From IMG/VR virus record IMGVR_UViG_3300019886_000004, positions 62,001 to 126,000 of that record: DNA of 64,000 bases. One strand, given 5' to 3'. This document shows, piece after piece, positions 1-64,000 of the stretch (within the stretch, counting starts at the first letter, position 1; every line of letters begins with the position of its first letter). The notes beneath the pieces were generated by a model. It worked only from the letters and a program-made list of their open reading frames with translations, did not search any database and was not told where the DNA came from. The position numbers and the translations under genes are program-made. Origin of the DNA: a virus.

Positions 1-1
1 T

Positions 2-3000
2 GACCAATCTATAGATAGTGGTTCTTCTACAGAAGATTCTGAGCAAGTTATACCTGAACAAGAATATGATCCTGAGACAGCTGATATTGATACTAGAGGA
101 TTAGAAGATTCTGTATATTCTAGCCTTGCATTTGAAACTTCTAATAAAACTGTAACACAAGAAGAAGGTGTAGATAGCAGAGGTAGATTTAATAATACTT
201 TAGATGAAGAACCTTACAAACAATTCATACAGGGGTACTTACGTTATTTAAATCAAAACGGTTTACCAGTTGATGGTTTACATGGAAAGATAATAAAAGA
301 TAATGAAGCTTTACCTCATACTGAAGAAACTCAAGCAGCTATATTAACCAAAGGTTATGGTTCTGTATTAGTTATAACTGATATAGATCGTAATATTTTA
401 CATTTCGATAAAAATTATACATCATCTCCGGATGAAAGAGAAGGAGCACAACCTATTGTATTTTCTTTTACTTCTCAGTATTTTGATGATTTAAAAAATG
501 CTCGAGCTGCAGTAGGTCAGGAAAGAACTGGAATATCAGCTGATGATTTCTTAAAAAAATATCAAACAGAAAAAGAGCAACAAGATTTAGCTAGACAACT
601 AAATTATAAAGGTAAAGAAATAAATGTAGAAGTAATTGGTATATCAAAAGGAGTAACAAGAAAATCTCAAGAACCTATCAGAGCTTCTGATGTTATTACT
701 GAATCAATGAAACCATTACTTCATATACCTTCTAGTAGTGAAAGATTTGATCCAGCAAATCCTGAAGCTAGTAAATACGTATTGCACGGTAATCAAACAC
801 TTATTAGTGGAGCTCTTTATGCTGAAACTGTTGATTCCAATACTAATATAGTATCTTATACTAGACTTATACCTAACTTAATTTCAGATATACCCGAACT
901 ATTTGAAAATATAAAGTCTTTACTAAATAATAAATATACAAATAAAAATCAAGCTATAATTGCCAGGGATTATTTAAAAGAGTTATTATTTTTAGGTAGA
1001 CCAAAAAGACCTAATTTAACTATAACTGAGAATGAAGATGGATCAGAATATAATATTAGATTACTTCAAGATGACCAATTAATAGATCCAGAGGCAACTA
1101 TGACATTTATTACTCAACAGAGATTGAATATATCAAAGTCTAATATTGAAAATGATGAACATAATGAAGTAACATTAAAAGGTAATAATATAAAGATTGA
1201 AACGAAACCTAATTATAAAAATTACATACTACAAAATTCTACTACTGTAGATATACCAGTTCAAACTTCCGAGGGTTCTAAATTCATACCACTTAATACA
1301 TATGCAGCTTTCAACTTCTTAGATAGTGTTGATAGTATGAAAGCTAAATTAGCTGAACCTGAAAAAGAGTTTGCTGAAGAAAGTGGTACTAATTTTGATG
1401 AAAACAGTGTTGCTATATTTAGACACGGACAGAATAACGAAGATATAACTGGAAAGAATTCTGGAAAGAATGACATACCTCTAAATAAAAAGGGTAGGGA
1501 AGATGCAAGAGCTATTGGTGCTATAATGAAATCATTAAGTATTATTAAAATTATAACATCTAAAATTTTAAGAGCAATTGAAACAGCACAATTAGCTGGT
1601 AAAGTTATTGGTGCAAAATCTATTGAAACTAATGAACTATTAAATACGTGGGATATTGGAGACTTTACCAGTCTACCAGATGATCAATTTGATGAACGTT
1701 GGTTTGTACTTCATCCTGATGAATTAATTAAAGATGGTAAAAAACTAGGTGAGTCTTTCAATACTTTTTTATCTAGAGCACAAAAGGGATATAAGTTTAT
1801 AGAAGGACTAGATAAAGAAACAGCTATTGTATCTCACTCGCGCAATATACGAGCATGGACAGCAATCAAAGAAAATAATGGTTTCTGGAATGAAAATGCA
1901 CTTGAAACTTTTTTAAATAAGAAAACTTCATTAGATTCTACTTCTATACAAAGACAGGAAACAGTTAGAGATAACTCCACTTTAACCAAGCAACCTTTAA
2001 AAAGACTTGGTAAAGTACAGACTAAAAGCGTTGAAGATTTAGCTAAGGAACAAGATGAATTAGATAAGGGAAATACAGAAGGTCTTACAGCGTCTGCAGA
2101 TGTTAGAGAAAATAGATCATTGATTGGAAATAGAGAAATACTTGAAGCCAATAGAATGTTTGGTGCTGAAATAATAGTTAGAGTTGATGAAATAGCTAAC
2201 TCTGATGCGCGAGCTTTATGGACTACATCTGGTATTAAATTATATCGTGACGCACGCAAAGGCGATGGTTATCACGAAGCATGGCATCATTTTTCTCAGC
2301 TTTATTTAACTTTACCTGAGAAAAGATCACTCTATGATGAAGCAAGAAAGAAAGGTGTAAACTATACAGATCGTTCTGGTCGTAAACTTAATACTAAATC
2401 TGTTTCTGATATTGACCTAGAAGAAATGATTGCAGATGATTTCAGAGATTACGTAGAAAGTAATGGTAAATCAAGATTAGTAGATAGACCTTATCGTAAT
2501 AACATATTTAGAAAGATACTCGACTTCTTAAAGAGATTCTTTTTCGGAGATGTTAATATTTCTAAACTTTATGATGATCTTTATAAAGGTAATTTAAATA
2601 AATATGAACCATCTATCAATAATGCTATGTGGGGTAAATTAACCTCTAAAGCAGTTGATGGACACGGTAATGAAATAGTTGATAATCAGAAAGCAGCTTA
2701 CTATAGAGATATAGTAGATTACTTCATGGGAGAACAATTACTAGCTGGTAATACTTCAGTGGAGTCTTTACGAAAGAATAAAAAACTAGCAGAAGCGGTT
2801 TATGGTAATATTTATAACGAACTGGTTACAAGATATTATAACCCAATGCTGGATAAATTTGATGCTGGTGAGGAAATCAACCAAACAGTAGCAGAAGAAC
2901 TAAATAATATTCTGACTAACTGGGAAGCTTTTGTAGATTATCATAAGAGAGCTTCTAAACTTTTCTTAAACATCCAACATGAGCTTGCTATAGATGTACC

Positions 3001-6000
3001 AGAGAATCCAGAGGATGTAAAGTCTGAAACTGACATATCTGAAGGAGATGATGAATTAAAGAATGAAAGCGATGAACAATTTGGAGAGGATGAAGTAGAT
3101 AAAGATGTAATGCAGAGTGATAAGCTTTATGATGTTTCAGGCAATGAACAATCTTCCATTAATGCAGCCTCAATTCAAACAAGAGGTTTAATAAGAATGT
3201 TACCAGCTATAGATTTTGATAATGGTAACTTTACAATTTTATTAGATAATAATGGATTCCCAAGGCTTAATGACTACGCTAGAACTTGGAATAACATAGC
3301 TTATGAATTATCTGATCTTAATTCTTATGATGAAATGATTAATAAGCTTCGTGATCCTAAAACTTTAAAGAAGATACCTGAAGTAAGTGTACTTCTTAAA
3401 CATCTTCCAAATCCAGACAAAGATCACACACCTAGAGAGATAAATACAATAGCTGCTTTTAGAACAGATTTCAATAGAGCTTATATTGGTATATATTCTG
3501 GTAAGATGAATAATAACGGTAATTATTATTTGAACGAAGAAACTAAAAGAAATTTAGACCAAGTAAAAAAGACTTGGACTGCTAACTTTTACAATAAGAC
3601 TTCAGATGATCCAGATGTAGCTGGAGAAAGGATATTGGTGGATGAGGATAATGGTAAGAACTATTTAAATCCCAGTATAATATTATCCTATAATCCAGGA
3701 GCTATAGCAGGTAAAGAAGCTTTACTAAAATTACTAGGTATTAGTTTTTCTGATGAAGCTAAAAATGATAGATTCTATACTGGACAGTTAAGTCAACTCT
3801 TGGCTGATATACAAACTAATATAAATGAGCGTCATCAAAATGGTCAAAGAATATACAATCCTACATTTGATCTCAGAAGCGATTTAAAGGACAATAAGAC
3901 AGGAGAAGTTATAGTTAGGGGTTTATATGGTGTTCTTGATGGATTGTTTTATTTCCAGTCTAAATACGCCTCAGATGTACCCTCATTATCCTATCAGACA
4001 GCTGAAGGTGAAATGATCTATGGTTTAAGTTTAAATCATACTTTATCTATAGTTTCTAATAAGCTTAACAAAGCAACAAGTTACGATGATATAAAAAATG
4101 ATCCTTCTATGCAACATTTGGATTATACAAATAATCCTTATGTTCTTGGATCAATTTTTCTTAAGAAATTATTCAATTTAAATAAAGGAACTAGATTAAA
4201 AGATAATTATATAATAGTAGGTAACTACAATGGTTTTAAACAGCAGGATGAAGATGGAGATACTGTGGGTTATTCTACTACGAATTTAAATGTACGTCAA
4301 AAAGCTATCTTTGATATTAATTCGCTTTTAACTAAAGGTGTAGTAGAAGTAATGAGAACAGAAAGTTCCAAAAGTGCTTACTTTATAAAACTTCATCATT
4401 ATGAAAAAGATAATGCTGGAGATCCTAGTAAGTCTTATTTACCTATAGGTTTTAGTGAATTACCTGCTGGATTTCAAAGCCCTCGTTTAATGAATTATAT
4501 GATTGATGGTTATTTACATGACGAGTTAAATAGAATGAAAACCGCAGCTAATGTAGATGTTTATAAGAATGATCCTAAACTTATGCAAGCAGCACAAGGT
4601 TTCAATCTATTCAGAGATGTACTTAGGGGAATTTTAGATCAATATGGTAATCTTAGAGCTACTGAAAAGAATGCTGAAAGTTTAAAAGATTCCATAAAAT
4701 CAGATCTTGAAAGACATTCGCCTGATGCAATAATAGAAAAATATAGAGATAGAATCGAACAGGCAATAAATAGGTTTTTTGAGAGCGAATTTAAGTCATT
4801 GAAAGAAGGACTTGAAGAAGAAAACATCACTGGAGATGACATAGCTAAAAACTTACCTAGTAAGTCTTATGATCAGCAGTTACGTACTTTTATAGCTAAT
4901 GATTTTTTACTTAATGTAGAATACACTAAGTTATTTAATGGAGACACGATTTATCAAGCTCATTACAAAGATTATTTTAAAAGATCCAAAGGAGATATAT
5001 CTACAGGTAAAACTCCAATGACGGATGATCTATTTGCTAGACATATGCGTTCTATTGAGAAAAATACTTTTGGTGCTTTTATTCAATCAACAATACCTAA
5101 TGATTATAAAACATTCAGAACTATTAATTTTAAAGATGACACAAGAGATTCCAAATATATAGAGATATATAGAAAAGACTTACTTGCCGCAGATCCTACG
5201 TTAAAACCTGAAGAAATAGATAAATGGTTAGAAAAATATAAAGGTATGAAAATTGCTGATGGTCAAGGTTATGTAACTTTGGATTTCTATCGCCAATTTT
5301 TAAAATCTATTAATAACTGGTCAGATGCGCAAGAAAAAGGATATCAGGTTGAGCTAGCTAAGTATAGACTCGCTAATAAATCATTTAACACTGACTATAC
5401 AAATGAAATGCAAGAATATGATAGAGAATTCTTAAAAGCTAATCCTCAGAACTTTTCTTATTATCCTCCTCTTAAAATTCAATATAATGGTCCTATAAAA
5501 GCTAAAGGTACAGGAGCAATGGTAATGGATAAGTTTTCTGTTGTGCCCTTAATACCATCCATACTTCAGAACACACCGCTCGAACAAATTCACAATGAAA
5601 TGTTAAAAGCTGGTATTGGTTATGCAAAATATGCATCAGGTACTAAGAAGTATTTACATCCTCCAGTTGAAATTTACAATGAGGACGGATTTCAAGGACT
5701 TGATCTTTCTAAACACGAACCTGCTGTACATTTTTTAGATTATCTTAAAGAACAGATTAATACCAATCCTAAGACTAAATCAGAATCCATATTTGGTTCT
5801 CAAATACGTAAGTTAATTGAAGCCAATATTTTTAGTAACGGTACTGCAGATAAAATAGATTTGGATAGACACGAAAGATATAAAAGTTACATAAAAGGTA
5901 TTATTGATCTAGGTAAAAAAGAGTTATTCAATGAAATAGGACTTTCTGAATCTGAAGGAAGAATAAGAATAGGTGATATGGAAAAGTTTATTTCTACTAT

Positions 6001-9000
6001 TCAACAACAAGCTGAACTTAGGGAGCTGAATGATAATATAAAAGATTACATACAATATGATAAAGATACCAAAAAACTTAAATATGCTCTTGAAACTTCT
6101 TTGAATAGAAAACCTATCCAAGACCTTTTAATGGGTATTGTTGACAGAAGGATGAGAGTTCAGAAATTAAGTGGAGATCAACTTATACAGATATCATCTT
6201 CTGGATATCAAGCTAATGACTTTAAATATACTAAAGCAACAGATGAAGAAGTAAAAAAATATGGTACAAACGGTCTTAGATTTTACCACCTTGAATATGA
6301 TGAAAATGGTAAACCTAAAAATATTGTATCATCTCAAGTCAAGGTAGGTTTAAGTACTAATGGATTTGATAAACTTTTAAATAAAAAACATCCAGATGGT
6401 AAAAGGATAAGTACCCTAGAGAGATTAAATGAACTTTTAAGAGATGGCAATTGGCGCAAAGAGAATAAAAAAAGTATAACATTAATAGGTTATCGTATAC
6501 CTACGCAAGGTTTTAATTCTATGGAACATTTGGAAGTATCTGAATTTTTACCTCCTCATGTAGGATCTTCTATAATTGTTCCAGCTGAGATTGTAGCTAA
6601 ATCAGGATCTGACTTTGATATTGATAAAATGTCTATCTTTAGACCATCCTTTGATGAGAATGGTGAGATTATAGACGGAGGATCTAAAGAAGGTTATTCC
6701 AATAAAATTATAAATTTATTCTCAGAAATACTTTCTGATCCTAAAATCTTTAAACAACTAATTAGACCTAATGACACTGATCTAGTTAAACCTGAAACAA
6801 ATGATGTTGCTGTAGCGATAGGTAAAAGAAGTGCCTCTGATATTAAAGATCCTAAGCCTTACTCAGGAACTCAGATTTATAGATATAAAAATAACTTAAG
6901 AAAGTTTGAAACTCTTTTATCCGCTAAGAAACTGTTAAGCATATTTGCTGTTAATAATACATTTAGTACTGTTATGCAGCAGGCTGGTACTACTATGGCT
7001 ACTACTTATGGTCTTGAAAAAGGAGTTAACAGAAATGTTAAGTTATTTTTGATGAGTCCTAAAGAAAGGCAAAAGGTTATCAAAGATAATAGAATTCTCT
7101 TAGGTTCTAAATATTCTGTTGATGGTAATTTCAAGCAAGACTTTTATAGCCAATTAATTAACGCTACAGTTGATGCTGCTTCTGATGACTTCTTTGGTTA
7201 TGTGAATATGTCATATGAGAATGTAAACGTTCTTTGTCATTTAATTAATCAAGGTGTACCATTTGACCGTGCTATATGGTTCTTAAATCAACCAGTCCTC
7301 TTACGTTATTATTCTGACATGCGTAAAAGACAAAGAGGTGTAGGTAAAGACTCTGTTAAGGCAACTATACTAGGTCAACTTACAGGAAAGGATTATTTCT
7401 TTCAGTCAGAGACCACTGGAAGAATGATGCTTGATAGAGCTATATATAATAAGGATATAAACAATATATTAAATAATCCTAAGTACACTAATTTATTCTT
7501 AAGTAAAGATGTACTTAAGAAATATACTGTTAAGAATAAGAATGTTGATGAGTTCTTACAAGATCCTAAGACTAAAACCTATAATGCTATTGTCCTAGCT
7601 TATTTTATAAGTCTTCAAGAGCAAGCTGGATTATTTAGAGATTTACAAAGAGTATCAAGTTACGATACAACTAAAACTTCTAGTCCCACTATTGCTTATA
7701 ATCTATTTGCAGTATCAAAACAAATAGAAGCAAATAAAATGTTTAATGCTGAGGAGGTCAGTAAAATATCAACTAAAAGTATAATAGGAGCTTTTGATAA
7801 TAAAAAATTGGTAGCTACTATCGGTGCGGCTTTGATGCCCGTGGCTTTTAATCCTTATTTTATGTCCAAATCGGTAGCTATAATAAAAAAGAATACTCAA
7901 TATGCTACTAGAACAGCTCAGAAAAAATTCATTAACAATTATGAAACTCAATGGATAGAATACGTAGTTAAAAGCTTAGGTAAAATAGGTGACTATTCTA
8001 TACCTCAATATACTAGATATCTACAAGAAGGTAAAGGTAGTTTAGCTAGAAGGTTTAATGAGATTATTGGAAAGTATCCAGAACTCAAACAAGACTATGC
8101 GCTGGTTAATAAACTAAGACCAAACTTTCCAAACCAAGTTAATATAAAGAAATCTAATATAGAGGTATACAGGTTATTCGAGAATACCACTGATGATCAG
8201 AATAGATACATATCAGAATTTAGAAATCTAATTAATTTAGATTCTAAAAAATACAATCCACAGCAAACTATAGAAATTCAGAAGTTTTTTAGAGACTTAG
8301 CTATTCTAGGATTCACACAGTCAGGTTTCAATAAAAGTAACATTTCGTTTCAAGATATAATACCTTACGAGCAACTAGCAGATATCTTTAAAACAACTCT
8401 AGATAACTTCAATAAATATATAGCAAAAGATCCAAGTTTATTAGATAGTTACATAAAACAATTTCAGTCCCAATTTTCTAGTAATCAAAAGTCTAATAAG
8501 CAATCATGGAGAGGTAGAGATTACTATCTAACTGATGAAGCAAACAAAGCAATAAGAGCTAAAACAGGTAAACCAGAAGAAGTCAAGAAAGCTCAAATCA
8601 ACGTTCAACCAGAACCAGAAGCTTTTGAAAATATTAAAAAAGTCAAACTAACTGAAACCAATCAACAAGAGCAACTAGCACCACTAGTAAAAACAGAACG
8701 TCAATATTGGCCTGGCGATGAAGTACCTGAAAGCACTAATGAATTAGAAAAAGCTATTGGCAAAGCTCAGTATAAAATGATGATGGATAATTTGAGAGAT
8801 TCAAATAATGATTACTTTTATGATGACTTACCTGATAGCTATACTAAGGAAGATTTTGATAAATACATCGATAATGAAGATTTTATTCTACAAACTAAAA
8901 TAACACCTGAAAACTTTGAAAGGTTTTTACAGGTTTATAATAGATTTGGTGACTCGATAGTTACTGATGATGGTGGAGAATATTCACTGGAATCCTTAAC

Positions 9001-9274
9001 TAATAGTCTAAGAAATAAACTAATATTTGATGAAAATGGAAGTAGTGCAATAGAATACCATGATGGAATAAAAAGTATTTTTGAAGAGTATATCAAAGAT
9101 AGAACACCTGATGATATGAAAGATAACGTTGAGAAAATTCTTGGAGATTATGGACTTCTTAAGTTTAGAGACTACAATTCAAATCAACCTAAACTAGAAT
9201 TTCCAAACGAATCTGAAGGTAGATATTATACAGATGAAGAATATAAAGAAAAGTTAAAAAACTGTAAAGGATAA
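2..9274 (+). CDS. Giant crAss-like phage RNA polymerase polyprotein (5' end outside window)
   Basis: The frame is open from the first bases of the window with no ATG before 707, so the gene starts upstream and at least 3090 residues lie here. Counting from base 2: a histidine-phosphatase-like segment (FRHGQN at about 473-478, later VSHS with His612); a zincin motif HEAWHH at 758-763; and, near the middle, SGSDFDIDKM with DFDID at 2204-2208 (bases 6611-6625). DxDxD is the metal-binding loop of the two-barrel single-subunit RNA polymerases typified by YonO and phi14:2 gp66. In crAss-like phages this enzyme is known to be virion-packaged and to transcribe early genes after ejection. The acidic stretch near 1000-1040 looks like a linker. 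A 4-nt gap separates it from the next giant gene. Polymerase assignment is confident; the activity of the two accessory motifs is inferred. Confidence 0.88.
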   Translation, partial: DQSIDSGSSTEDSEQVIPEQEYDPETADIDTRGLEDSVYSSLAFETSNKTVTQEEGVDSRGRFNNTLDEEPYKQFIQGYLRYLNQNGLPVDGLHGKIIKDNEALPHTEETQAAILTKGYGSVLVITDIDRNILHFDKNYTSSPDEREGAQPIVFSFTSQYFDDLKNARAAVGQERTGISADDFLKKYQTEKEQQDLARQLNYKGKEINVEVIGISKGVTRKSQEPIRASDVITESMKPLLHIPSSSERFDPANPEASKYVLHGNQTLISGALYAETVDSNTNIVSYTRLIPNLISDIPELFENIKSLLNNKYTNKNQAIIARDYLKELLFLGRPKRPNLTITENEDGSEYNIRLLQDDQLIDPEATMTFITQQRLNISKSNIENDEHNEVTLKGNNIKIETKPNYKNYILQNSTTVDIPVQTSEGSKFIPLNTYAAFNFLDSVDSMKAKLAEPEKEFAEESGTNFDENSVAIFRHGQNNEDITGKNSGKNDIPLNKKGREDARAIGAIMKSLSIIKIITSKILRAIETAQLAGKVIGAKSIETNELLNTWDIGDFTSLPDDQFDERWFVLHPDELIKDGKKLGESFNTFLSRAQKGYKFIEGLDKETAIVSHSRNIRAWTAIKENNGFWNENALETFLNKKTSLDSTSIQRQETVRDNSTLTKQPLKRLGKVQTKSVEDLAKEQDELDKGNTEGLTASADVRENRSLIGNREILEANRMFGAEIIVRVDEIANSDARALWTTSGIKLYRDARKGDGYHEAWHHFSQLYLTLPEKRSLYDEARKKGVNYTDRSGRKLNTKSVSDIDLEEMIADDFRDYVESNGKSRLVDRPYRNNIFRKILDFLKRFFFGDVNISKLYDDLYKGNLNKYEPSINNAMWGKLTSKAVDGHGNEIVDNQKAAYYRDIVDYFMGEQLLAGNTSVESLRKNKKLAEAVYGNIYNELVTRYYNPMLDKFDAGEEINQTVAEELNNILTNWEAFVDYHKRASKLFLNIQHELAIDVPENPEDVKSETDISEGDDELKNESDEQFGEDEVDKDVMQSDKLYDVSGNEQSSINAASIQTRGLIRMLPAIDFDNGNFTILLDNNGFPRLNDYARTWNNIAYELSDLNSYDEMINKLRDPKTLKKIPEVSVLLKHLPNPDKDHTPREINTIAAFRTDFNRAYIGIYSGKMNNNGNYYLNEETKRNLDQVKKTWTANFYNKTSDDPDVAGERILVDEDNGKNYLNPSIILSYNPGAIAGKEALLKLLGISFSDEAKNDRFYTGQLSQLLADIQTNINERHQNGQRIYNPTFDLRSDLKDNKTGEVIVRGLYGVLDGLFYFQSKYASDVPSLSYQTAEGEMIYGLSLNHTLSIVSNKLNKATSYDDIKNDPSMQHLDYTNNPYVLGSIFLKKLFNLNKGTRLKDNYIIVGNYNGFKQQDEDGDTVGYSTTNLNVRQKAIFDINSLLTKGVVEVMRTESSKSAYFIKLHHYEKDNAGDPSKSYLPIGFSELPAGFQSPRLMNYMIDGYLHDELNRMKTAANVDVYKNDPKLMQAAQGFNLFRDVLRGILDQYGNLRATEKNAESLKDSIKSDLERHSPDAIIEKYRDRIEQAINRFFESEFKSLKEGLEEENITGDDIAKNLPSKSYDQQLRTFIANDFLLNVEYTKLFNGDTIYQAHYKDYFKRSKGDISTGKTPMTDDLFARHMRSIEKNTFGAFIQSTIPNDYKTFRTINFKDDTRDSKYIEIYRKDLLAADPTLKPEEIDKWLEKYKGMKIADGQGYVTLDFYRQFLKSINNWSDAQEKGYQVELAKYRLANKSFNTDYTNEMQEYDREFLKANPQNFSYYPPLKIQYNGPIKAKGTGAMVMDKFSVVPLIPSILQNTPLEQIHNEMLKAGIGYAKYASGTKKYLHPPVEIYNEDGFQGLDLSKHEPAVHFLDYLKEQINTNPKTKSESIFGSQIRKLIEANIFSNGTADKIDLDRHERYKSYIKGIIDLGKKELFNEIGLSESEGRIRIGDMEKFISTIQQQAELRELNDNIKDYIQYDKDTKKLKYALETSLNRKPIQDLLMGIVDRRMRVQKLSGDQLIQISSSGYQANDFKYTKATDEEVKKYGTNGLRFYHLEYDENGKPKNIVSSQVKVGLSTNGFDKLLNKKHPDGKRISTLERLNELLRDGNWRKENKKSITLIGYRIPTQGFNSMEHLEVSEFLPPHVGSSIIVPAEIVAKSGSDFDIDKMSIFRPSFDENGEIIDGGSKEGYSNKIINLFSEILSDPKIFKQLIRPNDTDLVKPETNDVAVAIGKRSASDIKDPKPYSGTQIYRYKNNLRKFETLLSAKKLLSIFAVNNTFSTVMQQAGTTMATTYGLEKGVNRNVKLFLMSPKERQKVIKDNRILLGSKYSVDGNFKQDFYSQLINATVDAASDDFFGYVNMSYENVNVLCHLINQGVPFDRAIWFLNQPVLLRYYSDMRKRQRGVGKDSVKATILGQLTGKDYFFQSETTGRMMLDRAIYNKDINNILNNPKYTNLFLSKDVLKKYTVKNKNVDEFLQDPKTKTYNAIVLAYFISLQEQAGLFRDLQRVSSYDTTKTSSPTIAYNLFAVSKQIEANKMFNAEEVSKISTKSIIGAFDNKKLVATIGAALMPVAFNPYFMSKSVAIIKKNTQYATRTAQKKFINNYETQWIEYVVKSLGKIGDYSIPQYTRYLQEGKGSLARRFNEIIGKYPELKQDYALVNKLRPNFPNQVNIKKSNIEVYRLFENTTDDQNRYISEFRNLINLDSKKYNPQQTIEIQKFFRDLAILGFTQSGFNKSNISFQDIIPYEQLADIFKTTLDNFNKYIAKDPSLLDSYIKQFQSQFSSNQKSNKQSWRGRDYYLTDEANKAIRAKTGKPEEVKKAQINVQPEPEAFENIKKVKLTETNQQEQLAPLVKTERQYWPGDEVPESTNELEKAIGKAQYKMMMDNLRDSNNDYFYDDLPDSYTKEDFDKYIDNEDFILQTKITPENFERFLQVYNRFGDSIVTDDGGEYSLESLTNSLRNKLIFDENGSSAIEYHDGIKSIFEEYIKDRTPDDMKDNVEKILGDYGLLKFRDYNSNQPKLEFPNESEGRYYTDEEYKEKLKNCKG

Positions 9275-9278
9275 ACCA

Positions 9279-12200
9279 ATGAATCAATGTCCGAATTTTT
9301 CCGATCCGAAATATAAGTATCTAGAAAATAAACTAGGTGAGCTTGAAGCTTACAAATACTGGCATCAACATGGTGGTGATATTTCTCACGTGTTAACTAA
9401 TCAAGATAGATTAAAGTTAATTGATAGATCTAAAGAATTAGTTAAATATGTACAAGGTGTTTATAGTCACGCAGCTAAAGAAAATCCTGAACTATTTCTA
9501 AAGGAAATAGCAGATCAACTGACAAGTTCTAAAAATGAAGCAACTACAGCCAGAAAAATAGCTGGAAACGAGCTTTCAAATATTGCTTTACAACTAAGAG
9601 CTTCAGAAAATCTTACTCCTAAATCAATTAATGTTACTATGAAAATAATAGGAGCATTAAAACAAGATAAGTCTAATCCTTCAATAGTAGGACCATTGCA
9701 AGCTAAAGGTTTAGTGGGTAAAAGAGTAGCTCCTTTAACATTTGAGATACCAGTTGATCCAACCAACTTCAATTTAATGGATCAGCAAATAAAAGCTACC
9801 AAGGTTGCTCAGCAAATTAATAAACAAGCTGGTAAGGAAGTAGTAACTACAAAAGTAGTTAATGGTAATGCTGCAATATTAGTTGACCCCAATATAAAGA
9901 GTATAATAGATAAACTTGATCCTTCAGATTTTACAACTTACAAGCAATATCTAGTTGACAATCTTTACACGAGTAAAGACAATCCAGCCACAACAGATTT
10001 AATAAATAATGCCGCTAAATTATCCAGAGAGTTAGGTAGAGACGATCTAGTTAACGTGGCAAGACTAATTTATAAATATTTAGATAAAAATCCTACTCTC
10101 AAAACTAGAATGGTAGATGATATATTTGAGGAGACTGGAGAAACTGGTATAAAAGCTTACTATAACAAAGGTACAAATAGTATAACTTTTGGTAGATCTA
10201 CAATGGGACAGAGTACACTTGAGTACGAATCTGAAACAGTTCTTCACGAAATACTTCATGGTTTAACTTTTCAGCCGTGGTTTAAATCTAAAGTAGATGT
10301 ACCTTTATCTCAAGAAGAAAAAGATTTTAAACATGTTGTAGAAACTTATTATAGTTATTTCAAGGGTAAAAAAGGAGCTGAAGGTTATGCTTTCACTAAT
10401 CCTGAAGAATTCTTAATGGGTGCACTATTTGATAAACCCTTCCAAGATCATTTAAAAGAGCTTGGTGGAGATACTGTTAAGGGATCTCCTTTTGTACAAT
10501 TTCTAAAAGATATACTTAAAAGATTCTTAGCTTTATTCGGAATTAAATCCAAAGACGAAATAGTAGATAAATTAGACCCTGAGAAAATCCAATCTTCTAT
10601 GATTGAAGCTTTGTCTGATTATTTAGGTAAGATGAAGAAGATTGATTTATTTAACGGACTAAAAGAAGAAGGTAGAAATTATGGTCTTAGTTTTGCTATA
10701 ACAGCGCAACAGGATTACTTGAGTGAATCTGAAAGACTTAAAGCTGAACGAGAAGAAAGAGAAAAGATGAAAGCTTCTCTTGGTGATAATCTTAGAGAAC
10801 AATTAAAAAAGAGTATTGATAAATCTATACTTTCCATAAAATCATTCGGATCTAACATTCGAAAAAGAATACCAGAAAGTCAAGAAGGTTTTAAAGCTAT
10901 TTTTAAGCAATTAAAAAAACTCGAAGATCCGGCTTATAATTTAGACCAAATAGACTTCTTCTTTGATTTTACATCTGAGATACAAGCCATTATGAATGTG
11001 GCTCATGAAAAAATTAGAAAGTTACAGTCCGATACCACTATAAATGATCCCGACGTTAAACTAAAAGAGTACGAAGATATAGTATCTGCGGCTAGAAACT
11101 TTGATCCTATTTTAAATGAGATTCAGAATATAAAGATTCAACTGGAGAGTCTAGGATATAAAGCATCGTTAGTTGATCTAGATGATATAACATTAAAAAG
11201 AGACAGGATAGAATCTATCTATAGTATGGGTGTATTTCCATTAGTAACAGATAAGTTTGTGGATATTTTATCTCCTTCATCTAAACAAGCAGTAGAAATG
11301 TCTACTACTAGAATTGATGAACTAGATAAAAGAATAGCACTTGCTAATAAAAATAACAATAAATCACGTGTTTTACAACTAGAAAGAGAGAAGAAAACCG
11401 AACAGTCTAAGATAGATAAAGAATTTACACTTAGTTCAGATAAAGTTAGAGATTGGTTAAGAGGTCAAATGGGTGACTCTAATATCTTACAGGTTTGGTT
11501 AATGGCTGGCGTGTCAAATTCTAATCCTTTAGTATCTGGCTTATCTAAGTATATTAGAGATAATGTTGGAGAGGCTGCACCTGCAGTACTTGAGCTTATG
11601 AACACTATGCAATCCAAATTAGAGGATTATGAGTCTAAAACAAATAGGTCAAGAAATAATATACTAGAATTTAATACACCTTTAATTCAAACTCATAAAA
11701 TTATCAATGGTAAGGATGAGAAAGGTGAATATACCTATGAGGATAAACGCTCTCTTTTACATGAATTTAATGGTGGACATATTCAAGAACTTCAGAAGTT
11801 TAAAAGACAGTTGACAGACCTTTATGCATCCAAAAGAGAAATAGAGAGTACTGCTAATCCAAATGAAGAAAATCTAAAGTTTCTTACTGATAGAATTAAA
11901 GAAACTAAAGATAAACAAAGACAGTTTATAAGAGATTACATGGAGCAACAGTATACTACTGAAGTACATGAAGCTTTAGACATGCTCCACGAGGATTTAG
12001 GAGGCTATACAGCCTGGGATTATATGGGACCAGTACTATCTAGAATAGAAGATACAGAGCTTGCCATTGACCAGGAGAATGATCCTGCTAGGTTAGCTGA
12101 TTTATATAATCAGTTAGATGGACATAATATAGAGTTCTCTCGTCTTGGTTCTTTATATGAAAAATCACCTGATAGTAGAGAGTTGAAAGTAGCTGAACAA

Positions 12201-15200
12201 ATAAAAAAAAGAAGAGAACTTTTAGGTAAATATAGTCAATATGTTCTAACAGACAAAGGTAAAGTTCAATTTGATACTCAGTGGGCAAGAATGAAAAGAA
12301 AATTGTCTAAAAATGAAATAACTCCTGAGAAATATGAACGTTGGTTGGAGGATAATACTGTAACCGAAAATACTCCAGCTTTCTGGGATGCAAAAAATGC
12401 AATCTTAAAGGATCTTAATGACCTGTATTTAGAAATGGGTGTTGAGAATAAGAAGGATGAAAATATTGGTAAACTCTACAAAGGTATGGAAGATATTACC
12501 AAGGCACATAGAGATTCTAATGGTATAATAAATGGATCAGAAATGCCTGATAAAGAATTAAAAGATGTTAAAAGTTTAGAAGAACAAATTGAAAAAGCTA
12601 AAGATGATTTAGCTAACATATTCGGTTTGACAAGACTTGAAAGAGTAAATATATCTAATCTAAAGAATCAAATTGATGAGATTGGATCTATGATGTATTT
12701 CGAACAAGATCCAGATAAAAGACAGAATCTAGTAAATTTAAAGGCTGATATTGAAGATCAAGTTGATGAAATAGAATCTAAGAAGAAAAATATTAATAAG
12801 AAACTATTGGATAAATATTTTCTTCTAATGAAAAAACTAGGTGAATTAGAAGAAGGTAATGTTACCAAGTATTATTTAGATGAATCACAAGAGAGATTAG
12901 AGCAAGAAACAGCTAAAGTAGATACTTCTAAAATGCCAGTTAAAATGATTATGAATGGTAGAACCTATCAAAAATCAGGTAATGAATGGTTGGAAATATC
13001 TGGAGGTAAAATAGAGAAGAGAGATATAGCTTTCGTAGAAAATATATTTAAAGAAAAAAAAGGAAATGTAAACTATCTTAACTCTGACTGGTATAAAACC
13101 AATCATGTAAAAAAGATGAAGTTTGTTAGAAATGCGGAATACATACCTGGACAGTATGATGTAGCTGCTGGAGATTGGCAAGAAGTAGAAGAACCTACGT
13201 ATGCATGGAAGCAAACAAGACCAAGGGATTCAAACTACATAAACGAAAATCAACCATCTTTTAAATATAAAACCAGGCAAATTAAAGACCAATATATAAA
13301 CAAGAATTATAGAGAAGATATTAATGGAGACTTGAGACCTAAAGTGAAAGGAGTTAAAGATGATAGATTTCTTAATAAGGATTATCAAAGACTTATTAAC
13401 TCTAATAGTTCTCAGGATACTGCCACAGCTAATATGTTAAAATATTTAACAGATACTTATTATAAAGCTCAAGAAGGTATTCCAAAAGGTCTTAGACCAG
13501 GATATGAATTACCTGGAATAAGAAGAACAGATACAGAAAGATTGATAGGTCAAAGTTTGAAGAAATCTAGTCAAGAAATGTTTGAATATCTTGGTCAGAT
13601 AGCTAGAAGTATTAAAGATAAAGCTGTAATTAATGAGCAAGATAAAGATATTTTATTTGGATACAATGATGACTTTAATGGAATAGTTCCAATTAAATTT
13701 CTAGGGGATATTGATTCTAAGGATCAAAGTATAGATTTACCCAAATCTATTTTAACCTTTGCATCTGAAATGTTAAAACGTGAGCAATTAGTTAAAAGTT
13801 TACCTTTTGCAAATGCAGTTAAAGATATTGCAAATAATTCAGATTATAGACCTGTTAAAACTAAGAAAGGTATAGTTGAATCTGTTAAGAGGAAATTTCT
13901 ACCAAAGAATACAGAAGTAGCTAAAAGGTCAGATACAAGTAATACTGCTTTGCAAATTAATGAAATAATAAAATCAGAAATATACGGGGAACAGATGAAA
14001 GATCAACCAGCTGCTAAATTAGTGAATAGTTCACTTAGATTAGGAGCGGGAGCAATGCTTGGTTTAAATTTTGTATCTTCTGTACAGAACTATGCTAATG
14101 CATTTACTCAATCTATCATTGAGACAGAGAGTAAAAATAAGAACTTTGATATGAAAGGTTTCTTTAAGGCTCAAAAGATTTATTATGCTCATGTGGATGA
14201 ACTTATGAGTGATCTAGGTAAGTACGGTAATAAATCTTATATTAACCAATTCTTTGATTACTTTGGTGGTATTAATTATAAAATATTTGGTAAAAATCAT
14301 AAGACATTGGCTCATAGCAAAGTAGGAGAATTTACCAAATCTTTATCGGTGCCTAATACTATAACTGAACATATGCTTAATTATCATATGGGTATAGCTA
14401 TAGCTTTGAAATATAGAGTATCTGATGGTAAAGGTAATATGGTGCCAATATTTGACGCGTTTACTAAAAAAGATGGTAAGCTAGTTCAAAAAGAAGGGTT
14501 TAATATAACAGAGGAAGAAAGAAAAGAACTTATAGCTAGACTTAATAGCTCTGCTAGAAGAATCAATGGTGAATATGGAGATAAAATATTAGCAGATAAA
14601 TATGTTTTAGGAAAACTTGTTTCATTCATGAATAGATATCTAGTGCCGTTTGTAGTAAAAAGGTATGGTGCTAGAAAATTTGATATTCAAGATGGTCAAC
14701 GTGATGAAGGCTATTGGAGATTATTTGGTAAAATTTTAATACAAGATATTAGAACTAAATCTGTTCCAATACTTGGACAATGGAAATATTATACAGCAGA
14801 AGAAAAACAAGCCATAATTAAATCAATGACTGAGCTTGGGTTTACTATCATGTTTGCTTTAATGATTCATGCTTTAGGAGGAGATGACAACAAACAAATT
14901 AAAGATAATAGTATTCTCACTAATAACCTAATATATGCATTAAAAGGTATACAACAGCAAAACGAGGCTTTTATGCCTGTGCCAGGTATAGGTTTTGATG
15001 ATCTTTTTAGAAAGATACAAAATCCTTTTCCAATACTTGGTAAAGTAAAAAATCTTGTTTCTTTAATTCAGGATGGCTCTCATACAGCTTGGTATGAAAT
15101 GGGATTGCCAGGAGTGGATGAAAAGGATGTGAAATATATGCAAAAGACGGGATGGCATAAGCCAGGAGATTTCAAAATGTTTGCAGATTTTCAAAAATTA

Positions 15201-15281
15201 ATAGGAGTACAGAAACTAGTAAATTACTTCTATCCAGATGAGGCATTAAAAGCACAAGAATCAATGTCAAGAATAAAATAA
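9279..15281 (+). CDS. Giant zincin-containing protein, probable ejected virion protein
   Basis: 2000 aa, starting 4 nt after the RNAP stop, with an A/G-rich AAAGGATAA stretch before the ATG. A zinc-metallopeptidase motif HEILHG sits at residues 323-328 (HExxH). The middle third (about 500-1200) is rich in Lys, Glu and Asp with long heptad-like helical stretches, probably coiled coil. The C-terminal third has Gly/Ala-rich segments and a hydrophobic stretch (FTIMFALMIHALGG) that could be membrane-active. Crassvirales genomes usually carry several giant proteins next to the RNAP, thought to be ejected with it; this fits by size and place. The peptidase could process the neighbouring polyprotein, or the motif could be structural. 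No family assigned for the rest. Confidence 0.75.
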   Translation: MNQCPNFSDPKYKYLENKLGELEAYKYWHQHGGDISHVLTNQDRLKLIDRSKELVKYVQGVYSHAAKENPELFLKEIADQLTSSKNEATTARKIAGNELSNIALQLRASENLTPKSINVTMKIIGALKQDKSNPSIVGPLQAKGLVGKRVAPLTFEIPVDPTNFNLMDQQIKATKVAQQINKQAGKEVVTTKVVNGNAAILVDPNIKSIIDKLDPSDFTTYKQYLVDNLYTSKDNPATTDLINNAAKLSRELGRDDLVNVARLIYKYLDKNPTLKTRMVDDIFEETGETGIKAYYNKGTNSITFGRSTMGQSTLEYESETVLHEILHGLTFQPWFKSKVDVPLSQEEKDFKHVVETYYSYFKGKKGAEGYAFTNPEEFLMGALFDKPFQDHLKELGGDTVKGSPFVQFLKDILKRFLALFGIKSKDEIVDKLDPEKIQSSMIEALSDYLGKMKKIDLFNGLKEEGRNYGLSFAITAQQDYLSESERLKAEREEREKMKASLGDNLREQLKKSIDKSILSIKSFGSNIRKRIPESQEGFKAIFKQLKKLEDPAYNLDQIDFFFDFTSEIQAIMNVAHEKIRKLQSDTTINDPDVKLKEYEDIVSAARNFDPILNEIQNIKIQLESLGYKASLVDLDDITLKRDRIESIYSMGVFPLVTDKFVDILSPSSKQAVEMSTTRIDELDKRIALANKNNNKSRVLQLEREKKTEQSKIDKEFTLSSDKVRDWLRGQMGDSNILQVWLMAGVSNSNPLVSGLSKYIRDNVGEAAPAVLELMNTMQSKLEDYESKTNRSRNNILEFNTPLIQTHKIINGKDEKGEYTYEDKRSLLHEFNGGHIQELQKFKRQLTDLYASKREIESTANPNEENLKFLTDRIKETKDKQRQFIRDYMEQQYTTEVHEALDMLHEDLGGYTAWDYMGPVLSRIEDTELAIDQENDPARLADLYNQLDGHNIEFSRLGSLYEKSPDSRELKVAEQIKKRRELLGKYSQYVLTDKGKVQFDTQWARMKRKLSKNEITPEKYERWLEDNTVTENTPAFWDAKNAILKDLNDLYLEMGVENKKDENIGKLYKGMEDITKAHRDSNGIINGSEMPDKELKDVKSLEEQIEKAKDDLANIFGLTRLERVNISNLKNQIDEIGSMMYFEQDPDKRQNLVNLKADIEDQVDEIESKKKNINKKLLDKYFLLMKKLGELEEGNVTKYYLDESQERLEQETAKVDTSKMPVKMIMNGRTYQKSGNEWLEISGGKIEKRDIAFVENIFKEKKGNVNYLNSDWYKTNHVKKMKFVRNAEYIPGQYDVAAGDWQEVEEPTYAWKQTRPRDSNYINENQPSFKYKTRQIKDQYINKNYREDINGDLRPKVKGVKDDRFLNKDYQRLINSNSSQDTATANMLKYLTDTYYKAQEGIPKGLRPGYELPGIRRTDTERLIGQSLKKSSQEMFEYLGQIARSIKDKAVINEQDKDILFGYNDDFNGIVPIKFLGDIDSKDQSIDLPKSILTFASEMLKREQLVKSLPFANAVKDIANNSDYRPVKTKKGIVESVKRKFLPKNTEVAKRSDTSNTALQINEIIKSEIYGEQMKDQPAAKLVNSSLRLGAGAMLGLNFVSSVQNYANAFTQSIIETESKNKNFDMKGFFKAQKIYYAHVDELMSDLGKYGNKSYINQFFDYFGGINYKIFGKNHKTLAHSKVGEFTKSLSVPNTITEHMLNYHMGIAIALKYRVSDGKGNMVPIFDAFTKKDGKLVQKEGFNITEEERKELIARLNSSARRINGEYGDKILADKYVLGKLVSFMNRYLVPFVVKRYGARKFDIQDGQRDEGYWRLFGKILIQDIRTKSVPILGQWKYYTAEEKQAIIKSMTELGFTIMFALMIHALGGDDNKQIKDNSILTNNLIYALKGIQQQNEAFMPVPGIGFDDLFRKIQNPFPILGKVKNLVSLIQDGSHTAWYEMGLPGVDEKDVKYMQKTGWHKPGDFKMFADFQKLIGVQKLVNYFYPDEALKAQESMSRIK

Positions 15282-15285
15282 ATGA

Positions 15286-15310
15286 AAAGTCAGGTTTTAG
15301 ACCTGACTTT
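15286..15310. terminator. Bidirectional terminator between convergent genes
   Basis: A perfect 10-bp inverted repeat, AAAGTCAGGT / ACCTGACTTT, with a 5-nt loop lies between the plus-strand giant genes and the convergent minus-strand module. A/T-rich sequence follows the stem on both strands. Confidence 0.8.
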
Positions 15311-15320
15311 CTAATTTTAA

Positions 15321-15863
15321 CTACTCCTCTCTCAATCTCCTTATACCTCTCATGAAACTTTCATGTTCTAAACTTACGTAATCAGGAGAGTTAGAAAAGG
15401 TATATTTTTCTTTTATGTGTGAGGAATCAGTTTTTACTTTCTCCTCCTCATCAAATGTGTAGTGATTTACACCATATTGTAATCCATAGGACTCCGTTGA
15501 TTCCATTGGTGGAATATTAACAGATGCAATCTTTATTGATTTATAATTCAATGGATTAGGAGGTGTACTAAATTTTTGCATATTCTTTATAACAATATCT
15601 TTAAAAATCTTTAAACTCACATTATCTGGTGTATTAAGATACTCATTAGCATGTTTCTCCATCTCATTATAAACTGAAGTATAATGAGATTGATCACCTT
15701 GTGATTCTGATTGTTCATTTGATCCAAAAGGACCAAACTTTTCTTCTTCATTACCTTTCATATTATTATATCCTCTTGATGTCCAAAATCTTTCAGTATC
15801 CGTATATGTCCTAACTTTAGGTGCTTGTTTTAATTGTTCTTCTATTATTTCTTTTTTACTCAT
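15321..15863 (-). CDS. Hypothetical hydrophilic protein
   Basis: 180 aa, not recognised. It is polar with a Ser/Gln/Glu-rich low-complexity middle and no membrane segment or signal peptide. It is the last gene of the minus-strand module and ends at the shared terminator. Its ATG overlaps the stop of the upstream 92-aa gene by 4 nt, so the two are probably translated together, downstream of DNA polymerase exon 2. Confidence 0.7.
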   Translation of the reverse strand: MSKKEIIEEQLKQAPKVRTYTDTERFWTSRGYNNMKGNEEEKFGPFGSNEQSESQGDQSHYTSVYNEMEKHANEYLNTPDNVSLKIFKDIVIKNMQKFSTPPNPLNYKSIKIASVNIPPMESTESYGLQYGVNHYTFDEEEKVKTDSSHIKEKYTFSNSPDYVSLEHESFMRGIRRLREE

Positions 15864-16138
15864 TGTAGTATATAACTTTCTTGATTTTTACTCCATTTTT
15901 CTTTACATATAAAAAATCCCATAACATTATTAGTATACATAATACCAGGATTAAGTATAAACTTACCATCCTTTCCTTCTACTAATGTCCATACTTTATT
16001 GGAATCTTCTTCTTCGATTATTTCTGTTTCCTCATCATCAAAATCCAACATTGTATTTTCATAGCTAGCACAACTTTGTATTGGATTTCTTTTTACAGAA
16101 AACATTCCATAAAAGTCGTGAAAATTGATTTCATTCAT
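15860..16138 (-). CDS. Hypothetical small acidic protein
   Basis: 92 aa, not recognised. It contains an acidic stretch near residues 33-46 (DDEETEIIEEEDS) and no obvious catalytic motif. It starts 5 nt after the DNA polymerase stop codon and overlaps the next gene by 4 nt, so it belongs to the polymerase transcript. Confidence 0.65.
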   Translation of the reverse strand: MNEINFHDFYGMFSVKRNPIQSCASYENTMLDFDDEETEIIEEEDSNKVWTLVEGKDGKFILNPGIMYTNNVMGFFICKEKWSKNQESYILQ

Positions 16139-16143
16139 AGTTA

Positions 16144-17125
16144 TTAAAACATTGACAACTGTGTATAATCTTCATTAGAAATTTCTGGTTGAATTTCAGA
16201 AATTATTTCATATGTCTTTTTAACGTAAAAATCATAGTTTATGTCATAGTCTTCTATTTTCTTTTCAACATGTTTATTGTATATAGTAGCTTTCCATTTA
16301 CCTGCATCTTCTTGTATTTGCCTACCATCCGGATTACATTTTACAAGCTTAACACCATCGTTTGATATAAAATATCTATTTGTTTTCTGGAGTTTCTCTT
16401 TAATGATGTAGTTGTCCTTAAAGTAGATGGAATTCAAATACCAATCTCCTTTTGTTCTCATCCCAGCACAAAAATCCATAATATTAGTATGATTAGCTAT
16501 AAACAATCTTGGATTTATACCTTTAACATAAAATTCATTGAGAGCTAAGGCTATAATCCTGTAACTTTTATTTTTATGTAGCTCATGGTTTATAGTAAAA
16601 CTCGCTCCTTTGTGTTTAGGTTTTCCATCTGTTTTAACTGCAACATAATCATTTACAGATCTTTGTGCTAGTAATGAATAATCAGCATATTCTAATTTAC
16701 CTTTATCATTATTACCAACTAAGGTTTCCCAGTCTTTACATATTTTCTTATATAATTCTTCTTGGTTTTTATCGAACAAAGATACTATACCATCAGTATT
16801 AGCAGATATTACGTTAATACCCCCCAAAACTAAACGTTCAATTAACATAATAAGATCTATCTGACTTCCTATAGTCACGTCAAAACATGTTTTTGGAGAA
16901 AACTGCCAATTTGTTTTATCCTGTAACTTTCCAAAAAGACCTCCATTTGCTGCTAATTTATAAGCTTCATCTACTGATTTATACTTACCTTCTTTAGTTT
17001 GCTTATACATATCCTTAGCAATGTCTCTATCACCTATTAATTTGTCAACTATACCTAACCATTCTATACCAAGGTGCTCCGGGTAAAGTTTTCTTTTTCT
17101 AATTGCATTGGGATACATACCACCT
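16144..17125 (-). CDS. Family B DNA polymerase, exon 2 (polymerase palm, fingers and thumb)
   Basis: C-terminal exon of the replicative polymerase. Joined to exon 1 it gives 977 + 982 = 1959 nt, exactly 652 codons plus stop. The junction codon GT|A (Val326) is followed by GGMYPNAI, which rebuilds motif A as Asp325-V-G-G-M-Y-P, the counterpart of DxxSLYP. Motif B is KLAANGGLFGK from Lys382 and motif C is NTDG at 435-438 with Asp437. A longer open frame to 17148 exists but its first residues are intron sequence that replaces the motif A Asp, so it is not the true start. At 652 aa it is at the small end for family B. Crassvirales encode either a family A or a family B replicase; this one has B. 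Confidence 0.88.
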
Positions 17126-17824
17126 CTAACTAACATCAAGACTTTCATCTTGAACTGGACTATATTTTAATTTTAAAAATTTCCTCCAAACGAAACCGTA
17201 CATGCTTGGTTTTTCTCCAGAACATACTGCATATATGTTGTGGCGCTTGTAAGTTGGATTATCATCAAGTATACTTTTCATTGTATTCCAAATCTTAATT
17301 AATTTACCTTCTTTTGTTTTTTGATGTATTTCATAAATAGTTCTAGATTGTGAAACTTTGTTTGCCATTTCTTCTTTTGCTTCTGGATTTTCTCGGTAGA
17401 ATTTAGAACAATTACCACCAATATATCCCCTTGTTTTTCTTAATTTATAAGCATTAGATAATTTCTTTCTTGTTTCATCACTAACTATTAAACCTGTTTT
17501 GGAATCTTCTCTTTTATTATATCCACATTTACTATTTAAAGAATTGAATTGTTTAATCCAATAAATTTCTTTTTCTGATATTAATTTTTCATCTAATTCT
17601 AAATATTCCAAAACAAAATAATCAAAATTCTCTCTTCCGTACTTAAGCCATGCATTTATAAAATGATCATTTTCACTGTCTCTTTTTTTATTATTGAGAT
17701 TTGTTATGTGATTTTTGATCCTTCTATGAATACATTTTGCTTTTCCAATGTAAACTTTATTATTAATTAAATTCCTAATACAATAAATACCTGATTTTTC
17801 TTTATCTTTTATATTTGCTTTCAT
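17126..17824 (-). CDS. Intron-encoded GIY-YIG homing endonuclease
   Basis: 232 aa from the ATG at 17824. A TTG at 17839 in the same frame is possible but less likely. The GIY-YIG nuclease domain is N-terminal: SGIYCI at 11-16, VYIGKA at 24-29, a downstream Arg-rich IHRRIKNH helix, and the catalytic-Glu region EKEIYWI. The C-terminus (HNIYAVCSGEKPSMYGFVW) resembles the small NUMOD-type DNA-binding repeats of such enzymes. Its role would be to cut intronless polymerase alleles and spread the intron. The last base of its TAG stop is also the 3'-terminal G of the intron, so the ORF runs exactly to the splice site. Confidence 0.9.
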   Translation of the reverse strand: MKANIKDKEKSGIYCIRNLINNKVYIGKAKCIHRRIKNHITNLNNKKRDSENDHFINAWLKYGRENFDYFVLEYLELDEKLISEKEIYWIKQFNSLNSKCGYNKREDSKTGLIVSDETRKKLSNAYKLRKTRGYIGGNCSKFYRENPEAKEEMANKVSQSRTIYEIHQKTKEGKLIKIWNTMKSILDDNPTYKRHNIYAVCSGEKPSMYGFVWRKFLKLKYSPVQDESLDVS

Positions 17825-17827
17825 AAT

Positions 17828-17859
17828 ATAATATAGCAAATATTTAGGATATAACCAAG
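17828..17859 (-). promoter_or_regulatory. Possible promoter inside the intron for the endonuclease
   Basis: CTTG, a 20-nt spacer and TATATTAT fit the spacing of the other promoters in this window, with one mismatch in the -33 box. The -7 box ends only 3 nt before the ATG, so transcription would be leaderless. The boxes resemble those before the HNH endonuclease at 23495-23526. Confidence 0.4.
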
Positions 17860-17879
17860 TAAATTTTAAAATTTGTGGT

Positions 17880-18081
17880 CTTTCGAATACAGTTTATAGT
17901 TGTATCCTACTCTCTTTCGAGATAGTCTCTGAACGTTCTCCTGTTCGGAGCTTCGCTGCTGATTGTCCAATCCCTTAATTTTCAAGCATTTACGTTTAAA
18001 CCTATTTCATTTTTCCGATTTAGCTTAAAGGCTCTAAGGAGTTTCCAGCAATTAACCACATTATGACGCAGGTTTTACTTT
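17880..18081 (-). ncRNA. Group I intron ribozyme core
   Basis: This is the non-coding part of the intron between the 5' splice site and the endonuclease gene. It holds P1 with its guide sequence, the P/Q pairing elements, the GAACAGGAGAACGTTC region and the GTTCAGAGACTA signature, followed by local hairpins. It is richer in G+C than the flanking genes. All the catalytic core lies upstream of the ORF, so the ORF occupies the 3' peripheral region (P8/P9 side) and ends at the 3' splice site. Confidence 0.85.
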
Positions 18082-19058
18082 ACGTCAGCATCACGCATTA
18101 TTTGATCACTAGTTGGAATAACCAACCTTGGTTGATCATCACTATGAAGACCACCTTTTGCTATAAGGTATCTTGTACCACCAATTTTAAATGGAAACTC
18201 TTGTTTTTTATCAAATAAAACAGGAGTTTTTCTTATACTATTTATAAACGAATTTAATTCTTTGGTAACGAAACTAGTATAGGATGGAAAGCAATCTTCA
18301 AAGGTGAAAGGTTTTATAACTGACACCTTTTCTTTTAACTGCTTTCTTGTAATTCCAGCTGCTTTTAAGTAATTAGTTTTGTTAATTTCATCACCTATCT
18401 TTACATCATCAAAATTAGTGCAATCAAATCCAAATTCTTTTCGTATGTCTTTTCTTAGCTGAAGTTTATCTTTATCTTTATAAAGTTCGTTATCAGTCTT
18501 ACCTCTTGTTATTTCATAGAATTTTTTGGTAGATAAACAGTCATTCTTACAATAATCAATAATGAGGTCAGCTTTTTCTCTAGTGTCTACGGAATCTCTA
18601 TGATCAATTGGCATATCTTCTATGTTATGCCAGTCCATCATATATTGTAGCCACTTTAAACCCACTCTCTTTGCCTTATTATTATAATGCCATACTTTGT
18701 ACAGATCCACTTGCCTAATGGCTAAATCACGCTCCCAATAGTCTGGCCATTCTTCATTGTTAGCTTTCTGAATTACATGGTTAGAATAATTTGAAATATA
18801 TTCAGCTATATTTTTTCCTGGAATTTTTTCTTCTAACCAAACCATACTATTCTCAAGTATCATCTGTTGTACTTGAGAGTCAAATGCTAAACTATTAAAA
18901 CCTATCTGTCCTTTTAGAGTTTTTAAATGCTTTTTTAATTCATATAAATCATTCTTAAATTTGGATATTTCAAAAACATTAAATCTGTCTTTTTTTATAT
19001 CTAAGTCAACATAAAGGAAGAAATCTTTAAGAGTTTCTAGATCATAGATAACTATCAT
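18082..19058 (-). CDS. Family B DNA polymerase, exon 1 (3'-5' exonuclease domain)
   Basis: N-terminal exon: 325 codons plus GT of codon 326. Exonuclease motifs are Exo I YDLET with Asp6 and Glu8, Exo II GFNSLAFD at 53-60, and Exo III YCKNDCL with Tyr169 and Asp173, so proofreading is probably intact. It ends RDADV at the motif A Asp325. Without splicing, translation would run two residues into the intron and stop at TAA, giving a polymerase-less exonuclease fragment of 327 aa. It starts 12 nt after the -7 box of its own promoter, so its leader is only a few nucleotides long. Confidence 0.9.
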
Positions 19059-19070
19059 AACTTTTTATTG

Positions 19071-19102
19071 TAAAGTTACGAATAATTATCTATATTTCCA
19101 AA
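19071..19102 (-). promoter_or_regulatory. Promoter for DNA polymerase
   Basis: Minus strand: TTTG, 20-nt spacer, TAACTTTA. This matches the Bacteroidota primary-sigma consensus (TTTG / TAnnTTTG) with one -7 mismatch. It lies between the stop of the 66-aa gene and the polymerase start. Confidence 0.75.
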
Positions 19103-19303
19103 TTAATTCTCAATACTGTTCAAAATTACTTCTCTTAATTGTCTTTCCAGTGCTTGCTGCTTGCATTGTAATTCAAAAATCTCTCCAGCATGTTCAGAAG
19201 AGTTGTGTCCATAATATAACATATTTAATGCATCTTTTACTTCACGTATTTCAAAATTAAGAGTAAATACTATTAGTTCACCACTTTCCTTTGCTTCTAT
19301 CAT
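19103..19303 (-). CDS. Hypothetical small protein
   Basis: 66 aa, not recognised. The second half is predicted helical and charged (QQALERQLREVILN). Its start overlaps the stop of the MazG-like gene by 4 nt, so it is co-translated with it. It ends immediately before the polymerase promoter. Confidence 0.6.
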   Translation of the reverse strand: MIEAKESGELIVFTLNFEIREVKDALNMLYYGHNSSEHAGEIFELQCKQQALERQLREVILNSIEN

Positions 19304-19629
19304 ATGTTATATTTATATTTACCTTCATTTAAGTATCCTATAAATTTATTGGCTTTATAAACTTTTCTTACATTGATCTCCCAAACACTTATTTTAAATC
19401 TCTCCATCAACATTTCCAGTCTAATATATACATCACCTATTTCTTCTATTAAATGGTCTTTAGTAGGTTTATGAGGATCTATTTTATTCATCATCTTAAG
19501 TAGAACCTCCTGCAATTCAGTAAGTTCTTCGCAAGTTTTAGCTAATAGAAACTTTTCATTATTATTTTTTGCAAGATATCTAAACAACCTACTTGCTCCA
19601 TTGGTATTAGCTACTTTATTTTTATACAT
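19300..19629 (-). CDS. MazG-like nucleotide pyrophosphohydrolase
   Basis: 109 aa. It has the all-alpha NTP pyrophosphohydrolase pattern: EELTELQEVL at about 34-43 (ExxE-like) followed by IEEIGDVYIRLEML at about 62-75 (ExxD), the four acidic metal ligands of the MazG / HisE superfamily. Members hydrolyse NTPs or dNTPs to the monophosphate and PPi. In phages they are proposed to clean the nucleotide pool or lower ppGpp. It sits among dUTPase, ribonucleotide reductase and DNA polymerase, which suits nucleotide metabolism. Substrate unknown. Confidence 0.75.
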   Translation of the reverse strand: MYKNKVANTNGASRLFRYLAKNNNEKFLLAKTCEELTELQEVLLKMMNKIDPHKPTKDHLIEEIGDVYIRLEMLMERFKISVWEINVRKVYKANKFIGYLNEGKYKYNI

Positions 19630-19641
19630 TATATTCCAATT

Positions 19642-19671
19642 AAAAAAGCCAGAGTTTTTAATCCTGGCTTT
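19642..19671 (-). terminator. Rho-independent terminator
   Basis: On the minus strand the 8-bp stem AAAGCCAG / CTGGCTTT is followed by a run of six T. It ends the transcript of the 124-aa gene. Confidence 0.8.
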
Positions 19672-19678
19672 TATTTTT

Positions 19679-20053
19679 TTAAACTGTTTTTAAGTTTGCA
19701 ACTGATTGATCTTCTTCAACCTGTTCTGAAAGCTCCCATTCTTGACCATCATAGTTAGATACATAGTTATCAAGAATAAACTGAACTGCAGATTTATCAG
19801 AGATTGTAACCCTGTAATACTGTTCTGCTCGACCTTGACTTATAGTCACTTTTCCAGTTTTGCTGGCTTTAGGCATATCAACAAAATTCTCCTTTACTGA
19901 ATTAAACTGACAAACTAACATCTGTTCAAGAGGATTCCAAGCAGCATGCATAATAGGAGAATCTCCAAATGCTAATAGATCCCAAGAATCAACTTCTTTT
20001 CCAATCTTTTCAATTCTTACTTTGTTCTTTACAAAAACTAATGGTTTTGACAT
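19679..20053 (-). CDS. Hypothetical protein, single-gene transcript
   Basis: 124 aa, not recognised with certainty. A beta-rich middle (MLVCQFNSV, YYRVTISD) and acidic C-terminus are visible. It has its own strong promoter 16 nt upstream of the ATG and its own terminator, so it is expressed independently, which suggests a protein needed in quantity or at a specific time. No catalytic motif. Confidence 0.7.
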   Translation of the reverse strand: MSKPLVFVKNKVRIEKIGKEVDSWDLLAFGDSPIMHAAWNPLEQMLVCQFNSVKENFVDMPKASKTGKVTISQGRAEQYYRVTISDKSAVQFILDNYVSNYDGQEWELSEQVEEDQSVANLKTV

Positions 20054-20069
20054 AAATATATATTTTATG

Positions 20070-20101
20070 CAAAGTTACAACTAATTTCTGTAATTTCCAA
20101 A
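20070..20101 (-). promoter_or_regulatory. Promoter, perfect Bacteroidota consensus
   Basis: TTTG, 20-nt spacer, TAACTTTG on the minus strand, upstream of the 124-aa gene. Confidence 0.8.
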
Positions 20102-20108
20102 TTTATTT

Positions 20109-20327
20109 TTAAATAAAATTTCTCCTCACATTATTACATAAATCATGATACTCACTACTACACTCTGTAGCTAACTCTCTAAGTTCTTTAAGTGCGCGCA
20201 TCTTTTCAGAAGGTCTCATTGAATCATCATGTTGGATCTCTAGTATCTGATGTTTCACTGACCTTAATTCTGTTTTCCTAGTTCCGATCTCATAATCGTT
20301 AACTCTATTGAGTGATAGAAATGACAT
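20109..20327 (-). CDS. Hypothetical small charged protein
   Basis: 72 aa, not recognised. It is highly charged and helical, with EIQHDD and EKMRALKELRELA segments. It lies between the ribonucleotide reductase terminator and the next promoter. No clear promoter of its own was seen, so it may rely on read-through. Confidence 0.6.
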   Translation of the reverse strand: MSFLSLNRVNDYEIGTRKTELRSVKHQILEIQHDDSMRPSEKMRALKELRELATECSSEYHDLCNNVRRNFI

Positions 20328-20342
20328 ATTAATTAATTTAAA

Positions 20343-20371
20343 GTAAAAAGACTGGCAATATACCAGTCTTT
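20343..20371 (-). terminator. Terminator of the ribonucleotide reductase gene
   Basis: 9-bp perfect stem AAAGACTGG / CCAGTCTTT with a 7-nt loop, T-rich on the minus-strand 3' side. Confidence 0.8.
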
Positions 20372-20403
20372 AGTTTTCATATCGGATTTAAAAACGGGAC
20401 TTA

Positions 20404-22257
20404 TTAAACTATAGTGCATGCTCCTCCTCCACAAGCTATAGATTCCTTAAGGTCTGTTTCGTCTTCAGACTCAATAACTTTAGATAAATCAATCTCATTC
20501 AATAACGTGATCATTTTGTCATAAGTTTCTTTGTCAATCTTTTCAAATGGTGTTTGCTTGTAGGATCCTAAGTCTTCAGGAAGAACAGAAATTGCGCTAA
20601 AGTATTCTTTGTTTGACCATATCCACTGACCAACTTCATCCCATTCTTGATCTTTTAAATTTACTGTAATAGAAACATTATTGAAATTATCTCCTTTTCT
20701 ATGTCCAGGTCTAATCCAATTGATCTGATAAGATTTAGCCCTTTCTAGAAGAGATAGAGCAGATTCATTTTCTTTTAGAATTGCTCCATCTGGCGCTTTT
20801 TGTGGAATAGATATTACCGCCTGAGTTGGATTGAAAACATCGTCCTCGATTAACTCAGGAATTTGGTTTTTTAAATAGATATAGATTGCTTCGTTCTTAC
20901 CAACTCTCATTCTACGTATATAATATTCGTTATCCCAGGCATGTATGCCGGATGAACAACCTAAAACAATACTCGTGGTTCCTGCTGGTTTAACTGTGGT
21001 GGATCTTGCTGCCTTATTAACACCTATTATTTTACCTACCCATTCATTGGTGTCTAAAACAATTTGCGCTCCTTTTAGGTTTATTTCATCACTATAGTCA
21101 AATGATGCTATACCTGTTTGACCTACACCTATTAATGCTTCTTTTTCAGTGGTAATTTGCCATCCCTCACGCAAATAGTGAAAGTTAGTAAATCCAGACT
21201 GTAGAGTAGCAAAGAAAGATGCGGCTTCACATCTATTATAAAAGTCTTCTTCTCCTTCTAAATTAGAAACATTAATTTCAACTAAGTTACAAAATTGTTT
21301 GTCTTTAAGACTAATTTCAAAGCAAGGGTTGAAACCATAATCAGGATTATTACTGAATACGAATCCAGGTTCTCCTGTTTTATTAGATTTAATGATGTTC
21401 CAAAATTTGTCCCAATCTCCTTTCTTTATTCTATGTCTTAATATAACAGCAGAGTTATTAGCACGAGCGAATTCAGGATTTAGCTCCCACCAATCTCCGC
21501 TCTTACAGTAGAGCATATCCATATCATCAAAGTCAAACAGACAAGAAAGGGCTGCCCTACGAATTCCTCCTGCGAGTACAGCGTCTGCGATATAGCAAAT
21601 GATCTTGTGGCAATCTAATGAAGCAAGTTTCTCTCCATTATTTTTAGATTCTAGAAGTTGTTTAATTTGAAATAGACACTTTTCTAATGGTTGATGACCT
21701 GGAGCTTTACCTCCACTAGTGATAAGTCTTGAACCTTTAGGTCTTATATCTCTAAAGTCAAAATCAGGACAAGCTTTATTAACTCCAAAATACGACTTAA
21801 TTAACGCATCAATTGCATCACTCCACCCTTCAATTGAATCTCCTATAAGATATCTTCTTGACTTAGAAGGTTTCTGAATTTCTGGAAGTTCTTTTATGTG
21901 CTTATACTGTACCGAATAACCTACTCCAGATCCACCAAGTAGTAAAAACATTGTTTCACTAAATGCTCGATAGTCTGAAATATGTAAAAATGCGCAATTA
22001 TAAATACGATTCGGAGATAGCTCAATAGGTTTACCTGCAAATTGCGCAGCTCTCATTGACATAAGAACCTTTTTATCTCTTAGATAATGAGTGCGTTCAA
22101 AGATTTCCTTTTTTAATTTAGGATACTTTTTCATCATCATTACTTCATACCTATTGCAGATTTCTTCCCAACTTTCTCTTCTTTTAACCTCTGGCGAATA
22201 TCTGGCATATTTCATGAATACGCCGATATCAGATAAAATTTTTTGACTTAAATCCAT
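20404..22257 (-). CDS. nrdJ: Adenosylcobalamin-dependent (class II) ribonucleotide reductase
   Basis: 617 aa, reducing ribonucleotides to deoxyribonucleotides for phage DNA synthesis. Cys88 in NCAF and Cys323 in FCNLVE are the redox pair candidates. Cys312 in N310-P-C-F-E314 is the thiyl-radical Cys, with Glu314. Cys609 and Cys614 form the C-terminal shuttle (ACGGGACTIV). The spacings (312 to 323 = 11; 609 to 614 = 5) equal those of Lactobacillus leichmannii triphosphate reductase (408/419; 731/736), pointing to the monomeric B12-dependent type. It is shorter than that enzyme (739 aa). It has its own perfect promoter and a terminator, so it is monocistronic. No small subunit or activase was seen nearby, which agrees with class II. 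Confidence 0.88.
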   Translation of the reverse strand: MDLSQKILSDIGVFMKYARYSPEVKRRESWEEICNRYEVMMMKKYPKLKKEIFERTHYLRDKKVLMSMRAAQFAGKPIELSPNRIYNCAFLHISDYRAFSETMFLLLGGSGVGYSVQYKHIKELPEIQKPSKSRRYLIGDSIEGWSDAIDALIKSYFGVNKACPDFDFRDIRPKGSRLITSGGKAPGHQPLEKCLFQIKQLLESKNNGEKLASLDCHKIICYIADAVLAGGIRRAALSCLFDFDDMDMLYCKSGDWWELNPEFARANNSAVILRHRIKKGDWDKFWNIIKSNKTGEPGFVFSNNPDYGFNPCFEISLKDKQFCNLVEINVSNLEGEEDFYNRCEAASFFATLQSGFTNFHYLREGWQITTEKEALIGVGQTGIASFDYSDEINLKGAQIVLDTNEWVGKIIGVNKAARSTTVKPAGTTSIVLGCSSGIHAWDNEYYIRRMRVGKNEAIYIYLKNQIPELIEDDVFNPTQAVISIPQKAPDGAILKENESALSLLERAKSYQINWIRPGHRKGDNFNNVSITVNLKDQEWDEVGQWIWSNKEYFSAISVLPEDLGSYKQTPFEKIDKETYDKMITLLNEIDLSKVIESEDETDLKESIACGGGACTIV

Positions 22258-22276
22258 AGTTTGTATTCAATTCATA

Positions 22277-22308
22277 CAAATGTACGGAAATAAATCCATA
22301 TAAACAAA
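22277..22308 (-). promoter_or_regulatory. Promoter for ribonucleotide reductase
   Basis: TTTG, 20-nt spacer, TACATTTG on the minus strand, a perfect consensus match, with the -7 box ending 20 nt before the ATG. Confidence 0.8.
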
Positions 22309-22333
22309 TTTTATTGACTTAATTTAAAAAATT

Positions 22334-22359
22334 AAAGTCGATATAGAAATATCGACTTT
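22334..22359. terminator. Terminator downstream of dUTPase
   Basis: Perfect 11-bp stem AAAGTCGATAT / ATATCGACTTT with a 4-nt loop. T-rich on both sides; ends the HNH-dUTPase transcript on the minus strand. Confidence 0.85.
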
Positions 22360-22386
22360 TTCATTACACATTAAAACAGACTATAT

Positions 22387-22812
22387 TTATCCAGTAGAAC
22401 CAAATGCAGATGCTGCGCGATCGGTGTCTTCCAGTTTTTGAACTTCTTCAAATTCTACTTTCGGTATTGGTATTACTATTAGTTGAGCAACTCTATCTCC
22501 TACTGTATAAGCCTTACTGTTTCTTATATATTTAAAACGAGCTTTAATTTCTCCTCGATATCCTGAATCCACTACTCCAACAGCATTACTCAAAATCATA
22601 CCTGTATTTGAAATCGAAGACCTAGGAAATATTAATCCAACGTGATTTTCTGGTATTTCCAAGGAAATTCCAAAACCATATTCATAGTATCCAAAATCTT
22701 TATTATCAACGACTATCATCGAAGTTGATGTGAGATCCATACCACCATCTCCTTGCTTCTGATACTCTGGAATTTTGGCCGAATCAACCAATTTCTTTAT
22801 TTTTATCTTCAT
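22387..22812 (-). CDS. dut: dUTP diphosphatase (dUTPase)
   Basis: 141 aa, the usual length of the trimeric dUTPase family. Motifs in order: GGMDLTS (motif 1), PRSSISNTGM (motif 2), GVVDSGYRGEI (motif 3, substrate-binding), GDRVAQLIV (motif 4) and a C-terminal RAASAFGSTG (P-loop-like motif 5). It hydrolyses dUTP to dUMP and PPi, keeping uracil out of DNA and feeding dTMP synthesis. Its 5' end overlaps the HNH endonuclease gene by 29 nt, but the protein is complete. Confidence 0.95.
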   Translation of the reverse strand: MKIKIKKLVDSAKIPEYQKQGDGGMDLTSTSMIVVDNKDFGYYEYGFGISLEIPENHVGLIFPRSSISNTGMILSNAVGVVDSGYRGEIKARFKYIRNSKAYTVGDRVAQLIVIPIPKVEFEEVQKLEDTDRAASAFGSTG

Positions 22813-23476
22813 AGTTTTCGTATATTAGTTTTATGAAGTCTAAGAATTTTCCTCTATCAAAATTGAACTTTATAGTATTGACAGCATGGCAACAAAGAAC
22901 TATATTTGATTTTATGTATCCGATTCTATTATCAACTCTGTCAACACTCACATGTGTTAATTTTGGTTCATTATCAATTGTCATAGGTATATTTGTATAT
23001 TTACATATACCTTTTTGTTCTTTCCATAATTCTATTAAATCAGAAATCTCAATATCAAAATGTATATTTCTTTTTTTCGACATTGATCTCATCCTCTGAA
23101 ATTTCATGGCAAAGAATTTTTCGTCTTTACTATATTTAAATCTTGGATTTTTGCTGTTGTACTCGAATTTACATCCATTACAACAACAAGATGGTCTACC
23201 AAGTTGATCTAAATAAACGTGTCTTTTTTGATAAAAGTCCTTGTTGCAGTTTGCACAATGAACCAAAACTTGTGTATTTTTTCCAACATTGAGAAATTTA
23301 GGTGCACAGTATTTACAGTAACCTGTACCTCTTTTTAAGAAGGTGATACCGTACACCCTCATTTCTTTATTACAATCCAGATTTCTACATTTACAAATAT
23401 AAATCTTTGTTGTCTCAATACACTTCTTAGTTTGCTTTTTTCTAATTTCTATTCTTATAACTTGTGATACTTCCAT
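22784..23476 (-). CDS. Free-standing HNH homing endonuclease with zinc fingers
   Basis: 230 aa. The N-terminal half has many Cys pairs (CKC, CKYC, CANC, CCCNGC), suggesting zinc-ribbon DNA-binding modules. The C-terminal half is an HNH domain of the type GICKYTNIPM ... VSVDRVD ... GYIKSNIVLCC ... N, about residues 160-205. It resembles phage homing endonucleases that sit beside, not inside, their target genes; here the neighbour is dUTPase, whose start it overlaps by 29 nt. It has its own promoter. Confidence 0.85.
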   Translation of the reverse strand: MEVSQVIRIEIRKKQTKKCIETTKIYICKCRNLDCNKEMRVYGITFLKRGTGYCKYCAPKFLNVGKNTQVLVHCANCNKDFYQKRHVYLDQLGRPSCCCNGCKFEYNSKNPRFKYSKDEKFFAMKFQRMRSMSKKRNIHFDIEISDLIELWKEQKGICKYTNIPMTIDNEPKLTHVSVDRVDNRIGYIKSNIVLCCHAVNTIKFNFDRGKFLDFIKLIYENYEDKNKEIG

Positions 23477-23494
23477 ATATCATATATCTTTTAT

Positions 23495-23526
23495 ATAATA
23501 TACTGAAAATATTCCATATAACCAAA
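23495..23526 (-). promoter_or_regulatory. Promoter for the HNH endonuclease and dUTPase
   Basis: TTTG, 20-nt spacer, TATATTAT on the minus strand. The -33 box and spacing are ideal; the -7 box departs from TAnnTTTG in its 3' half. Confidence 0.65.
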
Positions 23527-23537
23527 TTTATTTTCTA

Positions 23538-24230
23538 TTAACCTTTAACTTCATCTAATTGTTTTTTTTCTGAACATACGAATGTTTCAAGTTTTAGATT
23601 TGGTTTACTACATAATTCTTTTACTTCTTCCAAATCTTGGATCGGAATCCCTAATTCATCTGCAAAAAATTTAAAGCAATTTCCTTCCTCATTTTTTTTA
23701 TCATCAAAATTGGCATCTGGCCAAAGATAACAATAAAGTTTCTTTTGCTCAGTTGGTAATAAAGAAGACCATTTATAGTTTTTTATAATTTGTTTAGCTT
23801 TCTCTGTCATTTGAGAGTATCTACCTTTCATAAAATTACTCCAGTCACTTGTGTAACCAGAAAGATCATATGTATATAGATATTCATCTGGTGATTCATG
23901 AAATCCAACAAACCTTTTATTAGACATTAAAATAGTTTCATATTTTTCCCAACCAGTTTCTTGAATACTTATATTTTTAAAATTGTTATTAATTTGATTA
24001 TAAATATTATCTTGTTTAATCTTATAAATTTTAGAATAAGTAACAATTAATATTTTATCATCAAAACTAATACCATTTGGATAGTCACCACAAACTAGAT
24101 CTGGTGAAGATATATAAGTATTTGTTTCCGTGAAGTATTTATTCTTTATTAACCCAGTCAAAGGTAATAGAAATAGTTTTGACTTTTGTAGGTAACTTTT
24201 TTGCAGTAGAGAAGATTCTTTTTTATTCAT
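23538..24230 (-). CDS. Hypothetical protein
   Basis: 230 aa, not recognised. It contains aromatic-rich stretches (YTYDLSGYTSDW, KLYCYLWPDANF) and a Lys-rich C-terminus. No signal peptide or catalytic motif is apparent. It is the last gene of the transcript that begins with the PD-(D/E)XK nuclease. Confidence 0.65.
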   Translation of the reverse strand: MNKKESSLLQKSYLQKSKLFLLPLTGLIKNKYFTETNTYISSPDLVCGDYPNGISFDDKILIVTYSKIYKIKQDNIYNQINNNFKNISIQETGWEKYETILMSNKRFVGFHESPDEYLYTYDLSGYTSDWSNFMKGRYSQMTEKAKQIIKNYKWSSLLPTEQKKLYCYLWPDANFDDKKNEEGNCFKFFADELGIPIQDLEEVKELCSKPNLKLETFVCSEKKQLDEVKG

Positions 24231-24258
24231 TAAACAAATAAAGTTTAGAACATTTTAT

Positions 24259-25611
24259 TTATATTACATATTCGGAAAAACCATAAGGTAAATTAATTGG
24301 TCCATCATTAAATATCAAAGTAGATTCCGTAATTTTATCTTTCAAATTTTTCTTCCATCTTATAAGTGTAGATTTCTTGACTGTGAATCTCATGTAGTTA
24401 TACTCTTTGTCACATACAAACACTCCTGTTATTACATTAATACCCTGCTTTATTTTATCAGAATATTCTTTTTGAACCAATTCATTTATCAATGCTATTT
24501 TTAAAGATAATGGTGAAGATTCAATAACCTCATATATTTCTTTAATATTATCAACAAAAGTGAAAAATTCCAAGAATATTTCTTTATTTCTTACATCTAT
24601 ATATGGTATTGTTTCTTTAAAATAAAAAGGTTCAGAGTATTCAATAGTTTCCTCTATTTTATTATTTAACCTGTTACTTCTATAGTGTAAATTCGAAGGA
24701 TTTATTTTATACTCTTTATCATATAAATTGGATAAGTTATCAAAATATTCCTTTTGTTTTTCTGTTACTACAATTTTCTCTCCTCTTGTTAATAAATATC
24801 TAAAGTATGCGTGATAGTCCTTAGCTTCTTCAATAACTGTTTGCAAAGTCTTACCTTCATATCCAGCAAATTGATATGCTATTTTCTGTAACTCCTCCAT
24901 ATTGTCCAAACCATCGCATTCTAGGATGCTAAGTTGCTTATTTACTAATTCGGATAGTTTTTCTAGATATTTTTTCATTAAAGGAGACTCTGGTTTATCT
25001 GTCTCTATAGTAAATATTTCATCAAATTGACCTGACTGTAATATAGCAGTTTTTATTAAAATATCTATATTACTATCACTAGTAAAAGCAACAGGATCAT
25101 TATAGATTTCCCAAAACTTTCTTCTATTAATTAATGATAAATTAATTAAATATAGATTTAATGGCCTTCTAAAGCTAAAGTTTTTCTCCTTTTTCTCCTT
25201 TTTCTCCTCTACTTTTTCTTTTCTCATTAAATTCTTACCAAAATAATCTTCATGGAAAAGATTTCCATCGCTTGTAAATGGCTCTAAATCATATTCACTG
25301 TCTTGAGCCTCAACATAATTAATAGCTAATCCTTGATGATTACATATCCATGCTCTACCTTCTTTTTTGTCAACTATTCTACAATTGGCTAATTCATCTC
25401 TAGGAATTTTAACATATTCACTAATATCATCTCTTTTGATGACACCCAAAACACCAAGATTATTATGGACTATTAGTAGATTTTCATCCATTACATCAAT
25501 AATCTCAGATCCATCAAAGACTTCTTCAAAGATTTCTTCTTTGATTGAACTACCATCATATGATGGATTTTTTCCTTTTATATATTTTCTAACTGCTGCC
25601 ATTTTCCACAT
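24259..25611 (-). CDS. Hypothetical protein
   Basis: 450 aa, not recognised. A beta-rich N-terminal third is followed by a run of Lys/Glu (KVEEKKEKKEKN, about 133-144) that looks like a linker, then a largely helical remainder. The annotated ATG overlaps the nuclease gene by 23 nt; a second Met at codon 4 (25602) would still overlap. Confidence 0.65.
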   Translation of the reverse strand: MWKMAAVRKYIKGKNPSYDGSSIKEEIFEEVFDGSEIIDVMDENLLIVHNNLGVLGVIKRDDISEYVKIPRDELANCRIVDKKEGRAWICNHQGLAINYVEAQDSEYDLEPFTSDGNLFHEDYFGKNLMRKEKVEEKKEKKEKNFSFRRPLNLYLINLSLINRRKFWEIYNDPVAFTSDSNIDILIKTAILQSGQFDEIFTIETDKPESPLMKKYLEKLSELVNKQLSILECDGLDNMEELQKIAYQFAGYEGKTLQTVIEEAKDYHAYFRYLLTRGEKIVVTEKQKEYFDNLSNLYDKEYKINPSNLHYRSNRLNNKIEETIEYSEPFYFKETIPYIDVRNKEIFLEFFTFVDNIKEIYEVIESSPLSLKIALINELVQKEYSDKIKQGINVITGVFVCDKEYNYMRFTVKKSTLIRWKKNLKDKITESTLIFNDGPINLPYGFSEYVI

Positions 25612-25960
25612 TTTTTAATACTTCGTAGAAATCTTCTTTTCTCAAAATAACGTAATCACCACACTTAAAAAATCGTGATCCGCGTTTTTCTGTAATTTCA
25701 TGAAAAACAACTAAAGGTTTATCTTTAAGTTTAAATTGCTCAAATATATCTCTATATTTTAGAGGACTAGTATAGCTTTTACATTGTATATGATAAGGAA
25801 ATCTTTTTAAAGATTCTGGAGTGTCAACTATGTCAACATCCATATTATCCATATATCTACTGTAAAGTCTAGATGTACCTACCAAATAACCTAGTTTCAA
25901 GTTATTTATCTCAGTTACAATTTTTCTTTCGTAGTTTGATCCTTTTACCTTGTTAAGCAT
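25589..25960 (-). CDS. PD-(D/E)XK nuclease, Holliday-junction-resolvase-like
   Basis: 123 aa. The arrangement KGSNYERKIV (N-terminal Glu), DNMDVDIVD (Asp), YHIQCKSY (Q-x-K) and KPLVVFHE matches the restriction-endonuclease-like core used by archaeal-type junction resolvases and VRR-type nucleases. A role in resolving branched replication or packaging intermediates is plausible; the exact substrate is not shown. First gene after a consensus promoter. Confidence 0.7.
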   Translation of the reverse strand: MLNKVKGSNYERKIVTEINNLKLGYLVGTSRLYSRYMDNMDVDIVDTPESLKRFPYHIQCKSYTSPLKYRDIFEQFKLKDKPLVVFHEITEKRGSRFFKCGDYVILRKEDFYEVLKNVENGSS

Positions 25961-25974
25961 ACATTGGTTTTAAC

Positions 25975-26006
25975 CAAATATACGCATTTTTCATGAAATT
26001 ACCAAA
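25975..26006 (-). promoter_or_regulatory. Promoter with an overlapping inverted repeat
   Basis: TTTG, 20-nt spacer, TATATTTG on the minus strand, a perfect match. The inverted repeat TTGGTT-TT-AACCAA (25964-25977) overlaps the -7 box and start-site region and could be an operator. Confidence 0.8.
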
Positions 26007-26015
26007 TTATTATTC

Positions 26016-26573
26016 TTAGACTTGCGTTATCTTCATTTCTTCATCAATATTTAAACTATATGTACTACATGTGTGTTTATAGTTATTTCGTCTATTTTTA
26101 AATGAAGACATTGATTGTAATCCTAGATTTTTAACACATTTAAGTATTATTGGCTGTTCAACATCAGAAATAATGAAATCAACAGAGCTATAATACATTA
26201 TATTACATATTGATTCTACCAGGTTTAAAACCTCTCTAAACATTTGTGTTGATTGTTCTGTGGTAATACTAATGGAATCTAACCCACTATGTATCATTGT
26301 ATAAGAATATATGTCATGAATTATAAGTTTTCCACAACAACTAGGATATTCTACTATGCTGAATCCCAAAATATTATATTCAGACTTAGTTAGTATAGAA
26401 AACGAAACAGGACCTTTGTTACCTATGGTTATCCTACTAATTGGACGAATCATACTATTAAATATATCATCCTCATCAGAATAAATCAAAGATTTTGATC
26501 TAGATACAAGTATTAAGTCTTTTATATTTAATATTTTACTAATATTATTCTTAAAGTCTAATATGCATCCCAT
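26016..26573 (-). CDS. GNAT-like protein with CCG motif (last gene of the amidoligase operon)
   Basis: 185 aa. No full acetyltransferase motif, but its middle (VEYPSCCGKLIIHDIY) aligns by eye with the same position in the proteins at 27405, 46385 and 44659, each with a double Cys followed by a beta strand where GNAT proteins have strand 4. The acetyl-CoA pyrophosphate loop (R-x-x-G-x-G/A) is not evident, so it may be a diverged or inactive member. It overlaps the upstream amidoligase by 16 nt. Confidence 0.45.
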   Translation of the reverse strand: MGCILDFKNNISKILNIKDLILVSRSKSLIYSDEDDIFNSMIRPISRITIGNKGPVSFSILTKSEYNILGFSIVEYPSCCGKLIIHDIYSYTMIHSGLDSISITTEQSTQMFREVLNLVESICNIMYYSSVDFIISDVEQPIILKCVKNLGLQSMSSFKNRRNNYKHTCSTYSLNIDEEMKITQV

Positions 26574-27424
26574 ACATCTGTAAGTTCTTTTTCCTTAATT
26601 AAGACTAGTATACCAAACTCATCACATATTTTACCAGCAAGTTCTTTATTACTGGAATTAATTGCCTCAACAATATCTATTGACATTTCATTAATCTTAT
26701 CCATTCCATGTTCATTATAATAGTCAAACATTTGATTGATTTGATTAAAAATGTACTCAACATATTCTCTATCTTCAACCCAGAAATTAGAAAGTGTTCT
26801 AGCTTCAAAACCCCTTGATTCACTCCATTCACACAACCTCATTTCTCCAGCCTTACCATATAGTTGTCTCCTTCTTTCATCGCTATCTAAAAATAGGCAA
26901 GGTATTGTCACAAAAGTATCAAAAACTTTCATTAAATCAATGGAATTATTTACATCAGCTCCTTCAAAGCTGAAATGAAGATGACCTCCGCACACCCTCA
27001 AATTAGTATCTAATAGATTACAAGAAGGATTCATTTCTCCATCCAACCAAGCATTATATGAAGGACTACATCCAGCCACCTTTGCTTCTGGATGCTCTAG
27101 TTGATCTTCTGTAAATTCTGCTGAAGGACAACAAGTTATTTTTAACTTTTCTTCCTTGGCATATTTACTTAATATGTAACTCTTAATATACTCAAGATTC
27201 TCCAAAAATTCCTGGCTACCATCTAATTTTACTGGCGGCACATTACATTCTTGTAATACACCATCATACTGTAAGCAACATCCCTTTCTAGGAAGTTGTT
27301 CTGGAAATTTCTTAGTTCCGCTATTAAAGGGTATTGCAGATATAAATTTTCCTTCATCATTAGTTAAAAATAGTTCAAAATCAGAACCTATTAGTACTGT
27401 TTCCTTATTTACTTTCATTTTCAT
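26558..27424 (-). CDS. COOH-NH2 ligase type 2 (amidoligase, glutamine-synthetase fold)
   Basis: 288 aa. It starts with IGSDFELFLTN (Glu17 region), then GTKKFPEQLPRKG, LQYDGVLQECNVPP and CGGHLHFSFEG, the order of acidic and His metal ligands seen in the phiEco32-type COOH-NH2 ligases of the glutamine synthetase / gamma-glutamylcysteine synthetase superfamily. Such enzymes are predicted to join a carboxylate to an amine with ATP. Neighbours on both sides are GNAT-like proteins and glutamine amidotransferases. Substrate unknown; a peptide, wall or metabolite target is inferred from the family. Confidence 0.82.
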   Translation of the reverse strand: MKMKVNKETVLIGSDFELFLTNDEGKFISAIPFNSGTKKFPEQLPRKGCCLQYDGVLQECNVPPVKLDGSQEFLENLEYIKSYILSKYAKEEKLKITCCPSAEFTEDQLEHPEAKVAGCSPSYNAWLDGEMNPSCNLLDTNLRVCGGHLHFSFEGADVNNSIDLMKVFDTFVTIPCLFLDSDERRRQLYGKAGEMRLCEWSESRGFEARTLSNFWVEDREYVEYIFNQINQMFDYYNEHGMDKINEMSIDIVEAINSSNKELAGKICDEFGILVLIKEKELTDVWDAY

Positions 27425-27914
27425 TCAGATTTAATAGCCAAATATTTAAAGTATTTCCAGTTTTTGCATTAATAAACTCAAGGCTTTTTAACCAACCTTG
27501 TTTTTCAAATATCTTAACTTGATATTCATTATTTTTCTTATCTGCACCTTGCAATACACCATATCCATAATAGGAAGAAAAGTCAGACATGAACTTTGTT
27601 GCAATAGAACCAATTCCTTTATTTCTAAAGTTCTTAGATACAAGAAGATTGCTTCCAACAATTATACCACAACAATTATACATATCTTTTAAATCAAAAG
27701 TAACTATAGTTAATTTATTATAGTCTACTTTAAATATTAAGTTACATTGACCTTTTCCTATTTCTTCAGGATTATATTGATTAAAGAATTCTTCCAGGGT
27801 ATACTGTACCCCGGAAGAATTTTCGTAAACCTTTATTTCAATCTGTTGTTCCTTACATCCTATAATTTTAGATATATCTGTTCTAAACTTGGACTGAATT
27901 TCTTTCGTTTTCAT
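27405..27914 (-). CDS. GNAT-family acetyltransferase-like protein
   Basis: 169 aa. Motif A of GNAT enzymes is visible: strand (CCGIIVGSNLLVS) then KNFRNKGIGSIATKFM (R-x-x-G-x-G-like acetyl-CoA loop), then LQGADKKNNEYQVKIFEKQGW, the usual C-terminal half with the 'F-KxGW' pattern. It transfers an acyl or aminoacyl group from CoA or a similar donor. It overlaps the gene before it (32 nt) and after it (20 nt) in the amidoligase operon, and is a paralogue of the protein at 46385-46921. Confidence 0.7.
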   Translation of the reverse strand: MKTKEIQSKFRTDISKIIGCKEQQIEIKVYENSSGVQYTLEEFFNQYNPEEIGKGQCNLIFKVDYNKLTIVTFDLKDMYNCCGIIVGSNLLVSKNFRNKGIGSIATKFMSDFSSYYGYGVLQGADKKNNEYQVKIFEKQGWLKSLEFINAKTGNTLNIWLLNLNENESK

Positions 27915-28611
27915 GTTTGTAATTTGGAGACTTTTTTATTAAGTTTGTAATAAGATATCTTGCTAGCAAATTATAGTCTTCCTCTGGATGAAATTGACAA
28001 GCGGCTATCGGAAGAGTTTTATGTTGAAATACTTCTGCAATGTCATCCTTTGCAGTATATGCAATTAATTCTAGTGGCTCAGGTAACTCATCCTTTCTAA
28101 CACCTTGATGGTGAAGTGAACAACATTTCATTTTTTTACTTTTAGAATTCTTTAATAAAGATGTTTCTAATATAGTAAATTTCGGAGTGAATGTAAGATC
28201 ATTAACTAATTCTCCTCTATTTTCGGAATCACTATATCCATGCGTTCCAAGGTCTATATTTTGTATTAGTTTGCCACCAAAATGTACATTAATCATTTGG
28301 AAACCTAAACAGATTCCGAATACTGGTATTCCCGCATCAATATATTTAGGTAAATTAACTTTAGCAAAATGTTCTTTGAATGGATCTGGATCACTATTAA
28401 AATATCCTGGAACAGCCTCATAATTACTTGGTAAAGTATCCTTACCTCCTGGCATTATAATTAAATCTAAATCATTATCAATACCCATTTTTGGAGTTAG
28501 AATTCTAACATCTCCAAACACTTTGAAGAAGTGTAAATAAGATTTTGCTACACCAAAAGATAATTCTCCTTGACTCCAACCCGGTATTCCAATTTTAGGA
28601 ACGTATTTCAT
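27883..28611 (-). CDS. C26-type glutamine amidotransferase / gamma-glutamyl hydrolase (first copy)
   Basis: 242 aa class I glutamine amidotransferase fold. Elbow nucleophile Cys101 in GICLGFQ; His208 and Glu210 in FHPEE complete the triad; IIMPGGKD at 51-58 is the oxyanion-side loop. Closest by eye to peptidase C26 enzymes such as PuuD that cleave gamma-glutamyl amides. In the cluster it may remove a gamma-glutamyl protecting group or release ammonia for a ligase. Second copy is the next gene upstream. Confidence 0.85.
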   Translation of the reverse strand: MKYVPKIGIPGWSQGELSFGVAKSYLHFFKVFGDVRILTPKMGIDNDLDLIIMPGGKDTLPSNYEAVPGYFNSDPDPFKEHFAKVNLPKYIDAGIPVFGICLGFQMINVHFGGKLIQNIDLGTHGYSDSENRGELVNDLTFTPKFTILETSLLKNSKSKKMKCCSLHHQGVRKDELPEPLELIAYTAKDDIAEVFQHKTLPIAACQFHPEEDYNLLARYLITNLIKKSPNYKHENERNSVQV

Positions 28612-28629
28612 ATTAATTCATTTAAAATT

Positions 28630-29289
28630 TTATAATTCATTATTAAAAAACTTCACTAAAGTCTTTTTAGTCCAATCCATTACTGGTTCAAATTGACTAG
28701 ATTTATGCATCATTTCCGGATGGAATTGAAACCCGATTGCACTAATTTTAGGAAAATAAATCGACTCAATTTCTTTAAAATTCCAAGGAAGTAAGATTGA
28801 TTTATCCTTTGGACCTAAATATCTATTAGACCTTCTCTTACTACTCCAAGCTAATACTTTATAGTTCCTTGGATCCTTAATTGTATAAGGATTGATCATT
28901 TGATGATGTATACTATTTGTATTTACAGAAACACCATCAAAAGTTGTTATTGTATGGCTGCTTCCACTATGACCACTAACGTCTTGAATCAACTTACCAC
29001 CCGCCATTGCACAAATAAATTGAATACCGCGACATATACCCAGCATCTTCTTACCAAGTTTTATACCTTCCATAAAGTCTTCTTTTTCTATCTTCTCCTT
29101 TTGTGGACTAGTCCAGGTCCTGTCACTTGCTTCTTCTCCATAGGTGCTTGGATCTACATCAGCTCCTCCCCCAAAAATTATTACATCTGCCTCTTCTATA
29201 TTTCTAGTATGTACAAATCCTAAATCCTGTAAGAAATTTCCATTATTTGCTCCACACGCAGACGTGAAATACTTATTTAATTTCTCCAT
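28630..29289 (-). CDS. C26-type glutamine amidotransferase / gamma-glutamyl hydrolase (second copy)
   Basis: 219 aa. VIIFGGGADVDPSTYG at 36-50, Cys86 in GICRGIQ, and His190 / Glu192 in FHPEM make a complete Cys-His-Glu triad of the PuuD-like group (the GGxDxxP loop is a hallmark of gamma-glutamyl-GABA hydrolases). It differs enough from the 242-aa copy to suggest a different substrate. An 18-nt gap separates the two genes. Confidence 0.87.
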   Translation of the reverse strand: MEKLNKYFTSACGANNGNFLQDLGFVHTRNIEEADVIIFGGGADVDPSTYGEEASDRTWTSPQKEKIEKEDFMEGIKLGKKMLGICRGIQFICAMAGGKLIQDVSGHSGSSHTITTFDGVSVNTNSIHHQMINPYTIKDPRNYKVLAWSSKRRSNRYLGPKDKSILLPWNFKEIESIYFPKISAIGFQFHPEMMHKSSQFEPVMDWTKKTLVKFFNNEL

Positions 29290-30094
29290 AAAGTCTTATT
29301 AAGTCGTTTCCTTCTATTCTTTTTTGAAAGTCTGAAATCTTTAAATTTGAATTAAATCTTGTTTGAAATAGTTTTCCAAGATTTCCATCTTTTTGGTTTT
29401 TAATCAACACATCAAACTCTTGCTTACTTAACAATTTACTAATGAAAGTTTCTCTATTTTCAACCCTAAGTAAGGAGAACGTTTCGTTAAATCCATGATT
29501 TCCTGCAAAATAATAGTGAGCCATTTGAAGTAATTCAAAGTCTTCAATCATTTTTGCATTGATACCATTTATAGCTTTTAAATTGACAAATCTACAAAAG
29601 TTCTTAACTACTTGATCATAATGGTCAGAAAATAAATATCTAACCATGCAATAAGCACAATAATTTCTTAATTGATTTTCATGAGAATTTTCTTTTATTT
29701 TTATTTTAAATGCTTCCCATTTATCTTCAATTATAAAACTACCCATGTCTAATTTCAATTCGTTCTCATTTTGCCATCCTTTCACTGATGTAAAATTCGT
29801 TCCAATCTCACTAGAAGTTTTATTACCTAAGTATTTTACTTCGCAAAAGAAATTAGATGTTAAGTCTATCCAATAATTAAAGAAACTTTTATTTCTGGCT
29901 TGCCTTATTAACCAGTCACTTGGATAATAAAATTTAATCTTTCCATTCTTAACCTTGTATTTATCATTGTTTATATCAAAAGTCATTTTAATTATTTGAG
30001 AACAATGTGTTACCATTTTCTTAATTACGATTTGATCGTCATCATCGTAAATTATGAAAAATCCATAACTATTTCTATTATTAATTGTCATCAT
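29273..30094 (-). CDS. Hypothetical protein of the amidoligase operon
   Basis: 273 aa, not recognised. No clear catalytic motif; aromatic- and Asn-rich, with a Cys-containing helix (NYCAYCMVRYLF) near the middle. It overlaps the amidoligase upstream by 4 nt and the C26 enzyme downstream by 17 nt, so it is co-translated with them and probably acts in the same pathway. Confidence 0.65.
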   Translation of the reverse strand: MMTINNRNSYGFFIIYDDDDQIVIKKMVTHCSQIIKMTFDINNDKYKVKNGKIKFYYPSDWLIRQARNKSFFNYWIDLTSNFFCEVKYLGNKTSSEIGTNFTSVKGWQNENELKLDMGSFIIEDKWEAFKIKIKENSHENQLRNYCAYCMVRYLFSDHYDQVVKNFCRFVNLKAINGINAKMIEDFELLQMAHYYFAGNHGFNETFSLLRVENRETFISKLLSKQEFDVLIKNQKDGNLGKLFQTRFNSNLKISDFQKRIEGNDLIRLYGEIK

Positions 30095-31659
30095 TTGATT
30101 TCCATATTATTGTGCTTAAAATTAAAATTAGGATCATCATCAAACCACTTCGATTCAACAGTTTTGTAATTTTTATAAGATCCGTCTTTATTAAAAAATG
30201 TTTCATACCTCATCTTGTAATACTCCATTATATAATTTGTGTACTTTTCTCCTAAATTTTCAAGTAATACCTCTCTTAACGTAATGGACTTTGCAGTTAA
30301 GCAAGTTTTCACATTCTCAGCATATTTAAGAATGGAAGCACAAGTCAACATCCAAATTAATATTTTAGTTGAATTCACACTTCCTTCAGCGCAACGAAAT
30401 TCTAGAGTTCCAATTTTATTAAAATATAAATTTAGAAAATTAACCCAAAAATATCGAGATTCTTTTTGCCACTTCTCACCAGTTATAGCATGATAAACTG
30501 TTTTAGTAGAATAGATATTCTTTAACCACTTATCATAAAACATTTTTTTACCATCTACAACAACACTGGTTCTTATCAATTCCGGATCTCCATGTATAGC
30601 AGCTAAACTTTTTCCATTATTTAACCAAGTATATATTTTATTGAATTCATTGACAACACATTCATGGAATTTTTCCTCTGAATTTTGTTTGAAGATGAGA
30701 TCATATTTTACATCAAGATCACCTAGTGGTTTACAGTATATTTTACCATCTGATTTTATACTATTAAATCTACTATATGGAAAATATTTAACCATTTCAC
30801 CTTGAAGTAAATAACCTAATCTATACATTGATAAAGTAAATAATTTATCTTTTCTGACTTTTCCGAAGTGGAAATGCACTGAACAATAATTATTTACTTC
30901 ACACCTTTTGGTTAGTTCCTTGCAGAACTTTTTAATTACTTCTATACCCTTTGCACCACTCATCGGCATGGTTACCATCTCGATTCCCTCTCCATTATCA
31001 CTCCTTAAAGATCCGTCCTTTAAAGCTTTTATCCCGTACTTATTTCTTATTCTTCTAGGAATAAAACCATTTATGACTTCAGCTTCCATTCCAAAACTAT
31101 AATCACCTACAAACTTAGCTAATCTCTTAGAATCAGCTGATACTTTAATTTCTAGTTTTGCATACACTTCTTCTAACTGTTTCTTTCTTTCAGGATCAGC
31201 TTCTAAGTTATAACTCTTAGATCTCTCAACATTTGGAATATGTTTCTTATTAAACCATTCTTTTATATCTTTATCAGTTATAAAAGACTTTTCATAAAAT
31301 ATTCCATCATAAATAGATTCAATGAATGAAAGCTTTTCTGCTAGTTCTTCATTTAATATATATATAAAGGAACCTATTCTTTTATCCTTAGCTGTCACGT
31401 ATAAATCATTATCGCAAAACCAACCCTCTTCCCCATTCTCATTTATAATACCCTTAATTAATGCAGTATTTGCTTTCAGCACATATTTTTTAGAATAGTT
31501 ATCATAAATTATTTTATCAGTGGATGTAATTCTATACCATTGATCGTCTTCCATTTTAAAACAAGCCTCATTTTCCTTGTAATACTTATCAAGTATTTTA
31601 TGAGCGCTATCTTTTGGTATTAGATTACCTAAATAATCCTTTACAAGTTTCTTGCTCAT
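30091..31659 (-). CDS. Amidoligase_2-type enzyme
   Basis: 522 aa. An N-terminal 180 residues of unknown nature precede a glutamine-synthetase-fold ligase core: FGMEAEV at 189-195, KDGSL at 214-218, GIEMVTMPMSG at 225-235, CSVHFHFG at 259-266 and GTLEFRCAEGSVN in the last third. These are the metal- and ATP-binding Glu/His positions of the putative amidoligase family. It differs from the type 2 ligase at 26558, so the operon has two distinct COOH-NH2 ligases. Proposed to form an amide between a carboxylate and an amine; substrate unknown. Confidence 0.82.
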   Translation of the reverse strand: MSKKLVKDYLGNLIPKDSAHKILDKYYKENEACFKMEDDQWYRITSTDKIIYDNYSKKYVLKANTALIKGIINENGEEGWFCDNDLYVTAKDKRIGSFIYILNEELAEKLSFIESIYDGIFYEKSFITDKDIKEWFNKKHIPNVERSKSYNLEADPERKKQLEEVYAKLEIKVSADSKRLAKFVGDYSFGMEAEVINGFIPRRIRNKYGIKALKDGSLRSDNGEGIEMVTMPMSGAKGIEVIKKFCKELTKRCEVNNYCSVHFHFGKVRKDKLFTLSMYRLGYLLQGEMVKYFPYSRFNSIKSDGKIYCKPLGDLDVKYDLIFKQNSEEKFHECVVNEFNKIYTWLNNGKSLAAIHGDPELIRTSVVVDGKKMFYDKWLKNIYSTKTVYHAITGEKWQKESRYFWVNFLNLYFNKIGTLEFRCAEGSVNSTKILIWMLTCASILKYAENVKTCLTAKSITLREVLLENLGEKYTNYIMEYYKMRYETFFNKDGSYKNYKTVESKWFDDDPNFNFKHNNMEIK

Positions 31660-31673
31660 TGATTTTAATTTAA

Positions 31674-34136
31674 TTATTGTAGTATCTTACTGATATACAT
31701 TATACTTCCTGCTAAAGATACATTTAATTTATTAAATCTTTCAGTCCTTAAATTTGTCTCAGTCTTATCCATTCTGCCTTTGATTTCTTTAACTGATTCA
31801 AGTAACTCTTCTAATTCGGATAGAAAAGATGACTCATAATATTCAGCATCTAATACTTCTGCTTCTGGTTCTACTACAATCTCTTTGGAATTTTCTCTTA
31901 CACATTCATTTTCACTAATCTGTAAGTCACCACAATCTCTCATAAAATTATGCCATTCTCTATATGTAGAATGTGCTTTTGCAGAAAGATCTTTTGGATC
32001 AGACTCAAGTGCATATAATAGTTCACTTTTACTTATTCTTTCTACAGTATTTAAAGATAGTAAAACCGCCTCATAGAAATCATATAATTCTTTATCTGAA
32101 TTATTAACAACCCATGAAGTTTTTAAGTCATCTAATATCTCTTCTTTAGCCTCATGAATGTCATTTGCAAAATTAGGACTCTTATAAAGAATATTACAAC
32201 ACTTTATACTATTTATTATATCATCTTCTGTAAATATATTCTGATTCTGTTCATGTATTTGTATCTTTTCCTTAGTAGTTAAATCAGTACTTATGTGCAT
32301 ATTGTGATTTGTCATATTGGATATGTCTTCATCTTTTACTTTTGTTTTAATCAATGAGGTTATTTTCTCCATATCCTTTAGGAACTGCTTACCACTAAAC
32401 ATACTTACTTCAGCTTCTTTTCTTAGATCTTTAAGCATTACTTTACTTACAACAAGGTAATTTAAACCTATTCTCATAATTAATTCAAAGAAATATTTCT
32501 TTAATGAATCACTAGTATTCACTCTCCATAAATCTCTTCTAGTAATCGTATAATAGTAATTAGGATTGTCAGATTCTTCAGTCTTAAACTTATCTATTAA
32601 CCAAGCTCTTGTTGTAACTTCAGATTCAATAGAAGTTAAATCATCATTATCAGCATCCACAGAGACTTCTTTCTTTCTAAATCCTATATTATCACATATT
32701 ACTTTTTTAGTGATTTTTGTCCATTTACATCTAAATATTAATTTAAATTCTTCATCAGATAAAAACGGGGAAAAGCTAAGAGTATCTCCTCTTTTCTTAA
32801 GAGAAGAAGTATAATGATTATCTAATATCCAACCTTCTTCTTCATCTATAAGAGTTAATACCGGATAACTAAAAAACTCTACAAATTCAGATACACGAAT
32901 AGATTTAAACTTATCAAGACTAAATTTATCATGTTGGTCTTTAACTCTTTCAAAAACAGTATCATATGCTTTCTCAGATAAACATTTATAGCCACAAATA
33001 AAGAACATTGGTTCCATGTTAAGTTTTACTGCTTCCAGTTCACTTTTCATTTTACCAATATCAGTTATAAAGTTTTTACCTTCCAAAGGATGACCATTTC
33101 TGTAATACCTTTCATTTATAGTGTACACTTTATTACCTCTATTGTCATGGTTTTTACTTTCATTTGGTCTATTCTTTATAAGTATAACTTCATCTTTTTT
33201 GGATGTCATTTCTATAAATGACTCTCCTCCTTGATTCTGCCATGTTTCATAGTCTGTATTGTAGTGTTTTCCTTTTTTATAACCTATTCTATTTCCTATC
33301 GGGTATGTCACTATAGGTTTAAGAGGTTTTCTATCAACTATCTTATCATAAGTAATTTTACCTTCTACTATCTTGTATAAAAAGTTAGGTTTGAAATATT
33401 TAAGTTCATTTTGTGCTGCTCCTATTGCAAGTAATGGTTCTTCCATTGATGATATATACATTTGATCCGGAGCAATATTCCAAAGATATAATGGACGATC
33501 TGGATCTTTATATATCATCAATGTATTTTTTTCCAGTGGATGAAAGAATGCTAACGTTGCCCATCCATCATAAAGCTCCAGCGCTTCACGATAATTCTCT
33601 TCACCCAGTTTAACCATAGCTTTAGCCAACATTTGAGTGTCAGAATTGGTATTAGTTTTAAATTCTATATCCCATCTGTTAGCTAATAGTTCTGTATTAG
33701 ATAAGGTTCCATTCATTGCAAGAATTAAGTCATAGTCTTCTTTTTCTGTGTCATTTTCATAAATACCAAAAGGATGAGCTAATTCTTTTGAATATCTTAA
33801 CCCAGAACTTGCCTTTCTAGCATGTGCAACAATGGTGAAATTATCATCTTCTGGAGTTATAATTAAAGGATTTTTTTGTATAAATTTCATTACTTTTTCT
33901 GTATCCTTAATTATTTTATTGTTTACTGCCCATCCAGTACTATCTTCACCTCTTTCTTGATTATACATCATAATCATCTTTATCTTGTCTGGGTCAGCAG
34001 GTTTCGAACCTGAATAAGCCGTGATTCCGCAGCTTAATATACTTCGATCTATATTTAATCCAAATTTCTTTGAAATCAAAGAAAATAAGGAGTTTAAAAT
34101 CCATATTAAAACCATTACTAACATTAAGATTTCCAT
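31674..34136 (-). CDS. Class II (Ntn-type) glutamine amidotransferase with large C-terminal extension
   Basis: 820 aa. The glutaminase domain is N-terminal: Cys36 in SCGITAYSG, RGEDSTG at about 72-78, HARKAS at 115-120, HPFG at 131-134, NGTLSN at 152-157 and a later NSDTQML. In this family Cys must become the N-terminal residue, so the 35 residues before it must be removed. That leader is strongly hydrophobic (MLVMVLIWILNSLFSLI), unusual for a propeptide. About 550 further residues after the glutaminase domain are not recognised. It could supply ammonia to the ligases or transfer a glutamyl group. Confidence 0.8.
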   Translation of the reverse strand: MEILMLVMVLIWILNSLFSLISKKFGLNIDRSILSCGITAYSGSKPADPDKIKMIMMYNQERGEDSTGWAVNNKIIKDTEKVMKFIQKNPLIITPEDDNFTIVAHARKASSGLRYSKELAHPFGIYENDTEKEDYDLILAMNGTLSNTELLANRWDIEFKTNTNSDTQMLAKAMVKLGEENYREALELYDGWATLAFFHPLEKNTLMIYKDPDRPLYLWNIAPDQMYISSMEEPLLAIGAAQNELKYFKPNFLYKIVEGKITYDKIVDRKPLKPIVTYPIGNRIGYKKGKHYNTDYETWQNQGGESFIEMTSKKDEVILIKNRPNESKNHDNRGNKVYTINERYYRNGHPLEGKNFITDIGKMKSELEAVKLNMEPMFFICGYKCLSEKAYDTVFERVKDQHDKFSLDKFKSIRVSEFVEFFSYPVLTLIDEEEGWILDNHYTSSLKKRGDTLSFSPFLSDEEFKLIFRCKWTKITKKVICDNIGFRKKEVSVDADNDDLTSIESEVTTRAWLIDKFKTEESDNPNYYYTITRRDLWRVNTSDSLKKYFFELIMRIGLNYLVVSKVMLKDLRKEAEVSMFSGKQFLKDMEKITSLIKTKVKDEDISNMTNHNMHISTDLTTKEKIQIHEQNQNIFTEDDIINSIKCCNILYKSPNFANDIHEAKEEILDDLKTSWVVNNSDKELYDFYEAVLLSLNTVERISKSELLYALESDPKDLSAKAHSTYREWHNFMRDCGDLQISENECVRENSKEIVVEPEAEVLDAEYYESSFLSELEELLESVKEIKGRMDKTETNLRTERFNKLNVSLAGSIMYISKILQ

Positions 34137-34156
34137 ATCTTTTCTAGTTTTTTTTA

Positions 34157-34879
34157 TTAAATTGTCTCTGCTAATTGAGCTGTTTCCTGTTTTTTATAAT
34201 CTTTATAATTACATATACCAGAATAGTTATGTATATTACTTTGATTAGTATAATCTAAATACTTCTGCCTATAATCTAATATTCCATTCTCTATATCTTT
34301 TACTATTTCAGCTGACTTTTTTAAATACATTTGATCATGTGGAGAAATGAACTTTTCAGGTTTATCAAAATATTTAACAATACTTTCATCACCTTCATAT
34401 TTAAATCCTAATCGTAGAAACATGAAAAATGCACTTATAAGATATGGAATCTCTGTCCATTTTCTATCAAATGTCAAGATAATGTGAAATTTTTCTTCGC
34501 ATAACTCAGCAATTGATAAGTTAAAATTATTTTTTCTTTCTATTTTATTTAGTAAAGATAAAATAGAGTCAACTTGTTGTTGAGTAATGGTTTCCTTCAC
34601 ATGGGTTATCCTTTGTGATAATAGAATAGCAAGTGTGACATTATCCCTATCTAAAATACCTTTATCTTCGCCAACATGCCAACTAAAACCATACTGACTA
34701 ATAACATTATTTCCGGTATATTTAACCCAAAATACGTCACTAAAATAATCTTTACATTTACAAAACGGAGTCATTGTTTCTCCACTTTCCTTGTTAATTA
34801 AGGCAAATTTTACTTCAGTTTGACCATGACCACTCTCAATTAAATGAAATTTTGCACTAACATTATCTATTATTTTCAT
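34157..34879 (-). CDS. Hypothetical protein of the amidoligase operon
   Basis: 240 aa, not recognised. A beta-rich N-terminus with FCKCKDYF, then helices. It overlaps the ATP-grasp gene by 4 nt (ATGA-type junction), so it is probably translated with it and may be a partner subunit. Confidence 0.65.
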   Translation of the reverse strand: MKIIDNVSAKFHLIESGHGQTEVKFALINKESGETMTPFCKCKDYFSDVFWVKYTGNNVISQYGFSWHVGEDKGILDRDNVTLAILLSQRITHVKETITQQQVDSILSLLNKIERKNNFNLSIAELCEEKFHIILTFDRKWTEIPYLISAFFMFLRLGFKYEGDESIVKYFDKPEKFISPHDQMYLKKSAEIVKDIENGILDYRQKYLDYTNQSNIHNYSGICNYKDYKKQETAQLAETI

Positions 34880-35766
34880 AAAGAATATTTACGCTGTATA
34901 ATTTTGGGTAACTCTTCAGTATATTTTTTTAAAGTTCCTTCACCAAAAGATGGGGCAGAACAAGACTCTATTAATATATATCTCGCCTTCTTATCTTTAC
35001 TTTCTTTAACGGAGGTACATTTAATATCAAATCCTAAAACATCAGCACCTAGAGCTTTTACTGCCTTCTTACAATCCTCTACCATCTCATTCCAATTCTC
35101 TGGTTTATTAAATTTTGGATTGGTTTCTACAAACCAGCTACAATTATCATCATGTCTTTGAAAACGATCTTCCTTTGGAGTATTTTCCTTAAGCATTTTT
35201 CTGCAAGTGTAGAAATACCCTTCCTCTGTTACATGAATTCTATACTCAACAGAATAATTTTTGTATTCTTCAACAATATAATTTTCCAAAGATTTTGTCT
35301 TTTCTTTTAAAAATACATCTAGTTGTTCTTTAGTCTTTACTAGAGTATTTCCAACTCCTCTACTTCCCCATCTATTTTTAATAATAAGCCAAGAATCTTT
35401 ATCCTTGATAAAATCTAAATTTGCTAGGAATTTATCCCATGATATTTTATCAGTAGTTGCTTTAGCTAAGTGAATCCAAGGTGCATGTTTAACTTCAGAT
35501 CTATCAAACGCTTCTTTCATTAGTTTTTTATCAGCACTATTCTTTATAGATTCTACACTATTAATTTCAAACTCAAAATCACTATTAGTTGTAGATCCAT
35601 GTCTATAAACTGCTTTCACACCTTTTATTAGTATGGAATTTCTTAATGGTGATATACTTGGATGTCTTGAAAGAATCCTTAAATAAAAATGTGTAGGTTT
35701 CTTAATAGACTTAATTTCTTTCTTTGCAGTTTTTGCTAACTTTTTTTCTTTAATAGTGTTGTTCAT
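34876..35766 (-). CDS. ATP-grasp ligase
   Basis: 296 aa with the ATP-grasp layout: Lys130 and the glycine-rich loop GSRGVGN at 134-140, YIVEEY at 163-168 (adenine-contacting Glu pair), then VLGFDIKC and YILIESCSAPSFGEG near 242-280 with the metal-binding acidic residues. Such enzymes activate a carboxylate as acyl phosphate and couple it to an amine or thiol. Together with two glutamine-synthetase-fold ligases this gives three independent amide-forming enzymes in one operon. Confidence 0.85.
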   Translation of the reverse strand: MNNTIKEKKLAKTAKKEIKSIKKPTHFYLRILSRHPSISPLRNSILIKGVKAVYRHGSTTNSDFEFEINSVESIKNSADKKLMKEAFDRSEVKHAPWIHLAKATTDKISWDKFLANLDFIKDKDSWLIIKNRWGSRGVGNTLVKTKEQLDVFLKEKTKSLENYIVEEYKNYSVEYRIHVTEEGYFYTCRKMLKENTPKEDRFQRHDDNCSWFVETNPKFNKPENWNEMVEDCKKAVKALGADVLGFDIKCTSVKESKDKKARYILIESCSAPSFGEGTLKKYTEELPKIIQRKYSL

Positions 35767-36172
35767 TTTCTACTTTTTTTGTTTTTTCAATATTATTAAG
35801 TAATGATACCCAATCTCCTGATTCAACTAAATGACTTTCATTCACCTTTCCAGCATATGGAAATATTTTGTAATAATGTTCATCTATTTTTATATCATCT
35901 TCATAAAAATTAGAAGATATTTCCATTCTATACACACAATCAAACACCTCTTGGTTTATCTCAAATAGATCCACTACTATACTTTTACTTCTATCTGAAT
36001 CTTTTATACCTGGATATTGACCAAGTATATACATTTCATATCCAAAAAGTTTTATCGTCTTTTTATAGTGCATTGAATCCTTACCAAAAGATTGACACAT
36101 TCTTATATAATTATACATAGGTCTTCTTAGGGATCCATAGAATGCACATTTGATCATTTTATTGTCCATCAT
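35750..36172 (-). CDS. Gamma-glutamylcyclotransferase-like (GGCT / AIG2 fold) protein
   Basis: 140 aa. FYGSLRRPMYN at 11-21 carries the YGSL signature, YPGI lies in the middle, and RMEISSNFYED has the Glu expected as general base. GGCT enzymes release 5-oxoproline from gamma-glutamyl amines. Its place between an ATP-grasp ligase and amidotransferases suits removal of a gamma-glutamyl group. Overlaps both neighbours by 14-17 nt. Confidence 0.75.
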   Translation of the reverse strand: MMDNKMIKCAFYGSLRRPMYNYIRMCQSFGKDSMHYKKTIKLFGYEMYILGQYPGIKDSDRSKSIVVDLFEINQEVFDCVYRMEISSNFYEDDIKIDEHYYKIFPYAGKVNESHLVESGDWVSLLNNIEKTKKVENEQHY

Positions 36173-36509
36173 AAATTTCTTTTATTTCTCCACTTTCTGT
36201 ATATTTATATATATTAGAAAGTATTTTATAAGTATGTGGAAATACCGTTTCTCTGGTACCATCATTCCATATCATGTAAAGCTTGTCTTTTTCATTTGGA
36301 TTTACAAACATATATTTACATAATATTTCTTTTTTTTCTTTTTTGGTGTACCACACGTGGTATATGTAATCCTGAAAAGCCTGCATCATTTCAGCATTAA
36401 GTTCTTCAGAAGTCATATTCTGCACATCATCTATTATGTCTAGATTTTCTATGTACTCACCATAACCATCAAATACACATAGAAGTACTTTCTGTTTTTC
36501 ACATATCAT
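36159..36509 (-). CDS. Hypothetical small protein
   Basis: 116 aa, not recognised. A short alpha/beta protein without evident catalytic motif. It overlaps the primase gene by 4 nt and the GGCT-like gene by 14 nt, linking the replication gene to the amidoligase cluster in one transcript. Confidence 0.65.
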   Translation of the reverse strand: MICEKQKVLLCVFDGYGEYIENLDIIDDVQNMTSEELNAEMMQAFQDYIYHVWYTKKEKKEILCKYMFVNPNEKDKLYMIWNDGTRETVFPHTYKILSNIYKYTESGEIKEIYDGQ

Positions 36510-37492
36510 TTCTCATTTATTTTCTTATTTATCAGCTCACTATATAGCAATCTTAGCTTCTCCAGTGGAAAAGCCTTGTTGTTATCAGCTTGATCTTTTT
36601 TATATTTCTGATGAACATAGGGTATACCATACACTTTCTCATATCTTCTCATAGCTTTTAATCCAGCTTCATCATTATCTAACATACTTAATACAAACTC
36701 ATATTTTGATTTTAACCAGTCTATTCTATCTTTAGGTATTAAAGTATTCTCTGAAGATGGAGCGACATATTCGCAACTAAGTTTTATAACATCCATTGCA
36801 CATATATCTTTTAGTCCAGAAATAATTAAACATATATTATATTTTTGTTTTAGTTGCTCAGAACCTATTAAATAACTTGTGTCTATGTTTATATACTTTA
36901 TCTTTGGTAAATTTGGTTGATATAACTGGTAAATTCCTTTCTCATTACTAAAAAATCCATATATACGTCCTCTAAATTCAAATGATTCTTCTCCTTTTTT
37001 TATGTTATATTCTGGAACTTTTCTTATCTGAAATTTATTTAACGTTGTTAAGTCTATCTTGGATGTATCCCAAAAATCTAAGTCTTCACTTTTAAAGTAG
37101 TCAGTTACTATAGTATATTCAGGTTTAGAGACACTGCGAAACACTACGTCTTCCTCGTAATCACAACCTGATGATAAAAAAGTTTCATAGTCTCTTATTA
37201 TCATACCAATTGATTGACCTTCTGTTTTATTATAATGAAAGGCTACAAACCTTATTATATTTCCTCCTTGTCCTTGAGAAAAATCCCTCCAAAAATACTT
37301 TTCATTTTTATAAAAAAAGCAAAGTGATGGATTGGAATCTCTATTAACCACAGATTTCATCTTTATTATCCGACCATCAAATGGTTGACTTATTTTGTTG
37401 CCAGTTAAGTTTTTGTAGTAATGTTTATAGACCCAGCTCTCAGGAACATCAGATATATCACCAATAATATCACTTACGTCATATGCTACCAT
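36506..37492 (-). CDS. TOPRIM primase (DnaG-like)
   Basis: 328 aa. The N-terminal part resembles a DnaG/gp4 zinc-region neighbour (RDSNPSLCFFYKN ... WRDFSQGQGGNIIRFVAF, about 51-85). The TOPRIM core is ISGLKDICAMD at 224-234 and MLDNDEAGLKAM at 270-281 (DxD). The usual catalytic Glu of E-x-G-x-x-D is replaced by Ser225, a variation worth noting. It would make RNA primers for the family B polymerase with the DnaB-like helicase encoded upstream. First gene of the long operon that continues into the amidoligase cluster. Confidence 0.78.
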   Translation of the reverse strand: MVAYDVSDIIGDISDVPESWVYKHYYKNLTGNKISQPFDGRIIKMKSVVNRDSNPSLCFFYKNEKYFWRDFSQGQGGNIIRFVAFHYNKTEGQSIGMIIRDYETFLSSGCDYEEDVVFRSVSKPEYTIVTDYFKSEDLDFWDTSKIDLTTLNKFQIRKVPEYNIKKGEESFEFRGRIYGFFSNEKGIYQLYQPNLPKIKYINIDTSYLIGSEQLKQKYNICLIISGLKDICAMDVIKLSCEYVAPSSENTLIPKDRIDWLKSKYEFVLSMLDNDEAGLKAMRRYEKVYGIPYVHQKYKKDQADNNKAFPLEKLRLLYSELINKKINEK

Positions 37493-37506
37493 ATTTATTT
37501 AATTAA

Positions 37507-37529
37507 AAAGGCTCCAAATAGGAGCCTTT
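37507..37529. terminator. Terminator downstream of the SSB-like gene
   Basis: Perfect 9-bp stem AAAGGCTCC / GGAGCCTTT, 5-nt loop, T-rich on both sides. The primase gene begins 15 nt beyond it, so some read-through or an unseen promoter is needed for the downstream operon. Confidence 0.8.
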
Positions 37530-37549
37530 AAGTTTTATTACTTCTTATT

Positions 37550-38293
37550 CTAGAACGGTAAATCTAAGAAATCTTCTTTCTGATCACCTAGTTTTTCTTC
37601 AATTGGATTATCCAAATTCAGGGGAGTGTCATAAACAGAAGACTTATAATTAGAACTTTGATTATTCCACGATGGTGTGGTAGTTGTATCATACACAGTT
37701 CCAGCAGGCTTCGAAATTATCTTCTTATAGTGGTATTGATTAGTTTTATCGAATACGATTATGGTGGAAGGAGTAGCATTTTCAGATTCTACAAATTTAA
37801 ATCTAGGTAAAGATAAAGTAATACCAACCTTACCATCTGATTTTGGATATTCAGAAGCTACTATTGTATATCTAGCATACTTACCTTTTAGGATGGCTGC
37901 TATCTTAGATACCACTTCTTCGAAGCTTTCAGACTTAATTTCATTGATCTTACTTTCTAAACCAATTGCTGCTGCAATAGTCTTCATCTTTTGAAGAAAT
38001 TCTCGTTTCAGTAGTTCACTATTCATGTAAACACCAACGCCAACTCTACCCACTTTACCTGTTGCTCCTTCAATTGGTTTGAAGTTCTCATCATTGATAG
38101 GTTTAGTTTCCATATGTAGAATGGCCTTCTTTGCACCAGTGTTCTGGCTCTCCTTTAATTCAATATCATTTATTTTTAGAATCTGACCACTACCATAACC
38201 AACATATGGAGATATATTATCGGACTGTGGTTTTTCAGATCCTACTTCTGACAAATCATAATTATTCATAAATACGGGATTTAAATTATTCAT
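37550..38293 (-). CDS. Single-stranded DNA-binding protein (SSB-like)
   Basis: 247 aa with a flexible Ser/Asn/Tyr-rich tail after about residue 195 and an acidic, Phe-ended C-terminal tip (DFLDLPF), the partner-binding tip of SSB proteins. The body has beta-rich stretches consistent with an OB fold but no strict motif. It overlaps the recombinase-type ATPase upstream by 8 nt, a common pairing in phage recombination modules. Confidence 0.7.
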   Translation of the reverse strand: MNNLNPVFMNNYDLSEVGSEKPQSDNISPYVGYGSGQILKINDIELKESQNTGAKKAILHMETKPINDENFKPIEGATGKVGRVGVGVYMNSELLKREFLQKMKTIAAAIGLESKINEIKSESFEEVVSKIAAILKGKYARYTIVASEYPKSDGKVGITLSLPRFKFVESENATPSTIIVFDKTNQYHYKKIISKPAGTVYDTTTTPSWNNQSSNYKSSVYDTPLNLDNPIEEKLGDQKEDFLDLPF

Positions 38294-38966
38294 TATACGC
38301 TATAATTGTTCTTCTAACCAGTTCCAAGTCATTTGGTATTTCTTTTTGTTCAAACATGCCTTTCGGAGTCTTGGCTGGTGTTTGACCATCTGTTTGAGTC
38401 TCAAAGATATACTTCATACCCTCATCTGTTTTTTTAGCTCTTCCATATAAAACAACGGTAAAAAGGCTTTCAACAGTTATTTTATCATTTACTAATTTAC
38501 CTACTGTTCTAGCCTTATATATAGCATCTCCATCTATGTTTTCATGCTTTTCAGGATGAGTCAAATAAAAAACGGTTAGATTACCTCTTAGCTCTTTAGG
38601 AATAGTAGCTGTACTAAAAATACCATAGGCAATTGAATTAAACTTATCAAATGTCTTTTCACTCAATCTATTCATAAATTCAAATGTGCTAAAAAAACTC
38701 CAGTCGTCAACAACCACAGTTTCTATTTGAGGCATTTCTTTATCTATCATTTTCAATATACCTACAACATCACTAGGATTAACTACTACTATATAGTTTC
38801 CTTTTCTTGTCTTTAGGTCAAAAGGAGGATACATTTTCTTCCATCCTCTAAAAGGTAGATCTTGTCCTTTCGGATTGATTATAAAAGTTGTCTTGGGATC
38901 TAAGGTTTCTATTGAAGTAGATTTACCTGAGCCAGTCTCAGCTTCTATTAATACTGCATTTGCCAT
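38286..38966 (-). CDS. RecA-like ATPase of the Sak4 / AAA_24 type
   Basis: 226 aa. Walker A EAETGSGKST at 8-17, Walker B TVVVDDWS at 83-90, and a later FYLTHPEKHE that matches the sensor region of single-domain RecA-like phage recombinases. It likely promotes single-strand annealing or strand exchange with the adjacent SSB. Starts 13 nt after the kinase gene stop. Confidence 0.8.
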   Translation of the reverse strand: MANAVLIEAETGSGKSTSIETLDPKTTFIINPKGQDLPFRGWKKMYPPFDLKTRKGNYIVVVNPSDVVGILKMIDKEMPQIETVVVDDWSFFSTFEFMNRLSEKTFDKFNSIAYGIFSTATIPKELRGNLTVFYLTHPEKHENIDGDAIYKARTVGKLVNDKITVESLFTVVLYGRAKKTDEGMKYIFETQTDGQTPAKTPKGMFEQKEIPNDLELVRRTIIAYNE

Positions 38967-38979
38967 TTATTATATTGGT

Positions 38980-39468
38980 TTACATTACTAAGGATGAATT
39001 CACCTCAGAAAAGCTATCAGTAACAATATGTGACTTGTTCTTAAGTAGGTGAAATTCAGGACTTTCTAGGAAATTTTTATACAATCCATAATACCTTTTC
39101 ATTTCATCTAATTGTACAAATTTTCCAAACTTTTCTTTTCTTTTAATATTTCTTTTTACTGATTCAGCAAAGCTGACATCAAAGAGTCTAATTGTTGTTT
39201 TTTCAGCAAAAGCTATCATATTACTTAAATCTTTGGATTCTAATGGAAAACCATCTACAACTGTATTACCTTCCATTAACATACCAAAAATGGCGCTCAT
39301 GGATTTATCCTTTATTTTAGTGTCATAGTTTCCATTTCCCTTACACATAAGTAAAAATTCATCAAAGCAAAATCTCATTGCTTTTGGATTGTCTTCTAAG
39401 TATTTTAAGCTCCACGTACTTTTTCCGGAGCATATAGGACCAAGGCATATTATTAATTCATTTTTCAT
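38980..39468 (-). CDS. P-loop kinase, polynucleotide-kinase-like (AAA_33)
   Basis: 162 aa. Walker A GPICSGKST at 10-18, FCFDEF (about 33-38) like the DD/DE motif of T4 PNK-type kinases, VVDGFPL at about 71-77, and a C-terminal lid region rich in Lys and Arg. It could phosphorylate 5'-OH nucleic-acid ends or a small molecule. No phosphatase domain is fused to it. Confidence 0.72.
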   Translation of the reverse strand: MKNELIICLGPICSGKSTWSLKYLEDNPKAMRFCFDEFLLMCKGNGNYDTKIKDKSMSAIFGMLMEGNTVVDGFPLESKDLSNMIAFAEKTTIRLFDVSFAESVKRNIKRKEKFGKFVQLDEMKRYYGLYKNFLESPEFHLLKNKSHIVTDSFSEVNSSLVM

Positions 39469-39502
39469 AAAGTGGATTAAAAAAACAAGTCGGGCAAAAT
39501 TA

Positions 39503-39787
39503 CTACGATTTCACATAACCCCATCTAGCACACGGACGTCCGCTAGTGAGCTTACCATTCTTATCTATCTGTTTTACCATATTTTTTTCACTAAAACGAT
39601 TTAAACACTTGCTTATTTGCGTTACAGTCAATCTAGTCTTGGATCTTACAGCCTTGAAACTATCATTGATTGCATTACAAATTTGTTCACTTGTTAGGTT
39701 TCTACGGCTGTTACGTTTAAGATATCCTATTACTAATTGATTCTGATTGATTATGCTACCTGTTACTTTATTATTCTTAATACTCAT
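39503..39787 (-). CDS. Small winged-helix DNA-binding protein
   Basis: 94 aa, basic. TSEQICNAIND then TVTQISKCLNRFSEKNMVKQID reads as a helix-turn-helix followed by a wing (GKLTSGRPCARWGYV). Probably a transcription regulator of the replication module or a replication accessory protein. Confidence 0.65.
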   Translation of the reverse strand: MSIKNNKVTGSIINQNQLVIGYLKRNSRRNLTSEQICNAINDSFKAVRSKTRLTVTQISKCLNRFSEKNMVKQIDKNGKLTSGRPCARWGYVKS

Positions 39788-39849
39788 TTACTTGTTTTGT
39801 TTTTTGTTTTAAAATTAGAAATATGTCAATGTCCGACTTGTTTATGATT

Positions 39850-40914
39850 TTACCAATTTGGTTTTCTATTCTTTATCATCTCATAATGAGATGAATTTAT
39901 TTGGTCTGATCTAGGTAATTCTTTGAAAAAATTTATTGCACCATCAAAGTATAATCCTACATTTAGATTGGATGAACCATATCTACCCTTGAATATATTT
40001 ATACTCCTATAGGCATCTCTCATTTCAAATACATTATATCCTCCATCAGTTTTAATATTATGTTTTTGTGGCTGAAATATACCAATTGCTGTATCACAAT
40101 CGTTATATGTTAATTTGGACTCAGCTAATCCGTTTTTTGATGGTAGTAACTTATCACTTTTAAAATGATCTAGATTTTCAGATTCGCTATTCATCTGTTG
40201 AATGGGTACAGGTGTGTAACCATATCTATTTCTAGCTAGTACAAAATACCTGGAAAGTTCCTCTATTGTTTGTTTTGTGTTCGCACCATTTTCTCCAGTC
40301 AATAAGCTATAATGATCTAAAATTATAAGAACATATTGTTTTGGATTATTGGCTACGTATTTATCAAACAATAATTCACCATCTATACCTTTTTTATACA
40401 GAATTTTTCCGTTCTCTCTTGCAAATGATTCTATATCTCTTATTATTCTCTTAGGACTGATCATACCGTCATGCATCTTAACTGAATCTTCCAATCCTTC
40501 AAAATACTCTCTAGTCTCTTGAACAGCCATATAAAGATTATCATTAAGTCTATTTTTACCTACCGACTTTAATATTCTAACACCTGATCTAATACCATAA
40601 TTTGTGAATAACCTCCTTGCCATCCATTGATGCATTTTAGTTATTTTATCCATTTCAAGAGAATAATATAGGATTTTTACCTTTAAATCAGTATCCTCTT
40701 CTTTAATAAAATCATATGGAGTAAAAACAAAGAAATCATCAGTAAATTGAGACTTACCTGCACCAGATGCACCTGATATTAGATAATACTGTTTTTGTTC
40801 AATACCTGGTAGGTATTCTGAAAACCTTGGTAGTTTTTTATCATAAGGTATACAATTAAATTGATTATTTCTATTCTGATCTATTATATCCAGTGCTTCA
40901 TCAAATATTGACAA
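39850..40914 (-). CDS. DnaB-like replicative helicase (SF4 / RecA core)
   Basis: 354 aa. Walker A SGASGAGKS at 47-55, YYSLEM (H1a region) at 83-88, Walker B VLIILDH at 195-201 and VPIQQMN (H3-type Gln) near 235-241. It lacks the N-terminal primase-interaction domain of full-length DnaB, as in several phage helicases. It would unwind the fork for the family B polymerase, with the separate TOPRIM primase. Confidence 0.85.
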   Translation of the reverse strand: MSIFDEALDIIDQNRNNQFNCIPYDKKLPRFSEYLPGIEQKQYYLISGASGAGKSQFTDDFFVFTPYDFIKEEDTDLKVKILYYSLEMDKITKMHQWMARRLFTNYGIRSGVRILKSVGKNRLNDNLYMAVQETREYFEGLEDSVKMHDGMISPKRIIRDIESFARENGKILYKKGIDGELLFDKYVANNPKQYVLIILDHYSLLTGENGANTKQTIEELSRYFVLARNRYGYTPVPIQQMNSESENLDHFKSDKLLPSKNGLAESKLTYNDCDTAIGIFQPQKHNIKTDGGYNVFEMRDAYRSINIFKGRYGSSNLNVGLYFDGAINFFKELPRSDQINSSHYEMIKNRKPNW

Positions 40915-40936
40915 CTAGTTATGTTTTTACCCATAT

Positions 40937-41494
40937 TTATACATCAATTCTATAACTTTCCTCTTCTTGCACTCCTTCTAATATTTTGTCACACCATTCA
41001 GATAAGGTTGATGTTCTTACTTTAGTGTTTTCTTCTTTATATATAAAGTATGCTGAGGTCCTCATAAAGGCCCATGATCGATCTCTATAGTAAACTATGT
41101 AATTCTCTGTAGCTTTAAGTATAGTACTCCAGTCATAGTTATAATGTCCTAGAAACCACTTAAACCTTGACTTCAAATCTACAGAACTAGATCTTGCTGT
41201 TTTACCAGAAGGTAGTGTTACTAAAGGCCACATAGACCTATAAGTTTCAACATTTTTTCCAAATGTTTCATCTTCGAAATCATCAAAAATCTTACTTCTC
41301 TTTACTTTTTCAGTCGGATTGTTTCGAATATCTAGCCAGTCATTTATTACTAGATATTTTCTATATCTATCATAGTTCATTCTTTCTTGTAAAGGTCTGT
41401 CTTTCAATATTCTAGCTAACGCAAAATACTCATTTGGAGTTATTCCATGACTACAAATTTCTTCAAATAGCTCATTTATTTTATTTATTTTCAA
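40937..41494 (-). CDS. Hypothetical protein next to the helicase (possible loader or initiator)
   Basis: 185 aa, not recognised. Helix-rich, with a Trp/Tyr-rich C-terminal half (FKWFLGHYNYDWSTIL, YRDRSWAFMRTS). The open frame begins at TTG (41494), only 12 nt after the -7 box of a good promoter, and the next in-frame ATG is near residue 39, so TTG is likely used. First gene of the helicase transcript; a helicase-loading role is only a guess from position. Confidence 0.6.
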   Translation of the reverse strand: MKINKINELFEEICSHGITPNEYFALARILKDRPLQERMNYDRYRKYLVINDWLDIRNNPTEKVKRSKIFDDFEDETFGKNVETYRSMWPLVTLPSGKTARSSSVDLKSRFKWFLGHYNYDWSTILKATENYIVYYRDRSWAFMRTSAYFIYKEENTKVRTSTLSEWCDKILEGVQEEESYRIDV

Positions 41495-41506
41495 CCTTTT
41501 TTATTA

Positions 41507-41538
41507 CAAAGCTACGAATAAAAAATGACATAACCAAA
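41507..41538 (-). promoter_or_regulatory. Promoter for the helicase operon
   Basis: TTTG, 20-nt spacer, TAGCTTTG on the minus strand, a perfect consensus match just after the stop of the 118-aa gene. Confidence 0.8.
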
Positions 41539-41544
41539 TATTTT

Positions 41545-41901
41545 TTACTGATCCTCTGGCCACCTTCTTTCATCCTTCGGATTACTGTAAGAATCGTCAT
41601 CTTGAAAAAACATGCGTCCTTTATTGTTTGCACATATAGTTTTACCTTTCGAGATAGAAAAGTCATCAATAGAATCTATTGCTTTCCATGGTGGTCTATG
41701 AAAATCTTGAGATTCCATTTTCACAATTCTTGCTTCAGATTCTGGTTTTTTCATCGTAAAACAACAACTATCATACTTAGTGTCTAATAGTTCAAGTTCA
41801 TTATCTTGTTTTATTATTTCTGATTCTTCTGGTGGATGATCTCTATTAGCTAATGCTCTTTTTTGTGCATTAGTAAATCTTTTACCTTTTCCTCTAGACA
41901 T
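41545..41901 (-). CDS. Hypothetical small protein
   Basis: 118 aa, not recognised. Basic N-terminus (MSRGKGKRFTNAQKRALANRD) followed by an acidic middle and an Asp/Asn-rich C-terminus. It starts 2 nt after the phosphoesterase gene and ends just before the helicase promoter. Confidence 0.6.
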   Translation of the reverse strand: MSRGKGKRFTNAQKRALANRDHPPEESEIIKQDNELELLDTKYDSCCFTMKKPESEARIVKMESQDFHRPPWKAIDSIDDFSISKGKTICANNKGRMFFQDDDSYSNPKDERRWPEDQ

Positions 41902-41903
41902 AT

Positions 41904-42641
41904 TTAATCTTTTAATATAAAAAAATTATCAGATTTTGAAAGACAATCTGTAAAGATAACAGTAGGACCTCCTTTATGTTGATATATTTCTATATCATTT
42001 ACTTGATTATGACCCACAATATGATTAAACCTGTGTACACAACCGTCTTTCTTTATTTCAGATGTATCAGCCCACATAATTCCTCCAATAGATCCCGCTA
42101 CACCTCCTCTTATTGTAGGCACTGTATTTAATATCCATTCATCATGTGAGTCGTTAATTGCATTGAGTAATACATCAAGGTTATTTCTTTTATCTATACC
42201 CAGCTTTTCTTCATAGTATGATAATCTATCATTATATCTGTACAACCAATCAGATAGAATACCGGCATGCGTACACATATAATTACCATTTAACCATGCT
42301 ACCTGAAACATTTCTCTATTATCTCTGAACAGTTTATATAAATCTGGCTGCAGTTCTGCTCTAAATCCACTACAACGATAAGCTGGAGAATGTATATATT
42401 GTTGGTCATGATTTCCTAATAAGCAAATAACTTTATTAGGATTTTTCTTTTTATAACTTATAACTTGTTCCAGTAGATATTTAATTTCAATATTCGTACA
42501 ATTAAAAGAATCCACATAGTCTCCCATGAAAACTATTTTATCCAATTTATCTCTTTCAAACATCTCAATGGCCCTTTCAAAATGGTATATTCTCCCATGT
42601 AAATCTCCTACATGTAGAGCACTAAACTGAAGATTCTTCAT
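41904..42641 (-). CDS. Calcineurin-like metallophosphoesterase (Ser/Thr phosphatase type)
   Basis: 245 aa with the complete two-metal motif set: GDLHG at 12-16, GDYVD at 40-44, GNHDQ at 76-80, then MCTHAG and a late GHNQ. This is the layout of PPP-type phosphatases such as lambda NinI. Substrates could be phosphoproteins, dinucleotides or 2',3'-cyclic ends. Overlaps the 120-aa gene by 20 nt. Confidence 0.88.
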   Translation of the reverse strand: MKNLQFSALHVGDLHGRIYHFERAIEMFERDKLDKIVFMGDYVDSFNCTNIEIKYLLEQVISYKKKNPNKVICLLGNHDQQYIHSPAYRCSGFRAELQPDLYKLFRDNREMFQVAWLNGNYMCTHAGILSDWLYRYNDRLSYYEEKLGIDKRNNLDVLLNAINDSHDEWILNTVPTIRGGVAGSIGGIMWADTSEIKKDGCVHRFNHIVGHNQVNDIEIYQHKGGPTVIFTDCLSKSDNFFILKD

Positions 42642-42984
42642 AATATTCTATTATATTACTTTCCGGTATTTCTTCTGCACTTTCCTGATTTGCCATCCTT
42701 CTTTCTATTTCTTTTTCATAAAGAGTTATTATTGAGTTAACATCTTCTAAATCAATAATTACATTTCCTAGCTTAAAATAGTTAGGTAAAGAATGATAGA
42801 GTAATGTTATAATAGTTATTGTTTCCATTCTACAACCTTCTTCTAATCCTTCATGGTTAGAGATAGTTACTTGATCATCATACATATAAGAGATCTTGGA
42901 ATTAGTCCTTTTTGCTACATATCTCGCTATTTCTTCTACTTTCTTTTTTTCATTATATGATAAATGTAGTCTTTTTGTATGCAT
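42622..42984 (-). CDS. Hypothetical small protein
   Basis: 120 aa, not recognised. Basic N-terminus and an acidic Glu-rich C-terminus (EEIPESNIIEYYEESS). Sandwiched, nearly without gaps, between two phosphoesterase genes. Confidence 0.6.
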   Translation of the reverse strand: MHTKRLHLSYNEKKKVEEIARYVAKRTNSKISYMYDDQVTISNHEGLEEGCRMETITIITLLYHSLPNYFKLGNVIIDLEDVNSIITLYEKEIERRMANQESAEEIPESNIIEYYEESSV

Positions 42985-42985
42985 G

Positions 42986-43579
42986 CTATTTGTTTTTATT
43001 TATATCTATTACCGAATCACCTACTCCACCAGTAATAGGTATCTTTTCTAATTCTAATATAATCTCCCCTATAGAATAAGGATAAGAAAGTGTTCCTCCT
43101 TTATCTATTCCAACATCTATTTTTCTACCAGGTCCAATTCTGCTTGAATGTTGATGTCCAAATAAATGAAACCATCCTTTAAATGTACCCATCCAACTCT
43201 CTAATGGATAGTGATCCAATATGAAATTATAGTTACCATATTCCAAATGAGTTCTATCACTGACAGATGTGAAGATGGATTGTATATTCTCCTTATTACT
43301 TTCAATATGATGGTCGTGATTTCCTAAAAGCAAATGTATGGTTTGACAATATATTTGATCTCTAAATCTTTTTATATTTTCAAAACCACCAAAACTCCAG
43401 TCTCCTAAATGAAACAATATGTCATTCCACCGGACAAAATTGTTAATCCTTTTTACCAAATCTTGATCGTGTTCTTCCAATGATTTGTAGTCTCTACATA
43501 TACTTTTATCCTTCCATTTAGAGCATGATCTAACTATATTTGAATGACTAAAATGTGTTAAGTGTCCGCAAGAAACCAA
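42986..43579 (-). CDS. Second metallophosphoesterase, with an anomalous 5' end
   Basis: 197 aa as opened from a TTG at 43579. Motifs: LTHFSHSNIV (position of the usual SDTHFxHxNI), FHLGDWSFGG, LLLGNHDHH and FGHQHS. The first metal ligand, Asp of D-x-H, is Leu here, and no in-frame ATG precedes it: an in-frame TAA lies just upstream. An ATG at 43592 starts MIIT, a typical N-terminus, but in another frame that runs into a stop. The region overlaps a 10-bp inverted repeat. The gene may be frameshifted, recoded or recently damaged. Confidence 0.65.
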   Translation of the reverse strand: MVSCGHLTHFSHSNIVRSCSKWKDKSICRDYKSLEEHDQDLVKRINNFVRWNDILFHLGDWSFGGFENIKRFRDQIYCQTIHLLLGNHDHHIESNKENIQSIFTSVSDRTHLEYGNYNFILDHYPLESWMGTFKGWFHLFGHQHSSRIGPGRKIDVGIDKGGTLSYPYSIGEIILELEKIPITGGVGDSVIDINKNK

Positions 43580-43601
43580 ATGTTATGATCATCTTGCGGA
43601 C
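43564..43601 (-). other. Inverted repeat over the phosphoesterase start
   Basis: 10-bp perfect arms GTCCGCAAGA / TCTTGCGGAC with an 18-nt loop. Unlike the terminators in this window it has a long loop, is not followed by a T run, and covers possible start codons. Confidence 0.6.
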
Positions 43602-43619
43602 TTAATTTTATGTGTTTCA

Positions 43620-44078
43620 TTAGAATTTTATATTTTTATTTCCAAGTTTTGTCCGTAAAGAAGGTAAGTTTCTGTCCCTCAAACTTGAAGAGAAATATAC
43701 TTCCCTTCTAACAGTAATACAATAATGACTTCCTATAACTCTATGATTTATCTTTAAATCTTCAACTATTTTATATAATTCCTCATAGCTTATATTAGGT
43801 TTATAATTAACTACTATATTAAATAAGTCTTGTATACTTCTTGCTCTACCAGAAATGCATTGAGTTTTTACTTTAGTATTACTTAATAAATATGCACTTC
43901 CTGTATTTTTAATTAATAACTCATATATGACCTCAGCTAGATCTTTAGGTGGAACACTTATCTTTATTATATTTTTATAAGTATCAACACTAAAGTTTGG
44001 TTTTATATCTGCTAGGACTATAGGATATTTTCTATTTCTTAATTTCTTTTCTATACTTTTGAAACTAGGAGCTGCCAT
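43620..44078 (-). CDS. Hypothetical protein
   Basis: 152 aa, not recognised. Basic, alpha/beta, with the C-terminus rich in Arg and Lys (LRDRNLPSLRTKLGNKN). Overlaps the 130-aa gene upstream by 28 nt. Confidence 0.6.
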   Translation of the reverse strand: MAAPSFKSIEKKLRNRKYPIVLADIKPNFSVDTYKNIIKISVPPKDLAEVIYELLIKNTGSAYLLSNTKVKTQCISGRARSIQDLFNIVVNYKPNISYEELYKIVEDLKINHRVIGSHYCITVRREVYFSSSLRDRNLPSLRTKLGNKNIKF

Positions 44079-44443
44079 TTTTTAAGTTTTTTATATTCTT
44101 TATACAAAAGATCAATTATATGTTTACCTTCAGTAGTAGCAAAAAACAACATTTCTCCACCTGTTTGAAACTGACCATGTAAATCATGGTGTTTTATGAG
44201 TTCATCCTCTCTTGTATAACGATCTAATTTTTCCAATATTACTCTTGGTAATTCTGTCACACAGAGTTCAAACCAATGAAATTCTGTCGGATCTGGTAAA
44301 TTATCTGGTAAATTATCAAACCAAACCTCATGTGTTCCATACCTTGTAGTAAATTTAATGTTACAATATTCGGGAAATGAATCTTTACACATTTCCAACA
44401 TTTTATCTACTTGTTCTCTAGTAATTGAAATATGTTTGTTCAC
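44051..44443 (-). CDS. Hypothetical protein
   Basis: 130 aa, not recognised. Contains Trp/His-rich FHWFELCV and a His pair (IKHHDLHGQF) in the middle that could bind metal. No known motif confirmed. Part of the packed gene string below the glycosyltransferase. Confidence 0.6.
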   Translation of the reverse strand: MNKHISITREQVDKMLEMCKDSFPEYCNIKFTTRYGTHEVWFDNLPDNLPDPTEFHWFELCVTELPRVILEKLDRYTREDELIKHHDLHGQFQTGGEMLFFATTEGKHIIDLLYKEYKKLKKWQLLVSKV

Positions 44444-44446
44444 AAT

Positions 44447-44662
44447 TTAGATTTTAATGTAATAAAAAATAGACCAAATAGAAAATGTAAATAATAGAAG
44501 TAACGATACAAGTAATGCAATTGAAAAGAAATTATTTATTGTCTTATCTGTCCCTTCTATATTACCTTCATTATTTGCATGAACTATTAAGCAAATCAAT
44601 GTTAATACTAAGGAAAGTAATCCAGCTTTAAACGGGGTAATAAAAAAAAGTAATGTTATCAT
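44447..44662 (-). CDS. Small membrane protein, two transmembrane segments
   Basis: 71 aa. Hydrophobic segments at about 2-27 and 46-69 flank a polar loop (HANNEGNIEGTDKTIN). It may sit in the host inner membrane. Function unknown; superinfection exclusion or anchoring of a neighbour are possibilities. Overlaps the GNAT-like gene by 4 nt. Confidence 0.65.
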   Translation of the reverse strand: MITLLFFITPFKAGLLSLVLTLICLIVHANNEGNIEGTDKTINNFFSIALLVSLLLLFTFSIWSIFYYIKI

Positions 44663-45153
44663 ATTAGTACGAAGTGTTTTAAAGTATTACTTGAATTATG
44701 ATTTATGAACTCACCTACTTCTACAAAACCTACTTTCAATGCAGCCTCTATAAATAAGGTATAGTTATTCGAATGTCCTTCAACATTTACAGGAACAGTA
44801 AAAGTTAATCCATACTTAGTATCTGCAATTGGTGTGTCATCTTCAAATGTAAATTGCTTAATTACCTGTCTTAACATTTTTGTTACTAAATCTCTAATTA
44901 AATTATCTGGTAATAGGTCACCATTCGAAAGTAGAATTATATCACCTATTTCTTTCATACCACAGCAAAATGCATATGTTTTATATTTAAATGACACATA
45001 ATCACTTCCTCCTATCCACGTTATAGTAGTTTTTGTCTCTTCTTCTCCCATGCTACTAGTTACAATTGGATTTACCTTATCGTTATGTGTCAAATATTCT
45101 TTTATTTTTGTTTCCGTCAGCTTTTTTACTGGCACTTTTACTTTTTTTTCCAT
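44659..45153 (-). CDS. Possible GNAT-like protein with CCG motif
   Basis: 164 aa. YAFCCGMKEIGDIILLSNG aligns by eye with the CC-strand of the proteins at 26016, 27405 and 46385, followed by a helix (IRDLVTKMLRQVIKQF) and a C-terminal AALKVGFVEVGEF like the end of GNAT folds. The acetyl-CoA loop itself is not convincing. It lies next to the glycosyltransferase. Confidence 0.4.
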   Translation of the reverse strand: MEKKVKVPVKKLTETKIKEYLTHNDKVNPIVTSSMGEEETKTTITWIGGSDYVSFKYKTYAFCCGMKEIGDIILLSNGDLLPDNLIRDLVTKMLRQVIKQFTFEDDTPIADTKYGLTFTVPVNVEGHSNNYTLFIEAALKVGFVEVGEFINHNSSNTLKHFVLI

Positions 45154-45160
45154 ATTAATT

Positions 45161-46195
45161 TTATTTAAAAGAATTTATTAATTGTCTCCTTAGTAGATTT
45201 ACTTTAAGTAAGTCATACTTTCTTTTAACATACTCATGTAATCTCTCCCCGTCATCTAAAACTAAATTCATATTCTCCATTAGTGTTCTTGCCTTTGCAA
45301 ACCAATCGCTTGGTTTATCGCAGAAATATATTCCACTATTTTCCATTTCTTCATCTTCTAGATATGGAAATAATCTACTTGCCATTACAGGAGTTTTCAT
45401 ACAACCAGCTTCAATTATCTTTAAGTTTGACTTAAAGTAATTAAACTGATTATGTTCCAGTGGAGCAAGAGCTACATCAGTGTAATTATAATGTTCCATA
45501 TATCTATTTAGAGATAATGCATCTCTAGTAGAATAACTTGGACTAATCTTCATCACATCATTCATTTCATGAAGAGCTTTCTCCTTATAGTTACTATTAA
45601 AACCTGCTAATATAAACTTAGTCTTTATTTTAAAGTTTACATTCATATTAACCATAGTGAAAAAATCTTTTATAGACTCTAAGTCATATTGATGACTTGG
45701 TCCTCCAGAATACATAAATCTAAGTCGGCTTGCCTCCGTTTTCTCTGATTTAAACTGTTCATGACCAATTGGTAATGCGTTTGGTATAACTATACACTTT
45801 TTATTAATATCGCTTACCCTTCTAAATAATCTCTGGTTAGTTACTGTAACTATATCTGCATTGGTAATAGATTTTAAAATAAGATCTGCTATTTTATTTT
45901 TAGTCCAAGTCTCATAAAGATAATGATGTTCATATAGCTCCCAAATATCATCTATATCTACCCACATTTTAAATCCATACCTTTTCTTCATTTCCAGTAG
46001 AATATCTAAATCTACAGTTGGATGTCGATTAAAAATAACAAGATCTGTATTCTTAAACTCACCAGTAGTATATTGCTCATCATCAGTTTTATACTCTATG
46101 TGTTCACCAGACTCTAGTGGTAGATAACGAAAAGGGTTGTAAATCCTATGATAATCACTTGCGCTTTTAGGTCGGTGAAGTAATAGAATGTTCAT
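45161..46195 (-). CDS. GT-B type glycosyltransferase
   Basis: 344 aa. Rossmann-type halves: N-terminal MNILLLHRPKSASDYHR and WVDIDDIWE, then a middle IPNALP, FMYSGGPSHQYDLESIKDF (start of the nucleotide-sugar-binding half) and DVALAPLEHNQFN-YFKSNLKIIEAG, the family GT4-like E-x7-E region. It may modify host surface glycans, phage DNA or a virion protein. Its start shares one nucleotide with the stop of the 59-aa gene (TAATG). Confidence 0.8.
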   Translation of the reverse strand: MNILLLHRPKSASDYHRIYNPFRYLPLESGEHIEYKTDDEQYTTGEFKNTDLVIFNRHPTVDLDILLEMKKRYGFKMWVDIDDIWELYEHHYLYETWTKNKIADLILKSITNADIVTVTNQRLFRRVSDINKKCIVIPNALPIGHEQFKSEKTEASRLRFMYSGGPSHQYDLESIKDFFTMVNMNVNFKIKTKFILAGFNSNYKEKALHEMNDVMKISPSYSTRDALSLNRYMEHYNYTDVALAPLEHNQFNYFKSNLKIIEAGCMKTPVMASRLFPYLEDEEMENSGIYFCDKPSDWFAKARTLMENMNLVLDDGERLHEYVKRKYDLLKVNLLRRQLINSFK

Positions 46196-46374
46196 TAATT
46201 TGGTTTTATTTTAGTTAAAGGTACACAATACGAATCTTGCATATTTCTTTCACCTTCTTCATATATTACACATCTACCTTCTGTTTTGGAAAAATATCCA
46301 AAATCATACGTTTTATTCTCTGGAATATAAATAATCTTATCTCCAGGTTTATAATTTAATAAGTTTAATTCCAT
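46195..46374 (-). CDS. Small hypothetical protein (59 aa)
   Basis: ATG at 46374, stop TAA at 46197-46195, sharing one base with the ATG of the glycosyltransferase. The sequence begins MELNLLNYKPGDKIIYIP and ends CVPLTKIKPN; a small beta-barrel-like protein (GDKIIYI ... GRCVIY), perhaps SH3-like. The tight junction and the lack of a gap support it as a real gene. Confidence 0.6.
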   Translation of the reverse strand: MELNLLNYKPGDKIIYIPENKTYDFGYFSKTEGRCVIYEEGERNMQDSYCVPLTKIKPN

Positions 46375-46384
46375 TAATTAAATT

Positions 46385-46921
46385 TTATAAGTTTATTACT
46401 GATAAGTAAACTCTATTGTTCGTTCTTTTATTAATTACATTATATATGTCTTTCCATCCGTTTGTAGCTAGAAGTTTGCGCTGGTGTTCATTCTTATCCA
46501 CATCTGTGCATAAAAGTAAAGAATACCCAAGTGCCCTTCCAATGTCCTGTCTTAGTGTATTTAAAGTAGTGGCTATTCTTTTATTCCTAAATTCTGTATC
46601 TACAAATGACTTACAAGAAACAAGTATGGCACAACAATGTGGCATTCTATAAAGTTCAAATGAAGAAACAAACCTATCCCTACAGCAAAGTATGTAATTA
46701 CCTTCAGACCAATCATTTAACTCTTGTTTTTTATTCTCATCAAAAATAGGTATAATTCCGGTAATCTTCTTTTCAAATTTACATAATCTCTCATAAAGAC
46801 CAGTAGTAATGTGTGTACTATAAGGAATTTTTGTTATGAAGAAAGATATATCTTCTGGTTTTACATTTAGTAACCCGGCAATTAATTTACAATATTTATC
46901 TAATATTTCTTTTGTTTTCAT
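46385..46921 (-). CDS. GNAT-family acetyltransferase-like protein
   Basis: 178 aa, a paralogue of the protein at 27405-27914. Both begin MKTKEI, carry a CC-strand (HCCAILVSCKSF here) and then EFRNKRIATTLNTLRQDIG, the acetyl-CoA loop region, and a C-terminal LATNGWKD. The loop's second glycine is changed (RNKRIA versus RNKGIG), so activity may be altered. First gene of the leftward module at the divergence point. Confidence 0.65.
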   Translation of the reverse strand: MKTKEILDKYCKLIAGLLNVKPEDISFFITKIPYSTHITTGLYERLCKFEKKITGIIPIFDENKKQELNDWSEGNYILCCRDRFVSSFELYRMPHCCAILVSCKSFVDTEFRNKRIATTLNTLRQDIGRALGYSLLLCTDVDKNEHQRKLLATNGWKDIYNVINKRTNNRVYLSVINL

Positions 46922-46930
46922 GAAAATAAA

Positions 46931-46962
46931 TTTGTTTATATTAAAAATTAGTTGTATCTTTG
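46931..46962 (+). promoter_or_regulatory. Promoter reading into the gene-free region
   Basis: TTTG (46931-46934), 20-nt spacer, TATCTTTG (46955-46962): perfect Bacteroidota consensus on the plus strand, opposite to the gene just left of it. Confidence 0.8.
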
Positions 46963-46966
46963 TTTA

Positions 46967-47365
46967 TGGTTTTTAATATGTTTCTATCCAGTTGCTTTTA
47001 GTTTGGCAATAAATAAAAAGATAAGATTAAGATAGACAGCCACCTGATTAGACGAAACTTGGTCGGGATGGAGTAATTCAAAGGTAGGGTAATACCAGTG
47101 TTAGCAACGTCTGCACAGCTTGACGACTAATGACCTCAGATCAAACTTAAAAATTTGACTTTACCTTCATCGTTAGGTCTAACAACCTATATCTTTAAGA
47201 TGGATGCGATGAGTTTACTTAATCAGTTACAGAAAAAACTAATTTACTTAATTCTGTAACAATATAAACTTCTTTAGCTACTATTTTTTCTACGGTGGTA
47301 GCTATTCTGAGGGATGTAGAAGCTGTACTATGTTAGCTACCCAAAAGGTAGCTTTCATAGTTTTT
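46967..47365 (+). ncRNA. Candidate structured non-coding RNA, about 400 nt
   Basis: This gene-free stretch (46922-47438) has a consensus promoter at its left end and a strong terminator at its right end. It holds no credible ORF. It is visibly richer in G+C (47030-47150) than the surroundings and folds locally: TCTATC (46983) with GATAGA (47031); GTTGC/GCAAT (46991/47006); AAGGTA (47082) with TACCTT (47163); TTAG-CGTC/GACG-CTAA (47101-47130); GTTACAGAA/TTCTGTAAC (47226/47252); TAGCTAC/GTAGCTA (47275/47297). It does not match tmRNA, RNase P RNA, 6S RNA or a group I core by the motifs I know. Confidence 0.6.
47327..47365 (+). terminator. Terminator of the candidate ncRNA
   Basis: Two-tier hairpin: ACTATG/CATAGT outside and AGCTACC/GGTAGCT inside, separated by TT/TT, with a CAAAA loop, followed by five T. 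Confidence 0.75.
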
Positions 47366-47438
47366 ACGAATTACCTAAAAGTTTTTTTATACTTAGTTAA
47401 TTCCATATCAGTGTTCTCCATACTTATTGATGAAGTTT

Positions 47439-47657
47439 CTATTGCTTCATTATTATTGTACCTTTAAATAATCTAGTTGTCTTTTTACTCCAAGTTTCTA
47501 TCTTAGAAAGCCCAAAATTAAAGACGTGATGTGACTCATTATATTTAATAGGATTGGTGGTAACATGTCCAATTCTAGCATTATCAATTACTAAAGATCC
47601 TGATTCTATAAACTCCTGATTTTGTTCTTCTAGTTCTATTTTAAGTACTGGTTTCAT
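47439..47657 (-). CDS. Hypothetical small protein
   Basis: 72 aa, not recognised; beta-rich (SLVIDNARIGHV, HHVFNFGLSKIETW). It stands alone on the minus strand between the ncRNA candidate and the rightward promoters. No promoter consensus was seen before it, so confidence is moderate. Confidence 0.5.
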   Translation of the reverse strand: MKPVLKIELEEQNQEFIESGSLVIDNARIGHVTTNPIKYNESHHVFNFGLSKIETWSKKTTRLFKGTIIMKQ

Positions 47658-47666
47658 AAAGATTTA

Positions 47667-47698
47667 TTTGTTTATTTGAGTTAATTTTTGTATATTAA
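47667..47698 (+). promoter_or_regulatory. Rightward promoter
   Basis: TTTG, 20-nt spacer, TATATTAA. The -7 box ends 3 nt before the ATG of a 33-codon ORF. Confidence 0.55.
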
Positions 47699-47701
47699 GA
47701 T

Positions 47702-47803
47702 ATGAAAAAGATAACTAATAGTTGTGGCGGTTCTGGTTGTTCAGTCCCAGCTCACGAGCAAATCCTTCCAAAAGGTGTTATAGTTGTGAAACCTCTAAAA
47801 TAA
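47702..47803 (+). CDS. Possible 33-aa Cys/Gly peptide
   Basis: Starts MKKITNSCGGSGCSVPAHEQ and ends VVKPLK. A C-x5-C pair in a Gly/Ser context could bind metal or form a disulfide. It is followed by a terminator, so it would be a complete one-gene unit. The ATG lies only 3 nt beyond the -7 box, which would require leaderless translation. Confidence 0.4.
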   Translation: MKKITNSCGGSGCSVPAHEQILPKGVIVVKPLK

Positions 47804-47835
47804 CTAAAAGATTTTTCGCAATATAACACTAAATC

Positions 47836-47869
47836 AGATCATTTAAATTTGTTTAGATGATCTTTTTTA
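47836..47869 (+). terminator. Terminator before the tail module
   Basis: 7-bp stem AGATCAT/ATGATCT with extra A/T pairs toward the loop, followed by six T. Confidence 0.75.
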
Positions 47870-47879
47870 TTTATATTAT
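47848..47879 (+). promoter_or_regulatory. Promoter for the tail-fibre operon, overlapping a terminator
   Basis: TTTG (47848-47851) lies in the loop of the terminator hairpin; 20-nt spacer; TATATTAT (47872-47879). It would give a leader of about 65 nt before the gene at 47950. Confidence 0.6.
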
Positions 47880-47949
47880 AATACAGGAGCAAATGCCTGT
47901 TTAAAAAAATAAAAGCTTGTTCTTTCAGCTATAAGATAGATCCCAAAAT

Positions 47950-48204
47950 ATGAGAACTTCATACTACATTCAGTCCGGTTTTATCGTTAAACGTAATGAT
48001 ACGAAAAATGATACTTACGGACTTTTTAGTTTAACAAAGTGGTTTAAGAAAATGCTTACTGCTTTTCATGTAGCATTTAATGATGATTGTTGTGATGCAA
48101 CTGCTGATCCCACTAATGCACCTGTTAGATTCAATGCAACAGCGGGACATCTGCAGTACTACAATTACGTAAATAACACGTGGACTAACGTACCTAGCCT
48201 CTAA
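47950..48204 (+). CDS. Small probable tail or fibre protein
   Basis: 84 aa. The C-terminus APVRFNATAGHLQYYNYVNN-TWTNV resembles the repeated 'RFN..TG.L.YY....W' units found in phage fibre and baseplate proteins. A Cys pair (DDCCDAT) is present. First gene of the rightward tail operon. Confidence 0.6.
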   Translation: MRTSYYIQSGFIVKRNDTKNDTYGLFSLTKWFKKMLTAFHVAFNDDCCDATADPTNAPVRFNATAGHLQYYNYVNNTWTNVPSL

Positions 48205-48213
48205 ATCTAATTA

Positions 48214-49764
48214 ATGTCTACTAATTGTTCACCTATACAGAGTTGTATACCACAAGGTATTGTTAGTGACCCTTTATGTACTAGTCAAGCTTTATCGCTT
48301 GATTGTGACACAGGAGTACTTTCTCTTTCCAGTGCAAATTCTATTAACTTAGATTGTGCTGTTAAACTATTGGAGACAAAAACTATACTTAGTTCGGTAA
48401 CACTCACTGGCACAATACTTCAAATAATTTATTTAGGAGAAGATAGTGTTCCACAAGCAAAAAACGTAGATTTAAGTTCAATAGCTGGCACAGGAGGTAA
48501 TATTGGTGTTCAGAATAGTAACTCTATTCTTTTACACAATGGTAATAATACCTTAACTGCTACTTTAAACATTGATCCTGCTTCTAGTCTTCCAATAAGT
48601 TCTAGTCCATCTGGTGTTTTATTCGGTTGTTGCCCGGAGACTGTTAATATTACTAATAATACTAACACAATTCAATTGGCAGCTACAGGTTCTGTAGGTC
48701 ATATATTTACCGCTAATTTGAAGTATCAAAGTTCTGGTACCATACTACTATCCGATAGCTCAAATGGTCTTAGCGCAGCTGTAAAGTACTCTACAGATGC
48801 TAATAACGCTGTAGTAAGTGGTACAGATGGTGGAGTATATGTTGCATCTGCATCTTCTCAGTTAGCAAATCTTTCCAATAACGGATTTGTAACAACCGGA
48901 TCTGCTGGTACCCTTTTAGTTGGATCAGATTCTAAATTATATAGAATACCAGATCCTATTGCTGAAAGTCAAATAATTGGCAATAATACCAATACTGTTG
49001 CTTTAACAGTAAATGGACCCAATAATCACACAATTCAAGCTGGTGTTAGATATACTAATACTAATAGCGCTTTAATAAGTGAAACAGGCAGTGGTCTACA
49101 AGTAGATGTTAAATTAGATACTGTCACTCCTGGCAATGTTGGTTTTACTGAAACAATCAATGGTTTGGTTGGAAACATAACCGAAAGTTCGATACTTGGA
49201 GTTCAAAATTCAGTAGCTACTGTTCAGAATCCAATAACCAAGATATATGGTAATTTAAATAACGGTGCTGGTGGTTATGCTGTAGGTTTCCTAAGTCAAT
49301 ATGGATTGAAGACACCTAATTTCACAACTACACAAAGATTTGCCATACCAAGTACTGACTTGTATGACAGTCTTTTAGTATTTGATACTACTCTTAGACA
49401 ATATTATTGGTATGATGCTGTAACACCTGCTTGGATTCAAATTGGAGCAACTACGAGTCCTACTACACCAACTATTTACACGTGGTCTAATGCTGCAAAT
49501 ACTGGAAATTACACTATAAATGCAGCTAATGCTATAAGACTTTCTGATTTAACAGGTCAAGCAAATAGAAATATAGTATTACCGGCATCTCCTACTACTA
49601 TACAACAGTTGCTTATAATAAAAAATGTTAATTCAAGTGGTTTCAATTGGACATTTACAGGAACCACTGTGTTTGATATGAGCGATAGTGCGGTAACAAC
49701 GTTATCAAATAACACCACATACCAACTATCTTGGGATGGTGTAGCATATAATATAATAAATTAA
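48214..49764 (+). CDS. Tail-fibre-like protein, beta-repeat type
   Basis: 516 aa, low in charge, rich in Ser, Thr, Asn, Gly. The N-terminal domain ([19 protein letters not shown] ... [10 protein letters not shown]) recurs in the protein at 51591, followed by repeated 'ISSSPSGVL' and '[13 protein letters not shown]' type segments of about 70-75 residues. The C-terminal region looks like a trimeric fibre tip ([12 protein letters not shown]). No signal peptide, unlike its downstream neighbours. Likely adsorption apparatus. Confidence 0.7.
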
Positions 49765-51398
49765 TGAATAAACTATACTTATTTCTACTTTTTTTAATCT
49801 TTTCCTTTAGTGTAAATGCTCAAGTAGGAAGAGATTTCTCTAATAGTATTAGTTTTTCTAGATGGGCTAAAGTTGGAGATGGTACCACAGATTACACAGG
49901 TGCATGGAATACTGCTATTAATTATATTATTTCTCATGATAAAGTTCTTGAGATACCAGAAGGAACTTATAATCTGGCTGGAATTTCAGATTTAGCTGGT
50001 ATTTTTGGTAATCCGGGTAGATTAAGAATACATGGTAGAGGACCATCCTCTATTTTGCTTGTTCCAGCTAAGACTTCTGCTCTTATAAATATTGCCAGCT
50101 CAGCTATTACAGCACTGGAAATAGATGGAATATACTTTAAAAGTACGCATGATACCACTAATGTTGGTAATGTTGCTTTATTGCTTCAAGGTACAGCTCC
50201 TAATTTAATAACCAATGTAAAAATAGCAAATTGCATATTTGAAGGTTTTACAACGGCTATCATTGGTAAAGGAGTTAGAGGTTTAGAAATATGTCATAAT
50301 ACATTCAAATCTCCTACTGGACATGACAATGCAACAACTACATCTAATCCAGCTATATTTATCCTTGCTGTGGACAACAATGCAACAGATTTAAATAAAA
50401 ATTGGAATATTCATGATAATTTCGTAGATGGTTATTCTGGAACGCTGTCCATTACTACTACTAAGACAGGTGGTCCAATGGATGGATTCTTCTATGGACA
50501 TGTAAGTGGATTAAATATTAACAATAATACAGTTCTAAATACAGGTCAAGAAGCAATTTATCCAAAAGTTAACATTTCTATAATTGATTCTGGTGTAACT
50601 TCTATAAAAAATAATATTATTTATTCATACATACCAACCGGAAGTAAGGATATGAACGGAGTGCTTATGAGATCTAATTACGCTATAAGAGCTGAGTCTC
50701 AACACTTATTAATAGAAGGTAATACCATACTAGGTGCAACAATCGGAATATGGTCTGATGCAACAAATGATGTCTTTCAATGCCGCGATTTAACAATAAA
50801 GGACAATCATATATTTTTTATAAGAGACACTACAAAAAGAGTACAGTATGGAACATATATTAGAGGAAATGCAAATGGATTTCGTTTTAAAAATGTTATA
50901 GTTAAAGGTAACATTTCTATTCTTGATAGTAGTTTTATATATAGTACATTTAGAAATATTGCATTAACATACGTAGATAGTGCTCAGGTTGAAGGCAATT
51001 CATTGAGTATTGTGAGGTTAACAAAATCAGGAGGAGGTACTCAAGGCATCTCTCTTTTATCTTCAGATAGTGCTTATATTGGAGTAAATATAATGAGAGG
51101 AGTAGATACTACCATAAACTCAGTTTCTTCTAGTTATGTAAATATACCTGTTGTAAGCGGAAGTGGAGGACCACCAACAGGATCTGCGGGTGGACGTCTT
51201 ACTGGTACTTATCCAAATCCATCTCTTGCTAATACAGCGGTAACTCCTGGAAGTTACACTAATGCAAATATAACGGTAGCACCAGATGGAACTATAAGCT
51301 CGGCAACTAATGGAACTGGAGGAGGTGGACTACTTTCAACATCAGCTGGTCAGCAGTGGCACCTAACATTTGATTCTGGAACTACAACGTGGTATTAA
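49764..51398 (+). CDS. Signal-peptide-bearing beta-helix (pectate-lyase-like) protein
   Basis: 544 aa. Residues 1-20 ([20 protein letters not shown]) form a Bacteroidota-style Sec signal peptide. [20 protein letters not shown] and EIPEGTYNL are the entry to a right-handed parallel beta-helix of the pectate-lyase superfamily, with many N-N-x-I rungs to about 440. The C-terminus ([16 protein letters not shown]) is a fibre-type module. Possibly a polysaccharide-binding or -cleaving tailspike. The export signal is unusual for a virion protein. ATG shares one base with the previous stop. Confidence 0.75.
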
Positions 51399-51408
51399 AA
51401 TATAAGAA

Positions 51409-51591
51409 ATGGCAGATCATCGTTCTATTTTATTGTGGCTCGGATCTAGTTTTACAACAGTAATTGGACTTATAACAGTGAATGATTTAGCAATTATGGT
51501 TGGTATAGCTGCAGGAATAGGTAGTTTAATATCAAGTGGAGTAAATATATACTTCAAATTTAAAAATAAAGGTAAAAAAGATATACAATAA
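51409..51591 (+). CDS. Small two-segment membrane protein (holin-like)
   Basis: 60 aa with hydrophobic segments at about 7-25 and 28-50 and a basic C-terminus (KFKNKGKKDIQ). Size and topology suit a small holin or a membrane accessory. It is located between tail genes and not by the endolysin, so the role is uncertain. Confidence 0.6.
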   Translation: MADHRSILLWLGSSFTTVIGLITVNDLAIMVGIAAGIGSLISSGVNIYFKFKNKGKKDIQ

Positions 51592-52952
51592 TGTCAATAC
51601 CGGTATCAAATTCATGCTGCGAACCACAAAGCTTAAAGCTAAATAACTCTACAGGTTATTTATCCATTTCCGATGGTAATAGTGTCTATTTAGGTACTAT
51701 AATAAAAGCATTAGGTATAAGTACACCTGTCATTGACTTCACTTTGGGTGGATTTATATTAACTTTGACTTATACAGATGCTGGTGGTGTTATACAACAT
51801 AAAAATGTAGACCTTTCAGCACTTGCTCAGGGTGGTAGTTTTAGTGTAGCAGATACTCCAACAACTCATTTAGTATATACTAATGGTGTTTTAACTGCAA
51901 ATGTAAACATATCAACTGCAACCAATAATTCTATATTAGCAAAAACAGATGGTATATGGGCTCCTAATTTTACTGAGACTATACTTACAACTACGGATAG
52001 TCCATCTATAGCCTTCACAACAAGTGGAGTAGATGGACATAATGTATCCGGATCAGTTAAGATATCTCAGACAGTAGGTAATAAAATTCAGATAGCTAGT
52101 GATGGATTATTAGTCAATGATATGACTACTTATTTGCTTGCTGGCACAAATATAACTTTAAGTGGTAGTGGTACTGCCTCATCTCCTTACATAATAACAG
52201 CAGGTGGTTTTTCTCAAGTACCTCTTTCTGTTAATGATAGTTCTTCCTTCCATTTTATTTCTTCTGGAACAAGCGGAATGACTTTAAGTGGTAATGTAAA
52301 AGTATCTGGATCTACAGCCAATGCGCTTATTGTTAATGCTGATGGTTTGTATGTACCGCAAGCAAGTACAAATAGTTATAGTGATGTTCAAGCAAGAGCA
52401 GCTATAAGCGCAATTGCACCTCTTTTGTATAATAATACAACTGGTGTAATGAGTTTAGCTCAAGCAACTAGTTCAACTAGTGGTTATCTTGCAAATGCAG
52501 ATTGGCTTACTTTTAATGGTAAGATATCTACAGGAGCTTCAATAGGAACAGCTAGCTCAGTACCTGTATATGCAGGACAAAATGGGACTACTTTAAACTT
52601 TAATGGTTTAAGAGCTGGCACAAATGTAACACTTAACCAGTCTGGTAATGATATAGTTATTAATGCATCCAGTAGTGGTGGAGGTACACCTTCAAGTGTA
52701 TTCTCTATAGACTTTATAGTTGGTGATGGTGGAGCATTAACTCCAACAGCTAATGCATCTCAGTTTAATCCTTCTTCAAATCCTTTAGCGGGTAAAACAA
52801 TACTTGGTTTTTGGGTAGAAGGTATTAAGACAGCTGGAGTTCCGAGAACTGGAGGAGAACTATATTTTACTTTTAGTCAATCGGTTGGAACTATAACTCT
52901 TACAAATGGAGTTTTTTCCTTAGATACATATTATTCAATACTTTATAAATAA
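51591..52952 (+). CDS. Tail-fibre-like protein, paralogue of the 516-aa protein
   Basis: 453 aa. It shares with the 516-aa protein the N-terminal arrangement LNNSTGYLSISDGNSVYL ... HKNVDLSALAQGG and internal repeats (TTDSPSIAFTTSGVDGHNVSG; VNDSSSFHFISSGTSG). It then carries a YSDVQARAAISAIAPLLYNN fibre module. No signal peptide. The shared N-terminus probably attaches to the same virion partner. Both ends join neighbours by TAATG overlaps. Confidence 0.7.
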   Translation: MSIPVSNSCCEPQSLKLNNSTGYLSISDGNSVYLGTIIKALGISTPVIDFTLGGFILTLTYTDAGGVIQHKNVDLSALAQGGSFSVADTPTTHLVYTNGVLTANVNISTATNNSILAKTDGIWAPNFTETILTTTDSPSIAFTTSGVDGHNVSGSVKISQTVGNKIQIASDGLLVNDMTTYLLAGTNITLSGSGTASSPYIITAGGFSQVPLSVNDSSSFHFISSGTSGMTLSGNVKVSGSTANALIVNADGLYVPQASTNSYSDVQARAAISAIAPLLYNNTTGVMSLAQATSSTSGYLANADWLTFNGKISTGASIGTASSVPVYAGQNGTTLNFNGLRAGTNVTLNQSGNDIVINASSSGGGTPSSVFSIDFIVGDGGALTPTANASQFNPSSNPLAGKTILGFWVEGIKTAGVPRTGGELYFTFSQSVGTITLTNGVFSLDTYYSILYK

Positions 52953-55900
52953 TGAAAAAATTATTTAAATTCATACTGCTCCTTACTTTACCTTTCCTAT
53001 TACCTAAGATATCTTTTGGACAAACAGGTGTTCAGTGGTTAGGTACTAAGGATAATGTTGTTGTTACTAGAAATATAGCAAGAGAAGATAGTGCTCATGA
53101 ATTTGCGCTAACTGATACTAGCAAGCACCCAGCACGTCCAGGTAGAATGATATCTTTTAATGGATCTCCTTACTGGTGGAATGGTATTTTCTGGTATAGA
53201 CTAAACGGTGATACTTCAACAGTACCTGGCCAAGTTAATGCTGACTGGACAGCTACCACTGGTGTGGCTCTTATTTTACATAAACCAACCTTTGCAACTG
53301 TTGCTACAACTGGATCATATACAGATTTAATAAATCCACCAACAATACCTGCAGCTCAGGTTGCTGTGGATTGGAACGCAGCTAGTGGTATAACTCATAT
53401 TTTAAATAAACCAAGAATAACAGATTCAATATGGAGAGTTATAGGTAAGGACTCTATACTATTCAGAATAGTTGGACCAGATGGAGTTGTTAGAAACTAT
53501 TCAATACTTGACTCCGCTGGTGGAGCAGGAGGAGGCGGAGGAGGGACTGTATTTAGCGTGGCAGCAGCAAATCTTACACCTTTATTCTCAACAAATGTTG
53601 CAACTGCAACAACTAATCCAAGCATTACTTTTACTTTAAATAACGCAGCAGCACATACATTCTTCGGAAATAACACTGGATCAACTGGACCACCTACATA
53701 CTCTACAATAGGTTTGGGAGATCTTCCAACTATTCCATTAACAAAAACAGATGTTACAAATGGTATTGGTATATCAGCTATAGTTAGTGGTGTGATAAAA
53801 GTAGATACAAGTGTAATAGGTTATCCTAAATTCATATCGATTTCTAGGAGTCCTAATACAGATAGTGTTTATTACACAGTTAAAACTAATGCAGCTACTA
53901 CTGTAAAGACACTTGGTTTAATAGATAGTGTGAGATATACTAGTATTGGACTTGCTGGAACTACTAATTTAGGTTATCAAACAGGACCTTCTAGTTTCTA
54001 TACTAGAAAAGTTAGACCAGGTACCAATACTGCTTTTACAGCAGATACTGATAGTACACTTGTAATAGCGAGTACATTAACTAATGTAATCAATACTTTA
54101 CAAGTAATAAATTCTGGTGCTGCTAGAAGTATTCAAGTTGGTACATTTTCTGGAAGACCTACTGGTAATACTGGAGATTTTTATGTGGTAAGTGACTCTA
54201 GCTATCGTGAAAGTTATAAAACTGCTAGTGGATGGATATGGATGACAGTAAGTCCTAAGCAACTAGCAGATAGTTTTGCTATTGTTGACACGGTAAAAAT
54301 AGCACATGTTGCTCCAATAAGTAACCTTTATACGAATAGTAATGGAACAACAATAGTTGATGTAGGTTCCAGACAGGGTTGGGGTATGTTAATAACCAAA
54401 TTAACTGACTCTAGTAATCAGTACATGGTTGATAGTAATGCCATAAAAGTCTTAGTTGGATCTGGAGTTACAAGTAGTGTTCAGAGTCAATTTTCTGTTT
54501 CGGGTAATGGCACATCAGCCAATAAACTACAGTTAGTTAATGACTCAGCTGCTGGACCTAATTATGCCTATTATCGAAATAGTGCTGGAAGGCTTGGTTG
54601 GTATCCAATAATTAATGGTCCATTAGCCACACCATCTAGTCCGGGTTTTCTTTCAGCTAATGATTATATAACTATACATACTAGAATAACAGCTATAAAT
54701 GCTCCAGGATCTGGAGATAGTTTAATGTATGCGGTTCCAACAGCTGACACTTTAGTCACTAAAAGAATAATAAAAGGTTATGGATTACTGGCCACAGTAA
54801 CTCAAAATAATATTAAATATGATGTAGATACAACTACATTAAAAGCTGTATTTGGAGCTGGTTCTGGAAGTGGATTAGGTACTGTTACTAGTTTTTCTAG
54901 TGGTAATCTAAATCCGTTATTTACTACCAGTGTAGCAACAGCTACAACTACTCCAACACAAACATTTACATTATCTAATGCTGGTCCTTATATGGTATTT
55001 GGAAATAATAGTGGATCAACAACTACTCCTTCTTACTTTACTCCTATTTTAGCTAGTCTTCTATATCAAAACCAAGGAACTACAACTACATTGCTTCATG
55101 GTAATGGGGTAGGTGCACCTAGTTGGTCTACTTTAAATTTAGCTAGTGAAGTATCAAATGTGTTAGGTACTACAAATGGTGGTACAAACATAAGTTCTTA
55201 TGCACTTGGAGATATCATTTATTCTAATGGTACTAATTCTCTAGCCAAATTAGCTGGTAATGTTACAACAGGCAAACAAGTACTCATTCAAACAGGTAAC
55301 GGATCTATATCTGCAGCGCCAGTTTGGGGTAATTTGACAAATGTTGATGTGGGATTGGGAAATGTTGAAAATACAGCATTATCTACTTGGTCTGGATCCA
55401 CTAATATAACAACATTAGGTACAATAGGTACAGGTGTATGGAATGGTACTATTATTGATGCTGTACGTGGTGGTACCGGACACGGTTCTTATACTATAGG
55501 TGATGTTCTAGTAGCTAATAGCACTACAACATTAGGTTTAGTAAGTGACGTAGCGGCAGGCAATGTATTTTTATCCGGAGGTGTAGGTGCACAACCTACT
55601 TATGGTAAAGTTAATCTTGGTACAATGATAACAGGTAATCTTCCTGTTGCTAACTTAAATAATGGTTCTGGAGCTAGTGCTTCAACAGTCTGGACAGGCA
55701 ATGGCACATGGCAACCCTTTAACACAACCCTTTACAGTGGTGATGGAACTCTTGCTAGCAATAGAACTGTTACAATGGCATCTAACTCTCTTACTTTTAC
55801 AGGAGGTAGTAAAGTCACTTTCAATCAGGCTGTTCAAATAGCCGATGGTACACAAGGTACTAGTAAAGTTTTTACTTCTGATGCTAGTGGTAATGGAGCG

Positions 55901-56275
55901 TGGGGACTAGTAATTGCTTCTGGTGTTTATACACCTACTATTACTAATTCAACAAATGTAGCATCTAGCACTTTTTCTAGTGCTTTTTATAAAAGAATTG
56001 GTAATGTAGTTGAGGTAACTATTACATTTGGTATGGTATGTACCACTGCTGGTGTTCCTACTACTATAACTTTTACAACACCACCTGGTTTGACTGGAGT
56101 TTGGTCGTCAAGCACATCATTCTTAGGTATTGGTAGTTATGGTGTTAATGGAGTATATACACCTGGTGTAGCTATATTTTCCGGAACCTCTGGTGGTATA
56201 GTAGCTTTTCAATGTAATGGTCTATCCGGTAGTTCTAATAGTGGATGTATTAAATTCACCTATTCACTTATATAA
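52952..56275 (+). CDS. Large signal-peptide-bearing tail-fibre protein
   Basis: 1107 aa. Residues 1-24 (hydrophobic, ending SFGQ) form a Sec signal peptide. The remainder is low-charge Ser/Thr/Gly/Asn sequence with typical long-fibre units: LGNVENTALSTWSG, GTGVWNGTIIDAVRGGTGHG and SYTIGDVLVANSTTTL. Two copies of a 'FSxxNLxPLFxTxVATAT' unit occur near residues 205 and 650. The C-terminus is a compact beta domain. Likely a trimeric adhesin or fibre. Confidence 0.75.
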   Translation: MKKLFKFILLLTLPFLLPKISFGQTGVQWLGTKDNVVVTRNIAREDSAHEFALTDTSKHPARPGRMISFNGSPYWWNGIFWYRLNGDTSTVPGQVNADWTATTGVALILHKPTFATVATTGSYTDLINPPTIPAAQVAVDWNAASGITHILNKPRITDSIWRVIGKDSILFRIVGPDGVVRNYSILDSAGGAGGGGGGTVFSVAAANLTPLFSTNVATATTNPSITFTLNNAAAHTFFGNNTGSTGPPTYSTIGLGDLPTIPLTKTDVTNGIGISAIVSGVIKVDTSVIGYPKFISISRSPNTDSVYYTVKTNAATTVKTLGLIDSVRYTSIGLAGTTNLGYQTGPSSFYTRKVRPGTNTAFTADTDSTLVIASTLTNVINTLQVINSGAARSIQVGTFSGRPTGNTGDFYVVSDSSYRESYKTASGWIWMTVSPKQLADSFAIVDTVKIAHVAPISNLYTNSNGTTIVDVGSRQGWGMLITKLTDSSNQYMVDSNAIKVLVGSGVTSSVQSQFSVSGNGTSANKLQLVNDSAAGPNYAYYRNSAGRLGWYPIINGPLATPSSPGFLSANDYITIHTRITAINAPGSGDSLMYAVPTADTLVTKRIIKGYGLLATVTQNNIKYDVDTTTLKAVFGAGSGSGLGTVTSFSSGNLNPLFTTSVATATTTPTQTFTLSNAGPYMVFGNNSGSTTTPSYFTPILASLLYQNQGTTTTLLHGNGVGAPSWSTLNLASEVSNVLGTTNGGTNISSYALGDIIYSNGTNSLAKLAGNVTTGKQVLIQTGNGSISAAPVWGNLTNVDVGLGNVENTALSTWSGSTNITTLGTIGTGVWNGTIIDAVRGGTGHGSYTIGDVLVANSTTTLGLVSDVAAGNVFLSGGVGAQPTYGKVNLGTMITGNLPVANLNNGSGASASTVWTGNGTWQPFNTTLYSGDGTLASNRTVTMASNSLTFTGGSKVTFNQAVQIADGTQGTSKVFTSDASGNGAWGLVIASGVYTPTITNSTNVASSTFSSAFYKRIGNVVEVTITFGMVCTTAGVPTTITFTTPPGLTGVWSSSTSFLGIGSYGVNGVYTPGVAIFSGTSGGIVAFQCNGLSGSSNSGCIKFTYSLI

Positions 56276-56283
56276 CAATTAGT

Positions 56284-57609
56284 ATGAAAAAATTATTATA
56301 TCTCTTTTTATTTTTAATACCTGTGTTTAGTTTCGGTCAATTACCAATACTAAATTTGAGTAATATGGTGCAACCAGGTAATACACCATCTATATCTATT
56401 GCTACAAGCTCTATAACATTTGCACCAATAGTATCTGGTAATAGTTCTGCGTCCCAGAATACAACAACTACAGCTGCTAATCTAACAAATCCCGGATCAA
56501 TAACTTCTCCAGGTACATGGTTAGAATTATCCTTTAATAATAGTACTCCCTGGTCATCTAGTTTAAGTCTTCCAATAACATCAGGTAACTGGACTGGAGC
56601 ACCGGTAGTATTTTATTTTAGAGTAACTTCCGTAGCTCCTGTTGGTCCTAACACTGGTAATATAACAGTAGCATCAAGTGGAGCATCACCTAAAACTATA
56701 GCTGTTACTGCAACAGTAACGTCTCCAGGAGCGTCTTTAAATGCTAGTCCGTTATCTTTTACAGGTATGTCTGCTGTGGCTGGTACTCAAGGATCAAGTG
56801 TTAACTATCTTTTAACCGGATCTAATTTGGGTGCAAATAATGTAACAGTAACTGCTCCAACTAATTTTTTAGTATCTAAAGATAATTCATCTTTTGCTAC
56901 TTCACAAGTAGTAACCCCTAGTAGTGGATCTGTTAATCAAACTATATATACAGCAATAGCTTCTACAGCCCTAGCTGGAGCAGTATCTGGTAATATATCA
57001 AATGTTGTTTCAGGTGCAAGTACAGTTAATGTATCAGTTTCAGGCGTTGTAAGTTCTCCAAGTTCAGCTGATAGTATAAATGTCAATTTTTGGAATAGTG
57101 CAAATGGTAATGTTAATCCGGCTAATGGTTGGAATAATATAGCTTTAATTGAGTCAGGTTCACCTCAAACAAGTGCTACTTTACTTAGAACTACAGGTGT
57201 CTCTTCTGGAGTGACTGTAACTATAAGCACTGTAGATCTTTTATTTGATAATTTTGATAATGGTGCTGGATATGGCAATGCCACCACTCTTCCTATACCA
57301 CCTGTTGTATGGAGAATAGAGGCTGTTTCTACCGCATCTGAAGCTGTTACCTTAACACTTAATGGATTAGTAGTTGGACATCATTATAACTTCTTGATAG
57401 GTTCTGGTGCTAACACAGGTACAGCAAGACCACAATCCTTTGCAATACCTGGTCAAACTACTCAAAATTTAGATGCTAGACAAAATATAAATACTTTAGT
57501 TTCATTTACTAGTATAACAGCAGGAGCTACTTCACTCGTACTTACTGTAACACCAACAAGTGGAGCTTCTACTTCACTTAATTTCTTCCAGTTAGTAGAT
57601 AATCATTAA
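56284..57609 (+). CDS. Signal-peptide-bearing protein with Ig-like domains
   Basis: 441 aa. MKKLLYLFLFLIPVFSFGQ is a Sec signal peptide. It continues with an Ig-like module (SIATSSITFAP...), a second one (NASPLSFTGMSAVAGTQG ... VSVSGVV, about 150-255) of the kind common in secreted Bacteroidota proteins, then a beta-sandwich domain to the end. It looks acquired from a host secreted protein. Binding to host surface or glycans is inferred. Confidence 0.7.
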   Translation: MKKLLYLFLFLIPVFSFGQLPILNLSNMVQPGNTPSISIATSSITFAPIVSGNSSASQNTTTTAANLTNPGSITSPGTWLELSFNNSTPWSSSLSLPITSGNWTGAPVVFYFRVTSVAPVGPNTGNITVASSGASPKTIAVTATVTSPGASLNASPLSFTGMSAVAGTQGSSVNYLLTGSNLGANNVTVTAPTNFLVSKDNSSFATSQVVTPSSGSVNQTIYTAIASTALAGAVSGNISNVVSGASTVNVSVSGVVSSPSSADSINVNFWNSANGNVNPANGWNNIALIESGSPQTSATLLRTTGVSSGVTVTISTVDLLFDNFDNGAGYGNATTLPIPPVVWRIEAVSTASEAVTLTLNGLVVGHHYNFLIGSGANTGTARPQSFAIPGQTTQNLDARQNINTLVSFTSITAGATSLVLTVTPTSGASTSLNFFQLVDNH

Positions 57610-57611
57610 TA

Positions 57612-60600
57612 ATGAGGAAATTACTATTTCTAATATTATCTTTTATAGGTTTTTATGCTAATGCTCAGGTAGAGTCTACAATCTCAGTGCCTTATACTAG
57701 TTCTGCTAGTCCTACTTTTCAGGCATTATTATATTTACCTTCTGATTATAATACTACAAGTGGTAATTATCCTTTGATAATTTTCTGCCATGGTTCTGGA
57801 GAATCATGTCCTCCTCTAAGTAATATTTATAATAGCTCAAGCGCTGGTGGACCACCTTATGAAATAGAACATGGAACCTGGCCAACTGATGGAGGTTTCA
57901 TAAACCCAAAAGATGGCCTAAAATATAAGTTTATAGTTGTTTCTCCTCAATCTGCTTGTAATAGCTGGTCTGCATCTGGAGATCAAATAGAGAACATAAA
58001 AATCTATTTAGTTACACACTATAGAATAGATATAAATAGAATTTACGGCACCGGTTTGTCTTCTGGTGGTGGTGGTATGATAGAAAATGTATCTCATCAA
58101 AACGGTAATGAAACAGGACCTGTCTTCACACCTACATATCCTTTTGCTGCTGTTGTTCCAATGAGCCCTGCTACTAATAGTCCTCAGCAATCATGGATGG
58201 CTACAATGGTTCATGACAGTACCTCTGGATGGTGGTTTGGTGACCAGTCTGGTGACACTTATGGAGAATGGGCTTTAAATGAAATTAATTTTGTCAATGC
58301 TATTAAAACAAACTATGCTAGATTAACAGGTCATCCTGGAACTAGTGGACAAAATAGCTTTACAACAGGTCATGGCCCTTGGAGACCATTTTATATTCCA
58401 ACATATACAGAAACATTTGTAGCTGTTGGTATGACTACACCAGCTACTATGAATATGTACCAGTGGTTTTTAACACAAACCAGACCAGGAGCAGTAGTAA
58501 CAACTCCAACAGCTAACGCTGGATCAAATCAAAATATAACATTACCAACAAACTCTGCTACGTTAAGTGGCTCAGGTACGCCAGGTAGTGGACATCTAAT
58601 AAGTTCGTATGGTTGGACGCAAATTTCTGGACCTAATACTGCTAATATTAATCCATCTAGTTCAACTACTACTGGATCTACCACTGTGAGTGGACTTATT
58701 GCTGGAACTTACGTTTTTCAATTAACAGTAACTAATAATATATCAGCTACTGCTACTAGTACTGTTTCAGTAACAGTTAATCCAGCGCCTGCTCCAACAG
58801 CCAACGCAGGACCAGATCGTACATTGGTCTTACCAACTACGACTTTAACATTAGATGGGTCCGCATCAAGTAATACTACTTCTTACAGTTGGACTTTCAT
58901 ATCCGGACCAGGCACTCCAACTATAGTTTCTCCTACTTCTGCTATAACAAATATAAATAATTTATCAGCAGTTGGAGTTTATATATTTCAGCTTTCTGTA
59001 AATGGTGGAGTAAGTACAGATAGAGCAAACGTAACAGTTAATGCTGCATCTACTTATCCCGCCTGTGGGACTGGAACTAAATATACTCCAGTACCAGATC
59101 CATCTGATTCAGGTGTGTTTATAGGTGTATCATCTGCTGCCAACTATAAACCTGGTGATACTATTGTTTTAAGTAGTGCTTTTAAATGGAGTTATTTCGA
59201 AATGGATGGATATCAAGGTAATCCTTCTTGTCCATTAGTAATTATAAATGATGTAGGTATAACTAAACTAAGAAAGTTTATACGTCTAGATGGTTGTACA
59301 TACATAAAAATAGTTGGAGGTGGTAATTCAGGTAATTTCTATGGTTTATTTATAGAATACGATCCTGTAAATATATGGCAAGGATTTGCTGGTATACAAC
59401 TAGTTGGAAGAACTTCTAACATAGAAGTAACAAGAGTATTTACACACCACACAGACATTGGTATAGTTTGTGAGAATAATGGTAGTTGTGATCCCAGTCA
59501 AAATTATCCTAATTGGATAATAGATTCAATTTTTATACATGATAACAAAATTGTTGGCACCTGGAATGAAGGGATGTATATTGGTAATACCGCTCCAGAC
59601 AATCAAGGTAATGATTTAAGACCAGTAGTTTGTCCGATTGGTGTTGGTGGTGCAGATAGCACTATTTATCCAGCTCCAGCTAAAAATGGATATACAAAAA
59701 TTTGGAACAATATAGTAGATACAACTGGGAGAGGTGGTATACAGTTAGCTAATGCAATAAATGGTCCTAGTGAGATATATAACAATACTGTCAGTCATAA
59801 TGGAATAAATGGAGATGATGCTCAAGGAGCAGCCATTAACTTAGGATTATACACACAAGTGTATGTTCATGACAATACAATAAGTAATACTTATACATGG
59901 GGTATATCTAGTATAGGATCGGGAGCTACTAATAAGCCTGTTAGACTAGAGAATAATCATATTGATAGTTCGGGTTTCTTAAGAACTTTTGATCTATCTC
60001 AAACTAGTAGAGATCATTATAATCCTGCTACAGAACCAAGTTTTATTGATAGTTTACCTTGGCCTTATCCTTTATTTATAGATACAAGACCTCGCCATTA
60101 TACTACAGATTCACCACATCCTGGTACAGCAATAGTTGGACAAGATAGTACTCAATTCTGGATAAAAAATAATGTAGTAGGATTATTTAAAGCAGTAACA
60201 AGAACTGATGGTGGGGCAACTGCAGCTATTCAAATACAAGATGACTTCCTAGGTATACAAAAATTTGGTAATATAATTTGTAACAATACAAATAAGAATG
60301 GTAGTCCTGCTACAATATTTGTAGATAATAGTAATGGTACAATAAATTATTCTACAAACTGTTCTGCTCCTCCTACAGTAAATGCTGGTACAGATCAGTT
60401 CCTGTCTAGTGGATCAACTAGTGTTAACTTGGTTGGCACAGCGGTTCCAACAAGTGGAGCAACTATAACACAAGTTACATGGACACAACTTTCTGGTAGT
60501 AATCCGGTTTCGATAGGTTCTCTACATTCTCTTAATACAATAGCAACTGGACTTACACCATCAGGAGTTTATACGTTTAGATTATTTGCACTAGATAGTA

Positions 60601-60695
60601 ATAACAATACTTCCAGTGATGACATAATAGTTGTAGTAGCTAGTGGAGCTCCGGCTCAATATCTTTTATTTAGACGAAAAACATACATACAATAA
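57612..60695 (+). CDS. Signal-peptide-bearing esterase / PKD / beta-helix fusion protein
   Basis: 1027 aa. Signal peptide 1-19 (MRKLLFLILSFIGFYANAQ). An alpha/beta-hydrolase domain (about 25-280) has FCHGSGES at 58-65 (oxyanion) and GTGLSSGGGG with probable nucleophile Ser150, like polyester or carbohydrate esterases. Two PKD-like domains follow (each starting 'TANAG'), then a parallel beta-helix (about 480-860), then a third PKD-like domain (NAGTDQFLSSG). It could deacylate host surface polymers during adsorption. The domain set is typical of secreted Bacteroidota enzymes. Confidence 0.75.
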   Translation: MRKLLFLILSFIGFYANAQVESTISVPYTSSASPTFQALLYLPSDYNTTSGNYPLIIFCHGSGESCPPLSNIYNSSSAGGPPYEIEHGTWPTDGGFINPKDGLKYKFIVVSPQSACNSWSASGDQIENIKIYLVTHYRIDINRIYGTGLSSGGGGMIENVSHQNGNETGPVFTPTYPFAAVVPMSPATNSPQQSWMATMVHDSTSGWWFGDQSGDTYGEWALNEINFVNAIKTNYARLTGHPGTSGQNSFTTGHGPWRPFYIPTYTETFVAVGMTTPATMNMYQWFLTQTRPGAVVTTPTANAGSNQNITLPTNSATLSGSGTPGSGHLISSYGWTQISGPNTANINPSSSTTTGSTTVSGLIAGTYVFQLTVTNNISATATSTVSVTVNPAPAPTANAGPDRTLVLPTTTLTLDGSASSNTTSYSWTFISGPGTPTIVSPTSAITNINNLSAVGVYIFQLSVNGGVSTDRANVTVNAASTYPACGTGTKYTPVPDPSDSGVFIGVSSAANYKPGDTIVLSSAFKWSYFEMDGYQGNPSCPLVIINDVGITKLRKFIRLDGCTYIKIVGGGNSGNFYGLFIEYDPVNIWQGFAGIQLVGRTSNIEVTRVFTHHTDIGIVCENNGSCDPSQNYPNWIIDSIFIHDNKIVGTWNEGMYIGNTAPDNQGNDLRPVVCPIGVGGADSTIYPAPAKNGYTKIWNNIVDTTGRGGIQLANAINGPSEIYNNTVSHNGINGDDAQGAAINLGLYTQVYVHDNTISNTYTWGISSIGSGATNKPVRLENNHIDSSGFLRTFDLSQTSRDHYNPATEPSFIDSLPWPYPLFIDTRPRHYTTDSPHPGTAIVGQDSTQFWIKNNVVGLFKAVTRTDGGATAAIQIQDDFLGIQKFGNIICNNTNKNGSPATIFVDNSNGTINYSTNCSAPPTVNAGTDQFLSSGSTSVNLVGTAVPTSGATITQVTWTQLSGSNPVSIGSLHSLNTIATGLTPSGVYTFRLFALDSNNNTSSDDIIVVVASGAPAQYLLFRRKTYIQ

Positions 60696-62182
60696 TGACT
60701 ATATATAAACTAGTTACAGATAGACTTCTAGATAAGTTACAAAGAATGGTGAATAATCTTTACTTTATAATGGGTAAAGCTAATGGTGTTGCTACTCTTG
60801 ATAGTACTGGAAAGGTACCTACTTCTCAAATACCAAGTGGTGGAGGAGGTGGAGTAACATCTTTTAATGCTAGAACCGGAGTTGTTGTTCCAGCTTCTAG
60901 TGACTATACGTTTGCTCAGATAGCAACCACTCCAACTACTGTGACTGGTTATGGTATAACTGATGCGGCTACTTTAACAGGTACTCAAACGTTAACTAAT
61001 AAGACTATATCTGGAGCATCTAATACGTTATCTAATATAGCAGAATCTTCAGTAACAAATCTAACTACTGACTTAGCAGCTAAACAAGCCACTATTACTT
61101 TAACTACTACTGGTACAAGTGGAGCAGCAACACTGGTTGGAGCTACTTTAAATGTACCAAACTATGCAACAGGTGGTGGAACTCCTGGTGGATCTACTAC
61201 GCAACTACAATATAATAATGCTGGTGCCTTTGGTGGAACTAGTGGTGCCACCGCAACCGCTACCGTGGTAACTCTAGTGGCTCCTGTCTTAGGCACGCCT
61301 ACTTCAGGTACACTGACTAGTTGTACAGGACTTCCAATTTCAACTGGAGTTAGCGGACTTGCAGCAGGTGTTGCTACTTTTTTAGCTACTCCTACAAGTG
61401 CTAACTTAGCGACTGCTGTGACTAATGAAACTGGAAGTGGTCTTTTAGTATTTGCTACTTCTCCGGTGCTAACCACTCCTAATATTGGAGTAGCTACCGC
61501 TACTACGGTAAATAATGTAACTATAACTGCGCCTGCTACCTCTGCTACCTTAACATTGGTTCAGGGATCAAGTTTAATAACTGCTGGTGCTTTTGCAACT
61601 ACTCTTGCGGCCACTGCTGCTACAACCACTACTATACCTCCCATATCAAGCACTTTGGTTGGAATGGTGGCTAGTGGAACCGCTGCTGCTCAGGCAACAT
61701 TAGATATTAACTTTAGTTCTTATTTTAGTCAATTTTCAGTTATTGAGATACAACTAAATAGTGTGATACTAGCTACAGATAATGTGGATATGTATTGTAG
61801 ATTAAGTATAGATGGAACTACTTTCGATTCTGGAGCAGGAGCATATTCTTGGGCTCTTACCTTCGGTAAATCAGATGCTTCTTCCGGTGGAGATGGTAGT
61901 AATTCTGCTACTCAAATAGTATTAAATGGAACAGGATCTCATGTAGCAGGAAGTGCAACTATTCCATTAAATGTCACTGTAAAAATCTTTAATCCTGGTG
62001 TATCAACTTTTAGACCAATGGTTGGGTTTTCTACTCACTATTATAATGGAACTACAGCAAATATACTTTCGGCCATAGGGACCGGATCTAGAAATACTAA
62101 TCAAGTAACGAAAGGAATAAGATTCTTAACAAGTTCAGGTAATATAACATCTGCAAATTACAGAGTTATAGGATATCCATAA
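60695..62182 (+). CDS. Tail-fibre protein
   Basis: 495 aa, no signal peptide. Contains fibre hallmarks: LDSTGKVPTSQIPSG, FNARTGVVVPASSDYTFAQI, TGTQTLTNKTISG, and a Thr/Ala-rich middle. A globular C-terminal domain begins near residue 340 (SSYFSQFSVIEIQLNS) and is probably the receptor-binding tip. Shares one base with the stop of the esterase gene. Confidence 0.75.
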   Translation: MTIYKLVTDRLLDKLQRMVNNLYFIMGKANGVATLDSTGKVPTSQIPSGGGGGVTSFNARTGVVVPASSDYTFAQIATTPTTVTGYGITDAATLTGTQTLTNKTISGASNTLSNIAESSVTNLTTDLAAKQATITLTTTGTSGAATLVGATLNVPNYATGGGTPGGSTTQLQYNNAGAFGGTSGATATATVVTLVAPVLGTPTSGTLTSCTGLPISTGVSGLAAGVATFLATPTSANLATAVTNETGSGLLVFATSPVLTTPNIGVATATTVNNVTITAPATSATLTLVQGSSLITAGAFATTLAATAATTTTIPPISSTLVGMVASGTAAAQATLDINFSSYFSQFSVIEIQLNSVILATDNVDMYCRLSIDGTTFDSGAGAYSWALTFGKSDASSGGDGSNSATQIVLNGTGSHVAGSATIPLNVTVKIFNPGVSTFRPMVGFSTHYYNGTTANILSAIGTGSRNTNQVTKGIRFLTSSGNITSANYRVIGYP

Positions 62183-62203
62183 ATAATTAAAAATTCAAAT
62201 ATT

Positions 62204-62548
62204 ATGTTACAAAAAATCGAATCGTTTTTTTCAGGGAATAAGGTGTTTATCCTTGGTAGTCTATCTGCCATTGGAGTTGCTTTACAGCAATATTTAACAG
62301 GAACAATAGATTGGAAAGTAATTGGTTTTGCAATTGTCATTGCTGTTCTATCTTATCTTGCCAAGAGTCTTAGTGGAACAGTTGCTTCCATATTAGGTAT
62401 ACTTGGTGGTGTTGCAACTACAGTTTCTCAAGTAGCATCAGGTGGAAAAATAGGGTGGAGTGCACTTATACTTAGCACTGTCATCTCTATAATCGGAGTA
62501 GTAACAAGCTCAGCAACCAGTACAAAAATAACTAGTCCCATAAGTTAA
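62204..62548 (+). CDS. Membrane protein, holin candidate
   Basis: 114 aa with three to four hydrophobic segments (about 13-31, 39-56, 62-76, 86-103), small polar connections and a short charged N-terminus. It lies directly before the endolysin, so a holin role is likely, separated only by a terminator-like hairpin. Confidence 0.7.
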   Translation: MLQKIESFFSGNKVFILGSLSAIGVALQQYLTGTIDWKVIGFAIVIAVLSYLAKSLSGTVASILGILGGVATTVSQVASGGKIGWSALILSTVISIIGVVTSSATSTKITSPIS

Positions 62549-62571
62549 TTAAACTCAAATAAGTAAAAGTT

Positions 62572-62597
62572 AGCCAGAACCAAGAATGATTCTGGCT
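62572..62597 (+). terminator. Terminator-like hairpin between holin candidate and endolysin
   Basis: 8-bp stem AGCCAGAA/TTCTGGCT with a loop of about 10 nt, followed by TTCGTTGTT. May attenuate read-through into the endolysin. Confidence 0.6.
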
Positions 62598-62623
62598 TTC
62601 GTTGTTATTGATCATCAACTAAA

Positions 62624-63064
62624 ATGAAAATTATGGAAATTACATTTGCAGACACAGTAATTATAAGGCAATTTGAAGGCTATATACCACATGTATATAA
62701 GGACCAAATTGGTGTACTAACTTGTTGCTGGGGATTAACTGGACCTAGCTTAAGAGAAGGAACGACATTTACTCAAGACGAATGTACAGAGATGTTCATG
62801 AAAAGAATAAATGATTTTTCTTCTAAACTAAATAATCTCATAAAAACTCAAGTAACCAAAAATCAATACATTGCTCTTTTGAGTTTAGCGTTTAATATTG
62901 GAGAAGGCGCATTTGGATCTAGTACTCTCCTTAAGAAGGTAAATGTAGATCCTAATGATAAAACTATCGAAGCACAATTTAAACTTTGGATTCATGCTGG
63001 TGGCAAAGTATTAGATGATTTAGTTAAAAGACGTGCTCAAGAAGCTGCACTTTATTTTAGTTAA
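62624..63064 (+). CDS. Endolysin, GH24 (T4-type) lysozyme
   Basis: 146 aa. Catalytic triad pattern Glu18-x8-Asp27-x5-Thr33 (FEGY ... VYKDQIGVLTCCWGLTG), then LLSLAFNIGEGAFGSSTLLKK and WIHAGGKVLDDLVKRRAQEAALY, the usual C-terminal family sequence. It cleaves the glycan strands of peptidoglycan. CCWG replaces the common G-x-G-x after Thr, an oddity. No signal peptide, so a holin is needed. A second ATG at 62633 is an alternative start. Confidence 0.92.
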   Translation: MKIMEITFADTVIIRQFEGYIPHVYKDQIGVLTCCWGLTGPSLREGTTFTQDECTEMFMKRINDFSSKLNNLIKTQVTKNQYIALLSLAFNIGEGAFGSSTLLKKVNVDPNDKTIEAQFKLWIHAGGKVLDDLVKRRAQEAALYFS

Positions 63065-63456
63065 TTCACTAGCCTATAAATGTGACTAACTTTGTTAATT
63101 GAATCCTGTAATAATATTTGCAATCCAAGCTTATGTAGAATGTTTATAAGATTCTGAGCTTGTTCAGTGATTCTGAAATTAGCCTCATGCACACCATTCC
63201 ATGTAGAATATTGGAATGGTTTCGTTATAGTAAGACCTTTGTAAACAGTATTTCCAGATGTACTATACAACCATCCTAAATATTTGGTTGTATCGCTTCC
63301 AAATCTTATGGCATATAACTTAGTATAGTCACAGTATACAATTTGAAACTTCTCTTTAGCCTCGCTTGCATAGGCTCCATAATCTGTTATAGTATCTTTC
63401 TTTTGTGAATATCCTTTCAAACCAACTAAAAGGAGTAATAAGATTAGTATTTTCAT
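63061..63456 (-). CDS. Small protein with Sec signal peptide
   Basis: 131 aa. MKILILLLLLVGLKGYSQ is a signal peptide. The mature part is beta-rich (FQIVYCDYTKLYAIRFGSD, TVYKGLTITK) with a helical end. Not recognised. Convergent with the endolysin, whose stop it overlaps by 4 nt. It overlaps the 147-aa gene by 4 nt, so the pair is one operon. Confidence 0.65.
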   Translation of the reverse strand: MKILILLLLLVGLKGYSQKKDTITDYGAYASEAKEKFQIVYCDYTKLYAIRFGSDTTKYLGWLYSTSGNTVYKGLTITKPFQYSTWNGVHEANFRITEQAQNLINILHKLGLQILLQDSINKVSHIYRLVN

Positions 63457-63896
63457 TGTATGTAATGATTTGCTTTTCTGATTGAGTCTTTTGCTTTTCT
63501 ATCATAGTGCTTATAACTAACTATAACATGTATCATACTATCTGCTTGAGCTTGTGTCTTAAAGTTTAAACCTTTTGGACAGTATGGTGTGATAGTATAT
63601 TTATTTATTCTTGTAGTATAGTTTTGTGTTTTAAAGCTATCTACTTTAATACCTACGTATCCTACTTCTGTGGTTTTAGTAGTAAAATTCCTACAGTAAT
63701 CTTTAATTACATACCTGAAAGGAACAGCTAAACTATCTTTCTCAACTACAAACATATGATTTTTATCTGAAAAAAAGTTGTAAAAATTATGACTATAATA
63801 ATGTTGTAAAACTTTACCAGACGTGTCATGTTGATGTCTTTGAGCATTTATCTTAGTAAAACCAAGACATAATATAAAAAACAGTATATATTTCAT
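63453..63896 (-). CDS. Small protein with Sec signal peptide
   Basis: 147 aa. MKYILFFILCLGFTKINAQ is a signal peptide; the mature part begins with a His-rich stretch (RHQHDTSGKVLQHYYSHNF) that might bind metal. Not recognised. Exported to the periplasm or outer surface of the host, perhaps acting in superinfection exclusion or lysis (spanin-like accessory); this is inference. Confidence 0.65.
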   Translation of the reverse strand: MKYILFFILCLGFTKINAQRHQHDTSGKVLQHYYSHNFYNFFSDKNHMFVVEKDSLAVPFRYVIKDYCRNFTTKTTEVGYVGIKVDSFKTQNYTTRINKYTITPYCPKGLNFKTQAQADSMIHVIVSYKHYDRKAKDSIRKANHYIQ

Positions 63897-63914
63897 TTTC
63901 TTTATTTAAGTTAA

Positions 63915-63939
63915 AAAGAGACTCAATTAGAGTCTCTTT
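63915..63939. terminator. Bidirectional terminator
   Basis: Perfect 10-bp stem AAAGAGACTC/GAGTCTCTTT with a 5-nt loop and T runs on both sides. Confidence 0.8.
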
Positions 63940-63965
63940 TTTGTTTTTTGATAGGAGGTGTCTAA

Positions 63966-64000
63966 TTACTTATTGAGAGCACCACCTTTCTTCATTTTCC
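63966..64000 (-). CDS. Possible 3' end of a gene continuing beyond the window
   Basis: On the minus strand a frame open from the window edge reads KMKKGGALNK and stops at 63968-63966, just before the terminator at 63915-63939. A Lys/Gly-rich end is plausible for a phage protein, but ten codons are too few to identify it. Confidence 0.3.
   Translation of the reverse strand, partial: KMKKGGALNK

Follow-up and report, generated by a model that had tools for sequence, protein, structure and literature searches.

A putative mobile group I intron that interrupts a phage family B DNA polymerase gene one codon past the catalytic aspartate

The window analysed here, a stretch of 64,000 nucleotides (62001-126000) from a virus record of 147,916 bases, holds a phage DNA polymerase gene that almost certainly carries a mobile group I intron, provisionally of the IA type, in the codon following the catalytic aspartate of a family B enzyme, with splicing and homing predicted from the sequence. 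The main elements, from the 5' end of the gene, are:

18082..19058, minus strand: DNA polymerase exon 1, from the exonuclease domain to the motif A Asp and two Val bases (PHROG 1252 and translation)
17126..18081, minus strand: group I intron of 956 nt, provisionally IA type (RF00028 in two pieces; frame, P1 and P10)
17126..17824, minus strand: ORF of 232 aa for a putative GIY-YIG homing endonuclease (Pfam, PHROGs and alignment)
17126..17128, minus strand: endonuclease stop UAG, whose G is the terminal G of the intron
16144..17125, minus strand: DNA polymerase exon 2, with the rest of motif A, motifs B and C and the C terminus (PHROG 1252 and alignment of relatives)

The two polymerase halves correspond to the minus-strand ORFs 18075-19058 and 16144-17148. 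When 18082 is joined to 17125, the exon lengths of 977 and 982 nt give 652 codons, as an earlier note on this DNA had proposed, and the joined frame is stop-free, reading RDADV/GGMYPNAI through the junction (junction peptide RDADVGGMYPNAI). The PHROG 1252 (DNA polymerase) profile continues across the join without a gap, exon 1 covering its positions 54-357 and exon 2 positions 359-659, and by this match the predicted protein falls in family B. Motifs A, B and C follow in order as DVGGMYP, KLAANGGLFGK and ANTDG in the alignment to intronless relatives. The earlier claim that the polymerase is split exactly at motif A stands in so far as joining restores the motif (DADV/GGMYP), but the codon of the catalytic Asp (18086-18084) lies whole within exon 1, and the codon interrupted, following its base 2, is that of the next residue, Val.

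Comparison with relatives, which the earlier note had suggested as a check, gave intronless polymerase proteins free of intron-derived sequence: in a protein alignment motif A is uninterrupted in five of them, including Maribacter phage Panino (MEKDVGSMYPRSI) and cr52_1 (IDIDVASLYPSML), the empty-site counterpart of the intron in gut scaffold MT839577 (L002). Similarity of the polymerase to those of crAss-like and Flavobacteriia phages is about 30%. A PHROGs search recognised no Crassvirales markers among 10 other window proteins, and one 544-aa window protein had no phage match. The window also contains two very large ORFs, 707-9274 and 9279-15281 (2855 and 2000 aa), the second without a match in PHROGs or Pfam.

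The ribozyme was assembled from the following elements, with helices assigned by eye plus alignment:

18082..18087, minus strand: P1 5' strand, exon UGACGU; U at 18082 is the U of the U.G pair
18070..18073, minus strand: P10 guide strand ACCU (covariation, 15 introns)
18064..18069, minus strand: P1 3' strand GCGUCA
18054..18060, minus strand: P3 5' strand UGUGGUU (pair counts)
18046..18051, minus strand: P4 5' strand UUGCUG (RF00028 and pair counts)
17956..17961, minus strand: P4 3' strand CAGCAG (RF00028 and pair counts)
17923..17934, minus strand: R element GUUCAGAGACUA (GTTCAGAGACTA), with P7 5' strand GACUA at 17927-17923 (RF00028 and pairing)
17911..17922, minus strand: P7.1 hairpin UCUC-GAAA-GAGA (sequence; matching hairpins in L014 and others)
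17885..17906, minus strand: P7.2 hairpin GAUACA...UGUAUUC (sequence and alignment)
17874..17880, minus strand: P3 3' strand GACCACA (pair counts)
17861..17873, minus strand: P8 5' strand, AU-rich; the endonuclease ORF lies in the P8 loop and the S element beyond the body of the ORF
17169..17179, minus strand: P8 3' strand, within the endonuclease ORF (from sequence)
17157..17168, minus strand: S element AAAAUAUAGUCC, within the endonuclease ORF, with P7 3' strand UAGUC at 17162-17158 (RF00028 and pairing)
17136..17153, minus strand: P9 hairpin UCAAGA-UGAAAG-UCUUGA, within the endonuclease ORF (pair counts)
17122..17125, minus strand: P10 exon 2 strand AGGU, the opening four bases of the exon

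This anatomy has the features of a group I intron: a P1 with U.G at the 5' site, a P3-P8 core in which R and S form P7, and a terminal G with P10. The core element GTTCAGAGACTA at 17934-17923 and the P1 pairing (UGACGU/GCGUCA, with its U.G) are both as the earlier note had read them, and the covariance-model search it called for does find the core. In a 1.2-kb search, Rfam RF00028 matched the 5' core (17855-18129) with 40.2 bits (E 1.6e-8) and the 3' core (17136-17276) with 19.8 bits (E 0.021). Both pieces lie below the gathering score of 50, and an RF00028 scan of the whole window at that score returned nothing; the model sees two pieces, neither at threshold, because the halves stand about 650 bases of endonuclease gene apart, the ORF lying in the P8 loop. 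Folding of the 5' part by minimum free energy gave a stability not clearly above that of shuffles (z -1.28), and thermodynamic folding was left out of the evidence. The P7.1 and P7.2 hairpins at 17922-17885 indicate the IA subgroup, an assignment that is provisional because the relatives L005, L006, L009 and L017 are without them.

At the 3' end, 18 candidate G residues were scanned, and 17126, already named as omega G in the earlier note, is the only one that is in frame and also gives a 4-bp P10; the alternative 3' splice sites were rejected, as none combines the reading frame with such a pairing. To this we add a covariation analysis of 15 motif A introns, that of the window and those of 14 further loci, whose splice sites were placed according to reading frame, the U.G pair and the terminal G. 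All 14 introns listed have the P1 U.G at their 5' splice site, the P1 of L009 (UUGGGU/GCCCAA) being assigned by hand. P10 is paired in 56 of 60 cells over the 15 introns, where shuffles average 39.8 and peak at 55 (none of 50,000 shuffles, with exon 2 shuffled inside each site class, reached 56). Pairing is complete in P3 (90/90 cells, 15 introns), P4 (45/45) and P9 (80/80, 13 introns), and in all three double changes are present and pairing exceeds every shuffle. P7 is likewise fully paired (75/75), with a single double change, GACUU/AAGUC in L017. The covariation in P10, P3, P4 and P9 therefore fixes both splice sites. The strands behind these counts were extracted by hand, a choice that leans toward structure; this bias affects P10 least, because the junction position fixes both of its strands. 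The alignment of the trial set is poor in its 3' half.

The ORF within the intron matches Pfam GIY-YIG (PF01541, E 3.2e-10) and the homing endonuclease families PHROG 314 and 7168, and the active-site positions GIY, YIG, R31, E82 and N99 are invariant in the alignment. By its catalytic domain, it would be a GIY-YIG homing endonuclease with predicted cleavage activity. The earlier note had its TAG sharing a last base with the intron end: the TAG is indeed at 17128-17126, but the ORF shares about 54 nt with the ribozyme core and not one base, as its final 18 or so codons also encode P8', P7', P9 and the terminal G. The S element of the window is the unusual AAAAUAUAGUCC in place of AAGAUAUAGUCC and lies in a shifted frame (UAU AGU) that skips the UAG, which leaves the ORF about 12 residues longer than those of L002 and Flavobacterium phage Fpv1 (L003). 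Among the 15 motif A introns, nine have an endonuclease that stops at a UAG within the S element (AAGAUAUAG or AUGAUAUAG); P7' is read through in L007, L009, L017 and the window.

The weight that the earlier note placed on the stop codon supplying the terminal G finds no support, as this is one point among scattered stop positions and near chance. The 15 stops spread from -57 to 0 nt relative to the terminal G, with exactly 0 in the window only, and the closest relatives in this comparison, L005 and L006, stop shortly before the S element, 40-50 nt earlier than the window. When the 54-nt tail was shuffled with its final G kept, the first stop fell on the terminal G in 2.3% of trials, which gives roughly 30% for at least one case in 15 introns, so that a single case is not remarkable. 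Against this background it is highly improbable that selection placed the stop there to tie translation to splicing, for instance through a terminating ribosome that covers the 3' splice site, and the stop on the terminal G looks accidental. The observation on the other side comes from L001 (C1:130741-131052 and flanks, minus strand; 52.4 bits), a second group I intron in the record, which lies in a gene that we take, by reading its translation, to be nicotinamide phosphoribosyltransferase-like. Its core is 80% identical to that of the window over 71 bases, and it carries an unrelated ORF of 309 aa that begins inside the core and whose UAA stands immediately 5' of the inferred terminal G, at a junction placed by eye. 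This UAA-G end is the sole hint of stop placement beyond chance. We would give as little credence to the fuller proposal that the overlap is a switch, in which complete translation of the endonuclease unfolds P7 and P9, the ribosome parks on the 3' splice site and the stop is under selection; if it were true, each pre-mRNA would yield either polymerase or endonuclease.

At least 14 phage loci have related introns within 5 nt of the insertion point of the window. The closest endonucleases sit in the same polymerase gene, in MT839577 and Fpv1, and an alignment-based IMG/VR search added twelve more motif A introns. Polymerase exon 2 as a single-protein IMG/VR query found no relative; the endonuclease alignment did. 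Ten introns, with the window among them, occupy site A1 (GAY GU/, the slash marking the intron) and five occupy site A2, 5 nt downstream. In the endonuclease tree A1 and A2 proteins do not form separate clades, and that of the window groups with the A2 members L005 and L006 (82/94, below the starred level). The core of the window is in turn most similar to those of L014 (A2), L008 (A1) and L001, the other intron of the record. From this grouping across sites and from the core similarity, the lineage appears to have moved its insertion point by 5 nt within motif A, once or more often.

Related GIY-YIG endonucleases were also observed near polymerase residue 484 (L018-L029 and L031). Eight of them, those in the tree, form one clade (100/100), and in the junctions read in L018, L022 and L024 exon 1 again contains GAYGU, in DV/NNY. 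These copies would be explained by a single transfer from one GAYGU site of the polymerase gene to another, as far as tree and junctions indicate.

Several further features were noted in these loci. In L007, polymerase exon 1 appears to have a second interruption (2826-3190), placed in the GGI motif some 22 codons before motif A; the insert has no long ORF and may be another group I intron. The intron of L008 has a tRNA-like stretch in its peripheral region at about 3225-3330 (GCGGGTTCGATTCCCGT, loop CTTCAGA); a tRNA suspected there by eye was dropped, as ARAGORN makes no call. On the phage contig L022, a tmRNA gene (461-792, 106.9 bits) lies upstream of the intron-split polymerase, and the endonuclease ORF appears to cross the 3' splice site and continue in exon 2. 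The Bacteroidota -7 box TAnnTTTG is found 5' of the endonuclease ORF in 14 of 28 polymerase-associated loci, compared with about 2 in shuffles, and often ends some 5 nt before the ATG. This suggests that in relatives the endonuclease has its own, nearly leaderless, promoter; no such promoter is claimed for the endonuclease of the window, where the sequence is a near match only.

Could the endonuclease gene merely split the polymerase, with two pieces that assemble without splicing? Each piece is translatable, since translation of exon 1 would end at a stop codon at nt 5-7 of the intron (18077-18075) and an ATG at 17148 lies upstream of exon 2; at L025 and some other loci, an endonuclease may lie within the polymerase with no clear intron around it. 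However, the window contains a full group I core whose P1 and P10 match the junction exactly and covary, the cut would fall inside a catalytic motif, and continuity of frame and profile is exact, which makes such an arrangement very improbable indeed. Least credible of all is a once-active intron that is now splicing-dead in a polymerase pseudogene: the sub-threshold Rfam scores and the unusual S element would fit it, but the core helices, P1 and P10 are all intact, and the two exons (with polymerase motifs A, B and C) and the endonuclease remain open reading frames and are conserved.

Group I introns splice by guanosine attack at the 5' site followed by exon joining, and homing endonucleases cut the intronless allele, into which the intron is then copied by repair. 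For the mobile intron that we favour, the transcript would fold into the ribozyme, guanosine would attack after U18082 with P1 holding the site, and the exons would be joined at A17125, positioned by P10, restoring a polymerase of 652 residues. In turn, the GIY-YIG endonuclease would cut intronless polymerase genes at the conserved motif, and the intron would spread by homing. Because the last 18 or so endonuclease codons are also P8', P7' and P9, a translating ribosome should disrupt the fold, and a given RNA copy would either splice or be read through by ribosomes, the situation in T4 td/I-TevI. What the analysis shows is the gene structure, the core, the splice sites, the covariation and the relatives that have or lack the intron; that the RNA splices, that the endonuclease cuts, that the intron homes and that translation competes with folding is what we infer, homing because of the relatedness of the introns and the active-site residues of the endonuclease.

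The intron of the window is a real but ordinary type of phage mobile element with a textbook mechanism. Its value is as a well-resolved example of how ORF-only annotation breaks phage replication genes, and it adds an endonuclease-intron lineage that has repeatedly settled on the catalytic motif of family B polymerases. The new details, as read from sequence comparison, are the probable 5-nt displacement of the insertion point from one motif A site to the other and the apparently single-origin copy near residue 484; a shift of insertion and one move to a second polymerase site are useful for studies of intron mobility and for annotation. We found no paper describing the motif A intron lineage in the open-licence literature, nor one describing this intron in the literature on Flavobacterium psychrophilum phages with introns.

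Among known systems, the nearest are phages Fpv1, Fpv2 and Fpv20 (L003) and MT839577, which likewise have a polymerase intron at the same codon and phase (GAY GU/) with the same core, and homologous GIY-YIG endonucleases (43% and 53% identity to that of the window for L003 and L002, respectively). Unlike in the window, these endonucleases stop at the UAG of the S element and do not read through P7' and P9. The intron region of MT839577 is unannotated, and Fpv1 was deposited as two separate 'DNA polymerase' CDSs around a 'homing endonuclease', the very outcome of two truncated polymerases that the earlier note had expected from ORFs alone. The polymerases of phages SPO1, SP82, Bastille and Pf-WMP3 belong to family A, and in T4 td the I-TevI ORF is located in a different peripheral loop. 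The introns of those four phages lie in conserved functional regions of the polymerase (PMC3428280, PMC11878797) but, in contrast to that of the window, carry HNH endonucleases and occupy an unrelated site. Group I introns with endonucleases also split PolB in Delta and Zeta crAss-like phages (Yutin et al. 2021, PMC7886860); there they are recognised by endonuclease domains, whereas here the intron is recognised by ribozyme anatomy at motif A. More generally, phage introns favour conserved genes, DNA polymerases among them, and endonuclease ORFs may overlap intron core sequences (reviewed in PMC3984707). The closest parallel for the overlap is T4 td/I-TevI, also a group I intron with a GIY-YIG ORF whose 3' end forms core structures: there the 3' end of the ORF contributes core nucleotides, translation lowers splicing, and removing translational control reduces splicing (PMC2988022). 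The T4 system differs in gene and site, and its regulation has been demonstrated experimentally.
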